Source: Sphingomonas sp. Leaf357 (GTDB lineage Bacteria; Pseudomonadota; Alphaproteobacteria; Sphingomonadales; Sphingomonadaceae). Taken from it: DNA of 64,000 bases. This document shows positions 1-64,000 of this stretch, piece after piece (position 1 is the stretch's first letter; the number at the start of each line of letters is the position of its first letter). The notes under the pieces are model-generated. The model was not told the origin of the DNA. It saw only the letters and a list, made by a program, of their open reading frames with translations, and did no database searches. The position numbers and the translations under genes are program-made. The stretch is from assembly GCF_001423845.1 (NCBI RefSeq), contig NZ_LMPM01000001.1:62001-126000 (forward strand). The letters are read 5' to 3'.

Positions 1-230
1 TGAGACAGCAGGGCTTCACCCAGGCGATCGGCGTGATCTCCTTGCCCAACGAATCCTCGATCTCGCTGCACGAGGCGGTCGGTTTCCGGCGGCAGGGCGT
101 GTACCGCGAGATCGGCTACAAGAACGGACGATGGATCGATGTCGGCTTCTGGCAGTGCGAACTCAACCGATCGACCAACCCGCCGACCGAACCCAAGCCG
201 TTCAGCGGCGTCGGCGTGATCCGGGCATGA
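1..230 (+). CDS. GNAT-family N-acetyltransferase, C-terminal part
   Basis: The gene enters from the left edge, in frame from base 3, so only about 75 C-terminal residues are visible. They carry the end of a GNAT fold: NESSISLHEAVGF (the usual N-x-x-S-x-x-L-H-x-x-x-GF motif), then YREIGYKNGRWIDVGFWQ, typical of phosphinothricin or methionine-sulfoximine type acetyltransferases. That group moves acetyl from acetyl-CoA to a small amine in the cytoplasm; the substrate cannot be told from this fragment. Its stop overlaps the next start (ATGA at 227-230), so the two are probably co-transcribed. Confidence 0.85.
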   Translation, partial: RQQGFTQAIGVISLPNESSISLHEAVGFRRQGVYREIGYKNGRWIDVGFWQCELNRSTNPPTEPKPFSGVGVIRA

Positions 231-574
231 CGCCCCCCGACGGCGCAGTGATCGACCCGCCGACCGTCCCGACCACTTTACGCGATGGCGCCGGCGCTCC
301 GGCTCGGCTAGGCGGGCACATGGGTGATCTGGATCGATTGGTACCGTCGGGCATAATCGAGCAGTGGGTGTACCATCTGCGCCGCCAGCGCTCGCGCGCC
401 GCCGACGCGATCTGGCTGATGGACCAGGGGTATACCATGCATGACGGCCAGCACGGCGTGCCGACCCACGACGCGACCGCCCGCTGGCGGTCCGAGCAGG
501 AGGCGGTGATCGCCGAGGTCAACGCGCTGCTGGTGCTGTACGACAATATCAATCTGGGCCAGGCCGACGACTGA
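227..574 (+). CDS. Hypothetical protein, 115 aa
   Basis: I do not recognise this protein. It starts at an ATG that overlaps the acetyltransferase stop by four bases, which favours it over the longer in-frame start at 131 lying inside the upstream gene. The product is soluble, with no signal peptide or membrane segment. A proline-rich first third is followed by a charged, probably helical region (residues 45-110) containing WVYHLRRQRSRAADAIWLMDQGY and a Glu/Ala-rich C-terminus. Translational coupling to an acetyltransferase is the only context. Confidence 0.6.
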   Translation: MTPPDGAVIDPPTVPTTLRDGAGAPARLGGHMGDLDRLVPSGIIEQWVYHLRRQRSRAADAIWLMDQGYTMHDGQHGVPTHDATARWRSEQEAVIAEVNALLVLYDNINLGQADD

Positions 575-585
575 GCCGCCGGCGG

Positions 586-1293
586 TCAGTCGCTGACGGT
601 CCAGCCGAGCCTCGGTTCGCGGCCCTTGACCGGCCGGGCGGCGTCCAGCGCCTGCTTATACCGGGTTTGCGGGTCGGATGCTTCCGCCACCCCCGTGCGC
701 CCGACGATCGCGATCGAGGCATAAGGAGCGTCGGTTGAGCCACGCGACTGGGCCAGGCTCGCCTGATCCGGACGTGCCGGCAGCGGCACGGGCCGGGGCG
801 GCAGCACCGCGCCGATGCCTGGGCCGGAATAAAAGACCTGCCGGCCATAGCGATCGACATGATGCGCCACGGCCACCCCCGGCTGGCCGCCACCCGTTCC
901 GCCGACCGCGCGCAGCAGTTGGCGCACGTCGGCGGTCGAGCAGGTATAGCGGCGTTTCGACAGGCAGGCGGCGGGCGCGGTCGCGCTGCGGCTCGGCCGG
1001 GCGTAGAGCGTCGCGGAGTTGAGGGCGGAGCTGCGCGTTTCCGATCCGCCGAGCAGTTCGACATAAGCGAAGCCCAATTGGTCCGCGAGTTCGGCCGCGC
1101 GATACACCGCCAGGTCGATCGCCTCGCCCGAGCGGACGCCGGCGACGATGCGATACGTGCCGTCCTTCTGCAGGCTGTCCTTGAAGCCGACGCCGTCCCA
1201 CGCGTTCATCGGGCCATAGAATGGCGGCTCGGCGGCGAGCGCCGCGGTCGATGGGACGGCGGCGAAAAACAGCAGGCAATGCAGCGGACGCAT
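586..1293 (-). CDS. Secreted hypothetical protein, 235 aa
   Basis: A typical signal peptide (MRPLHCLLFFAAVPSTAALA, cleavage near residue 21) sends the product to the periplasm. There is no lipobox Cys at the cleavage site. The mature part contains GTYRIVAGVRSGEAIDLAVYRAAELADQLGF, which resembles sphingomonad and caulobacter envelope proteins (CC0125/CC1285-like) in which a short beta strand is followed by an amphipathic helix of the 'AAELA..LGF' type. Three Cys (about residues 109-118) could form disulphides. It converges with the gene at 227-574. Function unknown. Confidence 0.7.
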   Translation of the reverse strand: MRPLHCLLFFAAVPSTAALAAEPPFYGPMNAWDGVGFKDSLQKDGTYRIVAGVRSGEAIDLAVYRAAELADQLGFAYVELLGGSETRSSALNSATLYARPSRSATAPAACLSKRRYTCSTADVRQLLRAVGGTGGGQPGVAVAHHVDRYGRQVFYSGPGIGAVLPPRPVPLPARPDQASLAQSRGSTDAPYASIAIVGRTGVAEASDPQTRYKQALDAARPVKGREPRLGWTVSD

Positions 1294-1359
1294 GGTCGAT
1301 TCTCCCTGAACCCGAACAGCGCTAGCGGCGCGCGGTTAAAGCGGGCTGACGGGGCGCGG

Positions 1360-2004
1360 TTAACGATCGGTGCCCGACCGCCGCCCGCGATAGGCCGGAA
1401 GCGCGAGGCGGTAGTGGATCGCCGCCGCCCTGAGCGCGAAGCCGGCGGTCGCCGCCACCCCCGCCGCCACCGCGCCCGGTGCACCGAGCAGGAACAGCGT
1501 GACGTACAGCGCGGAGGCCAGCGCGCCGGCGGTGACGTACAGTTCCGGGCGCATCAGGATCGAGGGTTCGCCGGCGAGCACGTCGCGGATGATGCCGCCG
1601 ACGCAGGCCGTGACCACGCCCATCACGAAGGCCGGAACGGGCGGGATGCCGTAGCCCAAGGCCTTGGCCGCGCCGAACACGGCATACGCGGCGAGGCCGA
1701 CCGCATCGAACCAGTCGAGCGCCGCACCCTTCCACCAGCGTTCCGGCGTTGCCCAGATCGCGAACGCCACGATCAGGCAGACCGCCGCCGGGCGGCTGTC
1801 GTGGATCCAGAACACCGGCGCGCCGATCAACAGATCGCGCACCGTGCCGCCACCGACCCCGGTGATCAGCGCGAAGAAAGCGAGCGTGACCATCGTCTGC
1901 CCGCGCTTGGCCGCGGCAAGCCCGCCCGATGCGGCGAACACGGCGAGGCCGGCCATGTCGAGCCAGGGGGCGAATTCGGGGATGACGTGCGCGACGGGGA
2001 TCAT
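1360..2004 (-). CDS. TRIC-type trimeric intracellular cation channel family protein
   Basis: A 214-residue inner-membrane protein made of two tandem three-helix repeats, each with the family signature: GVGGGTVRDLL in the first and CVGGIIRDVLAGE in the second. This is the YicG/YadS (UPF0126) layout. Family members form trimeric, mainly K+-selective channels. The ATG at 2004 is preferred because the family begins just before the first helix; the upstream extension is arginine-rich and unlike the family. The start overlaps the stop of a doubtful upstream frame at 2001-2432. Confidence 0.9.
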   Translation of the reverse strand: MIPVAHVIPEFAPWLDMAGLAVFAASGGLAAAKRGQTMVTLAFFALITGVGGGTVRDLLIGAPVFWIHDSRPAAVCLIVAFAIWATPERWWKGAALDWFDAVGLAAYAVFGAAKALGYGIPPVPAFVMGVVTACVGGIIRDVLAGEPSILMRPELYVTAGALASALYVTLFLLGAPGAVAAGVAATAGFALRAAAIHYRLALPAYRGRRSGTDR

Positions 2005-2432
2005 GACGCCGGGTCTAGCGGGATATCGTCCGGCCCGCCTACGCAAAAAGGGGCCGGCATCGCTGCCGACCCCTCTGTCGCCCCGGTTCCCGTCCGCGCC
2101 GTCCATCCTTCAGGGGGATGGATGGCCGGTTCGGTCGCCCGGGCGGCACGCTCTCCCTTTACCGCGACGCGGCGTCCGGCAGAGCGGTTCGGTCGTCGGG
2201 GGCGGGGGCGACGCGCCTTGCGACGCGTCGGCAACCCCGGATCCCCGGCGGCCGGCAAGGGAATGCGACCGAAACCGCCTTCCATCGCCTTGGCCTGCTC
2301 CGGTACCCGTGGTTCGGCGTTTTCCGAGGAAACCACCGCGCCGACCGGCCCGTCCGCAAACCGACGCTCATCCTTGTCCGCGGGGACACGAGGAGCGCTT
2401 GCCTCCACGCGGGCGGTTTGCCTTGCGGCCAC
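2001..2432 (-). other. Doubtful open frame, possible small basic protein
   Basis: A 143-codon frame from a GTG ends in a TGA that overlaps the TRIC start as ATGA, an arrangement common within operons. The deduced protein is rich in Arg and Pro, has no recognisable domain, and no clear Shine-Dalgarno precedes the GTG. Competing frames on the other strand are open too, as expected at this GC content. I cannot decide between a lineage-specific gene and an upstream leader of the TRIC gene. Confidence 0.25.
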
Positions 2433-2670
2433 CAGCCCTCATCTCGGCGTAACCTGCTGATGTTCCTCGCAGTTTCCTGCAATTCCCGTCTGCCGGCTAC
2501 CCATGGATGGTGTCACCGAATGCGAGTCGCACCAACGGTGAATCAGTGCGGCGCGCCTGTGGATAACGTGGATATCGTGGAGAACTTGAAGCCCGGCCTC
2601 GCCCCCGAGACGGCGCGGTTTGAACCAACCGCCCCGGCCTCGCGTTACCCGCCCACACCGAAGGAGACAC
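2433..2670. promoter_or_regulatory. Intergenic region with a DnaA-box match and two GANTC sites
   Basis: This divergent intergenic region holds a perfect 9-base DnaA box (TTATCCACA on the minus strand, 2558-2566) and two CcrM-type GANTC sites, GAGTC at 2524-2528 and GAATC at 2540-2544. No gene is credible here. A single box is not an origin. The cluster could place the neighbouring OsmC gene under cell-cycle or methylation-linked control, but GANTC sites also occur by chance. Confidence 0.3.
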
Positions 2671-3102
2671 ATGATGACGACGCGCACGGGTTCCGCCCGC
2701 TACGATGGCCTGGGCAAAGACGGCAAGGGCCGTGTCTCGACCCAGTCGGGTGTGCTGAACGACAGCCCCTACGGCTTCGGCACCCGCTTCGAGAACGAGC
2801 CGGGCACCAACCCGGAGGAACTGATCGCGGCGGCGCACGCCAGCTGCTTCACGATGGCGCTGAGCTTCGCGCTGGCCAAGGCCGGCTATAGCGACGGCAC
2901 GCTGGAGACGAGCGCCAAGATCACGCTCGACCAGAAGGATGGCGGGTTCGTCATCACCAAATCCGAACTCGACCTGAAGGCGAGCGTGCCGGGGGTCGAC
3001 GCCGACCAATTCGCCGACATCGCCGCCGATGCCAAGGCCAATTGCCCGGTGTCGAAGGTGCTGAACGCGGAAGTCTCGCTGACACATACGCTGAACGGCT
3101 GA
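2671..3102 (+). CDS. OsmC family peroxiredoxin-like protein
   Basis: A 143-residue cytoplasmic thiol peroxidase of the OsmC/Ohr fold that reduces organic hydroperoxides. Visible features are NPEELIAAAHASCFTMALS, with the first catalytic Cys in the A-x-x-x-C helix, and NCPVSKVLNAEVSL, with the second Cys in the usual NCPVSKxL motif. The ATG at 2671 follows AAGGAG (2661-2666) at good spacing; a second in-frame ATG follows at once. Length and motifs fit OsmC better than Ohr. It is probably an oxidative or osmotic stress gene, though regulation is not visible. Confidence 0.95.
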   Translation: MMTTRTGSARYDGLGKDGKGRVSTQSGVLNDSPYGFGTRFENEPGTNPEELIAAAHASCFTMALSFALAKAGYSDGTLETSAKITLDQKDGGFVITKSELDLKASVPGVDADQFADIAADAKANCPVSKVLNAEVSLTHTLNG

Positions 3103-3206
3103 CCTGTCGGGCGCGTGAACGGGCGGTAGTTTGCGGTTCACGCAACCCCCGGCATCGCCCGATGGTTCTGCCATCACCCAATCCCCAGGAAGAAGTGAGA
3201 GAGACG

Positions 3207-3803
3207 ATGCGCATCACCCTGTTTGCCGCGGCCATCGCGGCGACGATCCTGCCCGCCATTCCGCTGGCCGCACCCGCCGCCGCGCAGACCGTGCAGGGCG
3301 CCAATCGCGAGTATCGCGACGAAGTCCGCGATGCGAAGCGCGATTACCGCCGCGACGTGCGCCGGGCGGATTCGCCGCGCGACGTGCGCAACGCACGCGA
3401 GGATTATCGCGACAACGTACGCGATGCGCGGCAGGACCGTCGCGGCGACATCCGCAATGCCCGCCAGGACAATCGCGATTGGCGACAGTATCGCAACTAC
3501 GACTACAACCGCTTCGAAGGCGGGCAGCGCACCTATTATGCCGACCGCTATTATCGCGACGGCCGATATTACCAGCCGCGTCGTCTGGGCCGAAACGACC
3601 GCATCTATCGCGGCGGGAACGGGCAATATTATTGCCGCCGCAGCGACGGTACGACCGGCCTGATCGTAGGCGGTGTCGCCGGCGGACTGCTCGGCAACCT
3701 ACTGTCGAACGGTCGTTCGAGCACGCTCGGCACGTTGCTCGGTGCTGGCGCGGGCGCGGCGTTGGGAACGTCGATCGATCGTGGCAACGTGACCTGCCGC
3801 TAA
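3207..3803 (+). CDS. Secreted glycine-zipper protein with charged RD-repeat region
   Basis: A 198-residue envelope protein: signal peptide to about residue 27 (ending AAPAAAQ), then a highly charged segment (residues 30-95) of repeated R-D units such as RDDVRDA and NARQD, then a Tyr/Arg-rich segment. The C-terminal glycine-zipper domain runs GGVAGGLLGNLL ... LGAGAGAALG. The block IYRGGNGQYYCRR-DGTTGLIVG recurs almost word for word in the gene at 40939-41505, so the two are paralogues. Glycine-zipper 2TM domains usually associate with membranes; the exact role is unknown. A strong hairpin follows. Confidence 0.85.
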   Translation: MRITLFAAAIAATILPAIPLAAPAAAQTVQGANREYRDEVRDAKRDYRRDVRRADSPRDVRNAREDYRDNVRDARQDRRGDIRNARQDNRDWRQYRNYDYNRFEGGQRTYYADRYYRDGRYYQPRRLGRNDRIYRGGNGQYYCRRSDGTTGLIVGGVAGGLLGNLLSNGRSSTLGTLLGAGAGAALGTSIDRGNVTCR

Positions 3804-3826
3804 GGGTCTAGCCCTACAGGCAAACG

Positions 3827-3859
3827 AAGGCCCCGGCGAGCACATCGCCGGGGCCTTTT
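3827..3859 (+). terminator. Rho-independent terminator hairpin
   Basis: A near-perfect GC stem (AAGGCCCCGGCG / CGCCGGGGCCTT) with a short loop, ending in TTTT. It lies 24 bases after the glycine-zipper gene and 10 bases past the stop of the convergent small membrane gene, so it probably serves both strands. Confidence 0.85.
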
Positions 3860-3868
3860 CATTTGGGA

Positions 3869-4090
3869 TCAGAAGAAGCCGCCGCCGAGCGACAGGCGGA
3901 TCGCGGCGACGATCAGCACCGCGATGTTGAGGTTGCGGCCGGAATTGTGGCTCGACAGCGCACCGATGGCGAGACCGATGACGCCGATGAACACGGCCAG
4001 CCAGTTGAGCCAGCCGAGCAGCGGGATGAGGCCTGGGATCGCGAAAATCAGCGCGACAAGACCGACGAGGATCGAGAGGATGTTCAGCAT
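3869..4090 (-). CDS. Small hydrophobic membrane protein, 73 aa
   Basis: A 73-residue protein with two or three membrane segments: residues 3-25 (LNILSILVGLVALIFAIPG), 27-45 and 54-70, the middle one glycine-rich. It has no catalytic residues and resembles the short DUF-type membrane proteins common in sphingomonads. The start was taken at the ATG directly before the first membrane segment; the upstream extension crosses intergenic repeat sequence. Function unknown. Confidence 0.6.
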   Translation of the reverse strand: MLNILSILVGLVALIFAIPGLIPLLGWLNWLAVFIGVIGLAIGALSSHNSGRNLNIAVLIVAAIRLSLGGGFF

Positions 4091-4449
4091 GTGTATTACA
4101 TATGCGCTACACTTTCGGTGTGCAAGGGGCGAAGTGTCGGCGGTCGGGGGGCCTTTCGATAGCATTCCCGTCATCCTCGCCAAGGCGAGGATCGCGCTTC
4201 TTCCAAGGGCCGATCGACATTCAGCAGTTGGAGTGCATTTTGCTCTCGACATGCCGTCACCTTGGACTTGTTCCGGGGTCGACCGTGCCTCGGACTCAGC
4301 GTTCAATTCACTATTGGTGTCGAAAGCCGCCTGGTGGACCCCGGAACAGGTCCGGGATGACGGCGAGTTGGGGCGGACGGGAACTACGCCGCCAACGCTA
4401 TCTTAACCCGTGTGCGGCATGGCTTCCGGTCATGTACGGGAGTTTTGTA
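4091..4449. repeat. Gene-free interval with composite interspersed repeat
   Basis: No gene is supported here. The outer arms (4168-4200 and 4347-4372) form an inverted pair related to GTCATCCTCGCC ... CCGGGATGACGG. Between them, 4206-4312 closely matches 63891-64000 at the right edge: both begin AGGGCCGATCGACATTCAG and both carry GTTCAATNCACT. This is therefore a dispersed composite repeat. The promoter of the downstream lipoprotein gene must lie in or beside it. Confidence 0.75.
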
Positions 4450-5220
4450 ATGGTTCGTCTGCCGCGCCGGAGCCTTGCCGCTCTGATCCTGCCCGTGGCG
4501 CTGGCCGCGTGTGGCGGTGCCACGCCGGAGCGCAACCTCGATACGCTGGATGCGGAACTGACCGACGGCAATGCCAGCGGCAACACGCGCGATCCGGCGA
4601 TGATGGCGGCGCTGCAGGACCAGATCATGGTCGATCCCGCGCTGGCGGCGCAGGCGAACACCGATGCGGTGCGTCCGCCGGCCCGACCCTATTCGGGCGC
4701 GTTGCCGGCCGACGGCATCGCCGCATCGGGCAAGACCGCGAGCGCGACGACGGGTGCGGCGACCAGCGAGACGTTGAAATCCACACCGGCGGCCAAGGGC
4801 GACTGCCCGAGCTGCGCCGCGGCGCGCGAATCGCTGACGCTCGGCGCGCTGGCATCGCGCCAGAAAGGCGGCGGGCCCTGCGCGGCCAGCCTGCGCTATT
4901 CGACGCACTGGGCGCAGCGCCTGCCGCGCGACCTGCCGCTGTATCCCGACGCGCGTGTCACCGAAGCGGCGGGCAACGATTCCGGCGGCTGCGCGATCCG
5001 CGCGGTGAGCTTCGCCAGTTCGGCACCGCTGCAGAAGGTGCTGGATTATTATTATACCCGCGCCTCGAACGCGGGCTATTCGGCCGAGCATCAGGCCGAT
5101 GGCGGCGAACATGTGCTGGGCGGCACGCGCAAGCGCGACGACGGCGCGTTCGCGGTGTTCCTGACCAGCCGGGGCGATGGCGGCACGGACGTTGATATCG
5201 TGGCGAACCGGGGGATTTGA
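4450..5220 (+). CDS. Lipoprotein of unknown function, 256 aa
   Basis: A lipoprotein signal peptide ends in LAAC-GG, with Cys21 as the likely acylated residue, so the product should sit in the cell envelope. A low-complexity Ala/Thr/Asp linker follows (residues 22-110). The C-terminal domain (about 145-256) contains LPLYPDARVTEAAGND and APLQKVLDYYYTRASNAGYSAEH, a fold seen in unannotated sphingomonad lipoproteins. The start at 4450 follows a CGGGAG ribosome site with 8-base spacing; the ATG at 4432 is an alternative. No enzyme motif is visible. Confidence 0.75.
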   Translation: MVRLPRRSLAALILPVALAACGGATPERNLDTLDAELTDGNASGNTRDPAMMAALQDQIMVDPALAAQANTDAVRPPARPYSGALPADGIAASGKTASATTGAATSETLKSTPAAKGDCPSCAAARESLTLGALASRQKGGGPCAASLRYSTHWAQRLPRDLPLYPDARVTEAAGNDSGGCAIRAVSFASSAPLQKVLDYYYTRASNAGYSAEHQADGGEHVLGGTRKRDDGAFAVFLTSRGDGGTDVDIVANRGI

Positions 5221-5242
5221 GAACAGGAGGTTGGTCTCGATT

Positions 5243-5330
5243 CCCGTCCGTGCTGACTTTGTCGAAGCGCTGCACTTTGTTCGACCGCTGAGAAGAAAGC
5301 AGTCCTTCGACAGGCTCAGGACGAACGGGG
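5243..5330. repeat. Palindromic repeat, GTTCG/TCGAAG family
   Basis: Two inverted arms, CCCGTCCGTGCTGA...GTCGAAG and CTTCGACAGGCTCAGGACG, are separated by a short spacer. The same family recurs at 9546, 12383, 20352, 55724, 58210 and 63601. It lies between the lipoprotein gene and the fluoride channel gene. Confidence 0.85.
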
Positions 5331-5400
5331 TTTTGGGCTGAGGCAGACCAGGATCAACGAACGGTTCTAATCTGGCCCCATCCGCGCTAACGCGGGCGGC

Positions 5401-5778
5401 ATGTATTCCCTCTTCCTTGTCATGGCCGGCGGCGCGGTCGGTTCGGGTGCGCGGTATTTGACCGGGCGCGCGATGTTTGCGCTGCTTGGCCCCGATTACC
5501 CCTGGGGCACGCTGGCGGTCAATCTGATCGGCGGGTTCCTGATGGGCGCATTGGTCGGCACGCTGGCGCGCGCCGCCGGGTCGGGCGAGCAATGGCGACT
5601 GCTTCTCGCGGTCGGGGTGCTTGGCGGCTTCACCACCTTCTCCGCCTTCTCGCTCGACACGGTATCGATGATCGAGCGCGGCGACATCGGCACCGCAGGC
5701 GTCTATGTACTGGCCTCGGTCATCGGATCGTGCGCCGCCTTGTTCGCCGGCCTTACCCTTACGAGAATTGCAGCATGA
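5401..5778 (+). CDS. crcB: CrcB/FluC fluoride ion channel
   Basis: A 125-residue, four-helix inner-membrane protein of the Fluc family, which works as a dual-topology dimer exporting fluoride. The hallmark GGFTTFSAFS (residues 75-84) and the helix-2 motif WGTLAVNLIGGFLMG, with the channel Asn, are both present. A single copy of normal length implies an antiparallel homodimer. The stop overlaps the next start (ATGA, 5775-5778), coupling it to the pseudouridine synthase. I looked for a fluoride riboswitch upstream and did not find one. Confidence 0.97.
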   Translation: MYSLFLVMAGGAVGSGARYLTGRAMFALLGPDYPWGTLAVNLIGGFLMGALVGTLARAAGSGEQWRLLLAVGVLGGFTTFSAFSLDTVSMIERGDIGTAGVYVLASVIGSCAALFAGLTLTRIAA

Positions 5779-6974
5779 GCGACCAGGACGTCCGCACCTT
5801 CAAGGTCGGGGCCGATGACGACGGCATCCGGCTCGATCGCTGGTTCAAGCGCAACCTGCCCGACACCAGCTTCACCAGCGTGGCGATGTGGGCACGCACC
5901 GGGCAGCTGCGGGTCGATGGTGCGCGCGCCACTCCGGGCGACCGCGTGACCGTCGGCCAGTTGATCCGCGTGCCCCCGGCCGAGGCGGTGCGCGAGGATG
6001 CGCCGAAGAAGAAGGAGCGCGTCGAACTTTCCGACGAGCAGAATGCGTACATCCGCGAGATGGTGATCCACCGCGACGCGCAGGCGATCGTGATCAACAA
6101 GCCGCCCGGCCTCGCCACGCAAGGCGGGACCAAGACGACCGAGCATGTCGACGGGCTGCTCGACGGGCTGGAATTCGACGGCGAGAGCCGGCCGAAGCTG
6201 GTCCACCGTCTGGATAAGGATACGAGCGGCGCATTGCTGATCGCGCGCACCACGCGCGCGGCGGCGTACTTCGCCAAGACCTTCTCCTCGCGCACCGCGC
6301 GCAAGACCTATTGGGCGCTCGTCGTCGGCGTGCCGTCGATCGAGGACGGCACGATCGAACTGCCAATCGCCAAGCAGCCCGGCAGCGGCGGCGAGAAGAT
6401 GCATGTCGACGAGAAGGAAGGATCGCCCGCGCGGACGCGATACCGCGTGATCGAGATGGCTGGCACGACCACCGCCTGGCTCGAACTGATCCCCTATACC
6501 GGGCGCACGCACCAGTTGCGCGTGCACCTGGCCGCGATCGGCCACCCGATCGTCGGCGACGGCAAATATGGCGGGCAGGCCGCGTTCCTGACCGGCAATA
6601 TCAGCCGCAAGATGCACCTGCATTCGCGCCGCATTCGCGTCGATCACCCCGACGGCGGCGAGATCGACGTCCAGGCCGAACTGCCGCCGCATTTCGCCGA
6701 GAGTCTGAAACAGCTCGGGTTCGACGAGATGCTAGGCAATACGATGCCGCTCGAAACCCCGCCGCCGCCGAGCAAGGCGGTGAAGAAGCAGCAGGCCAAG
6801 CAGCACGCCAAGACCGTGCGCAAGGAGCGCAAGGGCGAGCGCCGCAACCGCGGCAGCGATGCGGCGACGACGCGTCCGGGGGCTGGCGCCAAGAAACCGG
6901 GGGCGAAAAAGCCCGGACCGAAGCCGCTCGGCGCGAAGAAGCCCGGGCCCAAGAAGCACGCGCCGAGGACGTGA
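5775..6974 (+). CDS. RluC/RluD-type 23S rRNA pseudouridine synthase
   Basis: A 399-residue enzyme that isomerises uridines in RNA. It has an N-terminal S4 RNA-binding region (residues 15-75), then the catalytic domain with HRLDKDTSGALL, whose Asp is the catalytic nucleophile, and IPYTGRTHQLRVHLA near residue 240. The last 70 or so residues are an unstructured basic tail of repeated AKKPG/KPGPK units, which is longer than usual and may add RNA affinity. The ATG overlaps the crcB stop. The family is clear; whether the targets are RluC-like or RluD-like is not. Confidence 0.93.
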   Translation: MSDQDVRTFKVGADDDGIRLDRWFKRNLPDTSFTSVAMWARTGQLRVDGARATPGDRVTVGQLIRVPPAEAVREDAPKKKERVELSDEQNAYIREMVIHRDAQAIVINKPPGLATQGGTKTTEHVDGLLDGLEFDGESRPKLVHRLDKDTSGALLIARTTRAAAYFAKTFSSRTARKTYWALVVGVPSIEDGTIELPIAKQPGSGGEKMHVDEKEGSPARTRYRVIEMAGTTTAWLELIPYTGRTHQLRVHLAAIGHPIVGDGKYGGQAAFLTGNISRKMHLHSRRIRVDHPDGGEIDVQAELPPHFAESLKQLGFDEMLGNTMPLETPPPPSKAVKKQQAKQHAKTVRKERKGERRNRGSDAATTRPGAGAKKPGAKKPGPKPLGAKKPGPKKHAPRT

Positions 6975-7038
6975 CCTCTCCATCCTTCACCGAGGTGTAA
7001 GCGATGCACCCCATCGCGCATCTGATGCGGACATTCCC

Positions 7039-7695
7039 GTGAACAAGCTGGCCCTGTTCGATTGCGACGGCACGTTGGTCGACAGCCAGGCGAACATCTG
7101 TGCCGCGGTCGAGGAGGCGTTCGCGCTGCACGGCGTGGCGATTCCGGAGCGCGCGGCGATCCGGCGCATCGTCGGCCTCAGCCTGGTCGAGGCGATGCGC
7201 GGGTTGCTGCCGGCGGCCGGCGACGCGCAGCACCGCGCGATGGCCGAGGATTACAAGCTGGCCTTCCAGCGCATGCGCGCGACCGGGGCGCTGGCGGACG
7301 AGCCGCTGTTCGAGGGCATGATCGCCGCGCTGGATGCGATCGAAGCGGATGGCTGGGTGCTGGGCGTGGCGACGGGCAAGTCGGATCGCGGCCTCGCGCA
7401 TGTGCTCGACCTGCACGGCATCCGGCAGCGCTTCGTCACGCTGCAGACCGCCGATCGCCACCCGTCCAAGCCGCATCCGTCGATGATCGCACTGGCGATG
7501 GCCGAGGCCGGTGCCACGCCCGAGACCACGGTGATGATCGGCGACACGAGCTACGACATGCTGATGGGCCGCAACGCCGGCACGCGCGCGCTGGGCGTGG
7601 CATGGGGCTATCATCCGGCCGCGGAACTGATCGCCTGCGGTGCGCACGCCGTGGCGGAGCGTGTCGCCGATCTGCCGGGGCTGATGCGGGGATAG
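7039..7695 (+). CDS. HAD-superfamily phosphatase, phosphoglycolate phosphatase-like
   Basis: A 218-residue HAD-IA hydrolase: motif I FDCDGTLVDS with the nucleophile Asp, motif II VATGKSDRG, the motif III Lys around RHPSKPHPSM, and motif IV VMIGDTSYDM. Between motifs I and II lies the small helical cap typical of Gph/PGP-type phosphatases. The start is a GTG at 7039, directly before the first strand. The ATGs upstream are out of frame. The gene follows the pseudouridine synthase by 64 bases, and that pairing is common in sphingomonads. The substrate is not determined. Confidence 0.93.
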   Translation: MNKLALFDCDGTLVDSQANICAAVEEAFALHGVAIPERAAIRRIVGLSLVEAMRGLLPAAGDAQHRAMAEDYKLAFQRMRATGALADEPLFEGMIAALDAIEADGWVLGVATGKSDRGLAHVLDLHGIRQRFVTLQTADRHPSKPHPSMIALAMAEAGATPETTVMIGDTSYDMLMGRNAGTRALGVAWGYHPAAELIACGAHAVAERVADLPGLMRG

Positions 7696-7710
7696 GCGGA
7701 CCAAATATAC

Positions 7711-7817
7711 CGTCATCCTGAACTTGTTTCAGGATCTAGGCGCGGTCATCCGCCTTACGGACATTGTCTTTTTGGTAACTGGCCGCGCATGGATCCTGAA
7801 ACGTGTTCAGGACGACG
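7711..7817. repeat. Palindromic repeat, CATCCTGAAC/GTTCAGGATG family
   Basis: The inverted arms CGTCATCCTGAACTTG and its near complement (GTTCAGGACGACG) enclose about 60 bases. A sister copy lies at 16122-16227 and shares the inner GCGCGGTCATCCG-like block. Confidence 0.85.
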
Positions 7818-7878
7818 AGAGTGTATCCGAGGCGTTTCCACACTTCGCTCTTGCCCACCGCCATTGTAAGGCAACACC

Positions 7879-8100
7879 ATGACCGACCCCGACGCCCTCG
7901 CCCGCAACCGTTATTATGCGATCGTCGCCAGCCGCATCGTGGCCGCCGCCGGGGCGGTGTTCGGGCTGGTGCTGCTCTCGCGCGGGGTGATGTGGGAGCA
8001 GAAGGTGTTGGGCACCGCGATCGTCATCTCGGCGATGATCGTGATGGCGGTAGTGCCGGCGGCGCTGGCGCGGCGCTGGCGCACGCCGCCGCAAGGGTAA
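7879..8100 (+). CDS. Small two-helix membrane protein upstream of ATP12
   Basis: A 73-residue inner-membrane protein with two hydrophobic helices (about residues 15-35 and 42-62) and a basic C-terminus. No domain is recognised. It sits 6 bases before the ATP12 gene on the same strand and is probably co-transcribed with it. Similar short proteins precede ATP12 in related genomes as far as I recall; that point rests on memory, not on this sequence. Confidence 0.7.
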   Translation: MTDPDALARNRYYAIVASRIVAAAGAVFGLVLLSRGVMWEQKVLGTAIVISAMIVMAVVPAALARRWRTPPQG

Positions 8101-8106
8101 GCGACG

Positions 8107-8790
8107 ATGAAGCGATTCTGGACGGACGTGTCGGTCGATGCCGCGGGCGTCGTGGCGCTGGACGGCAAACCCGTGCGCACGCCCGGACGCGTGCCGCTGG
8201 CCCTGCCCTTCCCGGCCCTGGCCGAGGCGGTGGCGGACGAATGGCGCGCGGTCGAGGGCGAGATCGATCCGCGTGCGATGCCGATGACCGGCCTGTCCAA
8301 CGCCGCGATCGACCGCATCGCGCCGGACGTCCCCGCCTTCGCCGCCAGCCTGGCGACGTTCGGGGAGAGCGACCTGCTATGCTATCGCGCGCCAGAACCG
8401 GAGGCTCTGGTAGAGCGCCAGGCGCAATTATGGGATCCGCTGCTCGCCTGGGCCAGGATGCGCTACGACGTGCATTTCGAGATCGTCCACGGCATCATGC
8501 ACACGCGCCAGCCGCAGGCGACGACCGCGCGCCTGGGTGAGGCGATGGCGGCGCGATCGGCCTGGGAACTGGCGGGCCTGTCCCCGATCGTGACGATCGG
8601 CGGCTCGCTGATCGCGGCGCTCGCCCTGGTCGAGCGGGCGGCGAGCGCGGACGAGGTGTGGCGCGCGGTCGAGGCGGACGAGGATTGGCAGACCGAGCAA
8701 TGGGGCCGCGACGAAGTGTCGATCGCCGCGCTCGAATCGCGGCGGCGCGATTTCTTCGCCGGGGCGCGCTTCCTCGACCTGCTGGCCTGA
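8107..8790 (+). CDS. ATP12-family F1-ATPase assembly chaperone
   Basis: A 227-residue cytoplasmic chaperone related to mitochondrial Atp12p, which binds the free F1 alpha subunit before hexamer assembly. Diagnostic stretches are the N-terminal KRFWTDVSV and LDGKPVRTPGR, then ESDLLCYRA and the QxxxWDPLLAWA segment. Length matches the alphaproteobacterial family. It is followed after four bases by a methyltransferase with a GTG start, so a small operon from 7879 to 9535 is likely. Confidence 0.95.
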   Translation: MKRFWTDVSVDAAGVVALDGKPVRTPGRVPLALPFPALAEAVADEWRAVEGEIDPRAMPMTGLSNAAIDRIAPDVPAFAASLATFGESDLLCYRAPEPEALVERQAQLWDPLLAWARMRYDVHFEIVHGIMHTRQPQATTARLGEAMAARSAWELAGLSPIVTIGGSLIAALALVERAASADEVWRAVEADEDWQTEQWGRDEVSIAALESRRRDFFAGARFLDLLA

Positions 8791-8794
8791 GATC

Positions 8795-9535
8795 GTGGCC
8801 GGTCCGCATCGCAGCCCGTACCGGTCGAACGGCTGGGCCGAATCGGCGCAGGCGTGGATCGCCGACATGGGCGATGCCGGGGATTTCGGGCGCCGCTTCG
8901 TGCTCGATCCGCCGATGCTGGCACGGGTACGCGGGCGGGGTTTCGGCACCGCGCTGGACGTCGGCTGCGGCGAGGGGCGGTTCTGCCGGATGCTGGCAAA
9001 GGAAGGGATCGCGACGACGGGGATCGATCCGGTCCCGGCGCTGATCGAGCATGCGCGCGGGCGGCATCCCGGCGGCGACTATCGCGTCGGCAGGGCGGAG
9101 GCGCTGGATTTCCCCGATGCGTCGTTCGATCTGGTCGTCAGCTACCTGTCGCTGATCGACATTCCCGATGTGGCAACGGCGATCGCGGAAATGGCGCGCG
9201 TGCTGCGGCCGGGAGGCACGCTGCTGATCGCCAATCTCAACAGCTTCAACACCGCAGGCATGCCGGGCGGATGGGAAACCGATTTCAGCGGGCGGGTGCG
9301 CTATTCGATCGACCATTATCTCGACGAACGGGTCGATTGGGCGAGCTGGCGCGGCATCCGCATCCAGAACTGGCACCGGCCGTTATCGACCTATATGGGG
9401 CTTCTGCTCGAGCGGGGCCTGACATTGACGCATTTCGCGGAACCGGCGCCGATCGGCGGGGACGAGAAGCAGGTCGCGCGGTATCGGCGCGTGCCGTGGT
9501 TCCTGATCATGGAGTGGCGGAAGGGCGCTGGATAA
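8795..9535 (+). CDS. Class I SAM-dependent methyltransferase
   Basis: A 246-residue Rossmann-fold methyltransferase. Motif I is ALDVGCGEGRFCRML (near residue 50), followed by an acidic motif II (TGIDPVPAL), and the post-motif region DLVVSYLSLIDIPD with ARVLRPGGTLLIANL. This is the methyltransf_11 pattern shared by UbiE-like and other small-molecule methyltransferases; the substrate cannot be inferred. The GTG start at 8795 is four bases after the ATP12 stop. Confidence 0.9.
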   Translation: MAGPHRSPYRSNGWAESAQAWIADMGDAGDFGRRFVLDPPMLARVRGRGFGTALDVGCGEGRFCRMLAKEGIATTGIDPVPALIEHARGRHPGGDYRVGRAEALDFPDASFDLVVSYLSLIDIPDVATAIAEMARVLRPGGTLLIANLNSFNTAGMPGGWETDFSGRVRYSIDHYLDERVDWASWRGIRIQNWHRPLSTYMGLLLERGLTLTHFAEPAPIGGDEKQVARYRRVPWFLIMEWRKGAG

Positions 9536-9545
9536 TGCCCCGCCT

Positions 9546-9614
9546 CCGTTCGCCCTGAGCTTGGCGAAGGGCATGCGCGGCGCTTGGGCTTCGACCGGTT
9601 CAGCCCGAACGGGG
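9546..9614. repeat. Palindromic repeat, GTTCG/TCGAAG family (short copy)
   Basis: Arms CCGTTCGCCCTGAGC and GGTTCAGCCCGAACGGGG, somewhat degenerate, lie between the methyltransferase and the convergent gmk. Confidence 0.8.
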
Positions 9615-9622
9615 TTGCAGGT

Positions 9623-10285
9623 TCAACGCAGCAGTTTGCGGATGAAACCGATGATGCCGGTCTGGCGCGAACGCTTGATCCGTTCCGCCGCGAGGATCGT
9701 CTTCACGTTGCCGAAGCATTCCTCGACGTCGTCGTTGACCATGACGTAATCATAGCCGTCCCAATGGCTGACCTCGTTCGCGGCGCGATCCATCCGGGCG
9801 TTGATCACATCCATCGAATCGGTCGCGCGCTTTTCCAGGCGGTCGCGCAGGATCGGCATCGAGGGCGGCAGGATGAACACGCGGACCACGTCGCCACCAG
9901 CGAGCTGGTGCAATTGCTGCGCGCCCTGCCAATCGATGTCGAACAGGATATCCTTGCCCTGTTCCAGAACGTTCCAAACCTGCGCCTTGGGCGTGCCGTA
10001 GCGATGGTTGAAGACGTGCGCCCATTCGAGGAATTCGTGGTTCGCCACCATCTCGCGAAAAGTTTCGAGATCGACGAAATGATAGTCCTTGCCATCGACC
10101 TCGCCCGGACGCGGCGGGCGCGTAGTATAGGACACCGACATGCTGAGTTCGGGTTCGGCCGCGAGCAGCTTGCGTGCGATGGTCGATTTGCCCGCGCCCG
10201 AGGGCGAAGACAGCACGAAGAGCACGCCACGGCGCTTGAAGCCGTGGGGATCTTCCTGGTCGATCGGTTTTGCGGAATCCGGCAT
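9623..10285 (-). CDS. gmk: Guanylate kinase
   Basis: A 220-residue enzyme converting GMP plus ATP to GDP plus ADP. The P-loop is SSPSGAGKST (residues 26-35). The GMP-binding region is YTTRPPRPGEVDGKDYHFV, followed by EFLEWAHVFNHRYGT. The lid and NDD segment DYVMVNDDVEECF are present. The length is slightly above that of E. coli Gmk because of a 17-residue N-terminal lead. It converges with the methyltransferase and is preceded by two small genes on the same strand. Confidence 0.98.
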   Translation of the reverse strand: MPDSAKPIDQEDPHGFKRRGVLFVLSSPSGAGKSTIARKLLAAEPELSMSVSYTTRPPRPGEVDGKDYHFVDLETFREMVANHEFLEWAHVFNHRYGTPKAQVWNVLEQGKDILFDIDWQGAQQLHQLAGGDVVRVFILPPSMPILRDRLEKRATDSMDVINARMDRAANEVSHWDGYDYVMVNDDVEECFGNVKTILAAERIKRSRQTGIIGFIRKLLR

Positions 10286-10371
10286 GGGCGCTAGTGGCGG
10301 CGTGATGGGGCGCGCGTCAACCCATGCACGCCCCTGCCCGCCAACAAAACCACGTCGCGGACTGCCTGGAG

Positions 10372-10572
10372 TCAGATCGGCGTCTTCGCCGCACGGTGAC
10401 GATCATAAGCCTTTTTCGCGACATAAGCGCCGCCGAGTGCCAGACCGAACGGCCCGAGACGGGGGATCAGCCGGCTCGCGATCATACCGATCGCGGCACC
10501 CTTCAGCCCGCCATTGCCGTCGCGACGATCAATCTCGCCGCCGATAAGTGCTCCAAGAATACCACGAATCAT
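10372..10572 (-). CDS. Glycine-zipper mini-protein, second of a tandem pair
   Basis: A 66-residue protein starting MIRGILGALIGGEID, then GGLKGAAIGMIASRLIPRLGPFGLALGGAYVAKKAYD, with two small hydrophobic stretches that could insert in the membrane. It overlaps the upstream gene (10569-10790) by four bases as ATGA and resembles it in the first 30 residues (GALIGG-x-ID...GAIKGA), suggesting an old tandem duplication. Function unknown. Confidence 0.6.
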   Translation of the reverse strand: MIRGILGALIGGEIDRRDGNGGLKGAAIGMIASRLIPRLGPFGLALGGAYVAKKAYDRHRAAKTPI

Positions 10573-10790
10573 GCCTTCTCTCCCTGAATTCCGCCAAACA
10601 CCTTGGCCTTGAGTTCGGTCGCGCCGCGCAGCACGGCCCAGCCGACCGCATAGGTGACGACCAAAGGCAGCGTCACCTTCAGCACATTGGCAACGATCGC
10701 GCCCTTGATCGCGCCGTCCGCCGCACCGTCGTCGCCACTCATCGAATCGATCGCGCCGCCAATCAGCGCGCCTATGGTCGTTGCACCCAT
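10569..10790 (-). CDS. Glycine-rich mini-protein, first of a tandem pair
   Basis: A 73-residue protein with GALIGGAIDSMSGDDGAADGAIKGA, then a hydrophobic helix VLKVTLPLVVTYAVGWAVL. It is coupled by ATGA to the related gene downstream. It is probably a small membrane-associated protein; no known domain is recognised. Confidence 0.6.
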   Translation of the reverse strand: MGATTIGALIGGAIDSMSGDDGAADGAIKGAIVANVLKVTLPLVVTYAVGWAVLRGATELKAKVFGGIQGEKA

Positions 10791-10853
10791 GATATGACGT
10801 CCTCCGCTTGCGGGAGCATAGCGCGCGAGGCGGTGTGGAGTTCCGTTGCTTGC

Positions 10854-10988
10854 TCCTCCCCGGCACGGGGAGGTGGCACGCGCAGCGTGACGGAGGGGTA
10901 GGCCGGCAACGGAGCGTTTGGGGAGAGCCCCCTCCACCACCAGCCTGAAGAGGCTTGCGACTGCCACCTCCCCGTGCCGGGGAGGATC
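10854..10988. repeat. Paired palindromic arms, TGATCCTCCCCGG family, without a gene inside
   Basis: The left arm TCCTCCCCGGCACGGGGAGG and the right arm CCTCCCCGTGCCGGGGAGGA enclose about 95 bases including a CCCCCTCCACCACC segment. The arms match those around the DUF559 gene at 50359-50815, but no reading frame lies between them here. The right end is flush with fumC: the TGA of fumC is the first three bases of the minus-strand TGATCC. Confidence 0.85.
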
Positions 10989-12375
10989 AGGTCATGTCTT
11001 CCGGGCGGACCAACCGATCGAACGTCGCTTCATCGACCAGCCCGAGTGCCAGCCCGGATTCCTTCAACGTCAGCCCTTCGGCATGCGCGTGCTTGGCGAT
11101 CTTGGCGGCGTTGTCGTAGCCGATTTCGGGCGCGAGCGCAGTCACCAGCATCAGCGAGCGCGCGACGAGATCGGCGATGCGCGCGCGATCCGGTTCGAGG
11201 CCGTCGACGCAGCGTTCCGCGAAACTCTCCATGCCGACGGACAGCAGATCGATCGAGCGGAGCACCGCCGCGCCGATCAGCGGTTTGAACACGTTGAGTT
11301 CGAGATGCCCCTGCATCCCGCCGACGGTGACGGCGGTGTGATTGCCGATCACCTGCGCGGCGACCATCGTCAGCATCTCGCACTGCGTGGGGTTGACCTT
11401 GCCCGGCATGATCGAACTGCCAGGCTCGTTCTCCGGCAGATGCAGTTCGCCGATGCCGGAGCGCGGGCCGCTGCCGAGCAGGCGGATGTCGTTGGCGATT
11501 TTCGTGAGCGAGACGGCGAGGCCGTTCAGCCGGCCGGAGAAATCGACGAGAGTGTCGTGGCTGGCCAGCGCCTCGAACTTGTTGGGCGCGGTCAAGAACC
11601 GGAAACCGGCGAGATCGGAGACGGCGGCGGCGAAATCCTCGGCGAACCCGTCCGGCGCGTTGAGGCCGGTGCCTACCGCCGTGCCGCCCTGTGCGAGCCT
11701 GCTCAGGCCATGTTCGATCAGTGGCAGCAGGCGCGTGCGGGCGAGGCGGATCTGCGCGTAATAGCCGGAAAATTCCTGCCCCAGCGTCAGCGGCGTCGCG
11801 TCCTGCAGGTGCGTGCGGCCGATCTTCACGATATCGCCCCACGCCTGCACCTTGGCGAGCAGGCTGGCCTCCAGCGTTTCCAGCGCGGGGACGAGGCGGC
11901 GGGAGGCGGCGAGCGCGGCGGCGACATGGAGCGCGGTCGGGAAGCTGTCGTTGGACGACTGGCTCATATTGACGTGATCGTTGGGGTGGACGGGCGATTT
12001 TCCGCCGCGCTTGCCGGTGAGGATCTCGTTGGCGCGACCGGCGATCACCTCGTTGACGTTCATGTTGCTCTGCGTACCGCTGCCGGTCTGCCAGATGACC
12101 AGCGGGAAATGATCGTCGAGCGTGCCCGACGCGACTTCGGCGGCGGCGGTCTCGATCGCATCGGCGAGATTTCCGTCGAGGCCGTGGCGGCGGTTCACGC
12201 GGGCGGCGGCCTGTTTCACGAGCGCGAGCGCGTGGACGATGGCGATCGGCATGCGTTCGTGCGCGCCGAATGGGAAGTTCTCGATCGAGCGCTGGGTCTG
12301 CGCGGCCCAATAGGCCTGGGCGGGGACGTCTATCGGGCCGAACGAGTCGGTTTCGATGCGGGTTTCCTGGGACAC
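10987..12375 (-). CDS. fumC: Class II fumarate hydratase
   Basis: A 462-residue iron-independent fumarase interconverting fumarate and malate in the TCA cycle, a homotetramer in the cytoplasm. The signature [13 protein letters not shown] (near residue 317) is intact. [10 protein letters not shown] and the catalytic-His region [13 protein letters not shown] are present. Length is normal. The stop codon coincides with the outer edge of a palindromic repeat arm, so the 3' untranslated region consists of that repeat. Confidence 0.99.
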
Positions 12376-12382
12376 AAAACCT

Positions 12383-12468
12383 CCGTTCGCCCTGAGCCTG
12401 TCGACGGGCCGTTCCGTCTCACCTAGGTAAGGAAGAACGGTGCTTCGACAAGCTCAGCACGAACGGGG
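12383..12468. repeat. Palindromic repeat, GTTCG/TCGAAG family
   Basis: Arms CCGTTCGCCCTGAGCCTGTC and TTCGACAAGCTCAGCACG lie in the gap between sspB and fumC, upstream of fumC. The fumC promoter must lie within or beyond this element, unless fumC is read through from sspB. Confidence 0.85.
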
Positions 12469-12484
12469 TGAGGGCAAAGCCCCT

Positions 12485-12967
12485 TTACTTCTTTCTTTTG
12501 AAATCCACCGCCACGACGTTCGATCCGTCCTCGACCGGTACCGCGGTCGGGCCGTCATTCTCGGCTTCGTCGTGCGGATCGGGGCCGTCCGGGCCTTCCT
12601 GCGCCTGGAAGCGGAGTTCGAAATTCACGCTCGGATCGTGGAAGCCGGTGACGGACGAATAGGGAATCACCAGCTTCGAGGGCACCTGGTTGAAGCTGAG
12701 GCCGATCGAGAAGCGCTCGTTGTCGACGACCAGATCCCAATAGCGATTCTGCATCACGATGGTCATCTCGTCCGGAAACCGCTCGATCAGGCGCTGCGGG
12801 ATGTCGACGCCGGGTGCCTGGGTCTTGAAGGTGATGTAGAAATGATGGTCGCCGGGCAGGCCGCCGTTTTCCGCGACCGATCCGAGCACGCGGCCGACCA
12901 CGGCGCGCAACGCTTCCTGGACGATCTCGTCATAGGGAATCAGGCTGTCGGGCATTCCATCGCTCAT
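12485..12967 (-). CDS. sspB: SspB-family ClpXP adaptor
   Basis: A 160-residue protein of the alphaproteobacterial SspB type, which tethers ssrA-tagged and other substrates to ClpXP. The core (residues 15-115) has HHFYITFKTQAPGV, DEMTIVMQNRYWDLVV and FSIGLSFNQVPSKLVIPY. An acidic linker follows (EGPDGPDPHDEAENDG), then a C-terminal tail ending VVAVDFKRKK, which fits the ClpX-binding tail of SspB. The gene is divergent from hisB. Confidence 0.93.
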   Translation of the reverse strand: MSDGMPDSLIPYDEIVQEALRAVVGRVLGSVAENGGLPGDHHFYITFKTQAPGVDIPQRLIERFPDEMTIVMQNRYWDLVVDNERFSIGLSFNQVPSKLVIPYSSVTGFHDPSVNFELRFQAQEGPDGPDPHDEAENDGPTAVPVEDGSNVVAVDFKRKK

Positions 12968-13053
12968 GGCCCCTTGGGTAGCGGGATTGGGGAGCGGGTC
13001 AAGATTGCCATCTCAATTGCGCTGGCCGAACGAGCCGCTATGGAGGCGCGGAC

Positions 13054-13641
13054 ATGCGCATCGCCTCCATCAGCCGCCGCACCAGCGAGACCAGCATCGA
13101 CGTGACCGTCAATCTGGACGGGACCGGGATCTACGAGGTTTCGACCGGGATCGGCTTCTTCGATCACATGCTCGAACAGCTTTCCCGCCACGGGTTGATC
13201 GACCTGAGCGTGAAGACGGTGGGCGACCTGCATATCGACCAGCACCACACGGTCGAGGATACCGGGCTGGCGATCGGCGAATGCGTGGCCAGGGCGCTGG
13301 GCGAGAAGCGCGGCATCCGCCGCTACGCCGACGCGCTGTCGCCGATGGACGAGACGCTGACCCGCGTCGCGATCGACATTTCCGGGCGGCCGTATCTGGT
13401 GTGGAAGACCGAATTCTCGCAGAAGAAACTGGGCGAGATGGACACCGAGATGTTCGAGCATTTCTTCCATTCGTTCGCACAGACCGCCGGCGTGACGCTG
13501 CACATCGAGACGCTGTACGGGCAGAACAACCACCATATCGCCGAGGCCGCGTTCAAGGGCCTCGCGCGGGCGCTGCGCACGGCGGTGGAGATCGATCCGC
13601 GCAAGGCCGACGCGATCCCCAGCACCAAAGGCGTGTTGTAG
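13054..13641 (+). CDS. hisB: Imidazoleglycerol-phosphate dehydratase
   Basis: A 195-residue monofunctional HisB (no phosphatase domain) catalysing the sixth step of histidine synthesis. Metal-binding motifs are [28 protein letters not shown] and the C-terminal [17 protein letters not shown]. It heads the cluster hisB-YciI-hisH-hisA-hisF-hisE. Only two bases separate it from the next gene. No leader peptide with His codons was found upstream. Confidence 0.99.
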
Positions 13642-13642
13642 A

Positions 13643-13948
13643 ATGGAGCGGCCCGACGCCCCCCTGTGCGCGATCGTGCTAACCTATGTCGTGCCGCTCG
13701 ATCAGATCGATGCCCGCATGAAGGCGCATGTCGCGTGGCTGGAACAGGGCTATGATGCCGGGCTGTTCCTCGCTTCCGGGCGGCGGACCCCGCGCATCGG
13801 CGGGGTGATCCTGTGCCGCGGTGCCAAGGCCGAGGCCGAGGCTCTCGTCGCCACCGATCCGTTCGTGGCGAGCGGGGCCGCGACGGCTGAGGTGATCGCC
13901 TTCACCGCAAGCATGGCGGCGGACGGATTTTCCGCGCTGCTGGCATGA
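13643..13948 (+). CDS. YciI-family protein inside the histidine operon
   Basis: A 101-residue ferredoxin-like-fold protein of the YciI family. It shows the usual opening strand (AIVLTYVVPLDQIDARMKAHVAWLEQG), then LASGRRTPRIGGVILCRG and DPFVASGAATAEVIAF. The central His in KAHVAWL is the conserved family residue. It overlaps the hisH start (ATGA, 13945-13948), so it is translated as part of the his operon. A role in histidine synthesis has not been assigned as far as I know. Confidence 0.88.
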   Translation: MERPDAPLCAIVLTYVVPLDQIDARMKAHVAWLEQGYDAGLFLASGRRTPRIGGVILCRGAKAEAEALVATDPFVASGAATAEVIAFTASMAADGFSALLA

Positions 13949-14544
13949 ATATCGCGCTGATCGATTACGGCGCGGGCAATCTCCATTCGGTCCACAACGC
14001 CCTGCGCGCGGCGGGGGCGAGCGGCATTGCCATCACCGCCGACGCGGATGTGGTGGCGAAGGCCGACCGGATCGTGCTGCCCGGCGTGGGCGCGTTCGGT
14101 GCCTGCGCCGCCGCATTGCGCGTGGTGCCGGGGATGATCGAGGCGCTGGAGTCGCGCGTGCGGGGGGACGGCGCGCCGTTCCTCGGCATCTGTGTCGGCA
14201 TGCAATTAATGGCCGAGACGGGCGAGGAGCATGGCGTTCACGCCGGGCTCGGCTGGATGAAGGGTACGGTGGCGCTGCTGGATCGGAAGTTGGCGAAGGT
14301 GCCGCACATGGGGTGGAACGACGTTGTTCCAACATCCGATAACCCTCTGATACTGCAGGGAGAAGCGTATTTCCTGCACTCTTATGCGTATCGCGGAGAG
14401 GATGTCATAGCGACGACCGATCATGACGGCGAAATCACCGCCGCGATCGGGCGCGACACCATGATCGGCGTGCAGTTCCACCCCGAAAAGAGCCAGCGCT
14501 ACGGCCTCGCGCTGCTGGAAAGGTTTCTCGCATGGCGTCCCTGA
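13945..14544 (+). CDS. hisH: Imidazole glycerol phosphate synthase, glutaminase subunit
   Basis: A 199-residue class I glutamine amidotransferase that releases ammonia for HisF. The nucleophile Cys is in FLGICVGMQLM (about residue 83); the His-x-Glu of the triad is GVQFHPEKSQRYG near the C-terminus. It opens with NIALIDYGAGNLHSVHNAL, as in the family. It overlaps hisA by 13 bases and YciI by four. Confidence 0.99.
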   Translation: MNIALIDYGAGNLHSVHNALRAAGASGIAITADADVVAKADRIVLPGVGAFGACAAALRVVPGMIEALESRVRGDGAPFLGICVGMQLMAETGEEHGVHAGLGWMKGTVALLDRKLAKVPHMGWNDVVPTSDNPLILQGEAYFLHSYAYRGEDVIATTDHDGEITAAIGRDTMIGVQFHPEKSQRYGLALLERFLAWRP

Positions 14545-15269
14545 TCGTGTTTCCCGCCATCGACCTGAAGGGCGGGCAGGTCGTGCGGCTGGCCGAGGGC
14601 GATATGGACCGCGCGACCGTCTATGGCGACGATCCGGCGGCGCAGGCGATGCTCTTCGCGGGCCAAGGCGCGGAGTATCTGCACGTCGTCGATCTCGACG
14701 GGGCGTTCGCGGGCAAATCGGTGAACGGCGAGGCGGTGGCGAGCATCGTCGCGCAGTTTCCGGGCCATGTGCAGCTGGGCGGCGGGATCCGCGACCGGGC
14801 GGGGATCGAGCGGTGGTTCGATCTCGGCGTGTCACGCGTGGTGATCGGCACGGCGGCGCTGGAGCATCCGGAGCTGGTGCGCGCGGCGGCGAAGGATTTC
14901 CCCGGCGGGATCGTCGTCGCGGTGGACGCAAAGGACGGCATGGTCGCGACGCGCGGCTGGGCCGATGTCTCGAGCGTCGAAGTGATCGACATGGCGCGGC
15001 GCTTCGAGGATGCGGGGGTCGCCAGCCTGTTGTTCACCGATGTCGGCCGGGACGGGATGCTCAAGGGGTGCAACGTCGAGGCGACGGTGGATCTGGCGCG
15101 CAGCGTGCGGATCCCGGTGATCGCGAGCGGCGGCGTGAAGGGGATCGGCGAGATCCACGTATTGGCGCTGCATGCCCATGACGGCGTCGAGGGCGTGATC
15201 ACCGGGCGGGCATTGTATGACGGTCGGCTGGATCTGGCGGCGGCATTGAGCGTGGCGGCGGCGGCGTGA
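14532..15269 (+). CDS. hisA: ProFAR isomerase
   Basis: A 245-residue (beta/alpha)8 barrel enzyme that isomerises ProFAR to PRFAR. The half-barrel phosphate sites are [11 protein letters not shown] and [12 protein letters not shown]. The catalytic Asp near the N-terminus ([14 protein letters not shown]) and the second Asp ([10 protein letters not shown]) are present. It is related by half-barrel duplication to hisF immediately downstream, but a palindromic repeat has come between them. Confidence 0.99.
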
Positions 15270-15312
15270 TCTACCCCCCTCATGGCTCGCGCAATGAGCA
15301 GCCTGCCATATT

Positions 15313-15348
15313 CCCCTCCCCCAGCCCCTTCCGCAAGCGGGAGGGGGA
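15313..15348. repeat. Palindromic repeat between hisA and hisF, GGGAGGGGG family
   Basis: The hairpin CCCTCCCCCAGCCCCTTCC...GCGGGAGGGGG sits between hisA and hisF. Its right arm (GGAGG at 15340-15344) lies five bases before the hisF TTG and would serve as its Shine-Dalgarno. A second copy lies at 16814-16920 before the HIT gene. Confidence 0.8.
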
Positions 15349-15349
15349 T

Positions 15350-16120
15350 TTGACCGTCCGGGCCCGCGTCATCCCCTGTCTCGACGTGGCGAACGGGCGC
15401 GTCGTGAAGGGCGTGAACTTCGTCGATCTGAAGGACGCCGGCGATCCCGTCGAGCAGGCGCGCGCCTATGACGCGGCGGGGGCGGACGAATTGTGCTTCC
15501 TCGACATCACCGCCAGCCACGAGGCGCGCGGCACGATCCTGGACGTCGTGCGTCGGACGGCGGAGGTGTGCTTCATGCCGGTGACGGTCGGCGGCGGGGT
15601 GCGCAGCGCGGACGATGCGCGCGCGCTGCTGCTGGCCGGCGCGGACAAGGTGGCGGTGAATTCCGCCGCGGTCGCTCGGCCGGAACTGGTGGCTGAGATC
15701 GCCGATCGCTTCGGCAGCCAGTGCTGCGTCGCCTCGGTCGATGCGCGACGCACCGCCGGCGGCTGGGAAGTGTTCACGCATGGCGGGCGGCGCGCGACGG
15801 GGATCGATGCGGTCGAGCACGCGCTGAACCTCGTACGGCTGGGGGCGGGCGAATTGCTGGTAACGTCGATGGACCGGGACGGGACGCGCGGCGGATACGA
15901 CCTCGACCTGATCCGCACGATCGCCGACCGGGTCGCGGTGCCGGTGGTCGCGTCGGGCGGGGTCGGGGGCTTGGGCGATCTGGTCGCCGGCGTGATCGAC
16001 GGGCACGCCAGCGCGGTGCTGGCGGCGAGCATCTTCCATTTCGGCGAAGCGAGCATCGCCGATGCGCATGCCGCGCTGGCGGCGGCCGGGGTGCCGGTGC
16101 GCCGGCCGGTTTCGCAATAA
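15350..16120 (+). CDS. hisF: Imidazole glycerol phosphate synthase, cyclase subunit
   Basis: A 256-residue barrel enzyme closing the imidazole ring with ammonia from HisH. The conserved start [23 protein letters not shown] and the catalytic Asp residues in CLDV and [12 protein letters not shown] are present. I chose the TTG at 15350 because it gives the universal HisF N-terminus and has GGAGG five bases upstream. A GTG at 15266 overlapping the hisA stop is in frame but would add 28 residues translated from repeat sequence. Confidence 0.97.
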
Positions 16121-16121
16121 T

Positions 16122-16227
16122 CGTCATGCTGAACTTGTTCAGCATCCAGGCGCGGTCACCGGATCCAACGACCATGTCGGTTTGGCGGATGACCGCGCCT
16201 GGATCCTGAAACGAGTTCAGGATGACG
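16122..16227. repeat. Palindromic repeat, CATCCTGAAC/GTTCAGGATG family
   Basis: Arms CGTCATGCTGAACTTGTTCA and GAGTTCAGGATGACG begin one base after the hisF stop and enclose GGCGCGGTCACCGG...GGATGACCGCGCCTGG, itself an inner inverted pair. It is the sister of the copy at 7711-7817. Confidence 0.87.
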
Positions 16228-16259
16228 GGAAATTAACGGCAACGCGCTATTCTCTTCCG

Positions 16260-16460
16260 ATGCGCGCGCTGCTCCTCCCCCTGCTCACCCTCCCCACCGC
16301 GCTGGCCGCTACGCCGCATAGCGGGGTGATCCACACGCGCAGCATGCCGGAATTGTCGGATATCGCCTTGTTCGTGATGGCGGCGGCCGGGGTGTGGATC
16401 GTGCGGCGGGCGATGCGCCGGCGCTTCGCGAAAACGCGCCCAGACAGACCCCGGCATTGA
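16260..16460 (+). CDS. Mini-protein with signal peptide and PEP-CTERM-like tail, 66 aa
   Basis: The product has a signal peptide (MRALLLPLLTLPTALA), a very short linker, then MPELSDIALFVMAAAGVWIVRRAMRRRF. That tail follows the order of a PEP-CTERM sorting tail: Pro-Glu, a hydrophobic helix, then an Arg cluster. There is almost no passenger between the two signals. It lies between hisF and hisE on the same strand. No function is known; it could also be a simple two-helix membrane protein. Confidence 0.55.
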   Translation: MRALLLPLLTLPTALAATPHSGVIHTRSMPELSDIALFVMAAAGVWIVRRAMRRRFAKTRPDRPRH

Positions 16461-16491
16461 CCTTCCCGACCCCTTGCGCCAGCGAAGGCGC

Positions 16492-16812
16492 ATGGCCGAC
16501 GATATCCTGACGACGCTCGAAGCGACGATCCGCGACCGGCGCGGGGCCGACCCGGCGACGTCCTACACCGCCAAGCTGTTCGCGCGCGGGCGCGCCAAGA
16601 TCGCGCAGAAATTGGGCGAGGAGGCGGTGGAAACCGTGATCGCCGCCGTCAGCGACGATCGCGCCGAACTGACCAAGGAAGCGGCGGACCTCGTCTTTCA
16701 CCTGCTCGTGTTGCTCGCCGATGCGGATCTCGGCCTGGACGACGTGCGCGCCGAGATCGCGCGGCGCGAAGGCGTGTCGGGGATCGACGAAAAGGCGGGG
16801 CGGCAATCTTAA
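16492..16812 (+). CDS. hisE: Phosphoribosyl-ATP diphosphatase
   Basis: A 106-residue all-helical MazG-like pyrophosphatase catalysing the second step of histidine synthesis. The metal site is GEEAVETVIAAVSDD and KEAADLVFHLLVLL. This is a stand-alone HisE rather than a HisIE fusion, as usual in alphaproteobacteria. The ATG at 16492 was preferred to the TTG at 16474 because it matches the family N-terminus. Confidence 0.98.
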   Translation: MADDILTTLEATIRDRRGADPATSYTAKLFARGRAKIAQKLGEEAVETVIAAVSDDRAELTKEAADLVFHLLVLLADADLGLDDVRAEIARREGVSGIDEKAGRQS

Positions 16813-16813
16813 T

Positions 16814-16920
16814 CTCCCCTCCCGCTTGCGGGAGGGGTCGGGGGAGGGCATGTAAATGATCGCCGCGTCGGGACAATGGGACAGGCCCTCCCCTAACCCC
16901 TCCCGCAAGCGGCAGGGGGA
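16814..16920. repeat. Paired palindromic repeat before the HIT gene, GGGAGGGG family
   Basis: Two copies in opposite orientation, CTCCCCTCCCGCTTGCGGGAGG and CCCTCCCGCAAGCGGCAGGG, are about 70 bases apart. They fill the hisE-HIT gap. The right end (AGGGGGA, 16914-16920) lies three bases before the HIT ATG and may act as its ribosome site. Confidence 0.85.
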
Positions 16921-16923
16921 CTA

Positions 16924-17304
16924 ATGCCGATCGACGCCACCAAGCCGTATGACGACCAGAACATCTTCGCGAAGATCCTGCGCGGAGAGATCCCGTCGCA
17001 GCGCGTTTACGAGGACGAATGGGCGGTCGCGTTCCACGACATCAACGCGCAGGCGCCGATCCACATCCTGGTGATCCCGCGCGGCGCCTATGTCTCGTGG
17101 GACGATTTCTCGGCCAGGGCATCCGAGGCGGAGATCGCCGGCTTCATCCGCGCGGTCGGCAAGGTGGCGCGCGATGCCGGGCTGGTCGTGCCGGGATACC
17201 GCCTGCTCGCCAACACCGGGCGGCAATCGGGCCAGGAAGTGGCGCACCTCCACGTCCATATCCTGGCCGGGCAACCGCTGGGCCCGATGCTGGTCAAGCG
17301 CTAG
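16924..17304 (+). CDS. HIT-family (HinT-like) nucleotide hydrolase
   Basis: A 126-residue histidine-triad protein that hydrolyses AMP-lysine-like or other nucleotide phosphoramidates. The triad motif HLHVHIL is near residue 108. The N-terminal NIFAKILRGEIPSQRVYEDE and the middle HILVIPRGAYVSW match HinT. Position after hisE is common in alphaproteobacteria. Its upstream region is a palindromic repeat. Confidence 0.96.
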   Translation: MPIDATKPYDDQNIFAKILRGEIPSQRVYEDEWAVAFHDINAQAPIHILVIPRGAYVSWDDFSARASEAEIAGFIRAVGKVARDAGLVVPGYRLLANTGRQSGQEVAHLHVHILAGQPLGPMLVKR

Positions 17305-17323
17305 CGGATCAGGGTTTTTCACT

Positions 17324-17400
17324 CCGTTCGTTTCGAGCGCAGTCGAGAAACCGCGACCGGACACGTATGGCGGTTTCTCGACTTCGCTCGAAACGAACGG
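17324..17400. repeat. Palindromic repeat, TTTCGAGCG/CGCTCGAAA family
   Basis: Nearly perfect inverted arms CCGTTCGTTTCGAGCGCAGT and ACTTCGCTCGAAACGAACGG with inner GAGAAACCG/CGGTTTCTC. A sister copy lies at 30258-30329. Confidence 0.9.
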
Positions 17401-17542
17401 GTGGATAAGGAGGTGCCGGCGCACCGGCCCAGCCTACAGCGGCCCGCCGATAAGGGATTGCACGTCTTCGATTTGTCATTAGGCTCCGCGCCATAATTAG
17501 GATGCCGCCTCGGGGTCGGGGCGGCGAAGGGGACAAGCGATA

Positions 17543-19114
17543 ATGGCGACACAGCCCACGACGGGTATCCTCTCGCGCATGTTGCTCCGCAAGACGGTGG
17601 AGCAGGTGCAGCGCGAGACGGAGAAGAGCGAACTCAAGCGTACTTTGGGCGCGTGGAACCTGGTGTTCCTCGGCATCGGCTGCATCATCGGCGCGGGCAT
17701 CTTCGTCCGCACCGGCAGCGCGGCGTCGCTGCATGCCGGCCCGGCCGTGCTGATCTCGTTCGTCATCGCCGGCATCGTCTGCGGCTTGGCCGGCCTGTGC
17801 TACGCCGAACTGTCCTCGACCCTGCCGGTGTCCGGATCGGCCTATACCTACAGCTACACCACGATCGGCGAATTCGCCGCGTGGATCATGGGCGCGCTGC
17901 TGCTGCTCGAATACGGGCTGGCCGCATCGGTCGTCGCGGTCGGCTGGGCAGGCTATGTCGTCAGCCTGCTCAGGGATTTCGGCCTCGTCATCCCGGTCGA
18001 GCTGACCGGTCCGACCGGGCACAGCGTGATGCAGGCGGCGGGCAACGATCTGGTCCCCGTACTCGTCAACGGCGCGCCGGTGACATACCTGTTCAACCTG
18101 CCCGCCTTCCTGATCTGCATGGCGATGACCGCCCTGCTGGTGGTCGGCGTGTCGGAGAGCGCGAAGGTCAACAACTTCATCGTCGCTGTGAAGCTGACGG
18201 TGATCATCGCCTTCATCCTGATCTGCGGCGGTTTCGTGATCGCGCATTTCGATACGCTGAAGTCCAACTGGGACCCGTTCATCCCGGCGGCGACCGGTGA
18301 GGACGGCAAGTTCGGCTGGGGCGGCATCCTGCGCGCCGCGTCGATCGTGTTCTTCGCCTATATCGGGTTCGAGGCGGTCTCGACCGCCGGGCAGGAAGCC
18401 AAGGATCCGAAGAAGGACATGCCGATCGGTCTGCTCGGGTCGCTAGCGGCCTGCACGGTGATCTACATCCTCGTGTCGATCGTGATGACGCTGATCGTCA
18501 ACTACAAGACGCTGAACGTGCCGGATCCCGTCGCCGTCGCGGTCGATGCGCTGGGGCCGCAATGGGCGTGGTTCGCCAAGCTGGTGAAGGCCGGCGCGAT
18601 CGTCGGCCTGACCTCCGTCGTATTGGTGCTGATGTACGGCCAGACGCGCATCTTCTACACGATGGCGCGCGACGGCCTGCTGCCGCGCGTGTTCGCCACC
18701 GTCCATCAGAAGTTCAAGACGCCGTGGGTCAACACGATCCTGGTCGGCCTGATCACCGCGGTGGCGGCGGCGTTCTTCGACATCAACACTTTGGGCGACA
18801 TGACCTCGGTCGGCACGCTGGCGGCGTTCGCGATCGTCTGCCTGTCGGTCATCTGGCTGCGCAAGACGCATCCGGAGATCCCGCGCGGGTTCAAGGTGCC
18901 GCTGTTCCCGGTCCTGCCGGGCCTCGGCATCGTCGCCTGTATCGCGCTGATCTTCACGGTCGAGTATCGCGTGCTGGTGTTCTTCGGCTGGTACACGCTG
19001 GGGGCGATCGTGTTGTATTTCGCCTACGGCATGCGCCACAGCCGGCTGGCCAAGGGGCTGGACGAGGAAGATGGCCCGGAGATGGGCGAATATGTCGCGC
19101 CGGTGAAGCACTGA
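17543..19114 (+). CDS. APC-superfamily amino-acid permease
   Basis: A 523-residue inner-membrane transporter with about 12 helices. The first helix carries the unwound substrate motif GIGCIIGAGIFVRTG, and the sixth IVFFAYIGFEAVSTAGQEAKDPKKDMP, the signature of the cationic amino-acid transporter (YhdG/CAT-like) branch. The N-terminus has KTVEQVQRETEKSELKRTLG, a typical cytosolic lead. The transported amino acid cannot be fixed by reading. The gene stands alone between a repeat and a strong terminator. Confidence 0.93.
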   Translation: MATQPTTGILSRMLLRKTVEQVQRETEKSELKRTLGAWNLVFLGIGCIIGAGIFVRTGSAASLHAGPAVLISFVIAGIVCGLAGLCYAELSSTLPVSGSAYTYSYTTIGEFAAWIMGALLLLEYGLAASVVAVGWAGYVVSLLRDFGLVIPVELTGPTGHSVMQAAGNDLVPVLVNGAPVTYLFNLPAFLICMAMTALLVVGVSESAKVNNFIVAVKLTVIIAFILICGGFVIAHFDTLKSNWDPFIPAATGEDGKFGWGGILRAASIVFFAYIGFEAVSTAGQEAKDPKKDMPIGLLGSLAACTVIYILVSIVMTLIVNYKTLNVPDPVAVAVDALGPQWAWFAKLVKAGAIVGLTSVVLVLMYGQTRIFYTMARDGLLPRVFATVHQKFKTPWVNTILVGLITAVAAAFFDINTLGDMTSVGTLAAFAIVCLSVIWLRKTHPEIPRGFKVPLFPVLPGLGIVACIALIFTVEYRVLVFFGWYTLGAIVLYFAYGMRHSRLAKGLDEEDGPEMGEYVAPVKH

Positions 19115-19136
19115 TCCAAGGCGGGCGTTGCGAATG

Positions 19137-19174
19137 AAGAAGGGGCCGGGAAGTGATTCCCGGCCCCTTCTTTA
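19137..19174. terminator. Rho-independent terminator after the permease gene
   Basis: A perfect stem GAAGAAGGGGCCGGGAA / TTCCCGGCCCCTTCTT with a four-base loop, followed by a short T stretch. The symmetric A and T flanks let it work from either direction, ending the permease and the convergent adenosine kinase transcript. Confidence 0.9.
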
Positions 19175-19177
19175 TGT

Positions 19178-19263
19178 CGTCACCCCGGCGAAGGCCGGGG
19201 CCGCTGCGCAATCGGCAATCGCCTGCCCCGCATCCGGCGGCCCCGGCATTCGCCGGGGCGACG
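19178..19263. repeat. Palindromic repeat, CACCCCGGCGAAGGCCGGGG family
   Basis: Arms CGTCACCCCGGCGAAGGCCGG and CCCCGGCATTCGCCGGGGCG lie between the terminator and the adenosine kinase stop. It is a GC-richer relative of the GTCATCCCAGCGAAGGCTGGG copies elsewhere in the window. Confidence 0.85.
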
Positions 19264-19268
19264 AGGGT

Positions 19269-20264
19269 TCAGTCGATCTTTGCGGCCAGCGCCTTCAGGT
19301 CCACCTGCGGGCGGGCACCGACATGGCTGATGATCTCCGCGGCGCACAACGCACCAAGCTTCAGCGATTGTTCGATGCTCTTGCCGCTCGCTTGGCCGGA
19401 GAGAAAACCGGCGGCGAACAGGTCGCCCGCCCCGGTCGTGTCGACGACGCGCTCGACCGGCGCGGCGGGGACGGAGGTCGTCTTGCCGCCGGAGACCGCG
19501 ATCGCGCCCTTTTCGCTGCGCGTGACGACCAGCATCGGCACGTCCGCCGCCGCCGCCGCGACCGCGGCGTCGAAATCCTCGATCTCCATCAGCGCGAGGA
19601 TCTCGGCCTCGTTGGCGAACATGATGTCGATCAGGCCATCGGCCATCAACTTGCGGAAATCACCGCCGTGGCGCGAGATGCAGAACACGTCGCTGAGCGT
19701 GAAGGCGACCTTGCGGCCGGCCTTGCGCGACACCTCGATCGCGGCACGCATCGCGGCGCGCGGCTCCTCGGGATCCCAGAGATAGCCTTCGAGATACAGG
19801 ATCGCGGCATCGGCGATCAGCGCGTGATCGAGTGCCGCCTCGGGCAGGTATTGCGACGCGCCCAGGAAGGTGTTCATCGTGCGCTGCCCGTCGGGCGTGA
19901 CGAAGATCAGGCAGCGTGCGGTGGTCGGCTCGCCATCGCGCGCGGCGGTGCCGAAGGCGACGCCCATCGCGCGGATGTCGTGCGCGAAGACATCGCCGAG
20001 CTGATCCTTCGCGACCTGGCCGATGAAACCGCATTTGCCGCCCAAGGCCGCGATGCCGGCGACGGTGTTCGCCGCCGAACCGCCCGACGCCTCGATCCCC
20101 GGACCCATCTTGGCGTAGAGCGCATCCGCGTCCTCGGGCGAGAACATCAGCTGCATCGAGCCCTTGGCCATGCCTTCCGAGGTGATGAAGGCATCGTCGC
20201 ACTGCGACAGGACATCGACGATGGCGTTGCCGATGGCGACGACGTCGTAAGTTGGGGTGGTCAA
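19269..20264 (-). CDS. Adenosine kinase (PfkB-family sugar kinase)
   Basis: A 331-residue ribokinase-fold enzyme. It has the N-terminal YDVVAIGNAIVDV, the substrate motif SGGSAANTVAGIAALGG, and the PfkB signature VDTTGAGDLFAAGFLSG (near residue 275) with the catalytic Asp. The set is typical of bacterial adenosine kinases that phosphorylate adenosine to AMP; another nucleoside is possible. The start is a TTG at 20264 preceded by CAGGAG at eight-base spacing; no ATG lies near the family N-terminus. Confidence 0.9.
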   Translation of the reverse strand: MTTPTYDVVAIGNAIVDVLSQCDDAFITSEGMAKGSMQLMFSPEDADALYAKMGPGIEASGGSAANTVAGIAALGGKCGFIGQVAKDQLGDVFAHDIRAMGVAFGTAARDGEPTTARCLIFVTPDGQRTMNTFLGASQYLPEAALDHALIADAAILYLEGYLWDPEEPRAAMRAAIEVSRKAGRKVAFTLSDVFCISRHGGDFRKLMADGLIDIMFANEAEILALMEIEDFDAAVAAAAADVPMLVVTRSEKGAIAVSGGKTTSVPAAPVERVVDTTGAGDLFAAGFLSGQASGKSIEQSLKLGALCAAEIISHVGARPQVDLKALAAKID

Positions 20265-20351
20265 GGTGCGCGCTCCTGAGCGGAATTGGGATGACCGCGC
20301 ACTAGGGGGCGGCGCGCGTCGACGCAACTATGCGGCACCCCGCCCCCAGCC

Positions 20352-20439
20352 CCGTCCGTGCCGAGCCTGTCGAAGCACTGCCTGCCTTCTACCCGCAGGC
20401 GAAGACAGGACAGCCCTTCGACAGGCTCAGGGCGGACGG
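20352..20439. repeat. Palindromic repeat, GTTCG/TCGAAG family
   Basis: Arms CCGTCCGTGCCGAGCCTGTC and CGACAGGCTCAGGGCGGACG lie in the divergent gap between adenosine kinase and the EI24 gene. Confidence 0.87.
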
Positions 20440-20486
20440 TGTTGGAGGTGATCGCTTCCCGTCTCAAAACCCTCTAAACCCTCACC

Positions 20487-21188
20487 ATGATCCAGGCGCT
20501 CTACCTTTCCATCGCGCAGCTCGGCGACCGGCGCTTCGTCGCGGTGTTCCTGAAATCGCTATTGCTGACCGTCATACTGCTCGCGGTGCTGGGGGTGGGC
20601 GGCTGGTTCGGGATGCTGTGGCTGATCGCGTGGTCGGGCGCGGGGGAGACGGTGTACGACTTCGCCGGCGTGGTGGCGGCGATCCTCGCGCTGATCGCGG
20701 CGGGCGTGCTGTTCCGCGCGGTGGCGATGCTGGTGATCGGGCTGTTCGCCGACGAGATCGTGCTGGCCGTGGAAGCGAAACATTATCCTGACAGGCTCGC
20801 CGCCGCGCGCCCCGTGGCGATCGGGCGATCGATCGCGATGGGCCTGGGATCGGCGGGACGCTTCCTGATCGTCAACATCGCGCTGTCGCCGATCTATCTG
20901 CTGCTGCTGTTCACCGGGGTCGGCCCGGCGATCCTGTTCTTCGTCGTCAACGGCTGGCTGCTGGGGCGCGATCTGGGCGACATGGTCGCGGTGCGCCACG
21001 TCGCGGCGGCCGACCTGAAGGCGTGGCGCGGATCGACCGCGATCAGCCGTTTCGTGCTCGGGCTGATCGGCACCGGACTGTTCGTGCTGCCCATCGTCAA
21101 CCTCGCCGCACCGGTTATAGTGGCGGCGATGGCCACGCACTGGTTCCATATGGGCTTCCATCAGAGATTTCGGGGGGAACGGACGTGA
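20487..21188 (+). CDS. EI24-domain (CysZ-like) membrane protein
   Basis: A 233-residue inner-membrane protein with about six hydrophobic segments. It shows the EI24 features: an N-terminal amphipathic stretch (QALYLSIAQLGDRRF), paired helices near 25-50 and 62-85, the block FLIVNIALSPIYLLLLF, and FFVVNGWLLGRDLGDMVAVRH. CysZ proteins move sulfate; most alphaproteobacterial EI24 proteins are uncharacterised, so sulfate transport is only a possibility. The stop overlaps the start of the next lipoprotein gene. Confidence 0.88.
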   Translation: MIQALYLSIAQLGDRRFVAVFLKSLLLTVILLAVLGVGGWFGMLWLIAWSGAGETVYDFAGVVAAILALIAAGVLFRAVAMLVIGLFADEIVLAVEAKHYPDRLAAARPVAIGRSIAMGLGSAGRFLIVNIALSPIYLLLLFTGVGPAILFFVVNGWLLGRDLGDMVAVRHVAAADLKAWRGSTAISRFVLGLIGTGLFVLPIVNLAAPVIVAAMATHWFHMGFHQRFRGERT

Positions 21189-21559
21189 AGCGCGCGATGC
21201 TTGTATTGCTGCCAGGGCTGGCGCTCGCCGGGTGCGCGTCCGGCGGATCCGCCCCGCGCCCGGCCCGCGCCGCGCCGGTGCCGATCCCGACCGGCACGTT
21301 CGGCCTGGAAGGCGTGATCGGGCAGAACGCCCGCGGGCTGGTCGCGCGCTTCGGCACGCCGACCGCCGACCTGATGGAGGGCAATGCGCGCAAGCTGCAG
21401 TTCAGCAGCGCGACCTGCGTGCTGGACGCGTATCTCTACCCCAAGGGATCGGCCGAACCGGTGGTCACCTATCTCGACACGCGGCAGGGCGATGGCAGCC
21501 CGGTGGACCGGGCGAGTTGTGTTTCGGCGCTGGCGATGCGGGCGCGCAACGGGAAGTGA
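21185..21559 (+). CDS. Small lipoprotein, 124 aa
   Basis: The GTG start overlaps the EI24 stop (GTGA). The signal peptide ends LALAGC, so Cys17 is the likely lipidated residue. The mature part has GTFGLEGVIGQNARGLVARFGTPTADLMEGNARKLQF, a pattern like the SmpA/BamE-type fold in which a glycine-containing turn precedes strands, then CVLDAYLYP. Two further Cys may pair. It is probably an outer-membrane-anchored periplasmic protein of unknown role. Confidence 0.78.
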   Translation: MKRAMLVLLPGLALAGCASGGSAPRPARAAPVPIPTGTFGLEGVIGQNARGLVARFGTPTADLMEGNARKLQFSSATCVLDAYLYPKGSAEPVVTYLDTRQGDGSPVDRASCVSALAMRARNGK

Positions 21560-21583
21560 GGGTGCGGACGAGGTAAATCACCT

Positions 21584-21671
21584 CCGTCATCCTCGCGGAG
21601 GCGAGGATCCCGCTTCTTCCACTTGGTGCGGGGCAAGGCAGCGGGATCCCGGATCGAGTCCGGGATGACGG
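21584..21671. repeat. Palindromic repeat, CATCCTCGC/GGGATGACGG family
   Basis: Inverted outer arms CCGTCATCCTCGCGG and CCGGGATGACGG enclose GGCGAGGATCCCGCTTCTTCC. This resembles the outer arms of the composite element at 4168-4372, which shares GAGGATCNCGCTTCTTCCA. Confidence 0.83.
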
Positions 21672-21684
21672 GGGTGGCTAAGTC

Positions 21685-22725
21685 TTAGCACAGTCGCGCC
21701 AAGGCCCACTGCGCCGCCTCGCGAATCACCGGCGACGGATCGTCCAGCAATCGCGACACGGGCGCGACCAACGCCGCCGATCCGCTATTGCCGGCCGCGA
21801 TCAGGCAGTTGCGCACCATGCGGTCGCGACCGATGCGCTTGATCGGGGAGCCGGCGAAGACCTGGCGAAAGCCCGCATCGTCCAAGGCCAGCAGGTCCAC
21901 CAGATCCGGCGCGGCGAGTTCGGCGCGCGGCGCGAAGGCGAGGTTGGCGCTGGCCGAGGCGGCGAACTTGTTCCACGGGCACACCGCGAGGCAATCGTCG
22001 CAGCCATAGATGCGGTTGCCGATCGCAGCGCGGAATTCGTGCGGGATCGGCCCGGCATGTTCGATCGTCAGGTAGGAAATGCAGCGTCGCGCATCGAGGC
22101 GGTAAGGCGCGGGGAACGCATCGGTCGGGCAGGCGCGCTGGCACGCGTCGCAACTGCCGCACGTATCGCTGCCCGGCACGTCCGGCGCGAGATCGAGCGT
22201 GGTGTAGATCGCGCCGAGAAACAGCCAGCTGCCATGATCGCGACTGACGAGATTGGTGTGCTTGCCCTGCCAGCCCAGCCCCGCCGCCTCTGACAAGGGC
22301 TTTTCCATCACCGGCGCGGTATCGACGAACACCTTCAGGTCGGACGGAATCTCCGCGACCAGCCAGCGGGCCAGCGCCTTCAGGTTGCGCTTCACAACGT
22401 CGTGATAATCGCCGCCCTGCGCATAGACCGAGATGCGCCCGATTTCCCCCTCGCCCGCCAGCGCGAGTGGATCGGTGGCGGGCGCGTAGCTCATGCCGAG
22501 CGCGATGACCGAGCGCACCTCGGGCCACAGAGCGGCGGGGGATTCGCGGTGATGGGCGCGCTCCTCCATCCAGATCATGTCGCCATGCCGCCCCTCGGAC
22601 AGCCACTGGCGCAGGCGGGCGGCGGTCTGCGGCGCGGCATCGGCGCGCGCCACACCGCACGCGACGAAGCCGAATTCCATGGCTTTCGCCTTCAGGCGGT
22701 CAGTGAGTGGCTTGTCTTGCGGCAC
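21685..22725 (-). CDS. queG: Epoxyqueuosine reductase
   Basis: A 346-residue cobalamin- and Fe-S-dependent enzyme carrying out the last step of queuosine synthesis on tRNA. Two [4Fe-4S] motifs are visible: [16 protein letters not shown] (near residue 188) and [13 protein letters not shown] (near 240). The N-terminal [15 protein letters not shown] and the catalytic region [29 protein letters not shown], with the Asp, are intact. The C-terminus has the HEAT-like repeat [12 protein letters not shown]. Confidence 0.97.
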
Positions 22726-22767
22726 ATCGCCCCGCTACCACGGACCGTGATTTCAGGGGAATTTTCG

Positions 22768-23706
22768 TTGACGAGCGAACTGGCGATCAGCGCGACCGGG
22801 CTGATCAAGAATTTCGGCGGGCGGCGCGTGGTCGACGGGGTCGATATCGCGGTGCCGAAGGGGACGATCTACGGCGTGCTCGGGCCGAACGGCGCGGGCA
22901 AGACGACGACGTTGCGCATGCTGCTGGGGATCATCGAGCCGGACGGGGGGAGCCGGACGCTGCTCGGCCATGATCGTCCGCGCGAGGCGAGCGACCGGGT
23001 CGGCTATCTGCCCGAGGAACGCGGCCTGTATCCGGCGATGAAGGCCAAGGATGCGATCGCATTCCTCGGCGCGCTGCGCGGGCTGGACCTGAAGACCGGG
23101 CGCAAGCGCGCGGTGGAATTGCTCGAGGCGGCGGGGCTCGGCCATGCGGTCGACACCAAGATCCGCAAGCTGTCGAAGGGCATGGCGCAATTGGTGCAGT
23201 TGCTGGGATCGGTGGTGCACCGGCCCGACCTGCTGGTGCTGGACGAACCGTTTTCCGGGCTGGACCCGGTCAATCAGGAGCGGCTGGAGGCGCTGATCCT
23301 GGCCGAGCGCGACCGGGGCGCGACGATCCTGTTCTCGACGCACGTGATGGCGCATGCGGAACGGCTGTGCGATCGCCTCGCGATCATCGCCGGGGGCAAG
23401 CGCCGGTTCGAGGGCACGGTGGCCGACGCGCGCGGCACGCTGCCGCTGCGCGCGCATTACGTGCCGCGCAGCGACGGGGAAGGTATCGCGGCGCTGCTGC
23501 CGGCCGATGCGGCGCGCGGCAGCAACGGCTGGACCTTCACCGTGCCGGACGACGGGGCGGAAGGGATCCTGAAGACGTTGATCGACGCCGGGTTCGGCAT
23601 TTCCGGCCTGTCGATCGAGCGACCGGGGCTGCACGACGCGTTCGTGCGGATCGTCGGCGCGGATGCGCTGGACGACGAGGCGCGCACGCTGGAGGACGCG
23701 GCATGA
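22768..23706 (+). CDS. ABC exporter ATP-binding subunit
   Basis: A 312-residue ABC ATPase: Walker A GPNGAGKTT (about 39-47), signature LSKGMAQLVQ (near 134), Walker B LLVLDEPFSGLDP (near 155), H-loop FSTHVMAHAE. A C-terminal DUF4162-type region follows. This is the NatA-like branch of exporters. The TTG at 22768 follows AGGGGAA at good spacing; a GTG at 22747 is the alternative. It overlaps the permease by four bases. Substrate unknown. Confidence 0.9.
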   Translation: MTSELAISATGLIKNFGGRRVVDGVDIAVPKGTIYGVLGPNGAGKTTTLRMLLGIIEPDGGSRTLLGHDRPREASDRVGYLPEERGLYPAMKAKDAIAFLGALRGLDLKTGRKRAVELLEAAGLGHAVDTKIRKLSKGMAQLVQLLGSVVHRPDLLVLDEPFSGLDPVNQERLEALILAERDRGATILFSTHVMAHAERLCDRLAIIAGGKRRFEGTVADARGTLPLRAHYVPRSDGEGIAALLPADAARGSNGWTFTVPDDGAEGILKTLIDAGFGISGLSIERPGLHDAFVRIVGADALDDEARTLEDAA

Positions 23707-24941
23707 GCACCAGCAACACCCGCCGCCTGATCCGCCAGACGCTGACCATCGCGCGGCGCGATTTCATCGCCACGGTGTTCACGCCGACCTTCCTGATCTT
23801 CCTGTTCGCGCCGCTGATCATGGGATCGTTCGGCGCGATCGGCGGGCTGGGCGCGGCGACCGTCGCCTCGGGTTCCGAGGGCAAGGAACGGATCGTCGCG
23901 ATCGTCCCACCCGAACAGGCGACAGTGATGAAGGCGGTCGACGAGCGCATGCGCCGCGTGTTCCGCGGGCGCGACGAGAGCCCGCCGCCGCTGACCACCG
24001 AGACGCCCGACGCCGATCCGGCGGCCAAGGCGCGCGCCGAATTGCAGGCCAAGGATTACGACGTCGCCTCGGTCCTGTACGGGCCGCTCGACAAACCGTC
24101 GATCCTGTACGGCGCGCAAGGATCGCGCACCGCCGATTACCTCGCCGAACTGGCCGAGCAGACGCTGCGGGTCGGCCGCATCGGTGACGCCGCACCGCTG
24201 AGCCAAGCGACCAAGCACTCGATCGTCCGCGCCAAGGCCTCGATCGGCGGCAAGAACCAGGCGGCGTTCTTCACCGTGTTCGGCATCTTCTTCCTGACCC
24301 TGCTGCTGGCGGGCCAGGCGGTCGGCACGATGGCGGAGGAACGCAGCAACAAGGTGATCGAGGTGCTGGCCGCCGCGGTGCCGCTCGAATCGGTGTTCCT
24401 CGGCAAGCTGCTCGGCATGTTCGGCGTGGCGGTGCTGTTCGTCGCCTTCTGGGGAACATTGGTGAGCCAGATCAGCACGCTGATGCCGCCGACGATGGCC
24501 GCGGGCCTCGCCAATATCGGCCCGGCGGTGGGCATGCCGGCCTATATCGTCCTGTTCTTCGCCTATTTCACGATGGCGTATCTGCTGCTCGGCGCGGTGT
24601 TCCTGAGCGTCGGCGCGCAGGCCTCGACGATGCGCGAGATCCAGATGCTGTCGCTGCCGATCACGATCGTGCAGGTGGCGATGTTCGGGCTCGCCTCGGT
24701 CGCGGCGTCGCGGCCGGGCAGCGCGGTGGCGACGTTCGCCGAATGGTTCCCGCTCTCCTCCCCCTTCGCGATGGCGGCGCGCGCGGCGAACGCGCCGGAG
24801 GTGTGGCCGCATGTGCTGGCGCTGGCGTGGCAGTTGCTGTGGGTCGGCATCGTCATCACGATCGGTGCGCGCGCATTCCGGCGCGGGGTGCTGCAGTCGG
24901 GATCGGGCAAGCTGAACCTGAAGGCGCTGTTCGGGCGCTGA
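23703..24941 (+). CDS. ABC exporter permease subunit (NatB-like)
   Basis: A 412-residue permease of the ABC-2 type. One N-terminal helix (RRDFIATVFTPTFLIFLFAPLIMG) is followed by a large extracytoplasmic domain (about residues 45-190) and five or six C-terminal helices with EERSNKVIEVLAAAVPLESVFLGKLLG, the conserved coupling segment. The ATG overlaps the ATPase stop. Together they form a complete half-set exporter, likely a homodimeric permease with a homodimeric ATPase. Confidence 0.92.
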   Translation: MSTSNTRRLIRQTLTIARRDFIATVFTPTFLIFLFAPLIMGSFGAIGGLGAATVASGSEGKERIVAIVPPEQATVMKAVDERMRRVFRGRDESPPPLTTETPDADPAAKARAELQAKDYDVASVLYGPLDKPSILYGAQGSRTADYLAELAEQTLRVGRIGDAAPLSQATKHSIVRAKASIGGKNQAAFFTVFGIFFLTLLLAGQAVGTMAEERSNKVIEVLAAAVPLESVFLGKLLGMFGVAVLFVAFWGTLVSQISTLMPPTMAAGLANIGPAVGMPAYIVLFFAYFTMAYLLLGAVFLSVGAQASTMREIQMLSLPITIVQVAMFGLASVAASRPGSAVATFAEWFPLSSPFAMAARAANAPEVWPHVLALAWQLLWVGIVITIGARAFRRGVLQSGSGKLNLKALFGR

Positions 24942-24942
24942 T

Positions 24943-24967
24943 ATTCCCTCTCCCGTCGGGAGAGGGG
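24943..24967. terminator. Short GC hairpin after the ABC permease
   Basis: The inverted repeat CCCTCTCCCGTCGGGAGAGG sits two bases after the stop. It resembles the short GGGAGGGG repeats elsewhere and lacks a T tract, so it may be a repeat remnant rather than a true terminator. Confidence 0.4.
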
Positions 24968-25034
24968 CGAACAATCACTATTGACCTTAGTGTCAGTTAG
25001 CGCTCCACTCTCTTCAAAATATCGGAGAGGCAGG
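24968..25034 (+). promoter_or_regulatory. Putative promoter/operator region of the P450 gene
   Basis: The stretch holds TTGACC (24980-24985), usable as a -35 element, overlapped by an imperfect dyad TGACCTTAGTGTCA that could bind a regulator. A GGAGAGG ribosome site lies just before the ATG. Assignment is weak because it rests on short motifs. Confidence 0.3.
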
Positions 25035-26276
25035 ATGGCGACTTTACTCAAGGACGCGGCCGAAGGGCCGGCGGTCGATCCGCTGGATGTCAGCCGTGCG
25101 GAATTGTACCGCGACGACACCTGGCACGCGCCGTTCCGCACGCTGCGCGCAACCGCGCCGGTGCACCGCGTCGAGCATAGCGATTACGGGCCCTATTGGT
25201 CGATCTCGTCCTACAAGCCGATCGTCGAAATCGAATCGCTGCCCGACATCTATTCCTCGCAGGCCGGCGGCATCACCATCGCCGACTTCATCGAGCGCGA
25301 CGATGCGGTGAAGATGCCGATGTTCATCGCGATGGACCGGCCCAAGCATACCGGCCAGCGCCGCACCGTCGCCCCCGCCTTCACGCCATCGGAAATGGTG
25401 CGGATGAGCGACGACATCCGGCGGCGCACCGCCGAGATCCTCGATTCGCTGCCTTGGGGGCAGGAGTTCGACTGGGTCGATACCGTCGCGATCGAACTGA
25501 CCACGCAGATGCTGGCGATCCTGTTCGACTTTCCATGGGAGGACCGGCGCAAGCTGACCTTCTGGTCGGATTGGGCGGGCGATATCGAACTGGCCAAGGA
25601 CGAGACGAAGCGCGCCGAACGGCTCGGCTATATGTACGAATGCGGCGGCTATTTCCAGAAACTGTGGGACCAGAAGGTCGGCCAGCCGCCGACGCCGGAC
25701 CTTATCAGCATGATGCTCCATTCGGACGCGATGCGCGAAATGGATCACCTCGAATTCCTCGGCAATCTCATCCTGCTGATCGTCGGCGGCAACGATACGA
25801 CGCGCAACACGATGAGCGGCCTCGCCTACGGACTCGACAAATTCCCCGATGCGCGCGCGCAACTGGAGGGCGATCCGTCGCTGATCGGCAACAGCGTGCA
25901 GGAGCTGATCCGCTGGCAGACGCCGCTAGCGCACATGCGCCGCACGGCGACGCGCGATGCCGAGCTGATGGGGCACGAGATCGCGGCCGGCGACAAGTTG
26001 ATCATGTGGTATCTCTCGGCCAATCGCGACGAGAGCGTGTTCGAGGATGCCGACCGGATCATGGTCGATCGTCCGAATGCGCGGCGGCATCTGGCGTTCG
26101 GGCACGGCATCCATCGCTGCGTCGGCGCGCGGCTGGCGGAATTGCAGATCGCGACTTTGCTGGAGGAGATGGCGAAGCGGCGGATGCGCGTGAACGTGGT
26201 GGCCGAGCCGGAGCGCGTCGCGCAATGCTTCGTCCATGGCTACAAGACATTGCCGGTTGAGATCAGCCGCTATTGA
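25035..26276 (+). CDS. Cytochrome P450, CYP153 family
   Basis: A 413-residue soluble class I P450. The heme ligand is Cys362 in FGHGIHRCVGARLAE, the I-helix has GGNDTTRNTM, and the ExxR helix is ELIRWQTPLAHMRRTA. Stretches such as ELTTQMLAILFDFPWEDRRKLTFWSD and LGNLILLIVGGND are close to those I remember from CYP153A alkane omega-hydroxylases, which hydroxylate medium-chain alkanes or fatty acids. CYP153 normally needs a ferredoxin and a reductase; neither is adjacent here, so it must use partners encoded elsewhere. Its 3' end overlaps the convergent membrane gene by 14 bases. Confidence 0.93.
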   Translation: MATLLKDAAEGPAVDPLDVSRAELYRDDTWHAPFRTLRATAPVHRVEHSDYGPYWSISSYKPIVEIESLPDIYSSQAGGITIADFIERDDAVKMPMFIAMDRPKHTGQRRTVAPAFTPSEMVRMSDDIRRRTAEILDSLPWGQEFDWVDTVAIELTTQMLAILFDFPWEDRRKLTFWSDWAGDIELAKDETKRAERLGYMYECGGYFQKLWDQKVGQPPTPDLISMMLHSDAMREMDHLEFLGNLILLIVGGNDTTRNTMSGLAYGLDKFPDARAQLEGDPSLIGNSVQELIRWQTPLAHMRRTATRDAELMGHEIAAGDKLIMWYLSANRDESVFEDADRIMVDRPNARRHLAFGHGIHRCVGARLAELQIATLLEEMAKRRMRVNVVAEPERVAQCFVHGYKTLPVEISRY

Positions 26277-27084
26277 GCGCGGCGGCGGCGCGCTTCGGAC
26301 GGGCGCCGGCGATCCAGCCGGCCCAGCTCAACCCCGCGCCGACCGCCAGCGTGGCGAGCACCACGACGATCACCGGTACGCGGCCGAACGCCAGGAATGC
26401 GTTCTGCCAGGCGGAGGTGTAGCCGACGCTGTCGAACAAGATCTGTTGGGCCACGATCACGGCACCGGCGACCAGGAACGGCCGGCCGTGGCGCGGTGCG
26501 GTGGCATAGAGCCACACGGTGATCGCGATACCCACCACGCTCGCCCAGCGGACGCCCCAGGCGAAGAGGTGGAAATCCTGCGGGCCGTGGATCGCGAGCG
26601 GCGGGACCAGATGGTTCAGCACGCGGCCGACGATCGGCATGATCAGCGGCAGCGGCGTGGCGAGCAGATAGCGGGCATGCAGTTGCACGCTGCGGCGATG
26701 CTTCAACGCCTGATGATAGAGATAGCCGAGCAGCACGACCGACGAACTGTCCATGATGCCGAGCCGCGCGCCATAGGTCTGATAGAACAGCTCCCCGTTC
26801 AGCGTGGCCGAGGCCATGCTCGAAACGACCGCCGCACCGCCGGCGAGGAACAGCGGAAAGACCGCGAGGCTCGCCATGCCAAGCGACCGGTGCAGCGCGA
26901 AGCGTCGATCGTGGATCGTCCAGCTTTGCAGCGCGAGCAGGAACAGCCACAGCGTCGCGGTGATGCCGTGGAAGTGAAAGCCCCAGGGCGATGTCGACAG
27001 GATCGAGAAATAGGTCGGCCAGAAGGCCAGGACCGTCAATGCGATCAGCGCGAGTATATAAAGATGAGCGTGACGAAACGGCAT
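26263..27084 (-). CDS. Polytopic membrane protein, 273 aa
   Basis: Seven or so membrane helices, beginning MPFRHAHLYILALIALTVLAFWPTYF. Several His lie near helix ends (FHFHGITATLWLFLLALQSW, ALHRSLGMASLAVFPLFLAGG, HARYLLATPLPLIMPIVGRVL), a pattern seen in DUF2306-like and other possible heme or quinone-associated membrane proteins. I cannot name a function. It converges on and slightly overlaps the P450 gene. Confidence 0.75.
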   Translation of the reverse strand: MPFRHAHLYILALIALTVLAFWPTYFSILSTSPWGFHFHGITATLWLFLLALQSWTIHDRRFALHRSLGMASLAVFPLFLAGGAAVVSSMASATLNGELFYQTYGARLGIMDSSSVVLLGYLYHQALKHRRSVQLHARYLLATPLPLIMPIVGRVLNHLVPPLAIHGPQDFHLFAWGVRWASVVGIAITVWLYATAPRHGRPFLVAGAVIVAQQILFDSVGYTSAWQNAFLAFGRVPVIVVVLATLAVGAGLSWAGWIAGARPKRAAAALNSG

Positions 27085-27261
27085 GACCGGCCCCCTCCCA
27101 CCGACTTCGACTTGAAGACGACATCAAGGCCCCCGCCCTGTACTTGCAGGGTGCGACGCGGGCGGATCGGAGTCAATCGCGCGACGCGCGACGCCGGTTT
27201 CCGCATCTCGAAATCCCGTCGCCGCGTACCTATGTCGCAGCGGCCAACGATCGGATGTCAC

Positions 27262-27753
27262 ATGCCCCATAATCGACGCACTTTCCTCACCCTGGCCGGC
27301 TCCGGTGCCGCCGCCTTCGCGCTGTTCGGCTGTCGCGGGGCCACGGCCGCGCAGGAAAAGTTCGAAGTGACGATGAGCGACGCGCAGTGGAAGGCGAAGC
27401 TGTCCCCCGCCGCCTATCAGGTGCTGCGGCATGAAGACACCGAGCGACCGTTCAGCAGCCCGCTGAACGACGAGCATCGCGCGGGCATCTTCTCCTGCGC
27501 CGGATGCGCGCTCCCGGCCTTTTCGTCGAAGACCAAGTTCGACAGCGGCACCGGCTGGCCGAGCTTCTGGCAGCCCTTGCCCAACGCCGTGCGCTCGCGC
27601 GAGGACGGATCGCTGGGGATGAGCCGGACGGAGGTGCATTGCCGCCGCTGTGGCGGGCATCTCGGCCATGTGTTCGACGACGGGCCGAAGCCGACCGGCA
27701 AGCGCTATTGCATGAACGGCGTGGCGATGACGTTCCGGCCGGGGACGGCATAG
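27262..27753 (+). CDS. msrB: Peptide-methionine (R)-S-oxide reductase, exported
   Basis: A 163-residue MsrB with a twin-arginine leader (NRRTFLTLAGSGAAAFALFGC) suggesting export in folded form, possibly as a lipoprotein since Cys23 follows ALFG. The catalytic domain has zinc Cys pairs CAGC and CRRC, then TGWPSFWQPL and RTEVHCRRCGGHLGHVFDDGPKPTGKRYCMNG, with the catalytic Cys in RYCMNG. It repairs oxidised methionine in envelope proteins. Domain order and residues are complete. Confidence 0.95.
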   Translation: MPHNRRTFLTLAGSGAAAFALFGCRGATAAQEKFEVTMSDAQWKAKLSPAAYQVLRHEDTERPFSSPLNDEHRAGIFSCAGCALPAFSSKTKFDSGTGWPSFWQPLPNAVRSREDGSLGMSRTEVHCRRCGGHLGHVFDDGPKPTGKRYCMNGVAMTFRPGTA

Positions 27754-27763
27754 GCCGCCACAT

Positions 27764-27786
27764 CAACCCCCTCCCTTCAGGGGAGG
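27764..27786. repeat. Short GC hairpin between msrB and the CHAP gene
   Basis: The inverted repeat CCCCTCCCTTCAGGGGAGG is shared by two convergent genes. It is a short member of the GGGGAGG repeat family and may also help termination. Confidence 0.5.
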
Positions 27787-27795
27787 AGCTTGGGG

Positions 27796-28344
27796 TTAGA
27801 ACGCCACCCGATCGACCAGCGACAGGATGCCGACATTGCCGTCGCCGTTCGACGCCATCGTCACCGGCGGCAGCGTGTCGGCCTTGGGCGCAGTGCCCGA
27901 ATAGATGAAGCCGTTGGCGGCATAGGCGGTGGTGCCGAGATCGCCGGTGCCGGCATACCAGACCTTGACCATGCTCCAGTCGCCCTTGGCGGAGACATCG
28001 ACCGCGCGCACGTCGTGTTCGATGCCGCCGCGACGCGACCAATTGGCGTGGGTTAGCAGCACTTCGCGGTCGCTGACCACGCCCGAGACCATCGCGACAT
28101 GGCCGAGGCGCATGCGGCCGCTCGACTGGAAGCTGAGGACCGCGCCGACCTTCGGCGTGTTGCCGCGCTCGTAGCGGCCGGCGGCCTGGCTCCACCAGGT
28201 GTTGGCATTGCCGTGGATATCGATGCCGGAGATCGTGCGGGCATAGGGTGCGCACTGCCAGAACTGCGCGCTGGCAGGCGTGGCCGTCATCAGGACGCAC
28301 GATAACACCAGCGCAAAACGCGCTGCCAAAGCCCGAAAATTCAT
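27796..28344 (-). CDS. Secreted CHAP-domain protein
   Basis: A 182-residue exported protein: signal peptide to about residue 26 (ATPASAQ), then a CHAP amidase/endopeptidase fold with the catalytic Cys in FWQCAPYAR, the His in RLGHVAMVSGV and an Asn/Trp in LTHANWSRRGG. GNANTWW precedes the helix-strand core, as in the family. CHAP enzymes cleave peptidoglycan peptides. Alone, without a binding domain, it may act in cell-wall remodelling. Confidence 0.88.
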   Translation of the reverse strand: MNFRALAARFALVLSCVLMTATPASAQFWQCAPYARTISGIDIHGNANTWWSQAAGRYERGNTPKVGAVLSFQSSGRMRLGHVAMVSGVVSDREVLLTHANWSRRGGIEHDVRAVDVSAKGDWSMVKVWYAGTGDLGTTAYAANGFIYSGTAPKADTLPPVTMASNGDGNVGILSLVDRVAF

Positions 28345-28504
28345 TGAAACCCCCTCAGGTCCCGCTCAACTCGTGAGCGTCTGTAAGCAGGTCTTTAGGA
28401 CGGTTAAAACCCCGCCGGGCAGCGACAGGGAACCTTTCAGGACGAAGTGAGTTTGCCGCACGATGAACGCCCCGAGGAACGCCCGATGGGCGACATCGGC
28501 GCGG

Positions 28505-28759
28505 TCAGATGACGTATTCGACCGTCATCATCTGCGTGACATCGGCGCGTTTCGCGGCGCGCTTGGCCAGCATTTCCTTGTGCAGCGCGAACACCGTATC
28601 GCTTCCCGCGGTCTTCCAAGCGAAGGGCAGCCAAGCATGCGTCGCGCAGCGCAGGCCGCCCCAGATCATGCGCAGACCGAAGCTGGACGCGACCTGGAAA
28701 TGCTCGCCGAAGCTCTCGCCGACCGATTCGGGGTGATCGAGGAACAGGCGGCGGAACAT
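28505..28759 (-). CDS. DUF6356-like small protein, 84 aa
   Basis: An 84-residue protein beginning FRRLFLDHPESVGESFGEHF, then GLRMIWGGLRCATHAWLPFAWKTAGSD and LHKEMLAKRA. The pattern matches a short sphingomonad family (DUF6356) with an HPxSVGExxxEH motif and a membrane-associated helix. Function unknown. It lies 54 bases after the Mur-ligase gene on the same strand. Confidence 0.78.
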   Translation of the reverse strand: MFRRLFLDHPESVGESFGEHFQVASSFGLRMIWGGLRCATHAWLPFAWKTAGSDTVFALHKEMLAKRAAKRADVTQMMTVEYVI

Positions 28760-28813
28760 GGCGAAACCTCTCTGGCTGGGGCTGGAGGACGATATCACAC
28801 GCGCCGCCCGGTG

Positions 28814-30214
28814 TCAGCCTTTGGCGGCGACCTGCGCCAGCATGTCCGCCGCCAGCAGGCTCAGCGTATCGTCGCGTGCGCCCATCACGACGATGCGGTC
28901 GCCGGGCCGGGCGATCGCGGCGAGGTGCGCCGCCGCCGCCGCGCGATCCGGAATGTGCAGCGCCTGCGCACCGGCGACGGCGATGCCGGCGACGATATCC
29001 GCGCTGGTCACTTCGCGCGTCACGGTCCCGCCCTGATAGACCGGATCCGGCATGACCAGCACGTCCTCGACGCCCAGTTCGGTGGCGAACATCACCATCA
29101 GTTCGCGCCGCATCATCTTCAGCGGGCCGTATCCGTGCGGCTGGAACAGGATCAGCAGGCGTCCGGGAAAGGCGTGCAGCGTCTCGAGCGTGGCGGCGAT
29201 CTTGTCCGGGTTGTGGCCGAAATCGTCGATCACCGCGACGCCGGCACCCGTGCCGACCAGTTCGAAGCGACGCTTCAGGCCGGTGAACCCCGCGATCGCG
29301 CGGATCGCGTCGGGCAGCGGCACGCCGGCGGCGCGGGTCGCGCCGAGCGCCGCGAGCGCGTTGGAGACGTTGTGCCGGCCCGGTACCGACAGGCGGACGG
29401 CCTGGCGCACCCCGTCCGCGACGAGCTCGAAGCCGATCGCGAACGGTTCGGGCGCGAGGTTCTCCGCGCTCAGATCCGCCGGGGCCTCGACCGCGAAGGT
29501 AACGCGGCGCGCGGGCGGCAAGGTCATGGCGAGCGCGGCGGATTCGGGGTCGCCGACATTGACGATCGTCGTCGCCGCCTTCGCCGCGAAGGTGCCGAAC
29601 AGCGCGCGCAACTCCTGCAGCGACTTGTGGTCGAGGCTGACATTGTTGAGCACGGCGATCTTCGGCGAATAGAGCGCGATCGAACCGTCGCTCTCGTCCA
29701 CCTCGCTGACGAACGCATCGCCCTGCCCGACCAGCGCGCTGGCGAAAGGCGCGTCCGCCTGCGCGAAATTCTTCATCACCGCGCCGTTCATCACGGTCGG
29801 ATCGCGGCCCAGCGCGTGCAGGATCCAGCCGATCATGCCGGTGACGGTCGATTTGCCGCTGGTCCCCGCCACGCCGATCGGCAGCGCGCTGGCATCGAAC
29901 AGGCTGCTGAGCAATTCCGCGCGCGACATGCGCCGAGCCCCCACCCGCTCCGCCGCGACGATGTCGGCGACGGTGTCTTCGACGGCGGCGGAGGCGACGA
30001 CGATCTGGTCGGATGAGGTGATGCCGCTGCCGTCCTGCGGGAACAGCGCGACGCCCTTGGCCTTCAGATCGTCGAACTTGGCCGGCAGGCGCGCGGCATC
30101 GAGCGTGCGATCCGAACCCGCGACGCGAGCGCCGCGCCCGGCCAGGATCATCGCCAGCGGCATCATGCCGCTGCCGCCGACGCCGACGAAGAAGTAGGAT
30201 TTGCCGTCCGCCAT
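28814..30214 (-). CDS. Mur ligase family protein (MurC/Mpl-like)
   Basis: A 466-residue ATP-dependent ligase with the three Mur domains. The N-terminal nucleotide-binding fold is [14 protein letters not shown], the central P-loop [14 protein letters not shown] (residues 114-126), and then [23 protein letters not shown] and a C-terminal Rossmann domain. The N-terminus is MurC-like, but the P-loop is GTSGKST rather than the GTHGKTT usual in MurC and Mpl. Next to an LD-carboxypeptidase, a role in re-attaching a recycled cell-wall peptide to UDP-MurNAc is plausible; a divergent MurC is the alternative. Confidence 0.85.
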
Positions 30215-30257
30215 GGGTGCGCGCTATCGCGGGTGGTAGCGAAGCACCACCCCCTTT

Positions 30258-30329
30258 CCGTTCGTTTCGAGCGAAGTCGAGAAATCGGGGATCGGGCACA
30301 GGTTTCTCGACTTCGCTCGAAACGAACGG
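30258..30329. repeat. Palindromic repeat, TTTCGAGCG/CGCTCGAAA family
   Basis: Almost perfect arms CCGTTCGTTTCGAGCGAAGT and ACTTCGCTCGAAACGAACGG fill the gap between the divergent Mur ligase and LD-carboxypeptidase genes, leaving 43 bases on one side and 11 on the other for promoters. Confidence 0.92.
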
Positions 30330-30340
30330 GGATTTTTGCA

Positions 30341-31171
30341 ATGCGGATCGGAATCGTCGCCCCTGCCCGCTCCATCACGCAGGCGATCGCGGCGCGCGCC
30401 ACCGCCGTGACCGCGATCGCCTATCCGACGGTCGATCTCGTGTTCCACCCGCAATGCTTCCTGAACGCGGGGCATTTCGCCGGGCCGGACGCGGTGCGCG
30501 CCGCCGCGTTCCTGGAATTCGCCAACGATCCGGCGTTCGACGCCTTGTGGTTCGCGCGCGGCGGTTACGGCTCGAACCGGATTCTCGATGCGGTGATCCC
30601 GAAGCTCGGCCCGGCGGCGGCAGCGAAGAGCTGGCTCGGCTATTCCGACATGGGGTTCCTGCTCGGCGCGCTCTATGCGCGGCGGATCGGCCGGCCGGTG
30701 CACGCGCCGATGGTCGGCGACGTGACGCGATCGAACGGCGATGCCGTCGTTACGCGCTCGCTCGGCTGGATGGTCGACAAGGACCGGCGCGGGCTGGAAC
30801 CGAGTATCAGGGGTTCGGGCATCGACAAACATCCGGTCGCCGCGTTCAACCTGTCGATCCTGACCGCGATGATCGGCACGCAGTGGCTGCCCGATCTGAC
30901 CGATCACGTGCTGATGATCGAGGAAATTTCCGAACCGATGTACCGCGTCGATCGCATGCTGTTCACGCTGTCGCAGGCGACGCAGCTCAAGGGAATCGCC
31001 GGCGTGCGGCTGGGCCGGATCGGCGATGTCCAGCCCAACGATCCGCCCTGGGGCGAGGCGGAGGAGACGATGATCGTGCGCTGGTGCGCGGATATGAAGG
31101 TGCCCTATCTCGGCCGCGCCGATATCGGCCATGACGGCGACAACAAGGTCGTGCCGTTCGGCCACAGCTGA
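30341..31171 (+). CDS. LD-carboxypeptidase (S66 family)
   Basis: A 276-residue cytoplasmic serine peptidase that removes the terminal D-Ala from recycled murein tetrapeptide. S66 motifs are WFARGGYGSNRIL (near residue 75) and the nucleophile-region GYSDMGFLLGALY (near 100); the C-terminal Glu and His come from VLMIEEISEPMYRVDRML and the closing GHDGDN region. It is shorter than E. coli LdcA (304). Divergent from the Mur ligase across a repeat, which suggests linked cell-wall recycling. Confidence 0.9.
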   Translation: MRIGIVAPARSITQAIAARATAVTAIAYPTVDLVFHPQCFLNAGHFAGPDAVRAAAFLEFANDPAFDALWFARGGYGSNRILDAVIPKLGPAAAAKSWLGYSDMGFLLGALYARRIGRPVHAPMVGDVTRSNGDAVVTRSLGWMVDKDRRGLEPSIRGSGIDKHPVAAFNLSILTAMIGTQWLPDLTDHVLMIEEISEPMYRVDRMLFTLSQATQLKGIAGVRLGRIGDVQPNDPPWGEAEETMIVRWCADMKVPYLGRADIGHDGDNKVVPFGHS

Positions 31172-31222
31172 AGCCTTTCGTAAGGCTTTCGCGATATTCC
31201 GTGCGGCGAAGGGAATACCGCG

Positions 31223-31636
31223 TTGCGCAAGCTCCAGGATTATCTCGATCGGATCGAAAGCTCGATAGCGGCGGGCGAGGCGGTTCTCGCGCAACGCGAC
31301 CCTCTGCTCACCGGCACGGTGAAGGCCAAGTGCACCGAAGCGGCGCTGTTGATCGGATCGTACCAGATGTTCGTGCACCGCGAGGTGTTCGAACCGCTGA
31401 TGACCAGCCCGGACGACCGCGTGCGGCGGCAGGTTTACGCGCTGAAGGCGGAGTGCATCGCGCTCAGCGAGGATCTGCGCACCAGCGTCAGAACGCTCGT
31501 CGCCCGCGAGACACCGATGGATCAGGACGCGATCCAGGCGCGGGTCGAGTGGTTCAATGTCCGCGTACGGCGACATATCGCCGGGGTCTTGCTGCTGCTC
31601 GACTCGCCGGGCGGCGCGCTGCGGCGCGCGGCCTGA
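31223..31636 (+). CDS. Hypothetical helical protein, 137 aa
   Basis: An all-helical soluble protein with a TTG start preceded by a CGAAGGGA site. Stretches such as CTEAALLIGSYQMFVHREVFEPLM and RHIAGVLLLLDS carry His and Glu in a heptad-like layout reminiscent of hemerythrin-type four-helix bundles, but the full metal-ligand set is not evident. Function unknown. It precedes the thrS leader by 39 bases. Confidence 0.6.
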   Translation: MRKLQDYLDRIESSIAAGEAVLAQRDPLLTGTVKAKCTEAALLIGSYQMFVHREVFEPLMTSPDDRVRRQVYALKAECIALSEDLRTSVRTLVARETPMDQDAIQARVEWFNVRVRRHIAGVLLLLDSPGGALRRAA

Positions 31637-31675
31637 CGTCTGGCGGAGCGGCTCGCGATACGCTATATCCGCCCC

Positions 31676-31750
31676 ATGTTCGTACGCCGCGCTTTCCCCA
31701 CTACCACCACCCCGGTCTTCCGGGGGGAGTTCGGTACGCGCGTTCACTGA
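31676..31750 (+). CDS. Putative thrS leader peptide, 24 codons with a Thr run
   Basis: A short ORF beginning ATG-TTC-GTA encodes a 24-residue peptide containing FPTTTTPVF: four consecutive Thr codons (ACT ACC ACC ACC, 31700-31711) plus one later ACG, ending TGA at 31748. No Shine-Dalgarno precedes it. A TATATC at 31664-31669 could be a -10 element placing the transcript start at or near the ATG, that is, a leaderless leader peptide as known for rhizobial trpL. A Thr run before threonyl-tRNA synthetase is what ribosome-mediated attenuation would need. Confidence 0.7.
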   Translation: MFVRRAFPTTTTPVFRGEFGTRVH

Positions 31751-31800
31751 CACGTCCGGCCGAAACTCCACCCGCGAAACGGGTGAGAGACACGGCCGCT
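31710..31800 (+). promoter_or_regulatory. thrS: Candidate transcription attenuator upstream of thrS
   Basis: The stems fit classical attenuation. Stem 1 (31710-31715 with 31720-31725, CCCCGG/CCGGGG) begins at the last Thr codon. Segment 31726-31734 can pair with 31760-31769 (nine pairs, one bulged A). That region is alternatively part of a hairpin 31757-31798 with outer CGGCCG/CGGCCG and inner CACCCG/CGGGTG stems. A ribosome stalled on Thr codons would leave 31726-31734 free and block the last hairpin; one reaching the stop would cover it. A U tract is missing after the last hairpin (it is C/T-rich). Confidence 0.6.
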
Positions 31801-31876
31801 CCCTCCTGTTTCCTGACCGCTTCACTCCGGCCGCCATCCGGTGCATAGGCGCACGCATTCGACAGGATTTCTACCG

Positions 31877-33868
31877 ATGAACATGTACTCGATCACGCTT
31901 CCCGACGGCTCCGTGCGCGAAGTCGCGCCCGGCACGACGCCGGCGGATATCGCGGCGGCGATCGGCCCGGGCCTCGCCAAGGCGGCGATCGCGGCGCGGG
32001 TGGACGGCGAACTGCGCGACATCATGCGCCCGTTCGAGGGCAATGCGAACCTCGCTTTGGTGACGGCGAAGGACGAAAAGGACGCGCTGGAGCTGGCACG
32101 TCACGATTTCGCGCATGTCATGGCCGAAGCGGTGCAGCATCTGTTTCCTGGAACGCAGATCACTTTCGGCCCGGCGACGGACGACGGCTTCTATTACGAT
32201 TTCGCGCCGAAGGAGCGGCCGTTCACCGACGAGGATCTGCCGGCGATCGAGGCGGAAATGCGCAAGATCATCGCCAAGAACGAGCCGTTCGTGCGCGAAG
32301 TGTGGAGCCGCGAGCAGCTGATCGCGACGTGGCGGAAGCAGGGCGAGACGTTCAAGGCGGAATGGGCCGCCGAACTGCCGGATGGCGAGGAACTGACGAT
32401 CTATCGCCAGGGCGCGTGGCTCGACATGTGCCGCGGTCCGCATATGGTTTCGACCGGCAAGCTCGACCCGACGGCGTTCAAGCTGACTCGCGTGTCGGGC
32501 GCCTATTGGCGCGGCGACCAGAACAACGCGATGCTCAGCCGCATCTACGGCACGGCGTGGCTGAACAAGAAACAGCTCGACCAGCATCTCTTCCGGCTGG
32601 AAGAGGCCGCCAAGCGCGACCATCGCAAGATCGGTCAGGAAATGGACCTGTTCCACCTGCAGTCCGAGGCGCAGGGGTCGGTATTCTGGCACCCCAAGGG
32701 TTTCCTGCTGTGGCGCCAGCTGGAGGCGTATATGCGCCGCCGTCTGGACGCGGCGGGCTATGTCGAGGTCAAGACGCCGCAGCTGATGGACGCGCGCCAA
32801 TGGGAGCAATCCGGGCATTGGGGCAAATATCGCGAGAACATGTTCGTCGTGCCCGACGAGATTCCGAACACGGACGATGAGGCGGCGATCTTCAGTGGCA
32901 CCGCCGATCTGATGGCGCTGAAGCCGATGAACTGCCCGGCGCACGTGCTGATCTTCCGCCAGGGGATCAAATCGTACCGCGACCTGCCGATGCGCATGGC
33001 CGAATTCGGCTGCTGCCACCGCAACGAGCCGCACGGCGCGCTGCACGGCATCATGCGCGTGCGCCAGTTCACCCAGGACGATGCGCACATCTTCGTGCGC
33101 GAGGACCAGTTGATCGAGGAGGTGCAGAAGTTCTGCGAATTGCTCGATTCGGTCTACAAGGATCTTGGCTTCGAGGATTATGCCGTGAAGCTGGCGCTGC
33201 GCCCGGACAAGCGCTTCGGCGACGACGCGATGTGGGACAAGGCCGAGGACGAACTGCGCCAGGCGGTGCTGCTCTCCAACCTGAGCGAGCCGATCAAAGC
33301 GAAGTTCGAGGAACTGCCCGGCGAAGGTGCCTTCTATGCGCCGAAGCTGGAATTCCACCTGACCGACGCGATCGGGCGGACATGGCAGGTCGGCACGATC
33401 CAGTCCGACCGCGTGCTGCCCGACCGCCTCGACGCGAGCTATGTCGGCGCGGACGGCGAGCGGCATCGCCCGGTGATGCTGCATCGCGCGATCCTGGGCA
33501 CGTTCGAACGCTTCATCGGCATCCTGATCGAACACCATGCCGGGCGCTTCCCGCTCTGGCTGTCGCCGGTGCAGGCGGTGGTGGCGACGATCGTCTCCGA
33601 CGCCGACGATTATGCGAACGAGGTGACGGAGAAATTGCGCGCGGCGGGCCTTCGCGTCGAGACGGACGTGCGCAACGAGAAGATCAACTACAAGGTGCGC
33701 GAACATTCGCTGGCCAAGGTCCCTAACCTGCTGGTCGTCGGCAAGCGCGAAGCCGAGGAAGGCACCGTCGCGCTGCGCCAATTGGGCAGCGACCGGCAGC
33801 AGTTCCTAACGCTGGATGCGGCCATCGCCATGCTGGTCGAGGGTGCGAAGGCACCGGATCAAAAGTAA
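31877..33868 (+). CDS. thrS: Threonyl-tRNA synthetase
   Basis: A 663-residue class II synthetase charging tRNA-Thr. It has the N-terminal TGS domain (residues 1-63), the editing domain with [17 protein letters not shown] (HxxxH-type), and the catalytic core with zinc ligands in [10 protein letters not shown] and the motif 2 region [27 protein letters not shown]. Motif 3 is [23 protein letters not shown], followed by the anticodon-binding domain. Length is close to E. coli ThrRS. A leader ORF and alternative stems precede it. infC follows after 84 bases, as in enterobacteria. Confidence 0.99.
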
Positions 33869-33952
33869 GCCCGAAGATGGTCGGCGGGAGCATCTTTCGC
33901 CGACCACCAAAAACCCCTATATAAAGCTGTTGAAACCACAGGAGCTACACCT

Positions 33953-34489
33953 ATCCGACCCCCTATAAACCGGCAGGCGCCGCCGATGAACGGCCCTCGC
34001 TTCAACGAATTCATCCAGTCGCCCAAGGTCCGCGTAATCGACGGGGACGGCGAAAATCTCGGCGTGATGTACACCCGCGAAGCGATGGAGCAGGCGCGCG
34101 AGGTCGGTCTCGACCTGGTCGAAGTGTCGCCCAACGCCGATCCGCCGGTCGCCAAGTTCCTCGATGTCGGCAAGTTCAAGTACGAGGCGCAGAAGAAGGC
34201 GAACCTCGCCCGCAAGAGCCAGAAGACGCAGGAGATCAAGGAGATCAAGATGCGTCCGAACATCGACGACCACGATTACGACACCAAGATGAAGAAGGTG
34301 AACGAGTTCATCGGCGAGGGCGACAAGGTGAAGATCACCCTGCGCTTCCGCGGCCGCGAGCTTTCGCACGGCCAGCTCGGCATGGCGCTGCTCCAGCGCG
34401 TGCAGGCCGATGTGGTCGAAGTCGCCAAGATCGAAGCCTATCCGCGCATGGAAGGCCGGCAGATGCTGATGGTGCTCGCACCCAAATAA
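33953..34489 (+). CDS. infC: Translation initiation factor IF-3
   Basis: A 178-residue IF-3: N-terminal domain with [26 protein letters not shown], a Lys-rich linker helix ([27 protein letters not shown]), and the C-terminal domain to MLMVLAPK. I place the start at an ATC at 33953 because AGGAG (33940-33944) lies eight bases upstream and the resulting N-terminus has the expected length. The first ATG (33986) lacks a ribosome site. Rare start codons in infC are the known basis of IF-3 autoregulation in E. coli (AUU). No rpmI or rplT follows. Confidence 0.95.
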
Positions 34490-34510
34490 GCTCGGCCACA
34501 AAATATTACA

Positions 34511-34554
34511 CGCCGGCTGGCTGCAAATGCGACATCCGCGATTTGCAGCCGGCG
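34511..34554 (+). terminator. Hairpin after infC
   Basis: Arms GGCTGCAAAT and ATTTGCAGCC, with flanking CGCC/GGCG, form a long stem 22 bases after infC. No T tract follows, so termination is plausible but not certain. Confidence 0.5.
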
Positions 34555-34593
34555 GCGGCACTCTCCCGCATTCCCTAGCGTCACGCAGTCTCA

Positions 34594-34665
34594 CGATTGC
34601 GTAAAGCGCAATCGCGTCTGCCATATCCAGACCGATCCGGCCCGAAATGGCGGTTTTCCGCCATT
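34594..34665 (+). promoter_or_regulatory. Two perfect inverted repeats upstream of the TonB receptor gene
   Basis: CGATTGCG-TAAAG-CGCAATCG (34594-34614) and AATGGCGG-TTTT-CCGCCATT (34646-34665) are two unrelated 8-base perfect dyads in the 250-base leader of the receptor gene. They could be operators or RNA hairpins. A ribosome site (AGGAGAGG, 34729-34736) precedes the ATG at 34743. Confidence 0.45.
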
Positions 34666-34742
34666 CCCGGGGGTGGACCTGCGCGTCGATGGCCCTATGA
34701 GCCGCGACCCTATCGATAAAAAATTCCAGGAGAGGTTTACCG

Positions 34743-37499
34743 ATGCGTAAGACCGCGTTGCTTTTGTCCGCCGCCACGATGGCGATCGCCGCCCCCGCCT
34801 TCGCGCAGGACGCCGCCCCGGCCACCGCAGCCCAGACCGCTCCGGAAACGGCCGCGCCCGTCGCCGAGGCGGCACCCGAAACCAACGAAGCCGGCGAGAT
34901 CATCGTGACCGCCACGCGCCGCAGCGAGCGCCTGTCGAACGTGCCGATCGCCGTGTCCGCCGTGTCGCAGGCCGCGCTGCAGAATTCCGGCGCCACCGAC
35001 ATCCGCCAGCTGGCGCAGCTCGCCCCGTCGCTGCAGGTCTCCTCGACCGGCAGCGAAGCCAACGCCTCGGCCCGTATCCGCGGCATCGGCACGGTCGGCG
35101 ACAATCCCGGCCTCGAAAGTTCGGTCGCGACCTTCATCGACGGCGTCTATCGCAGCCGCACCGGCGCCGGCCTCAACGATCTCGGCGAAGTCGATCGGAT
35201 CGAAGTGCTGCGCGGGCCGCAGGGCACGCTGTCGGGCCGCAACGCCTCGGCCGGCACGATCAGCGTCATCACCAAGCAGCCGGAATTCGAATTCGGCGGC
35301 TATGGCGAGGCGACCTACGGCAATTACAACAATATCCGCGTCGCCGGGGCGCTGACCGGCCCGATCATCGCCGACAAGCTCGCCTTCCGTATCGACGGCG
35401 TGTTCGGCAAGCGGGACGGCTTCTATTACGACACGGTCAACAACACCGATTACAACGACCGCAAGCGCTATTTCGTGCGCGGCCAATTGCTGTTCGAGCC
35501 TTCGTCGGACATCAAGGTCCGACTGATCGGCGATTACACCTATCGCGACGAGAAGTGCTGCGGCGCGGTGTATATCGATACGCGCGAGAAGACCGCCGCG
35601 GCCGGCGGCGGCTACACGATCGCCAACAGCAACCGTATCGTCGACGTGATGACCAGCCTGGGCGCGGTGTTCCCGAGCGCGGGCGATCCGTACAACCGCC
35701 GCATCGCCAACACGCGCGGCCAGGCGTATGGCAACGTCACGAAGGATTATGGCGGGTCGGCGCAGATCGACTGGAACCTGGGCGGCGCCGCGCTCACCTC
35801 GATCACCGCCTACCGCGAATACAAGTCCGCCGGCGCGTCGGACATCGATTATGGCAGCCTCGACATCGGTTCGCGCCCGGCGGACGGCAACAATTACCGA
35901 CAGTTCCACACGTTCAGCCAGGAAGTGCGCCTGAACGGCGAGGCGTTCGGCGGAAAGCTCGACTGGCTGATCGGCGGCTATTACTCGCGTGAGGACCTGG
36001 TCGTCGTCGACAACCTCAAGTTCGGCAGCCAGTATGGCGCGTTCGCCGCCTGCCGCGTGGTCGCGACGATCAACCCGACGGCAGCGTTGCGCAACCCGGC
36101 GGCGGCAGGCTGCCTCAGTGCCGGCGGACGCGCCACGTTGGCCGGCCTGCTCCCGGGCACGACGCCTGCTTTCGGCACTGCGACGAACACGATCCTGGCC
36201 GGGCTCGATCGCCTGTCCACGCTCAACAATCTCGGCGACACACGCTCGGCTTATTATCAGAACAGCCGGAACTTCGCGTTCTTCACGCACAATATCTTCA
36301 AGCTGACCGACCGGCTGAGCCTGACCGGTGGCTTGCGCTACACGCGGGAAACGAAGGACTTCCACGCCGACATCGCCAACAACAACACGATCTGCCCGGC
36401 GCAGCAGGCCGCGCTCGGCTCGCTGCTCGCGAGCCCCTCGGCCACGCTGCAACAGGTCGCCGGTTCGCTCATCACGCTGACCTGCACCGGCAACTCGACA
36501 TCGTTGCTGAGCGGCGTGCCGTTGCGCGACAAGCTGAAGGAAGGCCAGTTCACCGGTACGGCGGTACTGTCGTGGAAGCCGATCGACGACCTGCTGACCT
36601 ATGCGAGCTATTCGCGCGGCTACAAGGCCGGCGGCTACAATCTCGATCGTTCGGATCTGAGCGCCAACGTGTTCACGACGCCGACCGCGGCGAGCGCATC
36701 GCGGCTGCGCTTCGACCCCGAAACGGTCAACGCCTATGAAATCGGCTTCAAGTACAAGACGCGGGCCTTCTCGCTGAACGTCGCCGGGTTCCGCCAGGAA
36801 TTCAGCAACTTCCAGCTGAACACGTTCAACGGCACCAACTATGTCGTGCAGAATATCGGATCGTGCGCGGACAGCCTGAACGGTGCGGATCGCGACGCCA
36901 GCTCGACCACCGGCGCATGCACCGGCAAGGTCAAGTACGGCGTGCTGTCGCAGGGCGTCGAGATCGAGGCGGGCATCTATCCGGCGCGCAACTTCTCGGT
37001 GAACATGGGCTACACGCTGGCCGACACGCACTACAAGAACAACCTGGTCGGCAGCCAGTCCGGCGAGGCGCTCGACTCCGCTTTGTTCCTGTTGCCCGGC
37101 CAGCAGCTGTCGAACGCACCGCGCAACGTGGTGACGATGTCGACCAGCTGGACGCCGTCGATCGGATCGTCGGGCCTGTCCGCTCTGTTCTATGTCGATG
37201 GCCGCATGACCAGCGACTACAATACCGGCTCCGACCTGTACGTCGAGAAGGCGCAGGACGGCTTCTTCCTGATGAACGCACGCGTCGGCCTGCATAAGGA
37301 CAACCAGGCCTGGAGCATCGAGCTTTGGTCGCAGAACCTGCTCAACACGAAGTACGAGCAGGTCGCGTTCAACGCGCCGTTCCAGGGGTCGGGCTCGATC
37401 GACACCGTCCGCGCGTTCGGCGGCACCGGCAACCAGCTGTTCATGGCGTTCCTGGGCGAACCGCGCACCTACGGCATCACGCTGCGCTCGCGCTTCTGA
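34743..37499 (+). CDS. TonB-dependent receptor, 918 aa
   Basis: An outer-membrane 22-strand barrel with plug. The signal peptide ends AFAQ (about residue 22). An Ala/Pro/Thr-rich linker leads to a TonB-box-like EIIVTATRR (near 50). The plug has VPIAVSAVSQAALQNSGATDIRQL and IEVLRGPQGTLSGRNASAGTISVITK. The barrel ends YGITLRSRF with the terminal Phe. It is typical of the large sphingomonad receptors for siderophores, glycans or other ligands. No TonB, ExbBD or transport partner is near, so the ligand is unknown. Paired Cys in extracellular loops are present. Confidence 0.95.
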   Translation: MRKTALLLSAATMAIAAPAFAQDAAPATAAQTAPETAAPVAEAAPETNEAGEIIVTATRRSERLSNVPIAVSAVSQAALQNSGATDIRQLAQLAPSLQVSSTGSEANASARIRGIGTVGDNPGLESSVATFIDGVYRSRTGAGLNDLGEVDRIEVLRGPQGTLSGRNASAGTISVITKQPEFEFGGYGEATYGNYNNIRVAGALTGPIIADKLAFRIDGVFGKRDGFYYDTVNNTDYNDRKRYFVRGQLLFEPSSDIKVRLIGDYTYRDEKCCGAVYIDTREKTAAAGGGYTIANSNRIVDVMTSLGAVFPSAGDPYNRRIANTRGQAYGNVTKDYGGSAQIDWNLGGAALTSITAYREYKSAGASDIDYGSLDIGSRPADGNNYRQFHTFSQEVRLNGEAFGGKLDWLIGGYYSREDLVVVDNLKFGSQYGAFAACRVVATINPTAALRNPAAAGCLSAGGRATLAGLLPGTTPAFGTATNTILAGLDRLSTLNNLGDTRSAYYQNSRNFAFFTHNIFKLTDRLSLTGGLRYTRETKDFHADIANNNTICPAQQAALGSLLASPSATLQQVAGSLITLTCTGNSTSLLSGVPLRDKLKEGQFTGTAVLSWKPIDDLLTYASYSRGYKAGGYNLDRSDLSANVFTTPTAASASRLRFDPETVNAYEIGFKYKTRAFSLNVAGFRQEFSNFQLNTFNGTNYVVQNIGSCADSLNGADRDASSTTGACTGKVKYGVLSQGVEIEAGIYPARNFSVNMGYTLADTHYKNNLVGSQSGEALDSALFLLPGQQLSNAPRNVVTMSTSWTPSIGSSGLSALFYVDGRMTSDYNTGSDLYVEKAQDGFFLMNARVGLHKDNQAWSIELWSQNLLNTKYEQVAFNAPFQGSGSIDTVRAFGGTGNQLFMAFLGEPRTYGITLRSRF

Positions 37500-37578
37500 T
37501 CAGAGATTTTGTGTAAAGCGGCGACCCGTTCCTCGACGTGAGGGACGGGCCGTCGTCGTTTCCACCTGCCACCACCAG

Positions 37579-37659
37579 CGTCATCCCAGCGAAGGCTGGG
37601 ATCTCAAGCGGCCGGCACGGAGCAATTCGCACAAGATCCCAGCCTTCGCTGGGATGACG
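37579..37659. repeat. Palindromic repeat, GTCATCCCAGCGAAGG family
   Basis: Arms CGTCATCCCAGCGAAGGCTG and CAGCCTTCGCTGGGATGACG are perfect complements over 20 bases with about 40 between. It separates the receptor gene from the convergent VOC gene. Confidence 0.93.
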
Positions 37660-37672
37660 AGCGTTGGTGAGA

Positions 37673-38056
37673 TCAACCGACCGGCGGCTCCCACAATTCG
37701 ATCGCATGGCCCTCCGGATCGTGGATGCGCGCGAATTGCCCGGTCTGCGGGTCGTTCCATTCCGGCTTGGTGATGACCTCGATCCCCGCCGCATTCAGCT
37801 GTTCGAGCAGCGAATCGAGATCGCGGACGCGCAGGTTGAGCATGAACTGCTTGTCGGCCGGAAAATAATCCGTGTCCGCCTTGAACGGCGCGAACACCAC
37901 CGGCCCGCCTTCCGCCGCCCAGGACCATTCGTCCGGCGTGCCACCCTCGGCCGAGACGCAGCCGGCGCCGACGCCGAGATGCTCGCGATACCAGGCCGAG
38001 AGCGCGTCCGGATCCTTTGCGCGAAAGAACAGGCCACCAATTCCGAGTACCGGCAT
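37673..38056 (-). CDS. VOC-family (glyoxalase-like) protein
   Basis: A 127-residue two-module VOC protein. The first module is LGIGGLFFRAKDPDALSAWYREHLG, the second FMLNLRVRDLDSLLEQLNAAGIEV ending IHDPEGHAIELWEP, where Glu is the usual metal ligand. Not all VOC metal ligands are clear, so it could be an enzyme or a binding protein. It lies 15 bases downstream of glnD. Confidence 0.9.
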   Translation of the reverse strand: MPVLGIGGLFFRAKDPDALSAWYREHLGVGAGCVSAEGGTPDEWSWAAEGGPVVFAPFKADTDYFPADKQFMLNLRVRDLDSLLEQLNAAGIEVITKPEWNDPQTGQFARIHDPEGHAIELWEPPVG

Positions 38057-38071
38057 CGTCGCGCTCCCTTG

Positions 38072-40816
38072 TTAGGCAGGCTCCATCATATCGACGCCCG
38101 CCGCCGCGTCCAGCAAGCGACGTTCCAGCGCCTTGAGCCGGCTGCTGCCCGAAATCTTGTCGCCGGTCAGATCGGTCAGATAGAAGGTGTCGACCGCGCG
38201 CTCGCCATAAGTCGCGACGTGCGACGAATGGATCGTCACCTTCGACTGGAACAGGGTGTGCGCCAATTGGTGGAGCAAGGCCGGCCGGTCGCGCGCATTG
38301 ACCTCGACCACGGTGAAACGGTTCGACGCCTTGTTGTCGATCAGCACGTTGGGCGCGATCCGGAACGCCTCGGCGCGGGCACGAGGCAGGGGCTTGGCCT
38401 TGAGCCGGTCGCTCAGGCGCCCGCGATTGGCCAGCGCATCCTCGATCCCCGTCTTCAACCGCGCGAGCTGGCCGGAATCGTCGAACGGCCGCCCGAACGG
38501 ATCCTGGACGAGGAAATTGTCCAGCGCCATGCCGTCGCGCGTGGTGTGGATGCGGGCGTCGATGATGTTGCCGCCGGCCGCGTGGATCGCGCCGGCGATG
38601 CGGTAGAACAGCCCCGGATGATCGGCGGCATAGACCGTGACCAGGGTCGCGCCGCGTTCGGGATAGACCTGCGCCGCGATCGAGAGTTGCGCGTCGCCGG
38701 CATCGGCGATCTGGCGGGCGTTGCGCGCCAGCACGTCCTCCGGCTCGGCGACCCAATAGGGTTCGGGCAAGCGCTTGACCAAGCGTGCGAAGGCCACGTC
38801 GTCCCAGCCCAATGCTGTCTTCAGAGCCTCCTGCTTGGCCGCGACACGCTCGCTGCGGCCTTTCTGCTTGTGGCCCAGGCGCAGCACCTCCTCCGCCGCC
38901 TCGTACAGATCGGAGAGCAATTGCCGCTTCCACCCGTTCCACACGCCGGGGCCGACCGCGCGGATGTCGACCACCGTCAGCGCGAGCAGCAGGCGCAGGC
39001 GCTCGGGGCTTTGCACCACGTCGCAGAAATCGAGGATCGTCTTGAAATCCGACAAATCGCGCTTGAACGCGGTGGCCGACATCAGCAGGTGATGCCGCAC
39101 GAGCCACGCCACCGTCTCGGTTTCGGCCGGCGTGCAGCCGAAGCGCGGGCACAGCCGCTCGGCCACTTCCGCGCCCAGGATCGAATGATCCCCGCCGCGC
39201 CCCTTGGCGATATCGTGCAGCAGCACCGCGACATACAGAGCGCGGCGCGAGACGATCTGCGGGAAGATCGCCGTGACCAACGGATGATCGTCGGGCAACG
39301 TGCCGTGTTCGATCTTGCTGAGCAGGCCGATCGCACGGATCGTATGTTCGTCGACCGTGTAATGATGATACATGTCGAACTGCATCTGCGCGACGACGCG
39401 GCCGAAATCGGGAATGAAGCGGCCGAACACGCCCGCCTCGTTCATCCAGCGCAGCACCGTCTCGGGATCGCGCGGGGAGGTCAGCACGTCCAGAAACAGC
39501 GCGTTGGCCTCCGGATTCCGGCGCAGCTCGTCGGCCAGTTTAGCATCGCGCGCGGCGGCGCGCATCGCCAGCGGGTGAATCTCCAGCCCATGCTTGTCGG
39601 CGAGCGCGAACATCTCGATCAGGCGCACCGGTTTCGTCTGCAGGAAATCGTCCGACGGGAGCGCCAGCCGTCCGCGCACCAGCTTGAAGCCGTTCAATTT
39701 GCGCGGGTAGCGCGTCAGCGTCGGCAGCCCGAAGCGACGTCCCCGCGCGGCGAACTTCTCGTCGAGATGCGCGAGGAACACGCCGGTCAGGTTGCCGACC
39801 GTCTTCGCCTGCAGGAAGTAATATTGCATGAAGCGCTCGACGCTCGATTTCCCCGGCCGGTCGGCGAAACGCATCCGCTCGGCGATGTCCTGTTGCAGGT
39901 CGAAGGTCAGTCGGTCCTCGGCCCGGCCGGCAAGACTGTGCAGATGGCAACGCACCGCCCAGAGGAAATTGTCGGCGCGGTGGAACTGGCGATATTCGTC
40001 CGCGCTGAGCAATCCCGCTTCGACCAGTTCGGCGGCGCGCTGCACGTTGTGGGCGTATTTGCCGATCCAGAAGAGCGTGTGCAGATCGCGTAGTCCGCCT
40101 TTGCCCTCCTTCACGTTCGGTTCGACGACGTAGCGCGTGTCGCCCATCTTGCGGTGGCGCACGTCGCGCTCGGCCAGCTTGTCGGCGACGAAACCGCGCG
40201 TATCGGTCTGCACCTCGGCCTTGAAGCGGCGCGACGCCTCTTCGTACAGGGCATCGTCGCCCCAGACGTAGCGCGCCTCGAGCAGGGCGGTGCGGATCGT
40301 GATGTCCGATTTCGCCTGACGCACCATTTCGTCGATCGAGCGGCTGCTATGCCCGACCTTCAGCCCGAGATCCCAGAGCGTGTAGAGCATCGTCTCGATC
40401 ACCTGCTCGGCCCAGCCGGTCTGTTTCCAGGGGGTGAGGAAGCCGATGTCGAGATCGGAATAGGGCGCCATCTCGCCACGCCCATAACCGCCGACCGCGA
40501 TCAGCGTCAGGCGCTCACCCGCCGTGGCATTGCCGACCGGATAGAGGCGCTGGACGATGAAGTCGTAGATCAGGCGCAGCAGCTGATCGGTCAGGAAGGC
40601 CTGCGCCCCGGCGGATTCGAGTCCGCGCGAGGGATGCTCGATCAGGCGGCGCTCGATTTCCACCCGACCGGTCTCCAGCGCGGCCTTGAGCACCGGCACG
40701 GTCGCCCGGCGCAGCGCGACCTTGTCCTCCCCCTCCAGCGCCGCGAGCGCATCGGCGACGGAGCGGCGATCGATGATCGCGCGGCGGTTGGGGAGCGTAT
40801 CGAAGCGGCCGGACAT
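38072..40816 (-). CDS. glnD: [Protein-PII] uridylyltransferase / UMP-removing enzyme
   Basis: A 914-residue bifunctional nitrogen sensor that uridylylates PII when glutamine is low and removes UMP when it is high. Domains: nucleotidyltransferase with VGGYGRGEMAPYSDLDIG (near 109), HD hydrolase with LLHDIAKGRGGDHS (near 535), and two ACT domains near 729 (VYAADHPGLFYRIAGAIH) and 832 (VNARDRPALLHQLAHTLF). The ATG at 40816 follows AGGAAG; an upstream in-frame ATG at 40852 is less likely. Confidence 0.98.
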   Translation of the reverse strand: MSGRFDTLPNRRAIIDRRSVADALAALEGEDKVALRRATVPVLKAALETGRVEIERRLIEHPSRGLESAGAQAFLTDQLLRLIYDFIVQRLYPVGNATAGERLTLIAVGGYGRGEMAPYSDLDIGFLTPWKQTGWAEQVIETMLYTLWDLGLKVGHSSRSIDEMVRQAKSDITIRTALLEARYVWGDDALYEEASRRFKAEVQTDTRGFVADKLAERDVRHRKMGDTRYVVEPNVKEGKGGLRDLHTLFWIGKYAHNVQRAAELVEAGLLSADEYRQFHRADNFLWAVRCHLHSLAGRAEDRLTFDLQQDIAERMRFADRPGKSSVERFMQYYFLQAKTVGNLTGVFLAHLDEKFAARGRRFGLPTLTRYPRKLNGFKLVRGRLALPSDDFLQTKPVRLIEMFALADKHGLEIHPLAMRAAARDAKLADELRRNPEANALFLDVLTSPRDPETVLRWMNEAGVFGRFIPDFGRVVAQMQFDMYHHYTVDEHTIRAIGLLSKIEHGTLPDDHPLVTAIFPQIVSRRALYVAVLLHDIAKGRGGDHSILGAEVAERLCPRFGCTPAETETVAWLVRHHLLMSATAFKRDLSDFKTILDFCDVVQSPERLRLLLALTVVDIRAVGPGVWNGWKRQLLSDLYEAAEEVLRLGHKQKGRSERVAAKQEALKTALGWDDVAFARLVKRLPEPYWVAEPEDVLARNARQIADAGDAQLSIAAQVYPERGATLVTVYAADHPGLFYRIAGAIHAAGGNIIDARIHTTRDGMALDNFLVQDPFGRPFDDSGQLARLKTGIEDALANRGRLSDRLKAKPLPRARAEAFRIAPNVLIDNKASNRFTVVEVNARDRPALLHQLAHTLFQSKVTIHSSHVATYGERAVDTFYLTDLTGDKISGSSRLKALERRLLDAAAGVDMMEPA

Positions 40817-40938
40817 GATCTTCCTGATAGGGCCGTGGAAAGGTGCCGTCACCTGCAGCTTCCATTCATCGCGGCTGGCGCAGGAACGAACAGCGCGAGG
40901 TGATAGTTCTCACGCCGCAACGAATCTGGAGACCATCC

Positions 40939-41505
40939 ATGAACCGACTGACCATCGCCGCCATCGCAACGGCCGCAAGCCTGTTCGCCACCGCCGCGCC
41001 CGCCAGCGCGCAGACCGCACAAGAAACCGCGCGCTTCACCGCCGCGCAGGATCGCCTCAACAACGAACTTCAGCTGTTCCGCCAGGAATCCGACCGCTAC
41101 CGCGCCGCGGTGTCGCGCCGCCCGGGCGGATATCAACAGCCTTATAACGACCCCCGCTACGACGATCCGCGCTACGACAATTCGGGATACGACAATGGTG
41201 GATATCGCCGCGCCGACGATGATTATTACGATCCCCGGACCGATTATCGCAGCGGCAATTATCAGGAGCGCGTGCTGAGCGCCGACGAGCGCGTCTATCG
41301 TGGCACCGACGGCAAATATTATTGCAAGCGCAACGACGGTACGACCGGCCTGATCGTCGGCGCGGCGGGCGGTGCACTGCTCGGCAACGTCATCGACGGT
41401 GGCCGCTCGCGGATCGTCGGCACGCTCCTCGGCGGCGCGGCGGGCGCGCTCGCCGGCAAGGCGATCGACCAGGGCAGCACGAGTAACCAGATCCGCTGCC
41501 GCTGA
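40939..41505 (+). CDS. Secreted glycine-zipper protein, paralogue of the 3.2 kb gene
   Basis: A 188-residue protein: signal peptide ending APASAQ (about residue 25), a helical QTAQETARFTAAQDRLNNELQLFRQESDR segment, a Tyr/Asp-rich stretch with DPRYD repeats, then VYRGTDGKYYCKRNDGTTGLIVGAAGGALLGNVIDGG and a second glycine zipper. The YRG-xG-YYC-R-DGTTGLIVG block and the zipper match the protein at 3207-3803; the N-terminal halves differ. GGAG lies a few bases before the ATG. Probably an envelope protein. Confidence 0.85.
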   Translation: MNRLTIAAIATAASLFATAAPASAQTAQETARFTAAQDRLNNELQLFRQESDRYRAAVSRRPGGYQQPYNDPRYDDPRYDNSGYDNGGYRRADDDYYDPRTDYRSGNYQERVLSADERVYRGTDGKYYCKRNDGTTGLIVGAAGGALLGNVIDGGRSRIVGTLLGGAAGALAGKAIDQGSTSNQIRCR

Positions 41506-41523
41506 TCCCGAGACGAGATAAGA

Positions 41524-41550
41524 GGGGCGGTGCCGGGTCGGCATCGCCCC
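41524..41550. terminator. Bidirectional hairpin between the glycine-zipper gene and mutS
   Basis: Stem GGGGCGGTGCC / GGCATCGCCCC (one mismatch) with a short loop lies between two convergent genes. No T tract is evident. Confidence 0.6.
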
Positions 41551-41602
41551 CTTGGGACGTATATCACGCTACATGCAGGGCGATCCGTTCACCTGGCTAG
41601 CC

Positions 41603-44209
41603 TCAGGCCTCCCGGCTGATCGCCTTTAGTCGGTACAGCACCTCAAGCGCCTCGCGCGGGGTCAGCGAATCGACGTCGATGCGCTCCACCTCCGCGCGAA
41701 TCCGATCGCATTCCTCCTCCACCGCCTCCGCCATCGCGGCGAAGAGCGGCAAATCGTCTAGGCCTGCCGCCAGACCACCGGTCTTGGCGCGGCCGGCCTC
41801 CAGCTTCGCGAGGACCGACTTGGCGCGCGCGATCGTCACAGGGGGCAGGCCGGCGAGGCGCGCGACGGCGAGGCCGTAGCTGCGATCCGCCGGGCCTTCC
41901 GACACCTCGTGAAGCAGCACAAGTTCACCCTTCCATTCGCGCGCGCGAACATGGTGGAGAGTCAGCGCGTCGCAGCGTTCGGCGAGGCGCGTCAGTTCGT
42001 GATAGTGCGTCGCGAACAGGCAGCGACAGCGATTGTCCTCGTGGATCGCCTCGACCACCGCCCAGGCGATGGCGAGACCGTCATAGGTGGACGTGCCGCG
42101 CCCGACCTCGTCGAGGATCACGAAGCTGCGCGGTGTCGCCTGGGCGAGGATCGCCGCCGTCTCGACCATCTCGACCATGAAGGTCGATCGCCCGCGCGCG
42201 AGATTGTCCGACGCGCCGACGCGACTGAACAGGCGATCGACCAGACCGAGGGTTGCCGAGGTGGCGGGTACGTAGCTGCCGGCCTGCGCCAGCACCGCGA
42301 TCAGCGCGTTCTGGCGCAGGAAGGTCGATTTGCCGCCCATGTTCGGCCCCGTCACCAGCCACAGCCGCGAATCCTCCGACAGGTTGCAATCGTTGGCGAC
42401 GAAGCGTTCGCCGCGCTTAGCCAGGGCATCCTCGACCACCGGATGCCGCCCGCCGACGATCTCGAAACAGGCGTGATCAACCAGAGCGGGACGCGCCCAG
42501 CCGCCCTCGATCGCGCGTTCCGCCAGCGCCGCCGACACGTCCAGCCTCGCCAGCGCATCGGCGGTGGCGGCGATCTGCTCGCGCCCATCGAGCGCGGCGG
42601 CGGTGAGGTCTTCGAGGTGCGACGCCTCGGCTGCCAGCGCGTGCGCCCCGGCCTGCGTCACCTTCAGCGCGACGTCGTGCAATTCGGGCGCGTTGAAGCG
42701 CACCGCGCCGGCCATCGTCTGGCGGTGCGTGAAGCCGCTGTCGGGTTTCATCAGCGCATCGGCATTCTTCGCCGCGACCTCGATATGATAGCCGAGCACG
42801 CCATTATGCTTGATCTTGAGCGCGGCGATGCCGGTGCGGGTGCGGTACTCCGCCTCCAGCGCGGCGATCGCCCGCCTGCCCCCGGCCCCCGCATCGCGCA
42901 GATCGTCGAGCGCGGCGTCATAGCCCTGCGCGATATAGCCACCCTGCGCCGCGTCGATCGGCGGCGCGGGCACCAGCGCGCGGGTCAGCAGATCGATCAA
43001 CGCACCGTGGCCGCGCAGCTGCGGGGCGAGCGTGGTGAGCAGGACAGGCGGCGTGGCTACGCGCTCGAGCCGCTCGCCCAGCCGCCACGCGCCGTCCAGC
43101 CCGTCGCGCAACTGGCCGAGATCGCGCGGAGACCCCCGCCCCGCCGCCAGCCGTCCCAACGCCCGACCGATATCTGCGAGGCCGCGCAATGTGGTGCGCA
43201 GCGCGTCGCGCAGATGCGCATCCTCGGCGAGCAATTGCACCAGATCGAGCCGCGCCTCGATCCCGTCCCGCGCCATCAACGGCGCGCCGATATCGGCGGC
43301 GAGCAGGCGTGCGCCGCCGCCTGTTACCGTGCGGTCGATCGCGTCGAGCAGGCTGCCCTTGCGCGTGCCGGTCGTCGTCTGCGTCAGTTCCAGGCTCTCT
43401 CGAGTCGCCGCGTCGATCGCCATCGCCTGCGCGGCATGCGCGATGCGCGGCGGGCGCAGGAACGGCAGCGAGCCCTTGGCGGTATGTTCGAGATACGCGA
43501 TCAACCCGCCCGCCGCCGCGAGCCCTGCGCGGCTGAACTGGCCAAAGCCGTCCAATGTGGCGACTCCATACAGCGTCCTGATCCGCCGCTCGGCATCGCC
43601 GCTGTCGAAATCGCCGCGCGGCCGGAGCGTCGTGGCGGCTTCGGCGAAGGCGCTGGCGTCCGACGCGATCGTCTCGGCCGGCGCGAGGCGTGCGAGTTCC
43701 GCGCCCAGACCACCCGCGCTGCACTCGATCAGTTCGAACCGCCCGGTCGAAACATCGGCCGCCGCGATCGCCACGCCCCCCGCCGCTTCACCGATCGCGA
43801 CGCACCAATTGGCCGCGCGCGCATCGAGCAGGGCCTCCTCGGTAAGCGTACCCGCCGTCACCACGCGGATGATATCGCGCGAAACCAGCGTCTTGCCGGC
43901 GCGCTTCTTCGCCTCGGCCGGGCTCTCGGTCTGCTCGGCGATGGCGACGCGGTGCCCCGCCTTGATCAGTCGCGCCAGATATCCTTCGGCGGAATGCACC
44001 GGCACGCCGCACATCGGGATCGGCACGCCCGCATGCTCGCCCCGCGCGGTGAGCGCGATATCGAGGCACGCGGCGGCGATCTTCGCATCCTCGAAGAACA
44101 TCTCGAAGAAATCGCCCATGCGGTAGAACAACAGGCAATCCTGCGCCTCGGCCTTCAGCGACAGATATTGCGCCATCATCGGGGTAGGGGCGGTGGCGGG
44201 GGCGGACAT
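41603..44209 (-). CDS. mutS: DNA mismatch repair protein MutS
   Basis: An 868-residue mismatch sensor. The N-terminal mismatch-binding motif DCLLFYRMGDFFEMFFEDA contains the Phe-x-Glu type residues; the ATPase has VTGPNMGGKSTFLRQNALI (near residue 620), FVILDEVGRGTSTYDGLAIAWAV and LFATHYHELT. Length and domain order are normal. It is divergent from maeB. Confidence 0.99.
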   Translation of the reverse strand: MSAPATAPTPMMAQYLSLKAEAQDCLLFYRMGDFFEMFFEDAKIAAACLDIALTARGEHAGVPIPMCGVPVHSAEGYLARLIKAGHRVAIAEQTESPAEAKKRAGKTLVSRDIIRVVTAGTLTEEALLDARAANWCVAIGEAAGGVAIAAADVSTGRFELIECSAGGLGAELARLAPAETIASDASAFAEAATTLRPRGDFDSGDAERRIRTLYGVATLDGFGQFSRAGLAAAGGLIAYLEHTAKGSLPFLRPPRIAHAAQAMAIDAATRESLELTQTTTGTRKGSLLDAIDRTVTGGGARLLAADIGAPLMARDGIEARLDLVQLLAEDAHLRDALRTTLRGLADIGRALGRLAAGRGSPRDLGQLRDGLDGAWRLGERLERVATPPVLLTTLAPQLRGHGALIDLLTRALVPAPPIDAAQGGYIAQGYDAALDDLRDAGAGGRRAIAALEAEYRTRTGIAALKIKHNGVLGYHIEVAAKNADALMKPDSGFTHRQTMAGAVRFNAPELHDVALKVTQAGAHALAAEASHLEDLTAAALDGREQIAATADALARLDVSAALAERAIEGGWARPALVDHACFEIVGGRHPVVEDALAKRGERFVANDCNLSEDSRLWLVTGPNMGGKSTFLRQNALIAVLAQAGSYVPATSATLGLVDRLFSRVGASDNLARGRSTFMVEMVETAAILAQATPRSFVILDEVGRGTSTYDGLAIAWAVVEAIHEDNRCRCLFATHYHELTRLAERCDALTLHHVRAREWKGELVLLHEVSEGPADRSYGLAVARLAGLPPVTIARAKSVLAKLEAGRAKTGGLAAGLDDLPLFAAMAEAVEEECDRIRAEVERIDVDSLTPREALEVLYRLKAISREA

Positions 44210-44356
44210 AGGCGCGGGTTAGCCGAGGCCGGCCCAGGCATCAAACCCCCACTGGCATTTGGCCGGCAGGGAAGAAGAAGGTCGCCTCGCCCCGGCAAAG
44301 CGGTTCCATTTTCGTGCCTGTAAACCTAAGGAGGGAGCGATCCCGAGAGGAAGCGA

Positions 44357-46615
44357 ATGTCCGACGAAACCAACCTGCAGTTTTCCGAGCGCGAGGCGCT
44401 GCTGTTCCATTCGGAGGGTCGCCCCGGCAAGATCGAGATCATCGCCTCGAAGCCGATGGCGACGCAGCGCGACCTGGCGCTCGCTTATTCGCCCGGCGTC
44501 GCGGTCCCGGTGCAGGCGATCGCCGACGATCCCGCAACCGCCTACGATTACACCGCCAAGGGCAATCTGGTCGCGGTGATCTCCAACGGCACCGCGATCC
44601 TCGGCATGGGCAATCTCGGTGCGCTCGCCTCCAAGCCGGTGATGGAGGGCAAGGCGGTGCTGTTCAAACGCTTCGCCGATGTCGATGCGATCGATATCGA
44701 GCTGAAGACGGAGGACGTGAATCGCTTCATCGACGCGGTCGAGCTGATGGAGCCGACCTTCGGCGGGATCAACCTGGAGGACATCAAGGCACCGGAATGC
44801 TTCATCATCGAGCAGACGTTGCGCGAACGGATGAACATCCCGGTGTTCCATGACGACCAGCATGGCACAGCGATCATCACCGCCGCCGGGCTGATCAACG
44901 CCTGCCTGCTGACCGGGCGCGATCTGAAGGACATCAAGGTCGCGGTGAACGGCGCGGGCGCGGCGGCGATCGCCTGCACCGAACTGATGAAGGCGATGGG
45001 CGTACGCCACGACAACGTCATCATGTGCGACCGGACCGGCGTGATCTATCAGGGTCGCGACAATGTGAACCAGTGGCAGTCGGCGCATGCCGCGAAGACC
45101 GACCGGCGCACGCTGCAGGAAGCGCTGCACGGTGCCGACGTGTTCCTGGGCCTGTCCGCCGCGGGCGCCTTGAAGCCCGAGATGGTCAAGGACATGGCGC
45201 CTGCCCCGATCATCTTCGCGATGGCCAATCCGGAGCCGGAGATCCGCCCCGAACTGGCCAAGGCGGCACGGCCCGACGCGATCGTCGCCACCGGACGGTC
45301 GGATTATCCGAACCAGGTCAACAACGTGCTGGGCTTCCCGTTCATCTTCCGCGGCGCGCTCGACGTACGCGCGACCGAGATCAACGACGAGATGAAGATC
45401 GCGGCCGCCAACGCCATCGCCACCCTCGCCCGCCAGCAGGTGCCCGAGGAAGTGGCCATCGCCTATGGCGTTCGCCACAGCTTCGGCCCGGAATACATCA
45501 TCCCCGCGCCGTTCGATCCGCGCCTGATGGAAGTGGTGTCCGTCGCGGTCGCGCAGGCGGCGATGGATTCGGGCGTGGCGACCAAGCCGATCGTCGACAT
45601 GGACGCGTATCGCACCAAGCTGCGCGCGCGTCTCAACCCGACCACGTCGGTGCTGAGCCTCGCCTACGAAGGCGCGAAGGCGCATCCCAAGCGCGTATTG
45701 TTCGCGGAAGGCGAGGAGGAGGTCGTGCTGCGCGCCGCGATCGCCTTCAAGGACGGCGGCTACGGCACGCCGGTGCTGGTCGGGCGCGACGACGTGCCGG
45801 AGCGGCTGAAGGCGCTCGGCGTGTCGGACCCCGAAAGCTACGAACTGCACAATAGCCGCAAGTCGCCGCTGGTGCCGCAGATGGTCGACTTCCTCTATGG
45901 CCGGTTGCAGCGCCGCGGGTATTTGCGTCGCGATTGCGAGCGGATGATCAACCAGGATCGCAACATCTTCGGCGCGGTGCTGCTGCAGCTCGGCCATGCC
46001 GACGCGATGATCACCGGCATCACCCGCACCTATGCGCATACGATGCGCGAGGTGCGCCGCGTGATCGATCCCGAGGCCGGGCGCACGCCCTTCGGCATCC
46101 ACCTGATGGTCGGGCAGAGCCACACCGTGTTCATGGCCGACACCACGATCAACGAGCGGCCGAGCGCGGAAGAACTCGCGGATATCGCCGAACAGACCGC
46201 CGCCGTGGCACGTCGCATGGGCCACGAACCGCGTGTCGCGTTCCTGAGCTATTCGACCTTCGGCAATCCCGAGGGGCACTGGCTGGAGAATATCCGGGCC
46301 GCGGTCGCGGTACTGGACGCACGCCAGGTCGGCTTCGAATATGAAGGCGAGATGGCGCCGGACGTCGCGCTCAATCCCAAGCAGCTGGCGAACTATCCGT
46401 TCGCGCGCCTGTCGGGGCCGGCCAACGTGCTGATCATGCCGGGGCTGCAGAGCGCCAACATCTCGGCCAAGCTGCTGCGCGAACTCGGCGGCGATGCGGT
46501 GATCGGACCGATGCTGGTGGGCATGGAGAAGCCGGTGCAGATCGCGCCGATGACGAGCACGGCGAGCGAATTGGTGACGCTGGCGGTGCTCGCGGCGGGC
46601 GGGATCGCGCGGTAG
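44357..46615 (+). CDS. maeB: NADP-dependent malic enzyme, MaeB type
   Basis: A 752-residue fusion. The N-terminal half (to about residue 430) is a malic enzyme with YTAKGNLVAVISNG, FHDDQHGTAIITAAG and NGAGAAAIACTELM; the C-terminal half resembles phosphotransacetylase (RVLFAEGEEEVVLRAAIAF, GPANVLIMPGLQSANISAKL). It decarboxylates malate to pyruvate with NADP+. In MaeB the second half is regulatory rather than catalytic. AGGGAG lies upstream of the ATG. Confidence 0.98.
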   Translation: MSDETNLQFSEREALLFHSEGRPGKIEIIASKPMATQRDLALAYSPGVAVPVQAIADDPATAYDYTAKGNLVAVISNGTAILGMGNLGALASKPVMEGKAVLFKRFADVDAIDIELKTEDVNRFIDAVELMEPTFGGINLEDIKAPECFIIEQTLRERMNIPVFHDDQHGTAIITAAGLINACLLTGRDLKDIKVAVNGAGAAAIACTELMKAMGVRHDNVIMCDRTGVIYQGRDNVNQWQSAHAAKTDRRTLQEALHGADVFLGLSAAGALKPEMVKDMAPAPIIFAMANPEPEIRPELAKAARPDAIVATGRSDYPNQVNNVLGFPFIFRGALDVRATEINDEMKIAAANAIATLARQQVPEEVAIAYGVRHSFGPEYIIPAPFDPRLMEVVSVAVAQAAMDSGVATKPIVDMDAYRTKLRARLNPTTSVLSLAYEGAKAHPKRVLFAEGEEEVVLRAAIAFKDGGYGTPVLVGRDDVPERLKALGVSDPESYELHNSRKSPLVPQMVDFLYGRLQRRGYLRRDCERMINQDRNIFGAVLLQLGHADAMITGITRTYAHTMREVRRVIDPEAGRTPFGIHLMVGQSHTVFMADTTINERPSAEELADIAEQTAAVARRMGHEPRVAFLSYSTFGNPEGHWLENIRAAVAVLDARQVGFEYEGEMAPDVALNPKQLANYPFARLSGPANVLIMPGLQSANISAKLLRELGGDAVIGPMLVGMEKPVQIAPMTSTASELVTLAVLAAGGIAR

Positions 46616-46616
46616 G

Positions 46617-47543
46617 TCAGGCGATCGCCAGCCCGGCCCGCCTGGCCGCGGCGCAATAGTTGCGCATGCCGACGCGTGCCTTGTCGGAGAGCGCCATGAA
46701 GGCGCGGCGACGGTCGAACGGGTCGGGGTGGCGTTCGAACAGGCCGGCCTCGGTCATCTTGGCGATCCAGCGCAGGGCCGTCGTCGGCGCGACGGCGGCG
46801 GCAATGCACAAGGACGAGACCGAGACCTGCGCGCGCTCCATCTCGGCGGCGTAGAGATCGAGCAGCATGTCCCAGGCCGGATCCTCGAACAGCCCGTCGG
46901 CGAAGAATTGCGCGCGCAGCCGGCGCGAGCGGATCGCCTGGCGCAGATCGTGCGCCGTTACCGGAATGTCGTCGCCCGGCGGTGCGCCATAGCCCAAAGT
47001 GCGATCGGCGACGCCTGGGGCGGGGCGCTCCGGCGGCACGGTCTCGCCGCGCGTCAGGCGAGCGAGCGTCTCGGCGATGCGGGCGACCTCCTCGTTCAGC
47101 CGCCGGAGCCGCTCGGCCTCGGCATCGCGGGCCTCGTTGACCTGTCCGTCGAGCCGCGCCGCTCCGGCAATGCTGAGTGCCGCCACCCGCTCCGCCATGC
47201 CCGGCGCGCATAGCAATTGCACATGCCGCCCGAACAGGCAGGCCGCGACGAGGTCGATCTGTTCCGTCGCAAGTGCCGCCACGATTCGCGCCCCGACATC
47301 CCGGGCAAAGGCATCCAGCACCGGCAACGCGGCATCGAGATCGCCGTCCGAGGCACCGCGCGTGTCGATCATGAGCAGGTCGATCGCGGCGTGATCGTGC
47401 ACCCCGCCGACGTCGCGCCAGCCGAACCGTGCCACCACCCGCGCACCGGCGAGGTCCAGCGCCTCGACCGCCAGTCGCTCGGCCGTCGGGTCGCCCGCCA
47501 CCACGAGGGCGCCGGGCTGCATCGTGTAACTCGTGTCGTTCAT
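46617..47543 (-). CDS. MarR-type winged-helix regulator with N-terminal receiver-like domain
   Basis: A 308-residue protein. Residues 10-125 form an alpha/beta region (GALVVAGDPTAERLAVEALDLAGARVV, IDLLMIDTRGA) resembling a degenerate receiver. A helical linker follows (LNEEVARIAETLARLT), then a C-terminal winged helix (about 200-300) with SVSSLCIAAAVAPTTALRWIAKMTEAGLFERHPDPFDRRRAFMALSDKA, the MarR helix-turn-helix and wing. The first base after its stop is directly beside maeB (convergent). Target genes are unknown. Confidence 0.8.
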   Translation of the reverse strand: MNDTSYTMQPGALVVAGDPTAERLAVEALDLAGARVVARFGWRDVGGVHDHAAIDLLMIDTRGASDGDLDAALPVLDAFARDVGARIVAALATEQIDLVAACLFGRHVQLLCAPGMAERVAALSIAGAARLDGQVNEARDAEAERLRRLNEEVARIAETLARLTRGETVPPERPAPGVADRTLGYGAPPGDDIPVTAHDLRQAIRSRRLRAQFFADGLFEDPAWDMLLDLYAAEMERAQVSVSSLCIAAAVAPTTALRWIAKMTEAGLFERHPDPFDRRRAFMALSDKARVGMRNYCAAARRAGLAIA

Positions 47544-47704
47544 CGCCGATCCGCCCCGCCGTTCCTCGCCCCGGGCCGAGGTACGCATTTTACGGATCGA
47601 GGCGTGTCAGATTACATCCGTTTTGGCCAGAACCCTCCGCCAGCCCACGGGATTTGCCGCTTCCCGGCATCGCCATACCGCCATTCTGGACAGATTGCCG
47701 ACCG

Positions 47705-49234
47705 TCAGTCGAGGTTCTTGACGATTTCCTCGACCATCTTCTTGGCGTCGGCGAGCAGCATCATGGTGTTGTCCATGTAGAAGACGTCGTTGTCGACGCC
47801 GGCATAGCCGACCCCGCCCATGCTGCGCTTGATGAACAAAACCGTCTTGGCCTTTTCCACGTCGAGCACCGGCATGCCGTAGATCGGCGAGGTCTTGTCG
47901 GTTTTGGCCGCGGGGTTGGTCACGTCGTTGGCGCCGATCACGAAGGCGACGTCGGTCTGCGCGAATTCGCCGTTGATATCCTCCAGTTCGAACACGTCGT
48001 CATACGGCACGTTGGCCTCGGCGAGCAGGACATTCATATGGCCGGGCATGCGGCCCGCGACCGGGTGGATCGCATATTTCACGCGCACGCCGTGCGCCTT
48101 CAACTTGTCGCCCATCTCGCGCAGCGCATGCTGCGCCTGAGCGACGGCCATGCCGTAGCCGGGGACGATGATGATCTGTTCGGCCTGCTGCATCAGGAAG
48201 GCGGCGTCCTCGGCCGACCCGCGCTTCCACGGCCGCTGCTCCTTCGCCTCGCCACCGGCGGCGGAAGCATCCGCGCCGAAACCGCCGGCGATCACGCTGA
48301 TGAAGCTGCGGTTCATCGCCTTGCACATGATGTAGCTGAGGATCGCGCCCGACGATCCGACCAGGGCACCGGTGATGATCATCGCGCTGTTGTGCAGCGT
48401 GAAGCCCATCGCCGCCGCCGCCCAGCCCGAATAGGAGTTCAGCATCGACACCACGACCGGCATGTCCGCCCCGCCGATCGGGATGATCAGCAGGAAGCCG
48501 ATTGCGAAGCTGAGCGCGGTGATCGTCCAGAACACCCAGGGGCTCTGGTCCTGCGTGAAATACGCCACCAGCGCGATGATCGCGCCCAGCACGGCCAGGT
48601 TGATGACGTGACGGCCCGGCAGCATGATCGGCTTGCCGCCCATATTGCCGTTCAGTTTCAGGAACGCGATGACCGAGCCGGAGAAGGTGATCGCGCCGAT
48701 CGCGACGCCCAGGCCCATTTCGATGCGACTGACCGGGTTGATCATCGTCACCGGGACCGCCAAGAAGCTGCCGTCAGCCAAGGCATAACTGACGTTGACG
48801 ATACTCGCGATGCCGAACGCAACCGGGTTCAGAAACGCAGCCGCAGCGACCAGCACCGCCGCCAAGCCGACCAGCGAGTGGAACGCAGCGACAAGTTGCG
48901 GCATGTCCGTCATCGCGATCCGGCGCGCGGTGATCAGGCCGATCACGCCGCCCAAAGCGATCGCACCCAGGATTTCGAGAATGGTGACGACGTCGAGCCG
49001 GGGAATGATCGCCGAATAATCGAAAGCCGGAGTCGCGCCGACGACGAGCAGATCGATCACCGGCACATGCGTGACCAAGGTCGTCACCACCGCGATCGTC
49101 ATGCCGATCATGCCGTAGCGGTTGCCGCGCTGCGACGTCGCCGGAGACGACAGGCCGCGCAAGGCGAGGATGAAGCACACGCCAGCGACGAGATACGCCA
49201 GCGCCGCCCATGGATTTACCGCAACATGTTCCAT
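47705..49234 (-). CDS. pntB: NAD(P) transhydrogenase subunit beta
   Basis: A 509-residue subunit: about nine membrane helices followed by the soluble NADP(H)-binding domain III with VPGYGMAVAQAQHALREM and VIGANDVTNPAAKTDKTSPIYGMPVL. With PntAA and PntAB it forms the proton-translocating transhydrogenase that reduces NADP+ at the expense of NADH and the proton gradient. The N-terminal lead MEHVAVNPWAALAYL is longer than in E. coli. It is the last gene of the pnt group. Confidence 0.98.
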   Translation of the reverse strand: MEHVAVNPWAALAYLVAGVCFILALRGLSSPATSQRGNRYGMIGMTIAVVTTLVTHVPVIDLLVVGATPAFDYSAIIPRLDVVTILEILGAIALGGVIGLITARRIAMTDMPQLVAAFHSLVGLAAVLVAAAAFLNPVAFGIASIVNVSYALADGSFLAVPVTMINPVSRIEMGLGVAIGAITFSGSVIAFLKLNGNMGGKPIMLPGRHVINLAVLGAIIALVAYFTQDQSPWVFWTITALSFAIGFLLIIPIGGADMPVVVSMLNSYSGWAAAAMGFTLHNSAMIITGALVGSSGAILSYIMCKAMNRSFISVIAGGFGADASAAGGEAKEQRPWKRGSAEDAAFLMQQAEQIIIVPGYGMAVAQAQHALREMGDKLKAHGVRVKYAIHPVAGRMPGHMNVLLAEANVPYDDVFELEDINGEFAQTDVAFVIGANDVTNPAAKTDKTSPIYGMPVLDVEKAKTVLFIKRSMGGVGYAGVDNDVFYMDNTMMLLADAKKMVEEIVKNLD

Positions 49235-49253
49235 CCTGCCCCCTTAACCCGTT

Positions 49254-49334
49254 CGTCATGCCAGCGAAGGCTGGCATCTCCCGCCCGCTCGCGCGCACTT
49301 GCGGCGCGAAACCCCAGCCTGCGCTGGGGTGACG
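49254..49334. repeat. Palindromic repeat between pntAB and pntB, GTCATCCCAGCG family
   Basis: Arms CGTCATGCCAGCGAAGGCTG and CAGCCTGCGCTGGGGTGACG occupy the 109-base gap between pntAB and pntB. If the operon is co-transcribed the hairpin lies within the message. Confidence 0.9.
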
Positions 49335-49343
49335 GGCGTATCG

Positions 49344-49649
49344 TTACTTCGCTGCCGCCGCCGGCTTCTTCTTGTACATTGCCAGCATTCGCGCCGTCAC
49401 CGCGAAGCCGCCGAAGATGTTCACGCTGGCCAGCACCACCGCGAGCAGCCCGAGCCATTTCGAGGTCGCGCCCGTGCCGCCGATGCCGGTCGCCGCGCTG
49501 GCGATCAGCGCGCCGACGATGATGACGGACGAGATCGCGTTGGTCACCGCCATCAGCGGCGTGTGCAGCGCCGGCGTGACCGACCAGACGACATAATAGC
49601 CGACGAAGCAGGCCATGACGAAAATCGACAGGATGCTGATAAAGTCCAT
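49344..49649 (-). CDS. pntAB: NAD(P) transhydrogenase alpha subunit, membrane part
   Basis: A 101-residue three-helix protein corresponding to the membrane portion of PntA in species where the alpha subunit is split. Typical sequence: VMACFVGYYVVWSVTPALHTPLMAVTNAISSVIIVGALIA and LGLLAVVLASVNIFGGFAVTARML. In related genomes pntAA, pntAB and pntB are normally contiguous; here 1.16 kb separates it from pntAA. Confidence 0.97.
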   Translation of the reverse strand: MDFISILSIFVMACFVGYYVVWSVTPALHTPLMAVTNAISSVIIVGALIASAATGIGGTGATSKWLGLLAVVLASVNIFGGFAVTARMLAMYKKKPAAAAK

Positions 49650-49777
49650 TCAGTCTCTCCGGAGCCGAAGTTCACACAAAGTCACACGATACGAGGCCCA
49701 GCGTGACGCTGGCTCAGGCCCCGACGACCGATCGAGGCCAATGTCGCAGAAACCGGCCTTGTAGGACAGTCGCGCGA

Positions 49778-50137
49778 TCATCGATCGAGCTTCTGCGCGA
49801 GGAAATTCTGCAAACCGAGGATGTCGGTATTGCGGCCGACCTTGAACTCGATCGCGTCATGGCCTGACAGATAGATGCTGAGTTCGGCATCGAGATCGAA
49901 CGTGCCCGCGCTCTCGATCGAGAAGGCGGTGATCGAGCGGTACGGCACGGTGAGATATTCGCGCTTGCTGCCCGTGAGGCCCTGCACGTTGATGTACAGC
50001 ACGCGCCAGTTGGTGAAGGCGATGTAATCGCGCACCGTCTTGTAGCAATAATAGACCGTCTCGCCATCGGTCAGCGCCGCGCGATGCTTCTCGATCAGTT
50101 CGCGCGGATCGGCGGCGGTGGCGTGGAGGATGCCCAT
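49778..50137 (-). CDS. Bacterial PH-domain protein, 119 aa
   Basis: A small soluble protein with the bPH beta-sandwich pattern: GETVYYCYKTVRDYIAFTNWRVLYINVQGLTGSKREYLTVPYRSITAFSIESAGTFDLDAELSIYLSG and a C-terminal helix DILGLQNFLAQKLDR. In this family the 'FTNWRVLYI' strand and 'IPYRSITAFSIE' strand are the core. Function unknown. It lies between pntAA and pntAB and overlaps the HicB-like gene by one base (TGATG). Confidence 0.88.
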   Translation of the reverse strand: MGILHATAADPRELIEKHRAALTDGETVYYCYKTVRDYIAFTNWRVLYINVQGLTGSKREYLTVPYRSITAFSIESAGTFDLDAELSIYLSGHDAIEFKVGRNTDILGLQNFLAQKLDR

Positions 50138-50355
50138 CAGGCGGCGGCGCGACGCGACTGGGGGACGGGTCGGCCCATTTCCTGGGCGGCCTCGATCCAG
50201 CAGCCGATCGCATCGTAGATATTGTCCAGTGCTTCCTGGGGGGTATCCCCGTCGGATCGACAGCCGGGAAGTTCGGGCGCGATCGCCGTAAAACCGCCGC
50301 CATCGGCGTCGGAGAGTGGCGACATCTTTACTCCAAAATCGAAGGGCGACTTCAT
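50137..50355 (-). CDS. HicB-like protein without a HicA partner
   Basis: A 72-residue protein with the HicB N-terminal fold: GVKMSPLSDADGGGFTAIAPELPGCRSDGDTPQEALDNIYDAIGCWIEAAQEMG. HicB is usually the antitoxin of HicA, an mRNA interferase; no hicA is next to it and the C-terminal DNA-binding part of full HicB is absent. The start codon overlaps the DUF559 stop (ATGA) and is preceded by GGAGG-ATCAAAA, where the GGAGG belongs to a palindromic repeat arm. Confidence 0.82.
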   Translation of the reverse strand: MKSPFDFGVKMSPLSDADGGGFTAIAPELPGCRSDGDTPQEALDNIYDAIGCWIEAAQEMGRPVPQSRRAAA

Positions 50356-50765
50356 TTTTGATCCTCCCCGGCACGGGGAGGGGGACCGTTCGCCTCTTCC
50401 GGCGAATGGTGGAGGGGGCGGGCGGCAAAGGCTGTGATCGCGTCGATAGCAGCGTCCGGGTCTTTAAGAATACGGGCAGCCGCGACATGCAGGAGATGCC
50501 AGCCATTCTCCCCCAAGAATGCGTCACGGCGCTCATCGCGCGCGGGGCGATCACCGCGATTATGCGCCTCGCCACCGACTTCGATCGCCAGGCGGTTTTC
50601 GAGACAGCAAAAATCGATGACATGCGCGCCGAACGGGTGTTGCTTGCGGAATTTCAGACCGGTCTGCTTGCCTTTCAGGCGCTGCCAAATCAGCACTTCC
50701 GGCAGGCTCATGTCTCGACGCAGGCGACGGGCCATCGCAACTTCGGGGCGCAGCGCTCGCGGCAC
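50352..50765 (-). CDS. DUF559 endonuclease-domain protein
   Basis: A 137-residue protein of the Vsr/very-short-patch-repair-like DUF559 family. It has RRLRRDMSLPEVLIWQRLKGKQTGLKFRKQHPFGAHVIDFCCLENRLAIEVGG, where the Asp of VIDF and Glu of IEV form the PD-(D/E)xK nuclease centre, then RRDAFLGENGWHLLHV. I take GTG 50765 as start because GGAGGGGG lies just before it; both the ribosome site and the last residues ([10 protein letters not shown]) come from the flanking palindromic arms. ATG 50735 is the alternative. Confidence 0.88.
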   Translation of the reverse strand: MPRALRPEVAMARRLRRDMSLPEVLIWQRLKGKQTGLKFRKQHPFGAHVIDFCCLENRLAIEVGGEAHNRGDRPARDERRDAFLGENGWHLLHVAAARILKDPDAAIDAITAFAARPLHHSPEEANGPPPRAGEDQK

Positions 50766-50815
50766 GCCCCCTCCACCGCCTTCGGCGGTTCCCCTCCCCG
50801 TGCCGGGGAGGATCA
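50359..50815. mobile_element. Candidate repeat-bounded element carrying the DUF559 nuclease
   Basis: The 457-base block begins with TGATCCTCCCCGGCACGGGG (from 50358) and ends with its reverse complement at 50815. Next inside lie GGTGGAGGGGGCG (left) and CGCCCCCTCCACC (right). Between the arms lies only the DUF559 gene. The same arms without the gene occur at 10854-10988. The outer end coincides with the pntAA stop codon on one side and with the hicB-like start on the other. No transposase or target duplication is visible, so mobility is inferred. Confidence 0.5.
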
Positions 50816-51949
50816 AGACAGGAGCCTCGCGTTCACCACGGCACCACCCTTGGTCAGGCGGATCGCGTCGCCGATTTCTTCATCGAGCACCGGCTTGCCC
50901 GTTTCCTTGTCCCAGAACGCGCTGAGGAAGTTGAACAGGTTGCGGCTGAACAAGGCGCTGGCGTCCGCCGCCAGGCGGCCGGCGACGTTGCGGTGGCCGA
51001 CGATCTTCACGCCGTTCACGCTCACCACCTCGCCCGCCACGGACCCTTCGACGTTGCCGCCAGCCTCGACCGCGAGATCGACGATCACGCTGCCGGGGCG
51101 CATGCTGGCGACCTGCTCGGCCGAGATCAGGCGCGGCGCGGGGCGGCCGGGGATCAGCGCGGTGGTGATGACGATGTCCTGCCTGGCGATGTGGCCGGAG
51201 ACCAGTTCCGCCTGCGCCGCTTGATATTCGGGCGACATCTCACCGGCATAGCCGCCGGCACCCTCGCCCTCGATGCCGGCGACGTTCTCGACGAAGATCG
51301 GCTTGGCGCCCAAAGACAGGATCTGTTCCCGGGTCGCGCTGCGCACGTCGGTCGCGGACACCTGCGCGCCCAGGCGGCGGGCGGTGGCGATCGCCTGCAG
51401 GCCGGCCACGCCGACGCCCATCACGAACACGCGCGCGGCGCTCACCGTGCCGGCCGCCGTCATCATCATCGGGAAGGCGCGGCCATATTCGGCCGCCGCG
51501 TCAAGAACGGACTTGTACCCGGCGAGGTTCGATTGCGAGGACAGGATGTCCATCGATTGCGCGCGGGTGATGCGCGGCATGAATTCCATCGCCAACGCCT
51601 CGATGCCGGCGGTGGCATAGGCATCGACGCGGGCGCGCCCACCATTTTCTCCGGCCCCGAACGGATTGAGGCTTGCGGCGAGCCACGCACCCGGGGCCGC
51701 GCCGCCGATCGTCGCCGGATCGGGTCCGACCACCGCGAGGATGATCTCCGCCCCGTTCAGCGTATCCGCGCGCGGGCCGACCGTCGCGCCGGCCGCGGCG
51801 TAATCGGCATCGGCAAAGGATGCCGCGACACCGGCCCCCGCCTCGACCGCCATCTCGGCACCAAGGGCGATGAACTTCTTGACCGTCTCGGGGGTGGCGG
51901 CGACGCGGTTTTCACCGGCCGCCTGTTCCTTCAGGACCGCGATCTTCAC
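50813..51949 (-). CDS. pntAA: NAD(P) transhydrogenase alpha subunit, NAD-binding part
   Basis: A 378-residue soluble subunit related to alanine dehydrogenase. MKIAVLKEQAAGENRVAATPETVKKFIALG is the classic N-terminus, and the NAD-binding Rossmann motif is VFVMGVGVAGLQAIATARRLGAQVSATDVR. RQDIVITTALIPGRPAPRLIS follows. It binds NAD(H) in domain I of the complex. Its stop codon is the first three bases of a repeat arm (TGATCC). It lies nine bases after the oxidase subunit gene and should head the pnt operon. Confidence 0.98.
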   Translation of the reverse strand: MKIAVLKEQAAGENRVAATPETVKKFIALGAEMAVEAGAGVAASFADADYAAAGATVGPRADTLNGAEIILAVVGPDPATIGGAAPGAWLAASLNPFGAGENGGRARVDAYATAGIEALAMEFMPRITRAQSMDILSSQSNLAGYKSVLDAAAEYGRAFPMMMTAAGTVSAARVFVMGVGVAGLQAIATARRLGAQVSATDVRSATREQILSLGAKPIFVENVAGIEGEGAGGYAGEMSPEYQAAQAELVSGHIARQDIVITTALIPGRPAPRLISAEQVASMRPGSVIVDLAVEAGGNVEGSVAGEVVSVNGVKIVGHRNVAGRLAADASALFSRNLFNFLSAFWDKETGKPVLDEEIGDAIRLTKGGAVVNARLLS

Positions 51950-51958
51950 CCGCGGCGC

Positions 51959-52084
51959 TTAGCGCGAGATCAGCCAGATCACCGCGGCGGCGATCACGGC
52001 ACAGGCGACGGCGCCCCACTTCAACAGGCCGATCACCTGGCCATAGGTCTGTTCGTGCGCTTTCAGATCACCGTTGCCGGCCAT
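51959..52084 (-). CDS. aa3-type cytochrome c oxidase subunit IV
   Basis: A 41-residue protein: MAGNGDLKAHEQTYGQVIGLLKWGAVACAVIAAAVIWLIS. The soluble N-terminus (KAHEQTYGxxI) followed by one membrane helix is the standard form of the bacterial aa3-oxidase subunit IV. Location upstream of pntAA is common in alphaproteobacteria, away from the other oxidase genes. The ATG at 52084 was taken; the longer upstream frame is not like the family. Confidence 0.9.
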   Translation of the reverse strand: MAGNGDLKAHEQTYGQVIGLLKWGAVACAVIAAAVIWLISR

Positions 52085-52243
52085 GGCCTCATTTCCCCAT
52101 AGAGCTTTTGTCGCATCCCGCTTAGCCCGAGCCCGCCGCGCCCTCAAGCCCCAGTCCCGCATGTCCCGTCTTGAGGCGGCTTAAGCTGGTCTTTACCCGG
52201 CACGATTAAGGTTACCCGCTACGAACGGGAACGGGAACACCGG

Positions 52244-53668
52244 ATGACGCGCAACGGACAGCGCCTGTTGATGTTGATCGACGACGAGCCGGCACAGCGC
52301 CGGCTGGTCGCGGCGATCGCCGCGCGTCGCGGCTGGCGCGCGGTCTTCGCCAATGACGGCGAGATGGCGATCGCGATGCTCGGCACGCAGGACGGCATGC
52401 AGCTGGATGCGATCCTCCTCGATTCCTGGGGACCGGAGGCCGATGCGGCGACGTTGATCGCCGAAATCCGCGAACGCCGCCCCGCGCTGCCGCTGCTGAT
52501 GCTGACCGCCAACGGATCGGTCGCGCAGGCGGTCGCGGCGATGCGATCGGGCGCGACCGACTTCCTGGTCAAGCCGATCGCGCCCGAACGCCTGCTCTCG
52601 GCGCTCGACGCGGCGGTCGGCGGCAAGACGGCAGGCGAATTGCGCCCGCTGTCCGAGAAGATCCCGGCCCTGCTGGCGTTCGACGAGATCGTCGGCTCCG
52701 CGCCCGATTTCCGTGCCGCGCTGGCCATCGCCGCCAAGGCCGCCCGCGCGCGCGTCGCCGTGCTGCTGGAAGGCGAAAGCGGCGTCGGCAAGGAAGTGGT
52801 GGCGGAGGCGGTGCATGCCGCCTCGCCACGCGCCAAGAAACCGATGGTTACAGTGAATTGCGGCGCGATCCCCGCGAACCTGGTCGAATCCGAACTGTTC
52901 GGCCACGAAAAGGGCGCGTTCACCGGTGCCTTCGAACGCAAGATCGGGCGCTTCCAGGAGGCCGACGGCGGCACGATCTTCCTCGACGAAGTGGGCGAGA
53001 TGCCGCTGGAAGCGCAAGTCAAGCTGCTGCGCGTGCTGCAGAACGGGGATATCCAGCCGGTCGGTGCGCGGCATGCCCGCGAGGTCGACGTGCGGGTCAT
53101 CGCCGCCACCAACAAACGGCTGATCGAGGAGGTCGAGGCCGGGCGGTTCCGCGAGGATCTCTATTACCGGCTCAACGTCGTGCAGGTGACGATCCCGCCG
53201 CTTCGCGAACGCACCGGCGATATTCCGGCGCTGGCGCGCCATCTGCTCGCCCGCGTCGCGCAGCAGCCGGGGCTGCGTCCGCTCGGCATCACCGACGATG
53301 CGCTGGATTTGCTCGGCAGCTACGACTGGCCGGGCAATGTCCGCCAGCTGCAGAACGCGCTCTTCCGCGCCGCCGTATTGTGCGACGGTGCGGCGCTGAC
53401 GCGCGCCGACTTTCCGCAGATCGCCGCCCTGGGGGCCGCGCGGCACGTTGCCCCCGTGCCGACGCCGATGGCGACGTCGGGCGGCGTGACGCTGTTCAAC
53501 GCCGACGGCAACATGCGCGCGCTGGAGGATATCGAGGCCGACGTGATCCGCCTCGCGATCGGCCATTATCGTGGCCGCATGACGGAAGTGGCGCGGCGGC
53601 TGGGGATCGGGCGCTCGACGCTCTATCGCAAGCTAGGCGAACTCGGCATCGACAACGCGGCGGCCTGA
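52244..53668 (+). CDS. Sigma-54-dependent response regulator, NtrC family
   Basis: A 474-residue activator. The receiver (residues 8-122) has LMLIDDE and the phospho-acceptor Asp in AILLDSWGP. The AAA+ domain has Walker A GESGVGKE (near 180), the sigma-54-contacting GAFTGAFERKIGRFQEADGGTIFLDEVGEMP (loop near 224) and DVRVIAATNKRL. The C-terminal Fis-like helix-turn-helix is MTEVARRLGIGRSTLYRKL. No sensor kinase is adjacent, so it is an orphan. The regulon is unknown. Confidence 0.95.
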   Translation: MTRNGQRLLMLIDDEPAQRRLVAAIAARRGWRAVFANDGEMAIAMLGTQDGMQLDAILLDSWGPEADAATLIAEIRERRPALPLLMLTANGSVAQAVAAMRSGATDFLVKPIAPERLLSALDAAVGGKTAGELRPLSEKIPALLAFDEIVGSAPDFRAALAIAAKAARARVAVLLEGESGVGKEVVAEAVHAASPRAKKPMVTVNCGAIPANLVESELFGHEKGAFTGAFERKIGRFQEADGGTIFLDEVGEMPLEAQVKLLRVLQNGDIQPVGARHAREVDVRVIAATNKRLIEEVEAGRFREDLYYRLNVVQVTIPPLRERTGDIPALARHLLARVAQQPGLRPLGITDDALDLLGSYDWPGNVRQLQNALFRAAVLCDGAALTRADFPQIAALGAARHVAPVPTPMATSGGVTLFNADGNMRALEDIEADVIRLAIGHYRGRMTEVARRLGIGRSTLYRKLGELGIDNAAA

Positions 53669-53675
53669 TCCGGCC

Positions 53676-54560
53676 TCACCACAACACGCCCTTTACCGGC
53701 ACGACCGGCTCGGGCGCCGGATCGCCGAGCGCCTGGAGCAGGTCGATCTCGATCGTCCGGGTCATCGCGGTCAGCGGCACGTCGTGGATCTTGCCGGCGA
53801 ACGGATCGACCAGATCCTCGCCGATCTGCAGGACGGCGAGGAACATCAGGCCGGCGATGGTCGAGCCGACCGGCGTCGCGAAGCCCAACGTCTCGACCAG
53901 GCCGATCGGCAGCAGGACGCAGAACAGGCGCGTGAAGAAGCTGGGGAAGAAGCGGTACTGATTGGGCAGCGGCGTGTTCTTCAGCCGCTCCATCCCGCCC
54001 TGCGCGTTGGCGATATCGACCAGAGTCCGCTCGATCGAGGCCTGCTGGATCGTGTCGATCCAGCCATTGGCGCGCGCCTGATCGACGCGACGCCCGGTGC
54101 CGTCGAGAATGCCGTTGGCGATGTTGGTGCGCGCCAGCGACGGTGCCGCCTCGTCGGGCGAGAGGAAGCGGTTGACCTCGGCGGTCGGATCCTGCCGCCG
54201 GAGCTGGCAGCGCAGCACCTGGACATAGGTGATCTGGCGCAGGATGATCGCGCGTTGCAGATCGCGCCCCTCCTCGTCGGGCAGATAGCTGCGCGCGGCG
54301 CGCGCCAGGTTGCGCGACGAGTTGATCATCGCGCCCCACAGCACGCGCCCTTCCCACCAGCGCTGATAGGCCGAGGTGTCGCGGAACCCGAGGAACAGCG
54401 CCAAGGCCGAACCGAAGATCGTCAGCGGCAGCGACGGCGCCTTGTACGGCTGGACGTAATAGATCACCGTCACGATGACGTCCCACACGAACAGCGCGAT
54501 CAGCGGCTTCCATACCTCCGCCACCATATGTTTGACCCGTGGCACGGCATCTACGATCAC
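53676..54560 (-). CDS. Bestrophin-family (UPF0187) ion channel
   Basis: A 294-residue membrane protein of the bacterial bestrophin family, pentameric cation or anion channels. It has VWDVIVTVIYYVQPY, then TIFGSALALFLGFRDTSAYQRWWEGRVLWGAMINSSRNLARA, the most conserved block, and a C-terminal EDLVDPFAGKIHDVPLTAMTRTIEIDLLQ. The GTG at 54560, preceded by GGGGAAG, is preferred over an ATG at 54641. It converges with the response regulator gene. Confidence 0.92.
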   Translation of the reverse strand: MIVDAVPRVKHMVAEVWKPLIALFVWDVIVTVIYYVQPYKAPSLPLTIFGSALALFLGFRDTSAYQRWWEGRVLWGAMINSSRNLARAARSYLPDEEGRDLQRAIILRQITYVQVLRCQLRRQDPTAEVNRFLSPDEAAPSLARTNIANGILDGTGRRVDQARANGWIDTIQQASIERTLVDIANAQGGMERLKNTPLPNQYRFFPSFFTRLFCVLLPIGLVETLGFATPVGSTIAGLMFLAVLQIGEDLVDPFAGKIHDVPLTAMTRTIEIDLLQALGDPAPEPVVPVKGVLW

Positions 54561-54644
54561 GCTCTTCCCCTCGATGTCAGCGGCGTTTGCGCGGCCCGAA
54601 CGCAGAAAGCGCGCTAAGGATGCATCGGAAATGCATCGCAACCA

Positions 54645-55718
54645 TCATCCGCCGACCAGCGCCTGATCCTTCAACCCGCGCCATACGCGCACCGCCTGCG
54701 CCGTTTCGGCGACGTCGTGGACGCGCAAGATCTGCACGCCGGCCTCGACGCCCTTCAGCGCGAGCGCGAGCGATCCGCCGAGCCGCCGGTCCGCCGGAGC
54801 CTCGTTCGACAAAGCGCCGATCATCCGCTTGCGGCTGGCGCCCAGCATGATCGGGCAGCCGAGGCCGTGGAAGAGCGCGAGGCCGTTGAGCAGAGCGAGA
54901 TTGTCGGCGAGCGACTTGCCGAAGCCGATGCCGGGATCGACGATGATCCGCTCGCGCGCGATGCCGCCCGCCACCGCCGCCGCGACGCGCGCCTCCAGCC
55001 AGTCGAACACGTCGGTCAGCACGTTGCGATAGTGTCCGTCGCCGTGCGGACCCTTGGCCGGATCGGGCGAGTGCATCAGGATCACCGGGCAGCCGGCGCG
55101 TGCGACGATGCCCAGCGCGCGATCGTCCCACAGCAGCGCGGCGACGTCGTTGACGATCTGCGCACCCGCCGCGAGCGCTGCCTCCATCACCGCACCCTTG
55201 CGGGTATCGATCGAGATCAGCGCGCCTCCGCTCGCCAGACGCTCGATCACCGGCACGATACGCTTGATCTCGTCGCCTTCCCAGACGAGCGGCGCACCCG
55301 GGCGGGTGGATTCGCCGCCGATATCGATCAACGTCGCGCCGGCCACAGTCATGTCGAAGCCGGCGGTGGCGGCGGCGGCCGGATCGTCGCCATAGGCGCG
55401 CCCGTCGGAAAAGCTGTCCGGGGTGACGTTGAGGATGCCGGCGATGCTCGGCTGGTCGAAGCGCAGCACGCGATTCCCCAGCGTCAGCGCCGGTCGGGGC
55501 GCGGTGATCGCGGCGTGGAGCTTTGCGGCGCTTTCGTTCCCGCCGAGTGCGGTATCGAAGTCGGCGACCGGCACGATGCGCCGCGCGCGGCCCTCGATCA
55601 CCTCATAGGCGGCGAACCACTGCATGCCGCCGGCGAGGCGCGCAACCGACCCCTCGGGCAGGCCGATCGGGGTATCGACGAACTGGATCGGGCGGAGGTG
55701 GAGGGGCAACGCAGTCAT
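54645..55718 (-). CDS. folP: Dihydropteroate synthase
   Basis: A 357-residue enzyme joining pABA to the pterin in folate synthesis, and the sulfonamide target. Core motifs are AGILNVTPDSFSDGRAY, LIDIGGESTRPGA, ISIDTRK, and IMLGASRKRMIG. About 80 extra N-terminal residues (LHLRPIQFVDTPIGLPEGSVARLAGGMQWF) precede the barrel; this extension is known to me from alphaproteobacterial FolP. It lies downstream of ccrM and is separated from it by repeats. Confidence 0.97.
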   Translation of the reverse strand: MTALPLHLRPIQFVDTPIGLPEGSVARLAGGMQWFAAYEVIEGRARRIVPVADFDTALGGNESAAKLHAAITAPRPALTLGNRVLRFDQPSIAGILNVTPDSFSDGRAYGDDPAAAATAGFDMTVAGATLIDIGGESTRPGAPLVWEGDEIKRIVPVIERLASGGALISIDTRKGAVMEAALAAGAQIVNDVAALLWDDRALGIVARAGCPVILMHSPDPAKGPHGDGHYRNVLTDVFDWLEARVAAAVAGGIARERIIVDPGIGFGKSLADNLALLNGLALFHGLGCPIMLGASRKRMIGALSNEAPADRRLGGSLALALKGVEAGVQILRVHDVAETAQAVRVWRGLKDQALVGG

Positions 55719-55723
55719 AGGAA

Positions 55724-55848
55724 CCCGTTCGTCCTGAGTAGCGGCTGAGCTTGTCGAAGACGCGTATCGAAGGATGGTTTGGGGCAGATGCTTCGATACG
55801 GGCCTTCGATACGCCTTCGGCTACTCAGTCCCTACTCAGCACGAACGG
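55724..55848. repeat. Palindromic repeat, GTTCG/TCGAAG family, long copy
   Basis: Outer arms CCCGTTCGTCCTGAGTAGC and GCTACTCAG...CACGAACGG, with inner CGATACG/CGTATCG repeats, lie between folP and ccrM. The spacer carries duplicated TTCGATACG, suggesting a nested copy. Confidence 0.85.
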
Positions 55849-55891
55849 TTTGGGGAATGGCGGTTTGGGGAATGGCGGCCTGGGGAATGGC
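55847..55891. repeat. Tandem repeat, three copies of a 15-base unit
   Basis: The unit GGTTTGGGGAATGGC occurs three times in a row, the third with two changes (GGCCTGGGG). It begins at the end of the palindromic repeat and stops eight bases from the ccrM stop codon. Confidence 0.93.
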
Positions 55892-55898
55892 GTAAAGG

Positions 55899-57243
<1,345 letters not shown>

Positions 57244-57894
57244 TCAAAGATCGAGCCAGGCCTGCGCGACGGGGCCGAAGCTGCGCCGATGCAGCGGTGT
57301 CGGCCCGTGTTCGCGCAGCGCGGCGAGATGATGACGGCAGCCATAGCCCTTGTTCGAATGCCAATTGTAGACCGGATAGGTCTCGGCATGCGCGATCATG
57401 ATCGTGTCGCGGGTGTGCTTGGCGACGATCGAGGCGGCGGCGATCGACAGACTGATCGCATCGCCCGAGACGATCGGCGTCGCGGCATAGCTCCAGCGCG
57501 GCAGGCGATTGCCGTCGACCAGCACATGGCCGGGCATGCAGCCGCCGTCGCGAATCAGCGCCTCGACCGCGAGCGTCATCGCCTTCATCGTCGCCCAATA
57601 GATGTTGAGCGCGTCGATCTCGTCCGCTTCGACGATGCCGACCCCGATCCGCGCGCACCCGCGCAGCCGATCGTGCAGCCGGGTGCGTTCGGCGTGGCCG
57701 AGCTTCTTCGAATCGTCGATCCCGCGCGGGATGCCCTTGTCCGGCAGGATCACCGCCGCCGCGACGACCGGCCCGGCAAGCGGCCCGCGCCCGGCCTCGT
57801 CCACGCCCGCGACGGGGGCCAGGCAGAGCTTTTCATGGCGGAGGCCGGGGCGTTGACCGTTTTTGGGAGCGGGTTTCGGGGTGGCGCGCGTCAT
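57244..57894 (-). CDS. rnhB: Ribonuclease HII
   Basis: A 216-residue enzyme that cuts the RNA strand of RNA-DNA hybrids and removes misincorporated ribonucleotides. The DEAGRG active-site motif is VAGVDEAGRGPLAGPVVAAAV; the remaining acidic residues are in HVLVDGNRLP and SIAAASIVAKHTRD. The ATG overlaps the thiD stop by four bases. It shares the strand with ccrM 202 bases downstream. Confidence 0.97.
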   Translation of the reverse strand: MTRATPKPAPKNGQRPGLRHEKLCLAPVAGVDEAGRGPLAGPVVAAAVILPDKGIPRGIDDSKKLGHAERTRLHDRLRGCARIGVGIVEADEIDALNIYWATMKAMTLAVEALIRDGGCMPGHVLVDGNRLPRWSYAATPIVSGDAISLSIAAASIVAKHTRDTIMIAHAETYPVYNWHSNKGYGCRHHLAALREHGPTPLHRRSFGPVAQAWLDL

Positions 57895-58793
57895 TGGAAA
57901 TCCGTCACCGATTGCTGACCCATCGGGCCGTGACCCTGGCCAAGACCGGGTGCCGCTTCCAGCGCTCGGCGGACGAAGCGGATCGCCCGTTCGATCGCCT
58001 CGGGCAGTGCCATCCCCTGCCCGAGGCCGGTGGCGATCGCGCTGGCCAACGTGCAGCCGGTGCCGTGCGTGCTGGTGGTGTGGATGCGTGGTGCGCTCCA
58101 GCGGGCGATCTCGCCGTCCGGGGCGTAGAGGATGTCGGTGACGTCGGCGGTGTCGGTGTGGCCGCCTTTTACCAGCACAGCGGTATCGAAAGCCGCCGCC
58201 AACCCAATTCCCGTCCGTGCTGAGCTTGTCGAAGCACTGTCCTCCTGATCGACCGCGCAAGAAAAGGGCAGTGCTTCGACAGGCTCAGCACGGACGGGGG
58301 AGAGTTTATCGATAACGGGGGAGAGGGTGGCGTGTAGGGCCGCCAATTCGGGGAAATTCGGCGTAACCAATGTTGCAATCCGCGTCAGCCGTTCGAACGC
58401 CGCGATCGTCGCCGCATCCGCCAGCACCGAACCACTCGTCGCCACCATCACCGGATCGAACACGATCGAAACATCGAGCGCCGCCAGTCTATCGGCCACG
58501 GCGTTTGCCGTCTCCGCCGATCCGATCATGCCGATCTTCACCGCATCCACGCCGATGTCCGACACGCAGGATTCGATCTGCGCCAGGACGATCTCGGTCG
58601 GCACCATATGCACCGCCTGCACGCCCAGGGTGTTCTGGGCGGTGATCGCGGTGATCGCGGTCATCGCATGCCCGCCGAGCATGGTCACGGTCTTGATATC
58701 GGCCTGGATGCCGGCACCGCCGCCCGAATCGGACCCGGCGATGATCAGGATGCGGGGGATCAGGATGCGGGGGATCGGGATGTCCGGGGTCAC
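57891..58793 (-). CDS. thiD: Hydroxymethylpyrimidine (phosphate) kinase with an in-frame repeat insert
   Basis: A 300-residue ribokinase-fold enzyme of thiamine synthesis. IIAGSDSGGGAGIQADIKT at the start, VFDPVMVATSG, VLVKGGHTD and the GTGCTLASAIATGLGQG motif with the catalytic Cys/Asp region are intact. About 30 residues between TPNFPELAALHATLS and LAAAFDTAVLVKGG are encoded by a palindromic repeat (58210-58299); ThiD is normally near 265 residues. The GTG at 58793 begins a lead containing a duplicated PRILI. It overlaps rnhB. Confidence 0.93.
   Translation of the reverse strand: MTPDIPIPRILIPRILIIAGSDSGGGAGIQADIKTVTMLGGHAMTAITAITAQNTLGVQAVHMVPTEIVLAQIESCVSDIGVDAVKIGMIGSAETANAVADRLAALDVSIVFDPVMVATSGSVLADAATIAAFERLTRIATLVTPNFPELAALHATLSPVIDKLSPVRAEPVEALPFSCAVDQEDSASTSSARTGIGLAAAFDTAVLVKGGHTDTADVTDILYAPDGEIARWSAPRIHTTSTHGTGCTLASAIATGLGQGMALPEAIERAIRFVRRALEAAPGLGQGHGPMGQQSVTDFQ
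58210..58299. repeat. Palindromic repeat inside thiD, GTTCG/TCGAAG family
   Basis: Arms CCCGTCCGTGCTGAGCTTGTC and GACAGGCTCAGCACGGACGGG form a complete copy of the intergenic repeat family within the thiD coding sequence. It is open in the thiD frame, encoding peptides such as VRAEPVEALP and STSSARTG. An 11-base direct repeat (ACGGGGGAGAG) lies at 58294-58304 and 58315-58325. Confidence 0.92.
58742..58786. repeat. 15-base tandem repeat at the 5' end of thiD
   Basis: Unit GGATCAGGATGCGGG occurs twice nearly perfectly and once in degenerate form, encoding IPRIL-type units (PRILI, PRILI, PDIPI) before the family N-terminus. Confidence 0.88.
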
Positions 58794-58798
58794 GCGGA

Positions 58799-59023
58799 TC
58801 AGCCCTTGAAGGTGCGGACGGTCGAGGCCGGGTTTCGGGCGAGCGCCTTGCCGGTGCGCGCCGGGCGATCCATCAACTCGCCGCCGCAATTGGGGCAGCG
58901 TTCGTCGAGCGCATCGGCGCAATCGGTGCAGAAGGTGCATTCGAACGAACAGATGAACGCGCCGGGCGCCTGGGCCGGCAGATCGATGCCGCAGCGTTCG
59001 CAATCGGGGCGCATTTCGAGCAT
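58799..59023 (-). CDS. DUF1272 zinc-ribbon protein, 74 aa
   Basis: A small protein with eight Cys in the pattern MRPDCERCGIDLP, ICSFECTFCTDCADAL and CPNCGGEL, which should bind two zinc ions. This matches the DUF1272 family. It precedes thiD by five bases on the same strand. No function is known; nucleic-acid or protein contact is possible. Confidence 0.93.
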   Translation of the reverse strand: MLEMRPDCERCGIDLPAQAPGAFICSFECTFCTDCADALDERCPNCGGELMDRPARTGKALARNPASTVRTFKG

Positions 59024-59069
59024 AACCCCGCTCTAGCCGCTCCCGCCCCGTTCGTCATCCCGCCCCAAA

Positions 59070-59152
59070 CGTCATCCCAGCGCAGGCTGGGATATTTGTG
59101 GGGCTAAGGCTGCGCGCGCCACATTGAGATCCCAGCCTGCGCTGGGATGACG
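59070..59152. repeat. Palindromic repeat, GTCATCCCAGCGCAGG family
   Basis: Perfect arms CGTCATCCCAGCGCAGGCTG and CAGCCTGCGCTGGGATGACG lie between glmM and the zinc-ribbon gene. A half copy (CGTCATCCCGCC) lies just upstream at 59053. Confidence 0.92.
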
Positions 59153-59176
59153 ATTTGGCGAAGCGGCGGCGGCGAA

Positions 59177-60529
59177 CTACTCCGCCGCCACGCGTACCGC
59201 GTCGCAGATCCGGTCCACCAGGCGAGTGACCTGTGCCGAATCGTCGCCCTCGGCCATCACGCGGATCACCGGTTCGGTGCCCGAGGGACGGATCACCAGC
59301 CGACCGCGCCCGGCCAGTTCCGCCTCGGCCTCGGCGATCACCGTCTTGACCGCCTCGGCCTCCAACGGCTTGCCGCCCTTGAAGCGCACGTTCTTGAGCA
59401 ATTGCGGCAGCGGCTCGAAGCGGTGGAGCAACTCGCTGGCCGGCACCTGCGCCCAGGCCAGTTCGGCCAGCACCTGCAACGCCGCGACCAGCCCGTCGCC
59501 GGTGGTCGCGTAATCCGACAGGATGATGTGTCCGCTCTGCTCGCCGCCGACATTATAGCCCTTGGCGCGCATCGCCTCGAGCACGTGGCGATCGCCGACC
59601 GCGGTGCGGATCAGGCCGATGCCCTGCGCCGCGAGATGCCGTTCGAGCCCGAGGTTCGACATCACCGTCGCGACGATGCCGCCATTCCTGAGCCGCCCGG
59701 CGCGCGCATAGCCGCTGGCGATCGTCGCCATCAGCTGGTCGCCATCCACCACATGGCCCTTTTCGTCGACCACGATCAGCCGGTCGGCATCGCCGTCCAG
59801 CGCGATGCCGAGGTGCGCGCCGGAGGCCACCACCGTCTCGCACAACAGGTCCGGCGCGGTCGATCCGACGCCGTCGTTGATGTTCTTGCCGTTGGGCGAC
59901 ACGCCGAGCGAGATGACCTCCGCGCCCAGCTCCCACAGCGCCGAGGGCGCGACCTGATAGCCGGCGCCATTGGCGCAATCGACGACGATCTTCAGCCCGT
60001 CGAGCGTCAGATCCTCCGGAAAGGTCGATTTGGCGAAGTGGATGTAGCGGCCCTGCGCGTCGTCCACGCGGCGCGCGCGACCGATGTCCGAGGGGGCGGC
60101 GAGCGCGATGTCGCCGCCTGCCGCATCATCGATCAGCGCCTCGATCGCCAGTTCGTCCTCGTCGCTCAACTTGTAGCCGTCCGGGCCGAACAGCTTGATC
60201 CCGTTGTCGCCGTACGGATTGTGGCTGGCCGAGATCATCACGCCCATGTCGGCGCGCATCGACTGAGTCAGCATCGCCACCGCCGGCGTCGGCATCGGCC
60301 CGAGCAGAACCACGTCCATGCCGACCGAGGTGAAGCCCGCGACCATCGCGTTTTCGAGCATATAGCCCGACAGCCGCGTATCCTTGCCGATCACCACGCG
60401 GTGGCGATGATCGCCGCGCCGGAAGTGCGCGCCGGCCGCCATGCCGACCCTCATCGCCATCGCCGCGGTCATGTTCGCGCCGTTGGTCACGCCACGAATG
60501 CCGTCGGTACCGAAATATTTTCTTGCCAT
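59177..60529 (-). CDS. glmM: Phosphoglucosamine mutase
   Basis: A 450-residue enzyme converting glucosamine-6-phosphate to the 1-phosphate for UDP-GlcNAc synthesis. The start [13 protein letters not shown], the phosphoserine loop [15 protein letters not shown], the metal-binding [16 protein letters not shown] and the substrate loop [10 protein letters not shown] are all present. It is divergent from the symporter gene. Confidence 0.99.
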
Positions 60530-60605
60530 TCCTCGGCTTCCCGTCCGCTATGTCGGCGTATTCCTAACGCCTTATCGTCTCTTACCGCCATATCGAAGGA
60601 TCTGC

Positions 60606-61868
60606 ATGTCGCAAGCCACCCGTATCCTGCTCGCGCTGATCGTCGGGCTGATCGCCGGCATCGCGCTGGCCGCGTTCGCGCATGGCAGCGTGGATGGCGT
60701 CGTGCTGGTCGCGCAGCCGATCGGCACCGCCTGGCTGAACGCGTTGCAGATGACGATCGTGCCGCTGGTCGTGGCGCTGCTGATCACCGGCGTGGCGGCG
60801 ACAGCGGAAGCGGCGCAGGCCGGGCGGCTCGCGGGGCGCGCGATCGCGATGTACGTCGTGATCCTGTTCCTGTCGGCGGTCTCGGCCGCGATCCTGACGC
60901 CGCTGTTCCTCGAGATCGTGCCGCTGCCGGTCGATTCGGCCGCCGCCCTGCGCGCGGCGATGATCGGCGCGGAGAAAATCGGGCCGATCCCGCCGCTGGG
61001 CGAATTCATCGCTGCCGTCATCCCCTCCAACGTGGTCAAGGCGGCGGCGGAGAATGCCTTTCTGTCGCTGATCATCTTCTCCCTGATCTTCGCGTTCGCG
61101 ATGAGCCGGGTCGCCGCCACGTCGCGCACGCTGCTCGTCGCCTTCTTCACCGCGGTGCGCGATACGATGCTGGTGGTGATCGACTGGATCCTGTGGATCG
61201 GCCCGGTCGGCGTGTTCGCGCTGGCGCTGGTTGTCGGTGCTAAGGCCGGAACGGGCGCGTTCGGGGCGCTGATCCACTACATCCTGACGATCGCGGCGGT
61301 CGGCCTCACCGTATCGCTCTGCGCCTATCCGCTGGCGGTGTTCGGCGGGCGGATCGGTATTTCGCGTTACATCAAGGCCGCGCTTCCGGCGCAGGCGGTG
61401 GCGGTGAGCACGCAAAGCTCGCTCGCCTCGCTGCCGGCGATGGTCGAGGGCGCGAGCGAGATGGGCGTGCCGGTGACGACCTCCGGCGTGACGCTGCCGC
61501 TGGCCGTCGCGATCTTCCGTGCGACCGGCCCGGCGATGAATTTCGCGGTGGCGATCTATATCGCGATCTGGTTCCAGGTGCCGCTGTCGCCCGCGACGCT
61601 GGCGGTCGGCGCGATCGTGGCAACGCTCACCTCGCTGGGATCGGTCAGCCTGCCCGGCACGGTCAGCTATGTCAGCGCGATCGCCCCCGTCGCCTCGGCG
61701 ATCGGCGCGCCGGTCGCGCCGCTCGGGCTGCTGGTGGCGGTCGAGACGATCCCCGATATCGTGCGCACCCTGGGCAACGTGATGATGGACCTCGCGACCA
61801 CCGTCACGCTGGCGCGGCGGGGCCCGGCCTCAATCCCAGAGGCGACGGGCGCCGAAGCGATCGAATAG
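60606..61868 (+). CDS. Dicarboxylate/amino acid:cation symporter (DAACS)
   Basis: A 420-residue transporter of the glutamate/dicarboxylate family. It shows VAQPIGTAWLNALQMTIVPLVVALLITGV in the N-terminal helices, AVAVSTQSSLASLPAMVEGASEMGVP (a variant of the serine-rich re-entrant loop) and TGPAMNFAVAIYIAIWF (the TGxxxN sodium/substrate motif). The substrate may be C4-dicarboxylates or acidic amino acids. The 3' end overlaps the convergent vapC by 39 bases. Confidence 0.93.
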   Translation: MSQATRILLALIVGLIAGIALAAFAHGSVDGVVLVAQPIGTAWLNALQMTIVPLVVALLITGVAATAEAAQAGRLAGRAIAMYVVILFLSAVSAAILTPLFLEIVPLPVDSAAALRAAMIGAEKIGPIPPLGEFIAAVIPSNVVKAAAENAFLSLIIFSLIFAFAMSRVAATSRTLLVAFFTAVRDTMLVVIDWILWIGPVGVFALALVVGAKAGTGAFGALIHYILTIAAVGLTVSLCAYPLAVFGGRIGISRYIKAALPAQAVAVSTQSSLASLPAMVEGASEMGVPVTTSGVTLPLAVAIFRATGPAMNFAVAIYIAIWFQVPLSPATLAVGAIVATLTSLGSVSLPGTVSYVSAIAPVASAIGAPVAPLGLLVAVETIPDIVRTLGNVMMDLATTVTLARRGPASIPEATGAEAIE

Positions 61869-62219
61869 GACTTCGTTGGACACCAGCAGCGCCTGCTCGA
61901 TCTGGGCCTGCGCGATGAGCAGGCGGTCGAACGGGTCCCGGTGATCGAACGGTAACGATCCAGCGAGATCGCCATGCGCCACCGTGATGTCCAAGCCCTG
62001 AAACCCGCGAGCCGGCACGATTGTAGCCAATCGCCCCGCGATCTCAGCCGCCTCAGGCAATTTGCCTATCCGGTATTTCGTCGAGATTTCCATCGCCGAA
62101 ACCGCGCTGACCAGAATTATATTGTCATCGTATTCGATCGCCGCGCGGGCCGGATGGCTCAATTTCAGATCGCCGAGCAGAAACCAGAGCAGTGCATGGG
62201 TATCGAGCAGAAGCTTCAT
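61830..62219 (-). CDS. PIN-domain toxin, VapC-like
   Basis: A 129-residue ribonuclease-fold toxin. The acidic PIN residues are in LLLDTHALLWFL (Asp6), SAMEIST (Glu) and RDPFDRLLIAQA (Asp). It is of the short VapC type found with Phd/YefM antitoxins. It overlaps its antitoxin by four bases (ATGA) and the symporter 3' end. Confidence 0.93.
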   Translation of the reverse strand: MKLLLDTHALLWFLLGDLKLSHPARAAIEYDDNIILVSAVSAMEISTKYRIGKLPEAAEIAGRLATIVPARGFQGLDITVAHGDLAGSLPFDHRDPFDRLLIAQAQIEQALLVSNEVLFDRFGARRLWD

Positions 62220-62452
62220 TTACCCTCCCAGGCAGCAAGCTCTTCCTCGGGCAGTGGCTCGAAGAAACGATCGTCGATCGCAAACTGCCCCTTCATCGAC
62301 CCGAATTCCCGCTTTGGTTTTCCCTCCACCGGCACCAATTTCACCTGCGGCTTGTCGCCCCGCGCGATCACGATGTCCTCGCCGGCCAGCGCGCGCGCGA
62401 CCAGGCTGGACAGATTGGTCTTGGCCTCATGCATCTTCACGACCGTCGCCAT
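62216..62452 (-). CDS. Phd/YefM-family antitoxin
   Basis: A 78-residue antitoxin: MHEAKTNLSSLVARALAGEDIVIARGDKPQVKLVPV is the DNA-binding Phd fold; the acidic C-terminus EEELAAWEG would wrap the toxin. It is expressed first in the pair, as usual. An A/T-rich palindrome lies 11 bases upstream of its start. Confidence 0.93.
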   Translation of the reverse strand: MATVVKMHEAKTNLSSLVARALAGEDIVIARGDKPQVKLVPVEGKPKREFGSMKGQFAIDDRFFEPLPEEELAAWEGK

Positions 62453-62462
62453 CGGACATCTC

Positions 62463-62485
62463 CTTAGCTAAGCAACATAGCTAAG
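62463..62485 (-). promoter_or_regulatory. Putative operator of the Phd/VapC pair
   Basis: The perfect palindrome CTTAGCTAAG (62463-62472) is followed five bases on by the half-site TAGCTAAG (62478-62485). Repeated half-sites just upstream of a Phd-type antitoxin gene are typical autoregulatory operators. Confidence 0.6.
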
Positions 62486-62546
62486 TTGGTCGCCAGGCAC
62501 AATCTCGCAAGTGACGGCGCGCGCCGGCCGCGCTATTGCAGGCGGC

Positions 62547-63581
62547 ATGAACCGTCCCGCGCTGTCCATCGTCGTCCCCTGCTATAACGAAGCCGCCTGC
62601 CTCGACCTGCTCCACGCGCGCATTTCGGGCGCGGCGCGGGCGGCAGTGGGCGAGGATTACGAGATCGTCCTGATCAACGACGGATCGAAGGACGAGAGCT
62701 GGCCGGCGATGCAGCGCCTGGCCGCCGCCGATCCGCATCTGGTCGCGATCAACCTGTCGCGCAACCACGGCCACCAACTGGCGCTGACGGCGGGGCTGGA
62801 CCTGTGCGCCGGGCAGCAGATCCTGATCATCGACGCCGATCTGCAGGATCCGCCCGAACTGCTCGCCGAAATGCGCGCGACGATGGCGGCGCAGGACGCC
62901 GACGTCGTCTATGCGGTGCGCCGCAAGCGCGAGGGCGAGACGGTGTTCAAGAAGCTGACCGCCGCGATCTTCTACCGCATGCTGGACCGGTTGACCGACA
63001 CGCCGATCCCGCTCGACACCGGCGATTTCCGCCTGATGAGCCGCCGCGCGCTGGATGCGTTTCTCAGCCTGCCTGAACAGGCGCGCTTCATACGCGGGAT
63101 GGTGGCGTGGATCGGCTTCCGCCAGGTGCCGTTCCTCTACGACCGGGCCGAGCGCCATGCCGGCGAGACCAATTACCCGCTCGGCAAGATGGTGCGCCTG
63201 GCGTTCGATGCGGTGACGGGATTCTCGACGGCACCCTTGCGCTTCGCCAGCCATATCGGCCTGGCGCTGACCGGCCTGTCGGCTTTGCTGTTCGTCTATA
63301 TCGCGATCGGGTTCTTCAGTGGCAGCGCGGTGCAGGGCTGGACCTCGACGATGCTGATCGTCGTCGCGATCGGCGCGGTGCAGATGTTCGTGCTGGGGAT
63401 GATCGGCGAATATCTCGGGCGGCTGTACGTGGAATCGAAGCGGCGGCCGCTGTATCTGGTGTCGGATATCGCCGGGCCGGTGCAGGGCACCGCGACCCTG
63501 GGCTATCGCGCGGAACCCCGGGTGGCGACGAGCGTGCCGCCGGGGCCGGTGGAGGCGATGATCTCGCGGTCGGCGGAATAG
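62547..63581 (+). CDS. Family 2 glycosyltransferase, membrane-anchored (GtrB/DPM-like)
   Basis: A 344-residue enzyme. The GT-A domain has SIVVPCYNEAACL, INDGSKDESWPAMQ, and the metal-binding IDADLQDPPELLAEM; then LDTGDFRLMSRRALDAF. Two C-terminal helices (about 245-270 and 280-300) anchor it, ending IGEYLGRLYVESKRRPLYLV. This layout is that of polyprenyl-phosphate sugar transferases (GtrB, ArnC, DPM1). The sugar is not determined. No flippase-like gene follows in the window. Confidence 0.93.
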   Translation: MNRPALSIVVPCYNEAACLDLLHARISGAARAAVGEDYEIVLINDGSKDESWPAMQRLAAADPHLVAINLSRNHGHQLALTAGLDLCAGQQILIIDADLQDPPELLAEMRATMAAQDADVVYAVRRKREGETVFKKLTAAIFYRMLDRLTDTPIPLDTGDFRLMSRRALDAFLSLPEQARFIRGMVAWIGFRQVPFLYDRAERHAGETNYPLGKMVRLAFDAVTGFSTAPLRFASHIGLALTGLSALLFVYIAIGFFSGSAVQGWTSTMLIVVAIGAVQMFVLGMIGEYLGRLYVESKRRPLYLVSDIAGPVQGTATLGYRAEPRVATSVPPGPVEAMISRSAE

Positions 63582-64000
63582 CATAAGCGCAGCCCATATC
63601 CCCGTTCATGCCGAGCTTGTCGAAGCACGTGCCATGAACGAGCCGGCGCGCTTTGGGCACGCCCTTCGACAGGCTCAGGGCGAACGGCGGAGAGCGGCGC
63701 AATCCAACTGCCCTTATCGCCTAGAGTGTGATGACATAAGCTTGAACCCCATGCTCCGTCATTCCCGCGAAGGCGGGAATCCATAGTCATCGCACTTTGT
63801 GAGACTCACTCGGATCAGCCAGTATGGATTCCCGCCTTCGCGGGAATGACGATGGAGGGAAGGCGATTCAAACCAAAGTCATCGTGCTCTAGGGCCGATC
63901 GACATTCAGTCGTTGCGAGGCAATTTTTGCTTTCTGCTCACCGTCACCCCGGACCTGTTCCGAAGTCCACCGTGCCGCAAACTCGCCGTTCAATGCACTC
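63582..64000. repeat. Gene-free interval with three repeats at the right edge
   Basis: No gene is supported. 63601-63687 is a GTTCG/TCGAAG palindrome (CCCGTTCATGCCGAGC / GCTCAGGGCGAACGG). 63757-63851 is a GTCATTCCCGCGAAGG palindrome with perfect arms. From 63891 to the edge runs a copy of the element at 4206-4312, truncated by the window. Confidence 0.85.

Follow-up and report, generated by a model that had tools for sequence, protein, structure and literature searches.

A candidate ribosome-mediated attenuator with a threonine-rich leader peptide upstream of thrS in Sphingomonadales

The threonyl-tRNA synthetase gene, thrS, of Sphingomonas sp. Leaf357 is preceded by an RNA element that is probably a ribosome-mediated attenuator acting through ribosome stalling and transcription termination. 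As judged from sequence comparison, the element very probably lets a stalled ribosome activate thrS once charged threonine tRNA becomes scarce. The comparison supports a leader ORF, its run of Thr codons, the spacing of its start, its linkage to thrS and a set of conserved alternative helices; from these we infer translation of the leader, stalling, the co-transcriptional order of folding and termination at the last helix, E:F.

Results

The leader and thrS at the locus

The window, which is the whole stretch of 64,000 nucleotides that was analysed, had been the subject of a preliminary description made from the sequence alone. That description placed a 24-codon ORF with four successive Thr codons just before thrS, and both were found. 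The peptide reads MFVRRAFPTTTTPVFRGEFGTRVH, and the ORF closes with the stop codon TGA. The features of the locus are as follows.

31640 to 31668, + strand: candidate promoter P1, with a weak -35 box (CTGGCG, 31640-31645), a 17-nt spacer and a -10 box (CTATAT, 31663-31668)
31676 to 31750, + strand: leader-peptide ORF of 24 codons, probably leaderless on the basis of start spacing and comparison
31700 to 31711, + strand: four consecutive Thr codons (ACT ACC ACC ACC), the proposed stall site
31861 to 31867, + strand: likely Shine-Dalgarno region of thrS (GACAGGA, located by eye)
31877 to 33868, + strand: thrS, threonyl-tRNA synthetase (ThrRS), with TGS, tRNA_SAD, tRNA-synt_2b and HGTP_anticodon domains

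Downstream of thrS lies a gene with IF-3 domains (33986-34489), and upstream of the leader is a 137-aa ORF (31223-31636) that has no Pfam match. Transcription from P1 is expected to start at about 31676, as CTATAT ends 7 nt ahead of the leader AUG. A scan with strict consensus criteria for sigma-70 promoters and terminators passed neither a promoter nor a terminator. An Rfam scan of the window returned nothing at family cut-offs, T-boxes included, and no T-box appeared among the matches up to E 10 in 31620-31900. The best weak match was to His_leader (RF00514), which at E 1.6 and 16.8 bits against a cut-off of 49 is non-significant and short of the score for membership in that family.

Conservation of the leader among relatives

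Of the 187 unique thrS upstream regions that we collected from near relatives and other genomes, about 30 lie outside Sphingomonadales. In 46 of the 187, a short ORF carried 4 or more Thr within 6 codons. The next-ranking residues in the same count were Arg (34) and Ala (22), which GC-rich DNA would be expected to give. At a threshold of at least 3 Thr in 6 codons there were 62 loci, from which 11 chance ORFs were removed by eye (L050, L083, L098, L100, L104, L107, L108, L141, L178, L181 and L195), leaving 51 leaders. Most of the 51 share a layout in which the start is followed by a few to about 20 codons, the Thr run, an CCGGnnnnCCGGGG-like hairpin (A:B), the stop codon and two further hairpins. 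Ahead of the Thr run the leaders differ in length by multiples of three bases (first alignment, by eye), as expected if the frame is translated. Short ORFs clustered in codons for the amino acid of the downstream gene, a mark of attenuators, are thus found upstream of thrS, and the frame, the start spacing and the conservation together suggest that the leader is translated. Many relatives have no leader at all. In four Sphingomonas leaders (L006, L012, L019 and L027) the Thr run is broken or short, as in T-S-T-T, and the hairpins downstream form a different set; these are possibly decaying or diverged versions.

No Shine-Dalgarno-like motif was seen by eye before the leader ORF, in agreement with the preliminary description, and its suggestion that the ORF may be leaderless is backed by a -10 box 7 to 8 nt before the start that recurs across relatives. 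For 50 of the 51 leaders we took, among in-frame starts no more than 60 nt from the Thr run, the one that matched best, a choice that itself favours this spacing, and an xTA hexamer ended 7 or 8 nt before the chosen start in 43 of the 50. A match to CTATAT at 5 or 6 of 6 positions occurred at that distance in 29/50 leaders versus 31 of the 1870 ATG or GTG codons in the collected regions, the leaders included. Such spacing is that expected of a leaderless mRNA, and the leader mRNA probably begins at the leader AUG.

Alternative helices

Downstream of the Thr run the RNA appears to form a set of segments like that of the his operon leader, in which A:B, C:D and E:F are opposed to B:C and D:E'. 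The segments in the window are listed here.

31710 to 31725, + strand: A:B hairpin (CCCCGG-TCTT-CCGGGG), directly after the Thr run
31726 to 31735, + strand: B arm of B:C
31759 to 31769, + strand: C arm of B:C, overlapping the C arm of C:D
31766 to 31789, + strand: C:D hairpin
31776 to 31787, + strand: D arm of the D:E' antiterminator
31799 to 31812, + strand: E' arm of the D:E' antiterminator
31793 to 31833, + strand: E:F hairpin, the conserved candidate terminator stem (CGGCCG, 31793-31798, with 31828-31833), without a U tract

The proposed pairing of 31726-31734 with 31760-31769 was recovered as 31726-31735 with 31759-31769. A hairpin spanning 31757-31798 had also been proposed; it appears in the minimum free energy fold and its inner stem is the conserved C:D, but its outer stem (31757-31762 with 31793-31798) is not conserved, with at least 5 Watson-Crick (WC) pairs in 16/43 leaders against 44% when partners were swapped among leaders. 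The trp/his-type geometry put forward earlier therefore holds insofar as the alternative stems depend on ribosome position, and it needs amending to six his-like segments with E:F, not 31757-31798, as the terminator candidate.

Structure tests covered 43 of the 51 leaders, one of which (L007) was re-delimited by hand. Left out were L011, L070 and L123, in which no C:D was found, and L006, L027, L067, L101 and L186, in which C:D was badly delimited or the architecture differed. An energy-only test of D:E' (RNAduplex against shuffles) gave p<0.05 in only 9/43, and it was replaced by partner swapping because GC-rich RNA pairs anyway. Helices of at least 6 WC pairs formed with the leader's own partner in 33/43 leaders for E:F (29% with swapped partners) and in 20/43 for D:E' (7% swapped). 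For B:C the corresponding figures were 19/43 and 30%, which is modest support. The most telling helix is D:E', since it uses the C:D loop, which C:D itself leaves unconstrained. The loop plus the first D base was complemented in the leader's own downstream region in 23/43 cases, compared with 184/1562 (12%) in sequences with other loops, and the maximum in 5000 permutations was 18.

Covariation points the same way. An all-species alignment (A2, 35 rows) was made after 8 of the 43 leaders had been excluded (L013, L048, L072, L075, L085, L132, L137 and L170). In A2, E' and F are shifted between Sphingomonas and Erythrobacteraceae types, so the two groups were counted apart, as A3 (Sphingomonas type, 20 rows) and A4 (Erythrobacteraceae type, 10 rows), with L007, L008, L033, L139 and L159 in neither. 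In A3, 92.8% of D:E' cells are paired, four pairs have changed on both sides, and the covariation score was reached by 0/500 shuffles; slid by one column, the helix is still 82.0% paired. C:D and E:F together are 92.5% paired in A3, with a score reached by 7/500 shuffles, and pairs changed on both sides number three in E:F and none in C:D. In A4, C:D and E:F together are 89.7% paired: C:D is 100% paired with one pair changed on both sides, and E:F is 78.7% paired with five. D:E' in A4 is 90.0% paired, and its covariation score was reached by 38/500 shuffles. Between the groups D:E' goes from mostly GGAAC/GUUCC types in A3 to mostly GUUUC/GAAAC types in A4.

When another 22 copies (30 loci, of which 8 could not be parsed) were tested for exact D:E' 5-mers, the result was weak, with 7/22 for the leader's own loop versus 31/232 for other loop types. 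Overall, D:E' and E:F show covariation, and the support for C:D and B:C is weaker. The preliminary description had called for this comparison and had named leaders lacking Thr codons, or non-compensatory changes in the stems, as grounds for rejecting its reading; the Thr run is conserved, and the leader reading survives.

The stretch from B to C folds into an extended hairpin that carries the stop codon close to its tip, and it does so better than shuffles (mean z -2.62, with 36/43 below -2). The mean z is -1.61 for the stretch from D to E' and -1.15 for that from C:D to F, the latter only a slight advantage over shuffles. The distance from the end of B to the stop codon is 5 to 22 nt, and in 36/43 leaders C extends into the C:D stem. 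For RNA of the window ending at 31770 to 31790, the predicted probability of B:C is 0.88-1.00, until D is made. With a ribosome at the stop codon and RNA to 31845, C:D is predicted at 0.99 and E:F at 0.93, but lengthening the RNA to 31876 lowers the equilibrium value for E:F to 0.02. In the window, C:D plus the outer stem is favoured at equilibrium even when the ribosome is stalled, so the switch must be kinetic. Mutually exclusive helices that ribosome position can select are thus present, and equilibrium folding of the window counts against such selection.

Distribution of the element

A covariance model, R1, was built from the Thr run and the downstream RNA of 26 training sequences, the window's (L001) included. 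At E<=0.01 it matched 22/25 held-out leader loci, some of them close kin of training rows, and 0/29 loci without a recognised leader. In the window's own genome the leader was the sole match (E 9e-10). R1 matched 109/297 Sphingomonadales genomes from 23/73 genera, one copy each; this is a lower bound from strict filters. Training rows had come from at least seven of these genomes. Linkage to thrS was counted on 45 of the 109 copies, all of which lie upstream of thrS. At 30/30 of the best-scoring loci ThrRS is encoded beside the match, and 15/15 other matches for which the place of thrS is listed, the window and G061 included, precede the gene on the same strand. In one genome, G150, the match is about 600 nt from thrS.

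On a rough ThrRS tree the presence of the leader is patchy. The 16 changes counted on it are rough, two loci with leaders (L202 and L221) being unlabelled and four weak leaders (L012, L019, L120 and L122) labelled by eye. The window's closest thrS relatives on this tree, L023, L114 and L115, have no recognised leader, as would follow from recent loss, gain or exchange.

The missing U tract and a candidate second promoter

The weak point conceded in the preliminary description, that no U tract follows the last hairpin, was upheld: by eye, none follows E:F in the window, where E:F has 6 bp and a 29-nt loop. Attenuators of the trp/his type have a terminator hairpin with a U tract before the structural gene; here the stem is conserved and the U tract is missing from the window. 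Among the 43 leaders, the 8 nt after F hold 0-3 T in 31, the window (1 T) included, and 4 or more in 12. In one Sphingomonas subgroup (e.g., L005, L010, L055, L125 and L130) all or part of CUCUUUUC comes after F. E:F has at least 6 WC pairs in 18 of the 22 further copies, and 17 of these 18 have 2-3 T.

Sequences near the 3' end of the element also resemble a promoter.

31820 to 31849, + strand: candidate thrS-proximal promoter P2 (CTTCAC, 31820-31825; 18 nt; CATAGG, 31844-31849)

A CTT-type box 16-18 nt before a CATARG-like box occurs at 19/27 leader loci and more loosely at one more, with no match at 7/27, and TTGCC-N16-18-CATAAG lies near thrS at 13/53 other Sphingomonadales loci; the pattern was fixed after the sequences had been viewed and carries no chance control. 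In the window's subgroup the CTT box stands before F. P2 may be a second, thrS-proximal promoter whose -35 box would, in some species, also serve as the U tract; with such a promoter, part of thrS transcription could be independent of the leader.

Discussion

How might the element sense threonine supply? The mRNA made from P1 would start at the AUG of the Thr-rich leader peptide. When charged tRNA-Thr is short, the ribosome would stall in the Thr run and leave B available for pairing with the emerging C. With B:C formed, D could pair with E', which would trap the E arm in the D:E' loop; E:F could then not form, and transcription would continue into thrS. When Thr-tRNA is plentiful, the ribosome would reach the stop codon and cover B together with the beginning of C; C:D and E:F would form, and transcription would end before thrS. 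P2 may supply basal thrS mRNA in addition. One tentative possibility, which we regard as rather doubtful, is that a leaderless, his-type attenuator dedicated to thrS terminates without a canonical U tract and that the U-tract site became the -35 box of P2. If this reading of P2 is true, one short stretch would serve both as the end of the attenuator and as the start of unregulated basal transcription.

The U-poor tail of E:F leaves room for other explanations. A fairly unlikely one, which agrees with attenuation up to its last step, is that the leader is read by a ribosome and premature termination is Rho-dependent. A ribosome leaving at the stop codon would expose an untranslated C/U-rich stretch after C:D, and the hairpins would only set the exposure. 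The window fits this in lacking a U tract after E:F and in being pyrimidine-rich at 31799-31828, but a Rho site would not need an E:F helix kept through compensatory change, and the CUCUUUUC or UUUUC directly after F in one subgroup also argues against it. The same U-poor tail would suit control of thrS translation rather than transcription, with leader translation opening or closing the thrS start region. That is improbable, given that the last conserved helix in the window ends 27 nt before the Shine-Dalgarno region and that a P2 transcript, if made, would escape.

The element may instead be decaying in this species, with P2 driving thrS and the leader having little effect. The missing U tract, the short E:F with its long loop, the P2-like boxes and the absence of a recognised leader from the closest ThrRS relatives on the rough tree are in line with decay, yet the Thr run, the frame, the -10 spacing, B:C and D:E' are all intact in the window, and we consider decay unlikely. 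Autoregulation of the E. coli type, in which ThrRS represses translation by binding its own leader, has a precedent for the same gene, but it would not require the run of Thr codons and the alternative stems that are conserved ahead of the thrS start, and it is highly improbable here. Attenuation by a ribosome reading the leader remains the preferred explanation.

The closest architectural parallel is the his operon leader, whose segments A-F form A:B, C:D and E:F against B:C and D:E. Both have a leader peptide with a run of cognate codons and the same succession of helices. Unlike the his leader, the thrS element has Thr codons, precedes a synthetase gene, probably has a leaderless start and has a U-poor tail after E:F. 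It would work like a his-type attenuator, except for the U tract that the window lacks. Other groups have predicted attenuation of synthetase genes from comparative analyses. In E. coli, ThrRS binds the leader of thrS mRNA, which is not known to encode a leader peptide; the gene is the same, with a ThrRS-binding leader there and a Thr leader peptide here. E. coli thrS is under its own control (PMC2965389).

Leader-peptide attenuation of synthetase genes is already known, including a proposed leaderless thrL-thrS (PMC8632094, PMC8079986). In Streptomyces lividans, a leaderless leader peptide has been proposed upstream of thrS, with one hairpin that likewise lacks a U-rich run, but thrL has 18 residues with two Thr and belongs to another phylum (PMC8079986). 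Covariation of alternative helices, reported here, was not met in the accessible part of that description (PMC8079986). The uORFC-8-2 motif upstream of cysS in Rhodobacterales is a candidate ribosome-mediated attenuator that likewise concerns a synthetase gene in Alphaproteobacteria; it differs in having Cys codons, two prominent stems (with a third possible) and a U run at its 3' end (PMC8632094). For a leader RNA that starts at its AUG, there is an alphaproteobacterial precedent in the attenuator trpL-trpE(G) of Sinorhizobium meliloti, although that system serves a trp biosynthesis gene and its sRNA and peptide act in trans (PMC7298713). In the literature searched, mostly without subscription papers, no thrS leader attenuator in Alphaproteobacteria was found. 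The element would provide an essential synthetase gene with a concrete feedback circuit, unlike the E. coli model of thrS, in a large environmental order for which these searches showed none. Moreover, both U-tract and U-poor copies occur in nature, so that termination without a U tract can be tested directly in high-GC Alphaproteobacteria.

Thr leaders also occur beyond Sphingomonadales. Among 117 regions from outside the order, a few of which repeat one species, a convincing Thr leader precedes thrS in three (L101, L221 and L234), all from more distant Alphaproteobacteria. Counting codons did not reveal convincing Thr enrichment outside the order (at least 4 Thr in 6 codons in 4/88, versus 10 for Ala and 8 for Arg), and the three were identified by promoter anatomy, two of them (L101 and L221) also by a terminator-like hairpin. 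R1 did not match L101 and reached only E 0.96 on L221 and E 0.24 on L234, so common descent with the Sphingomonadales leaders is not established. The leaders start at about 1176 (L101), 1266 (L221) and 81 (L234), with TTGACA promoters directly before them, and in L101 and L221 the promoter reads TTGACA-17-GATATT. Both of these leaders have a hairpin followed by UUUUUU (-19.1 and -18.2 kcal/mol, respectively), the interrupted stems of which terminator scans overlooked. By eye, the 5' arm of this hairpin can also pair with GGAGGG inside the leader, an arrangement that looks like a plain trp-type switch.
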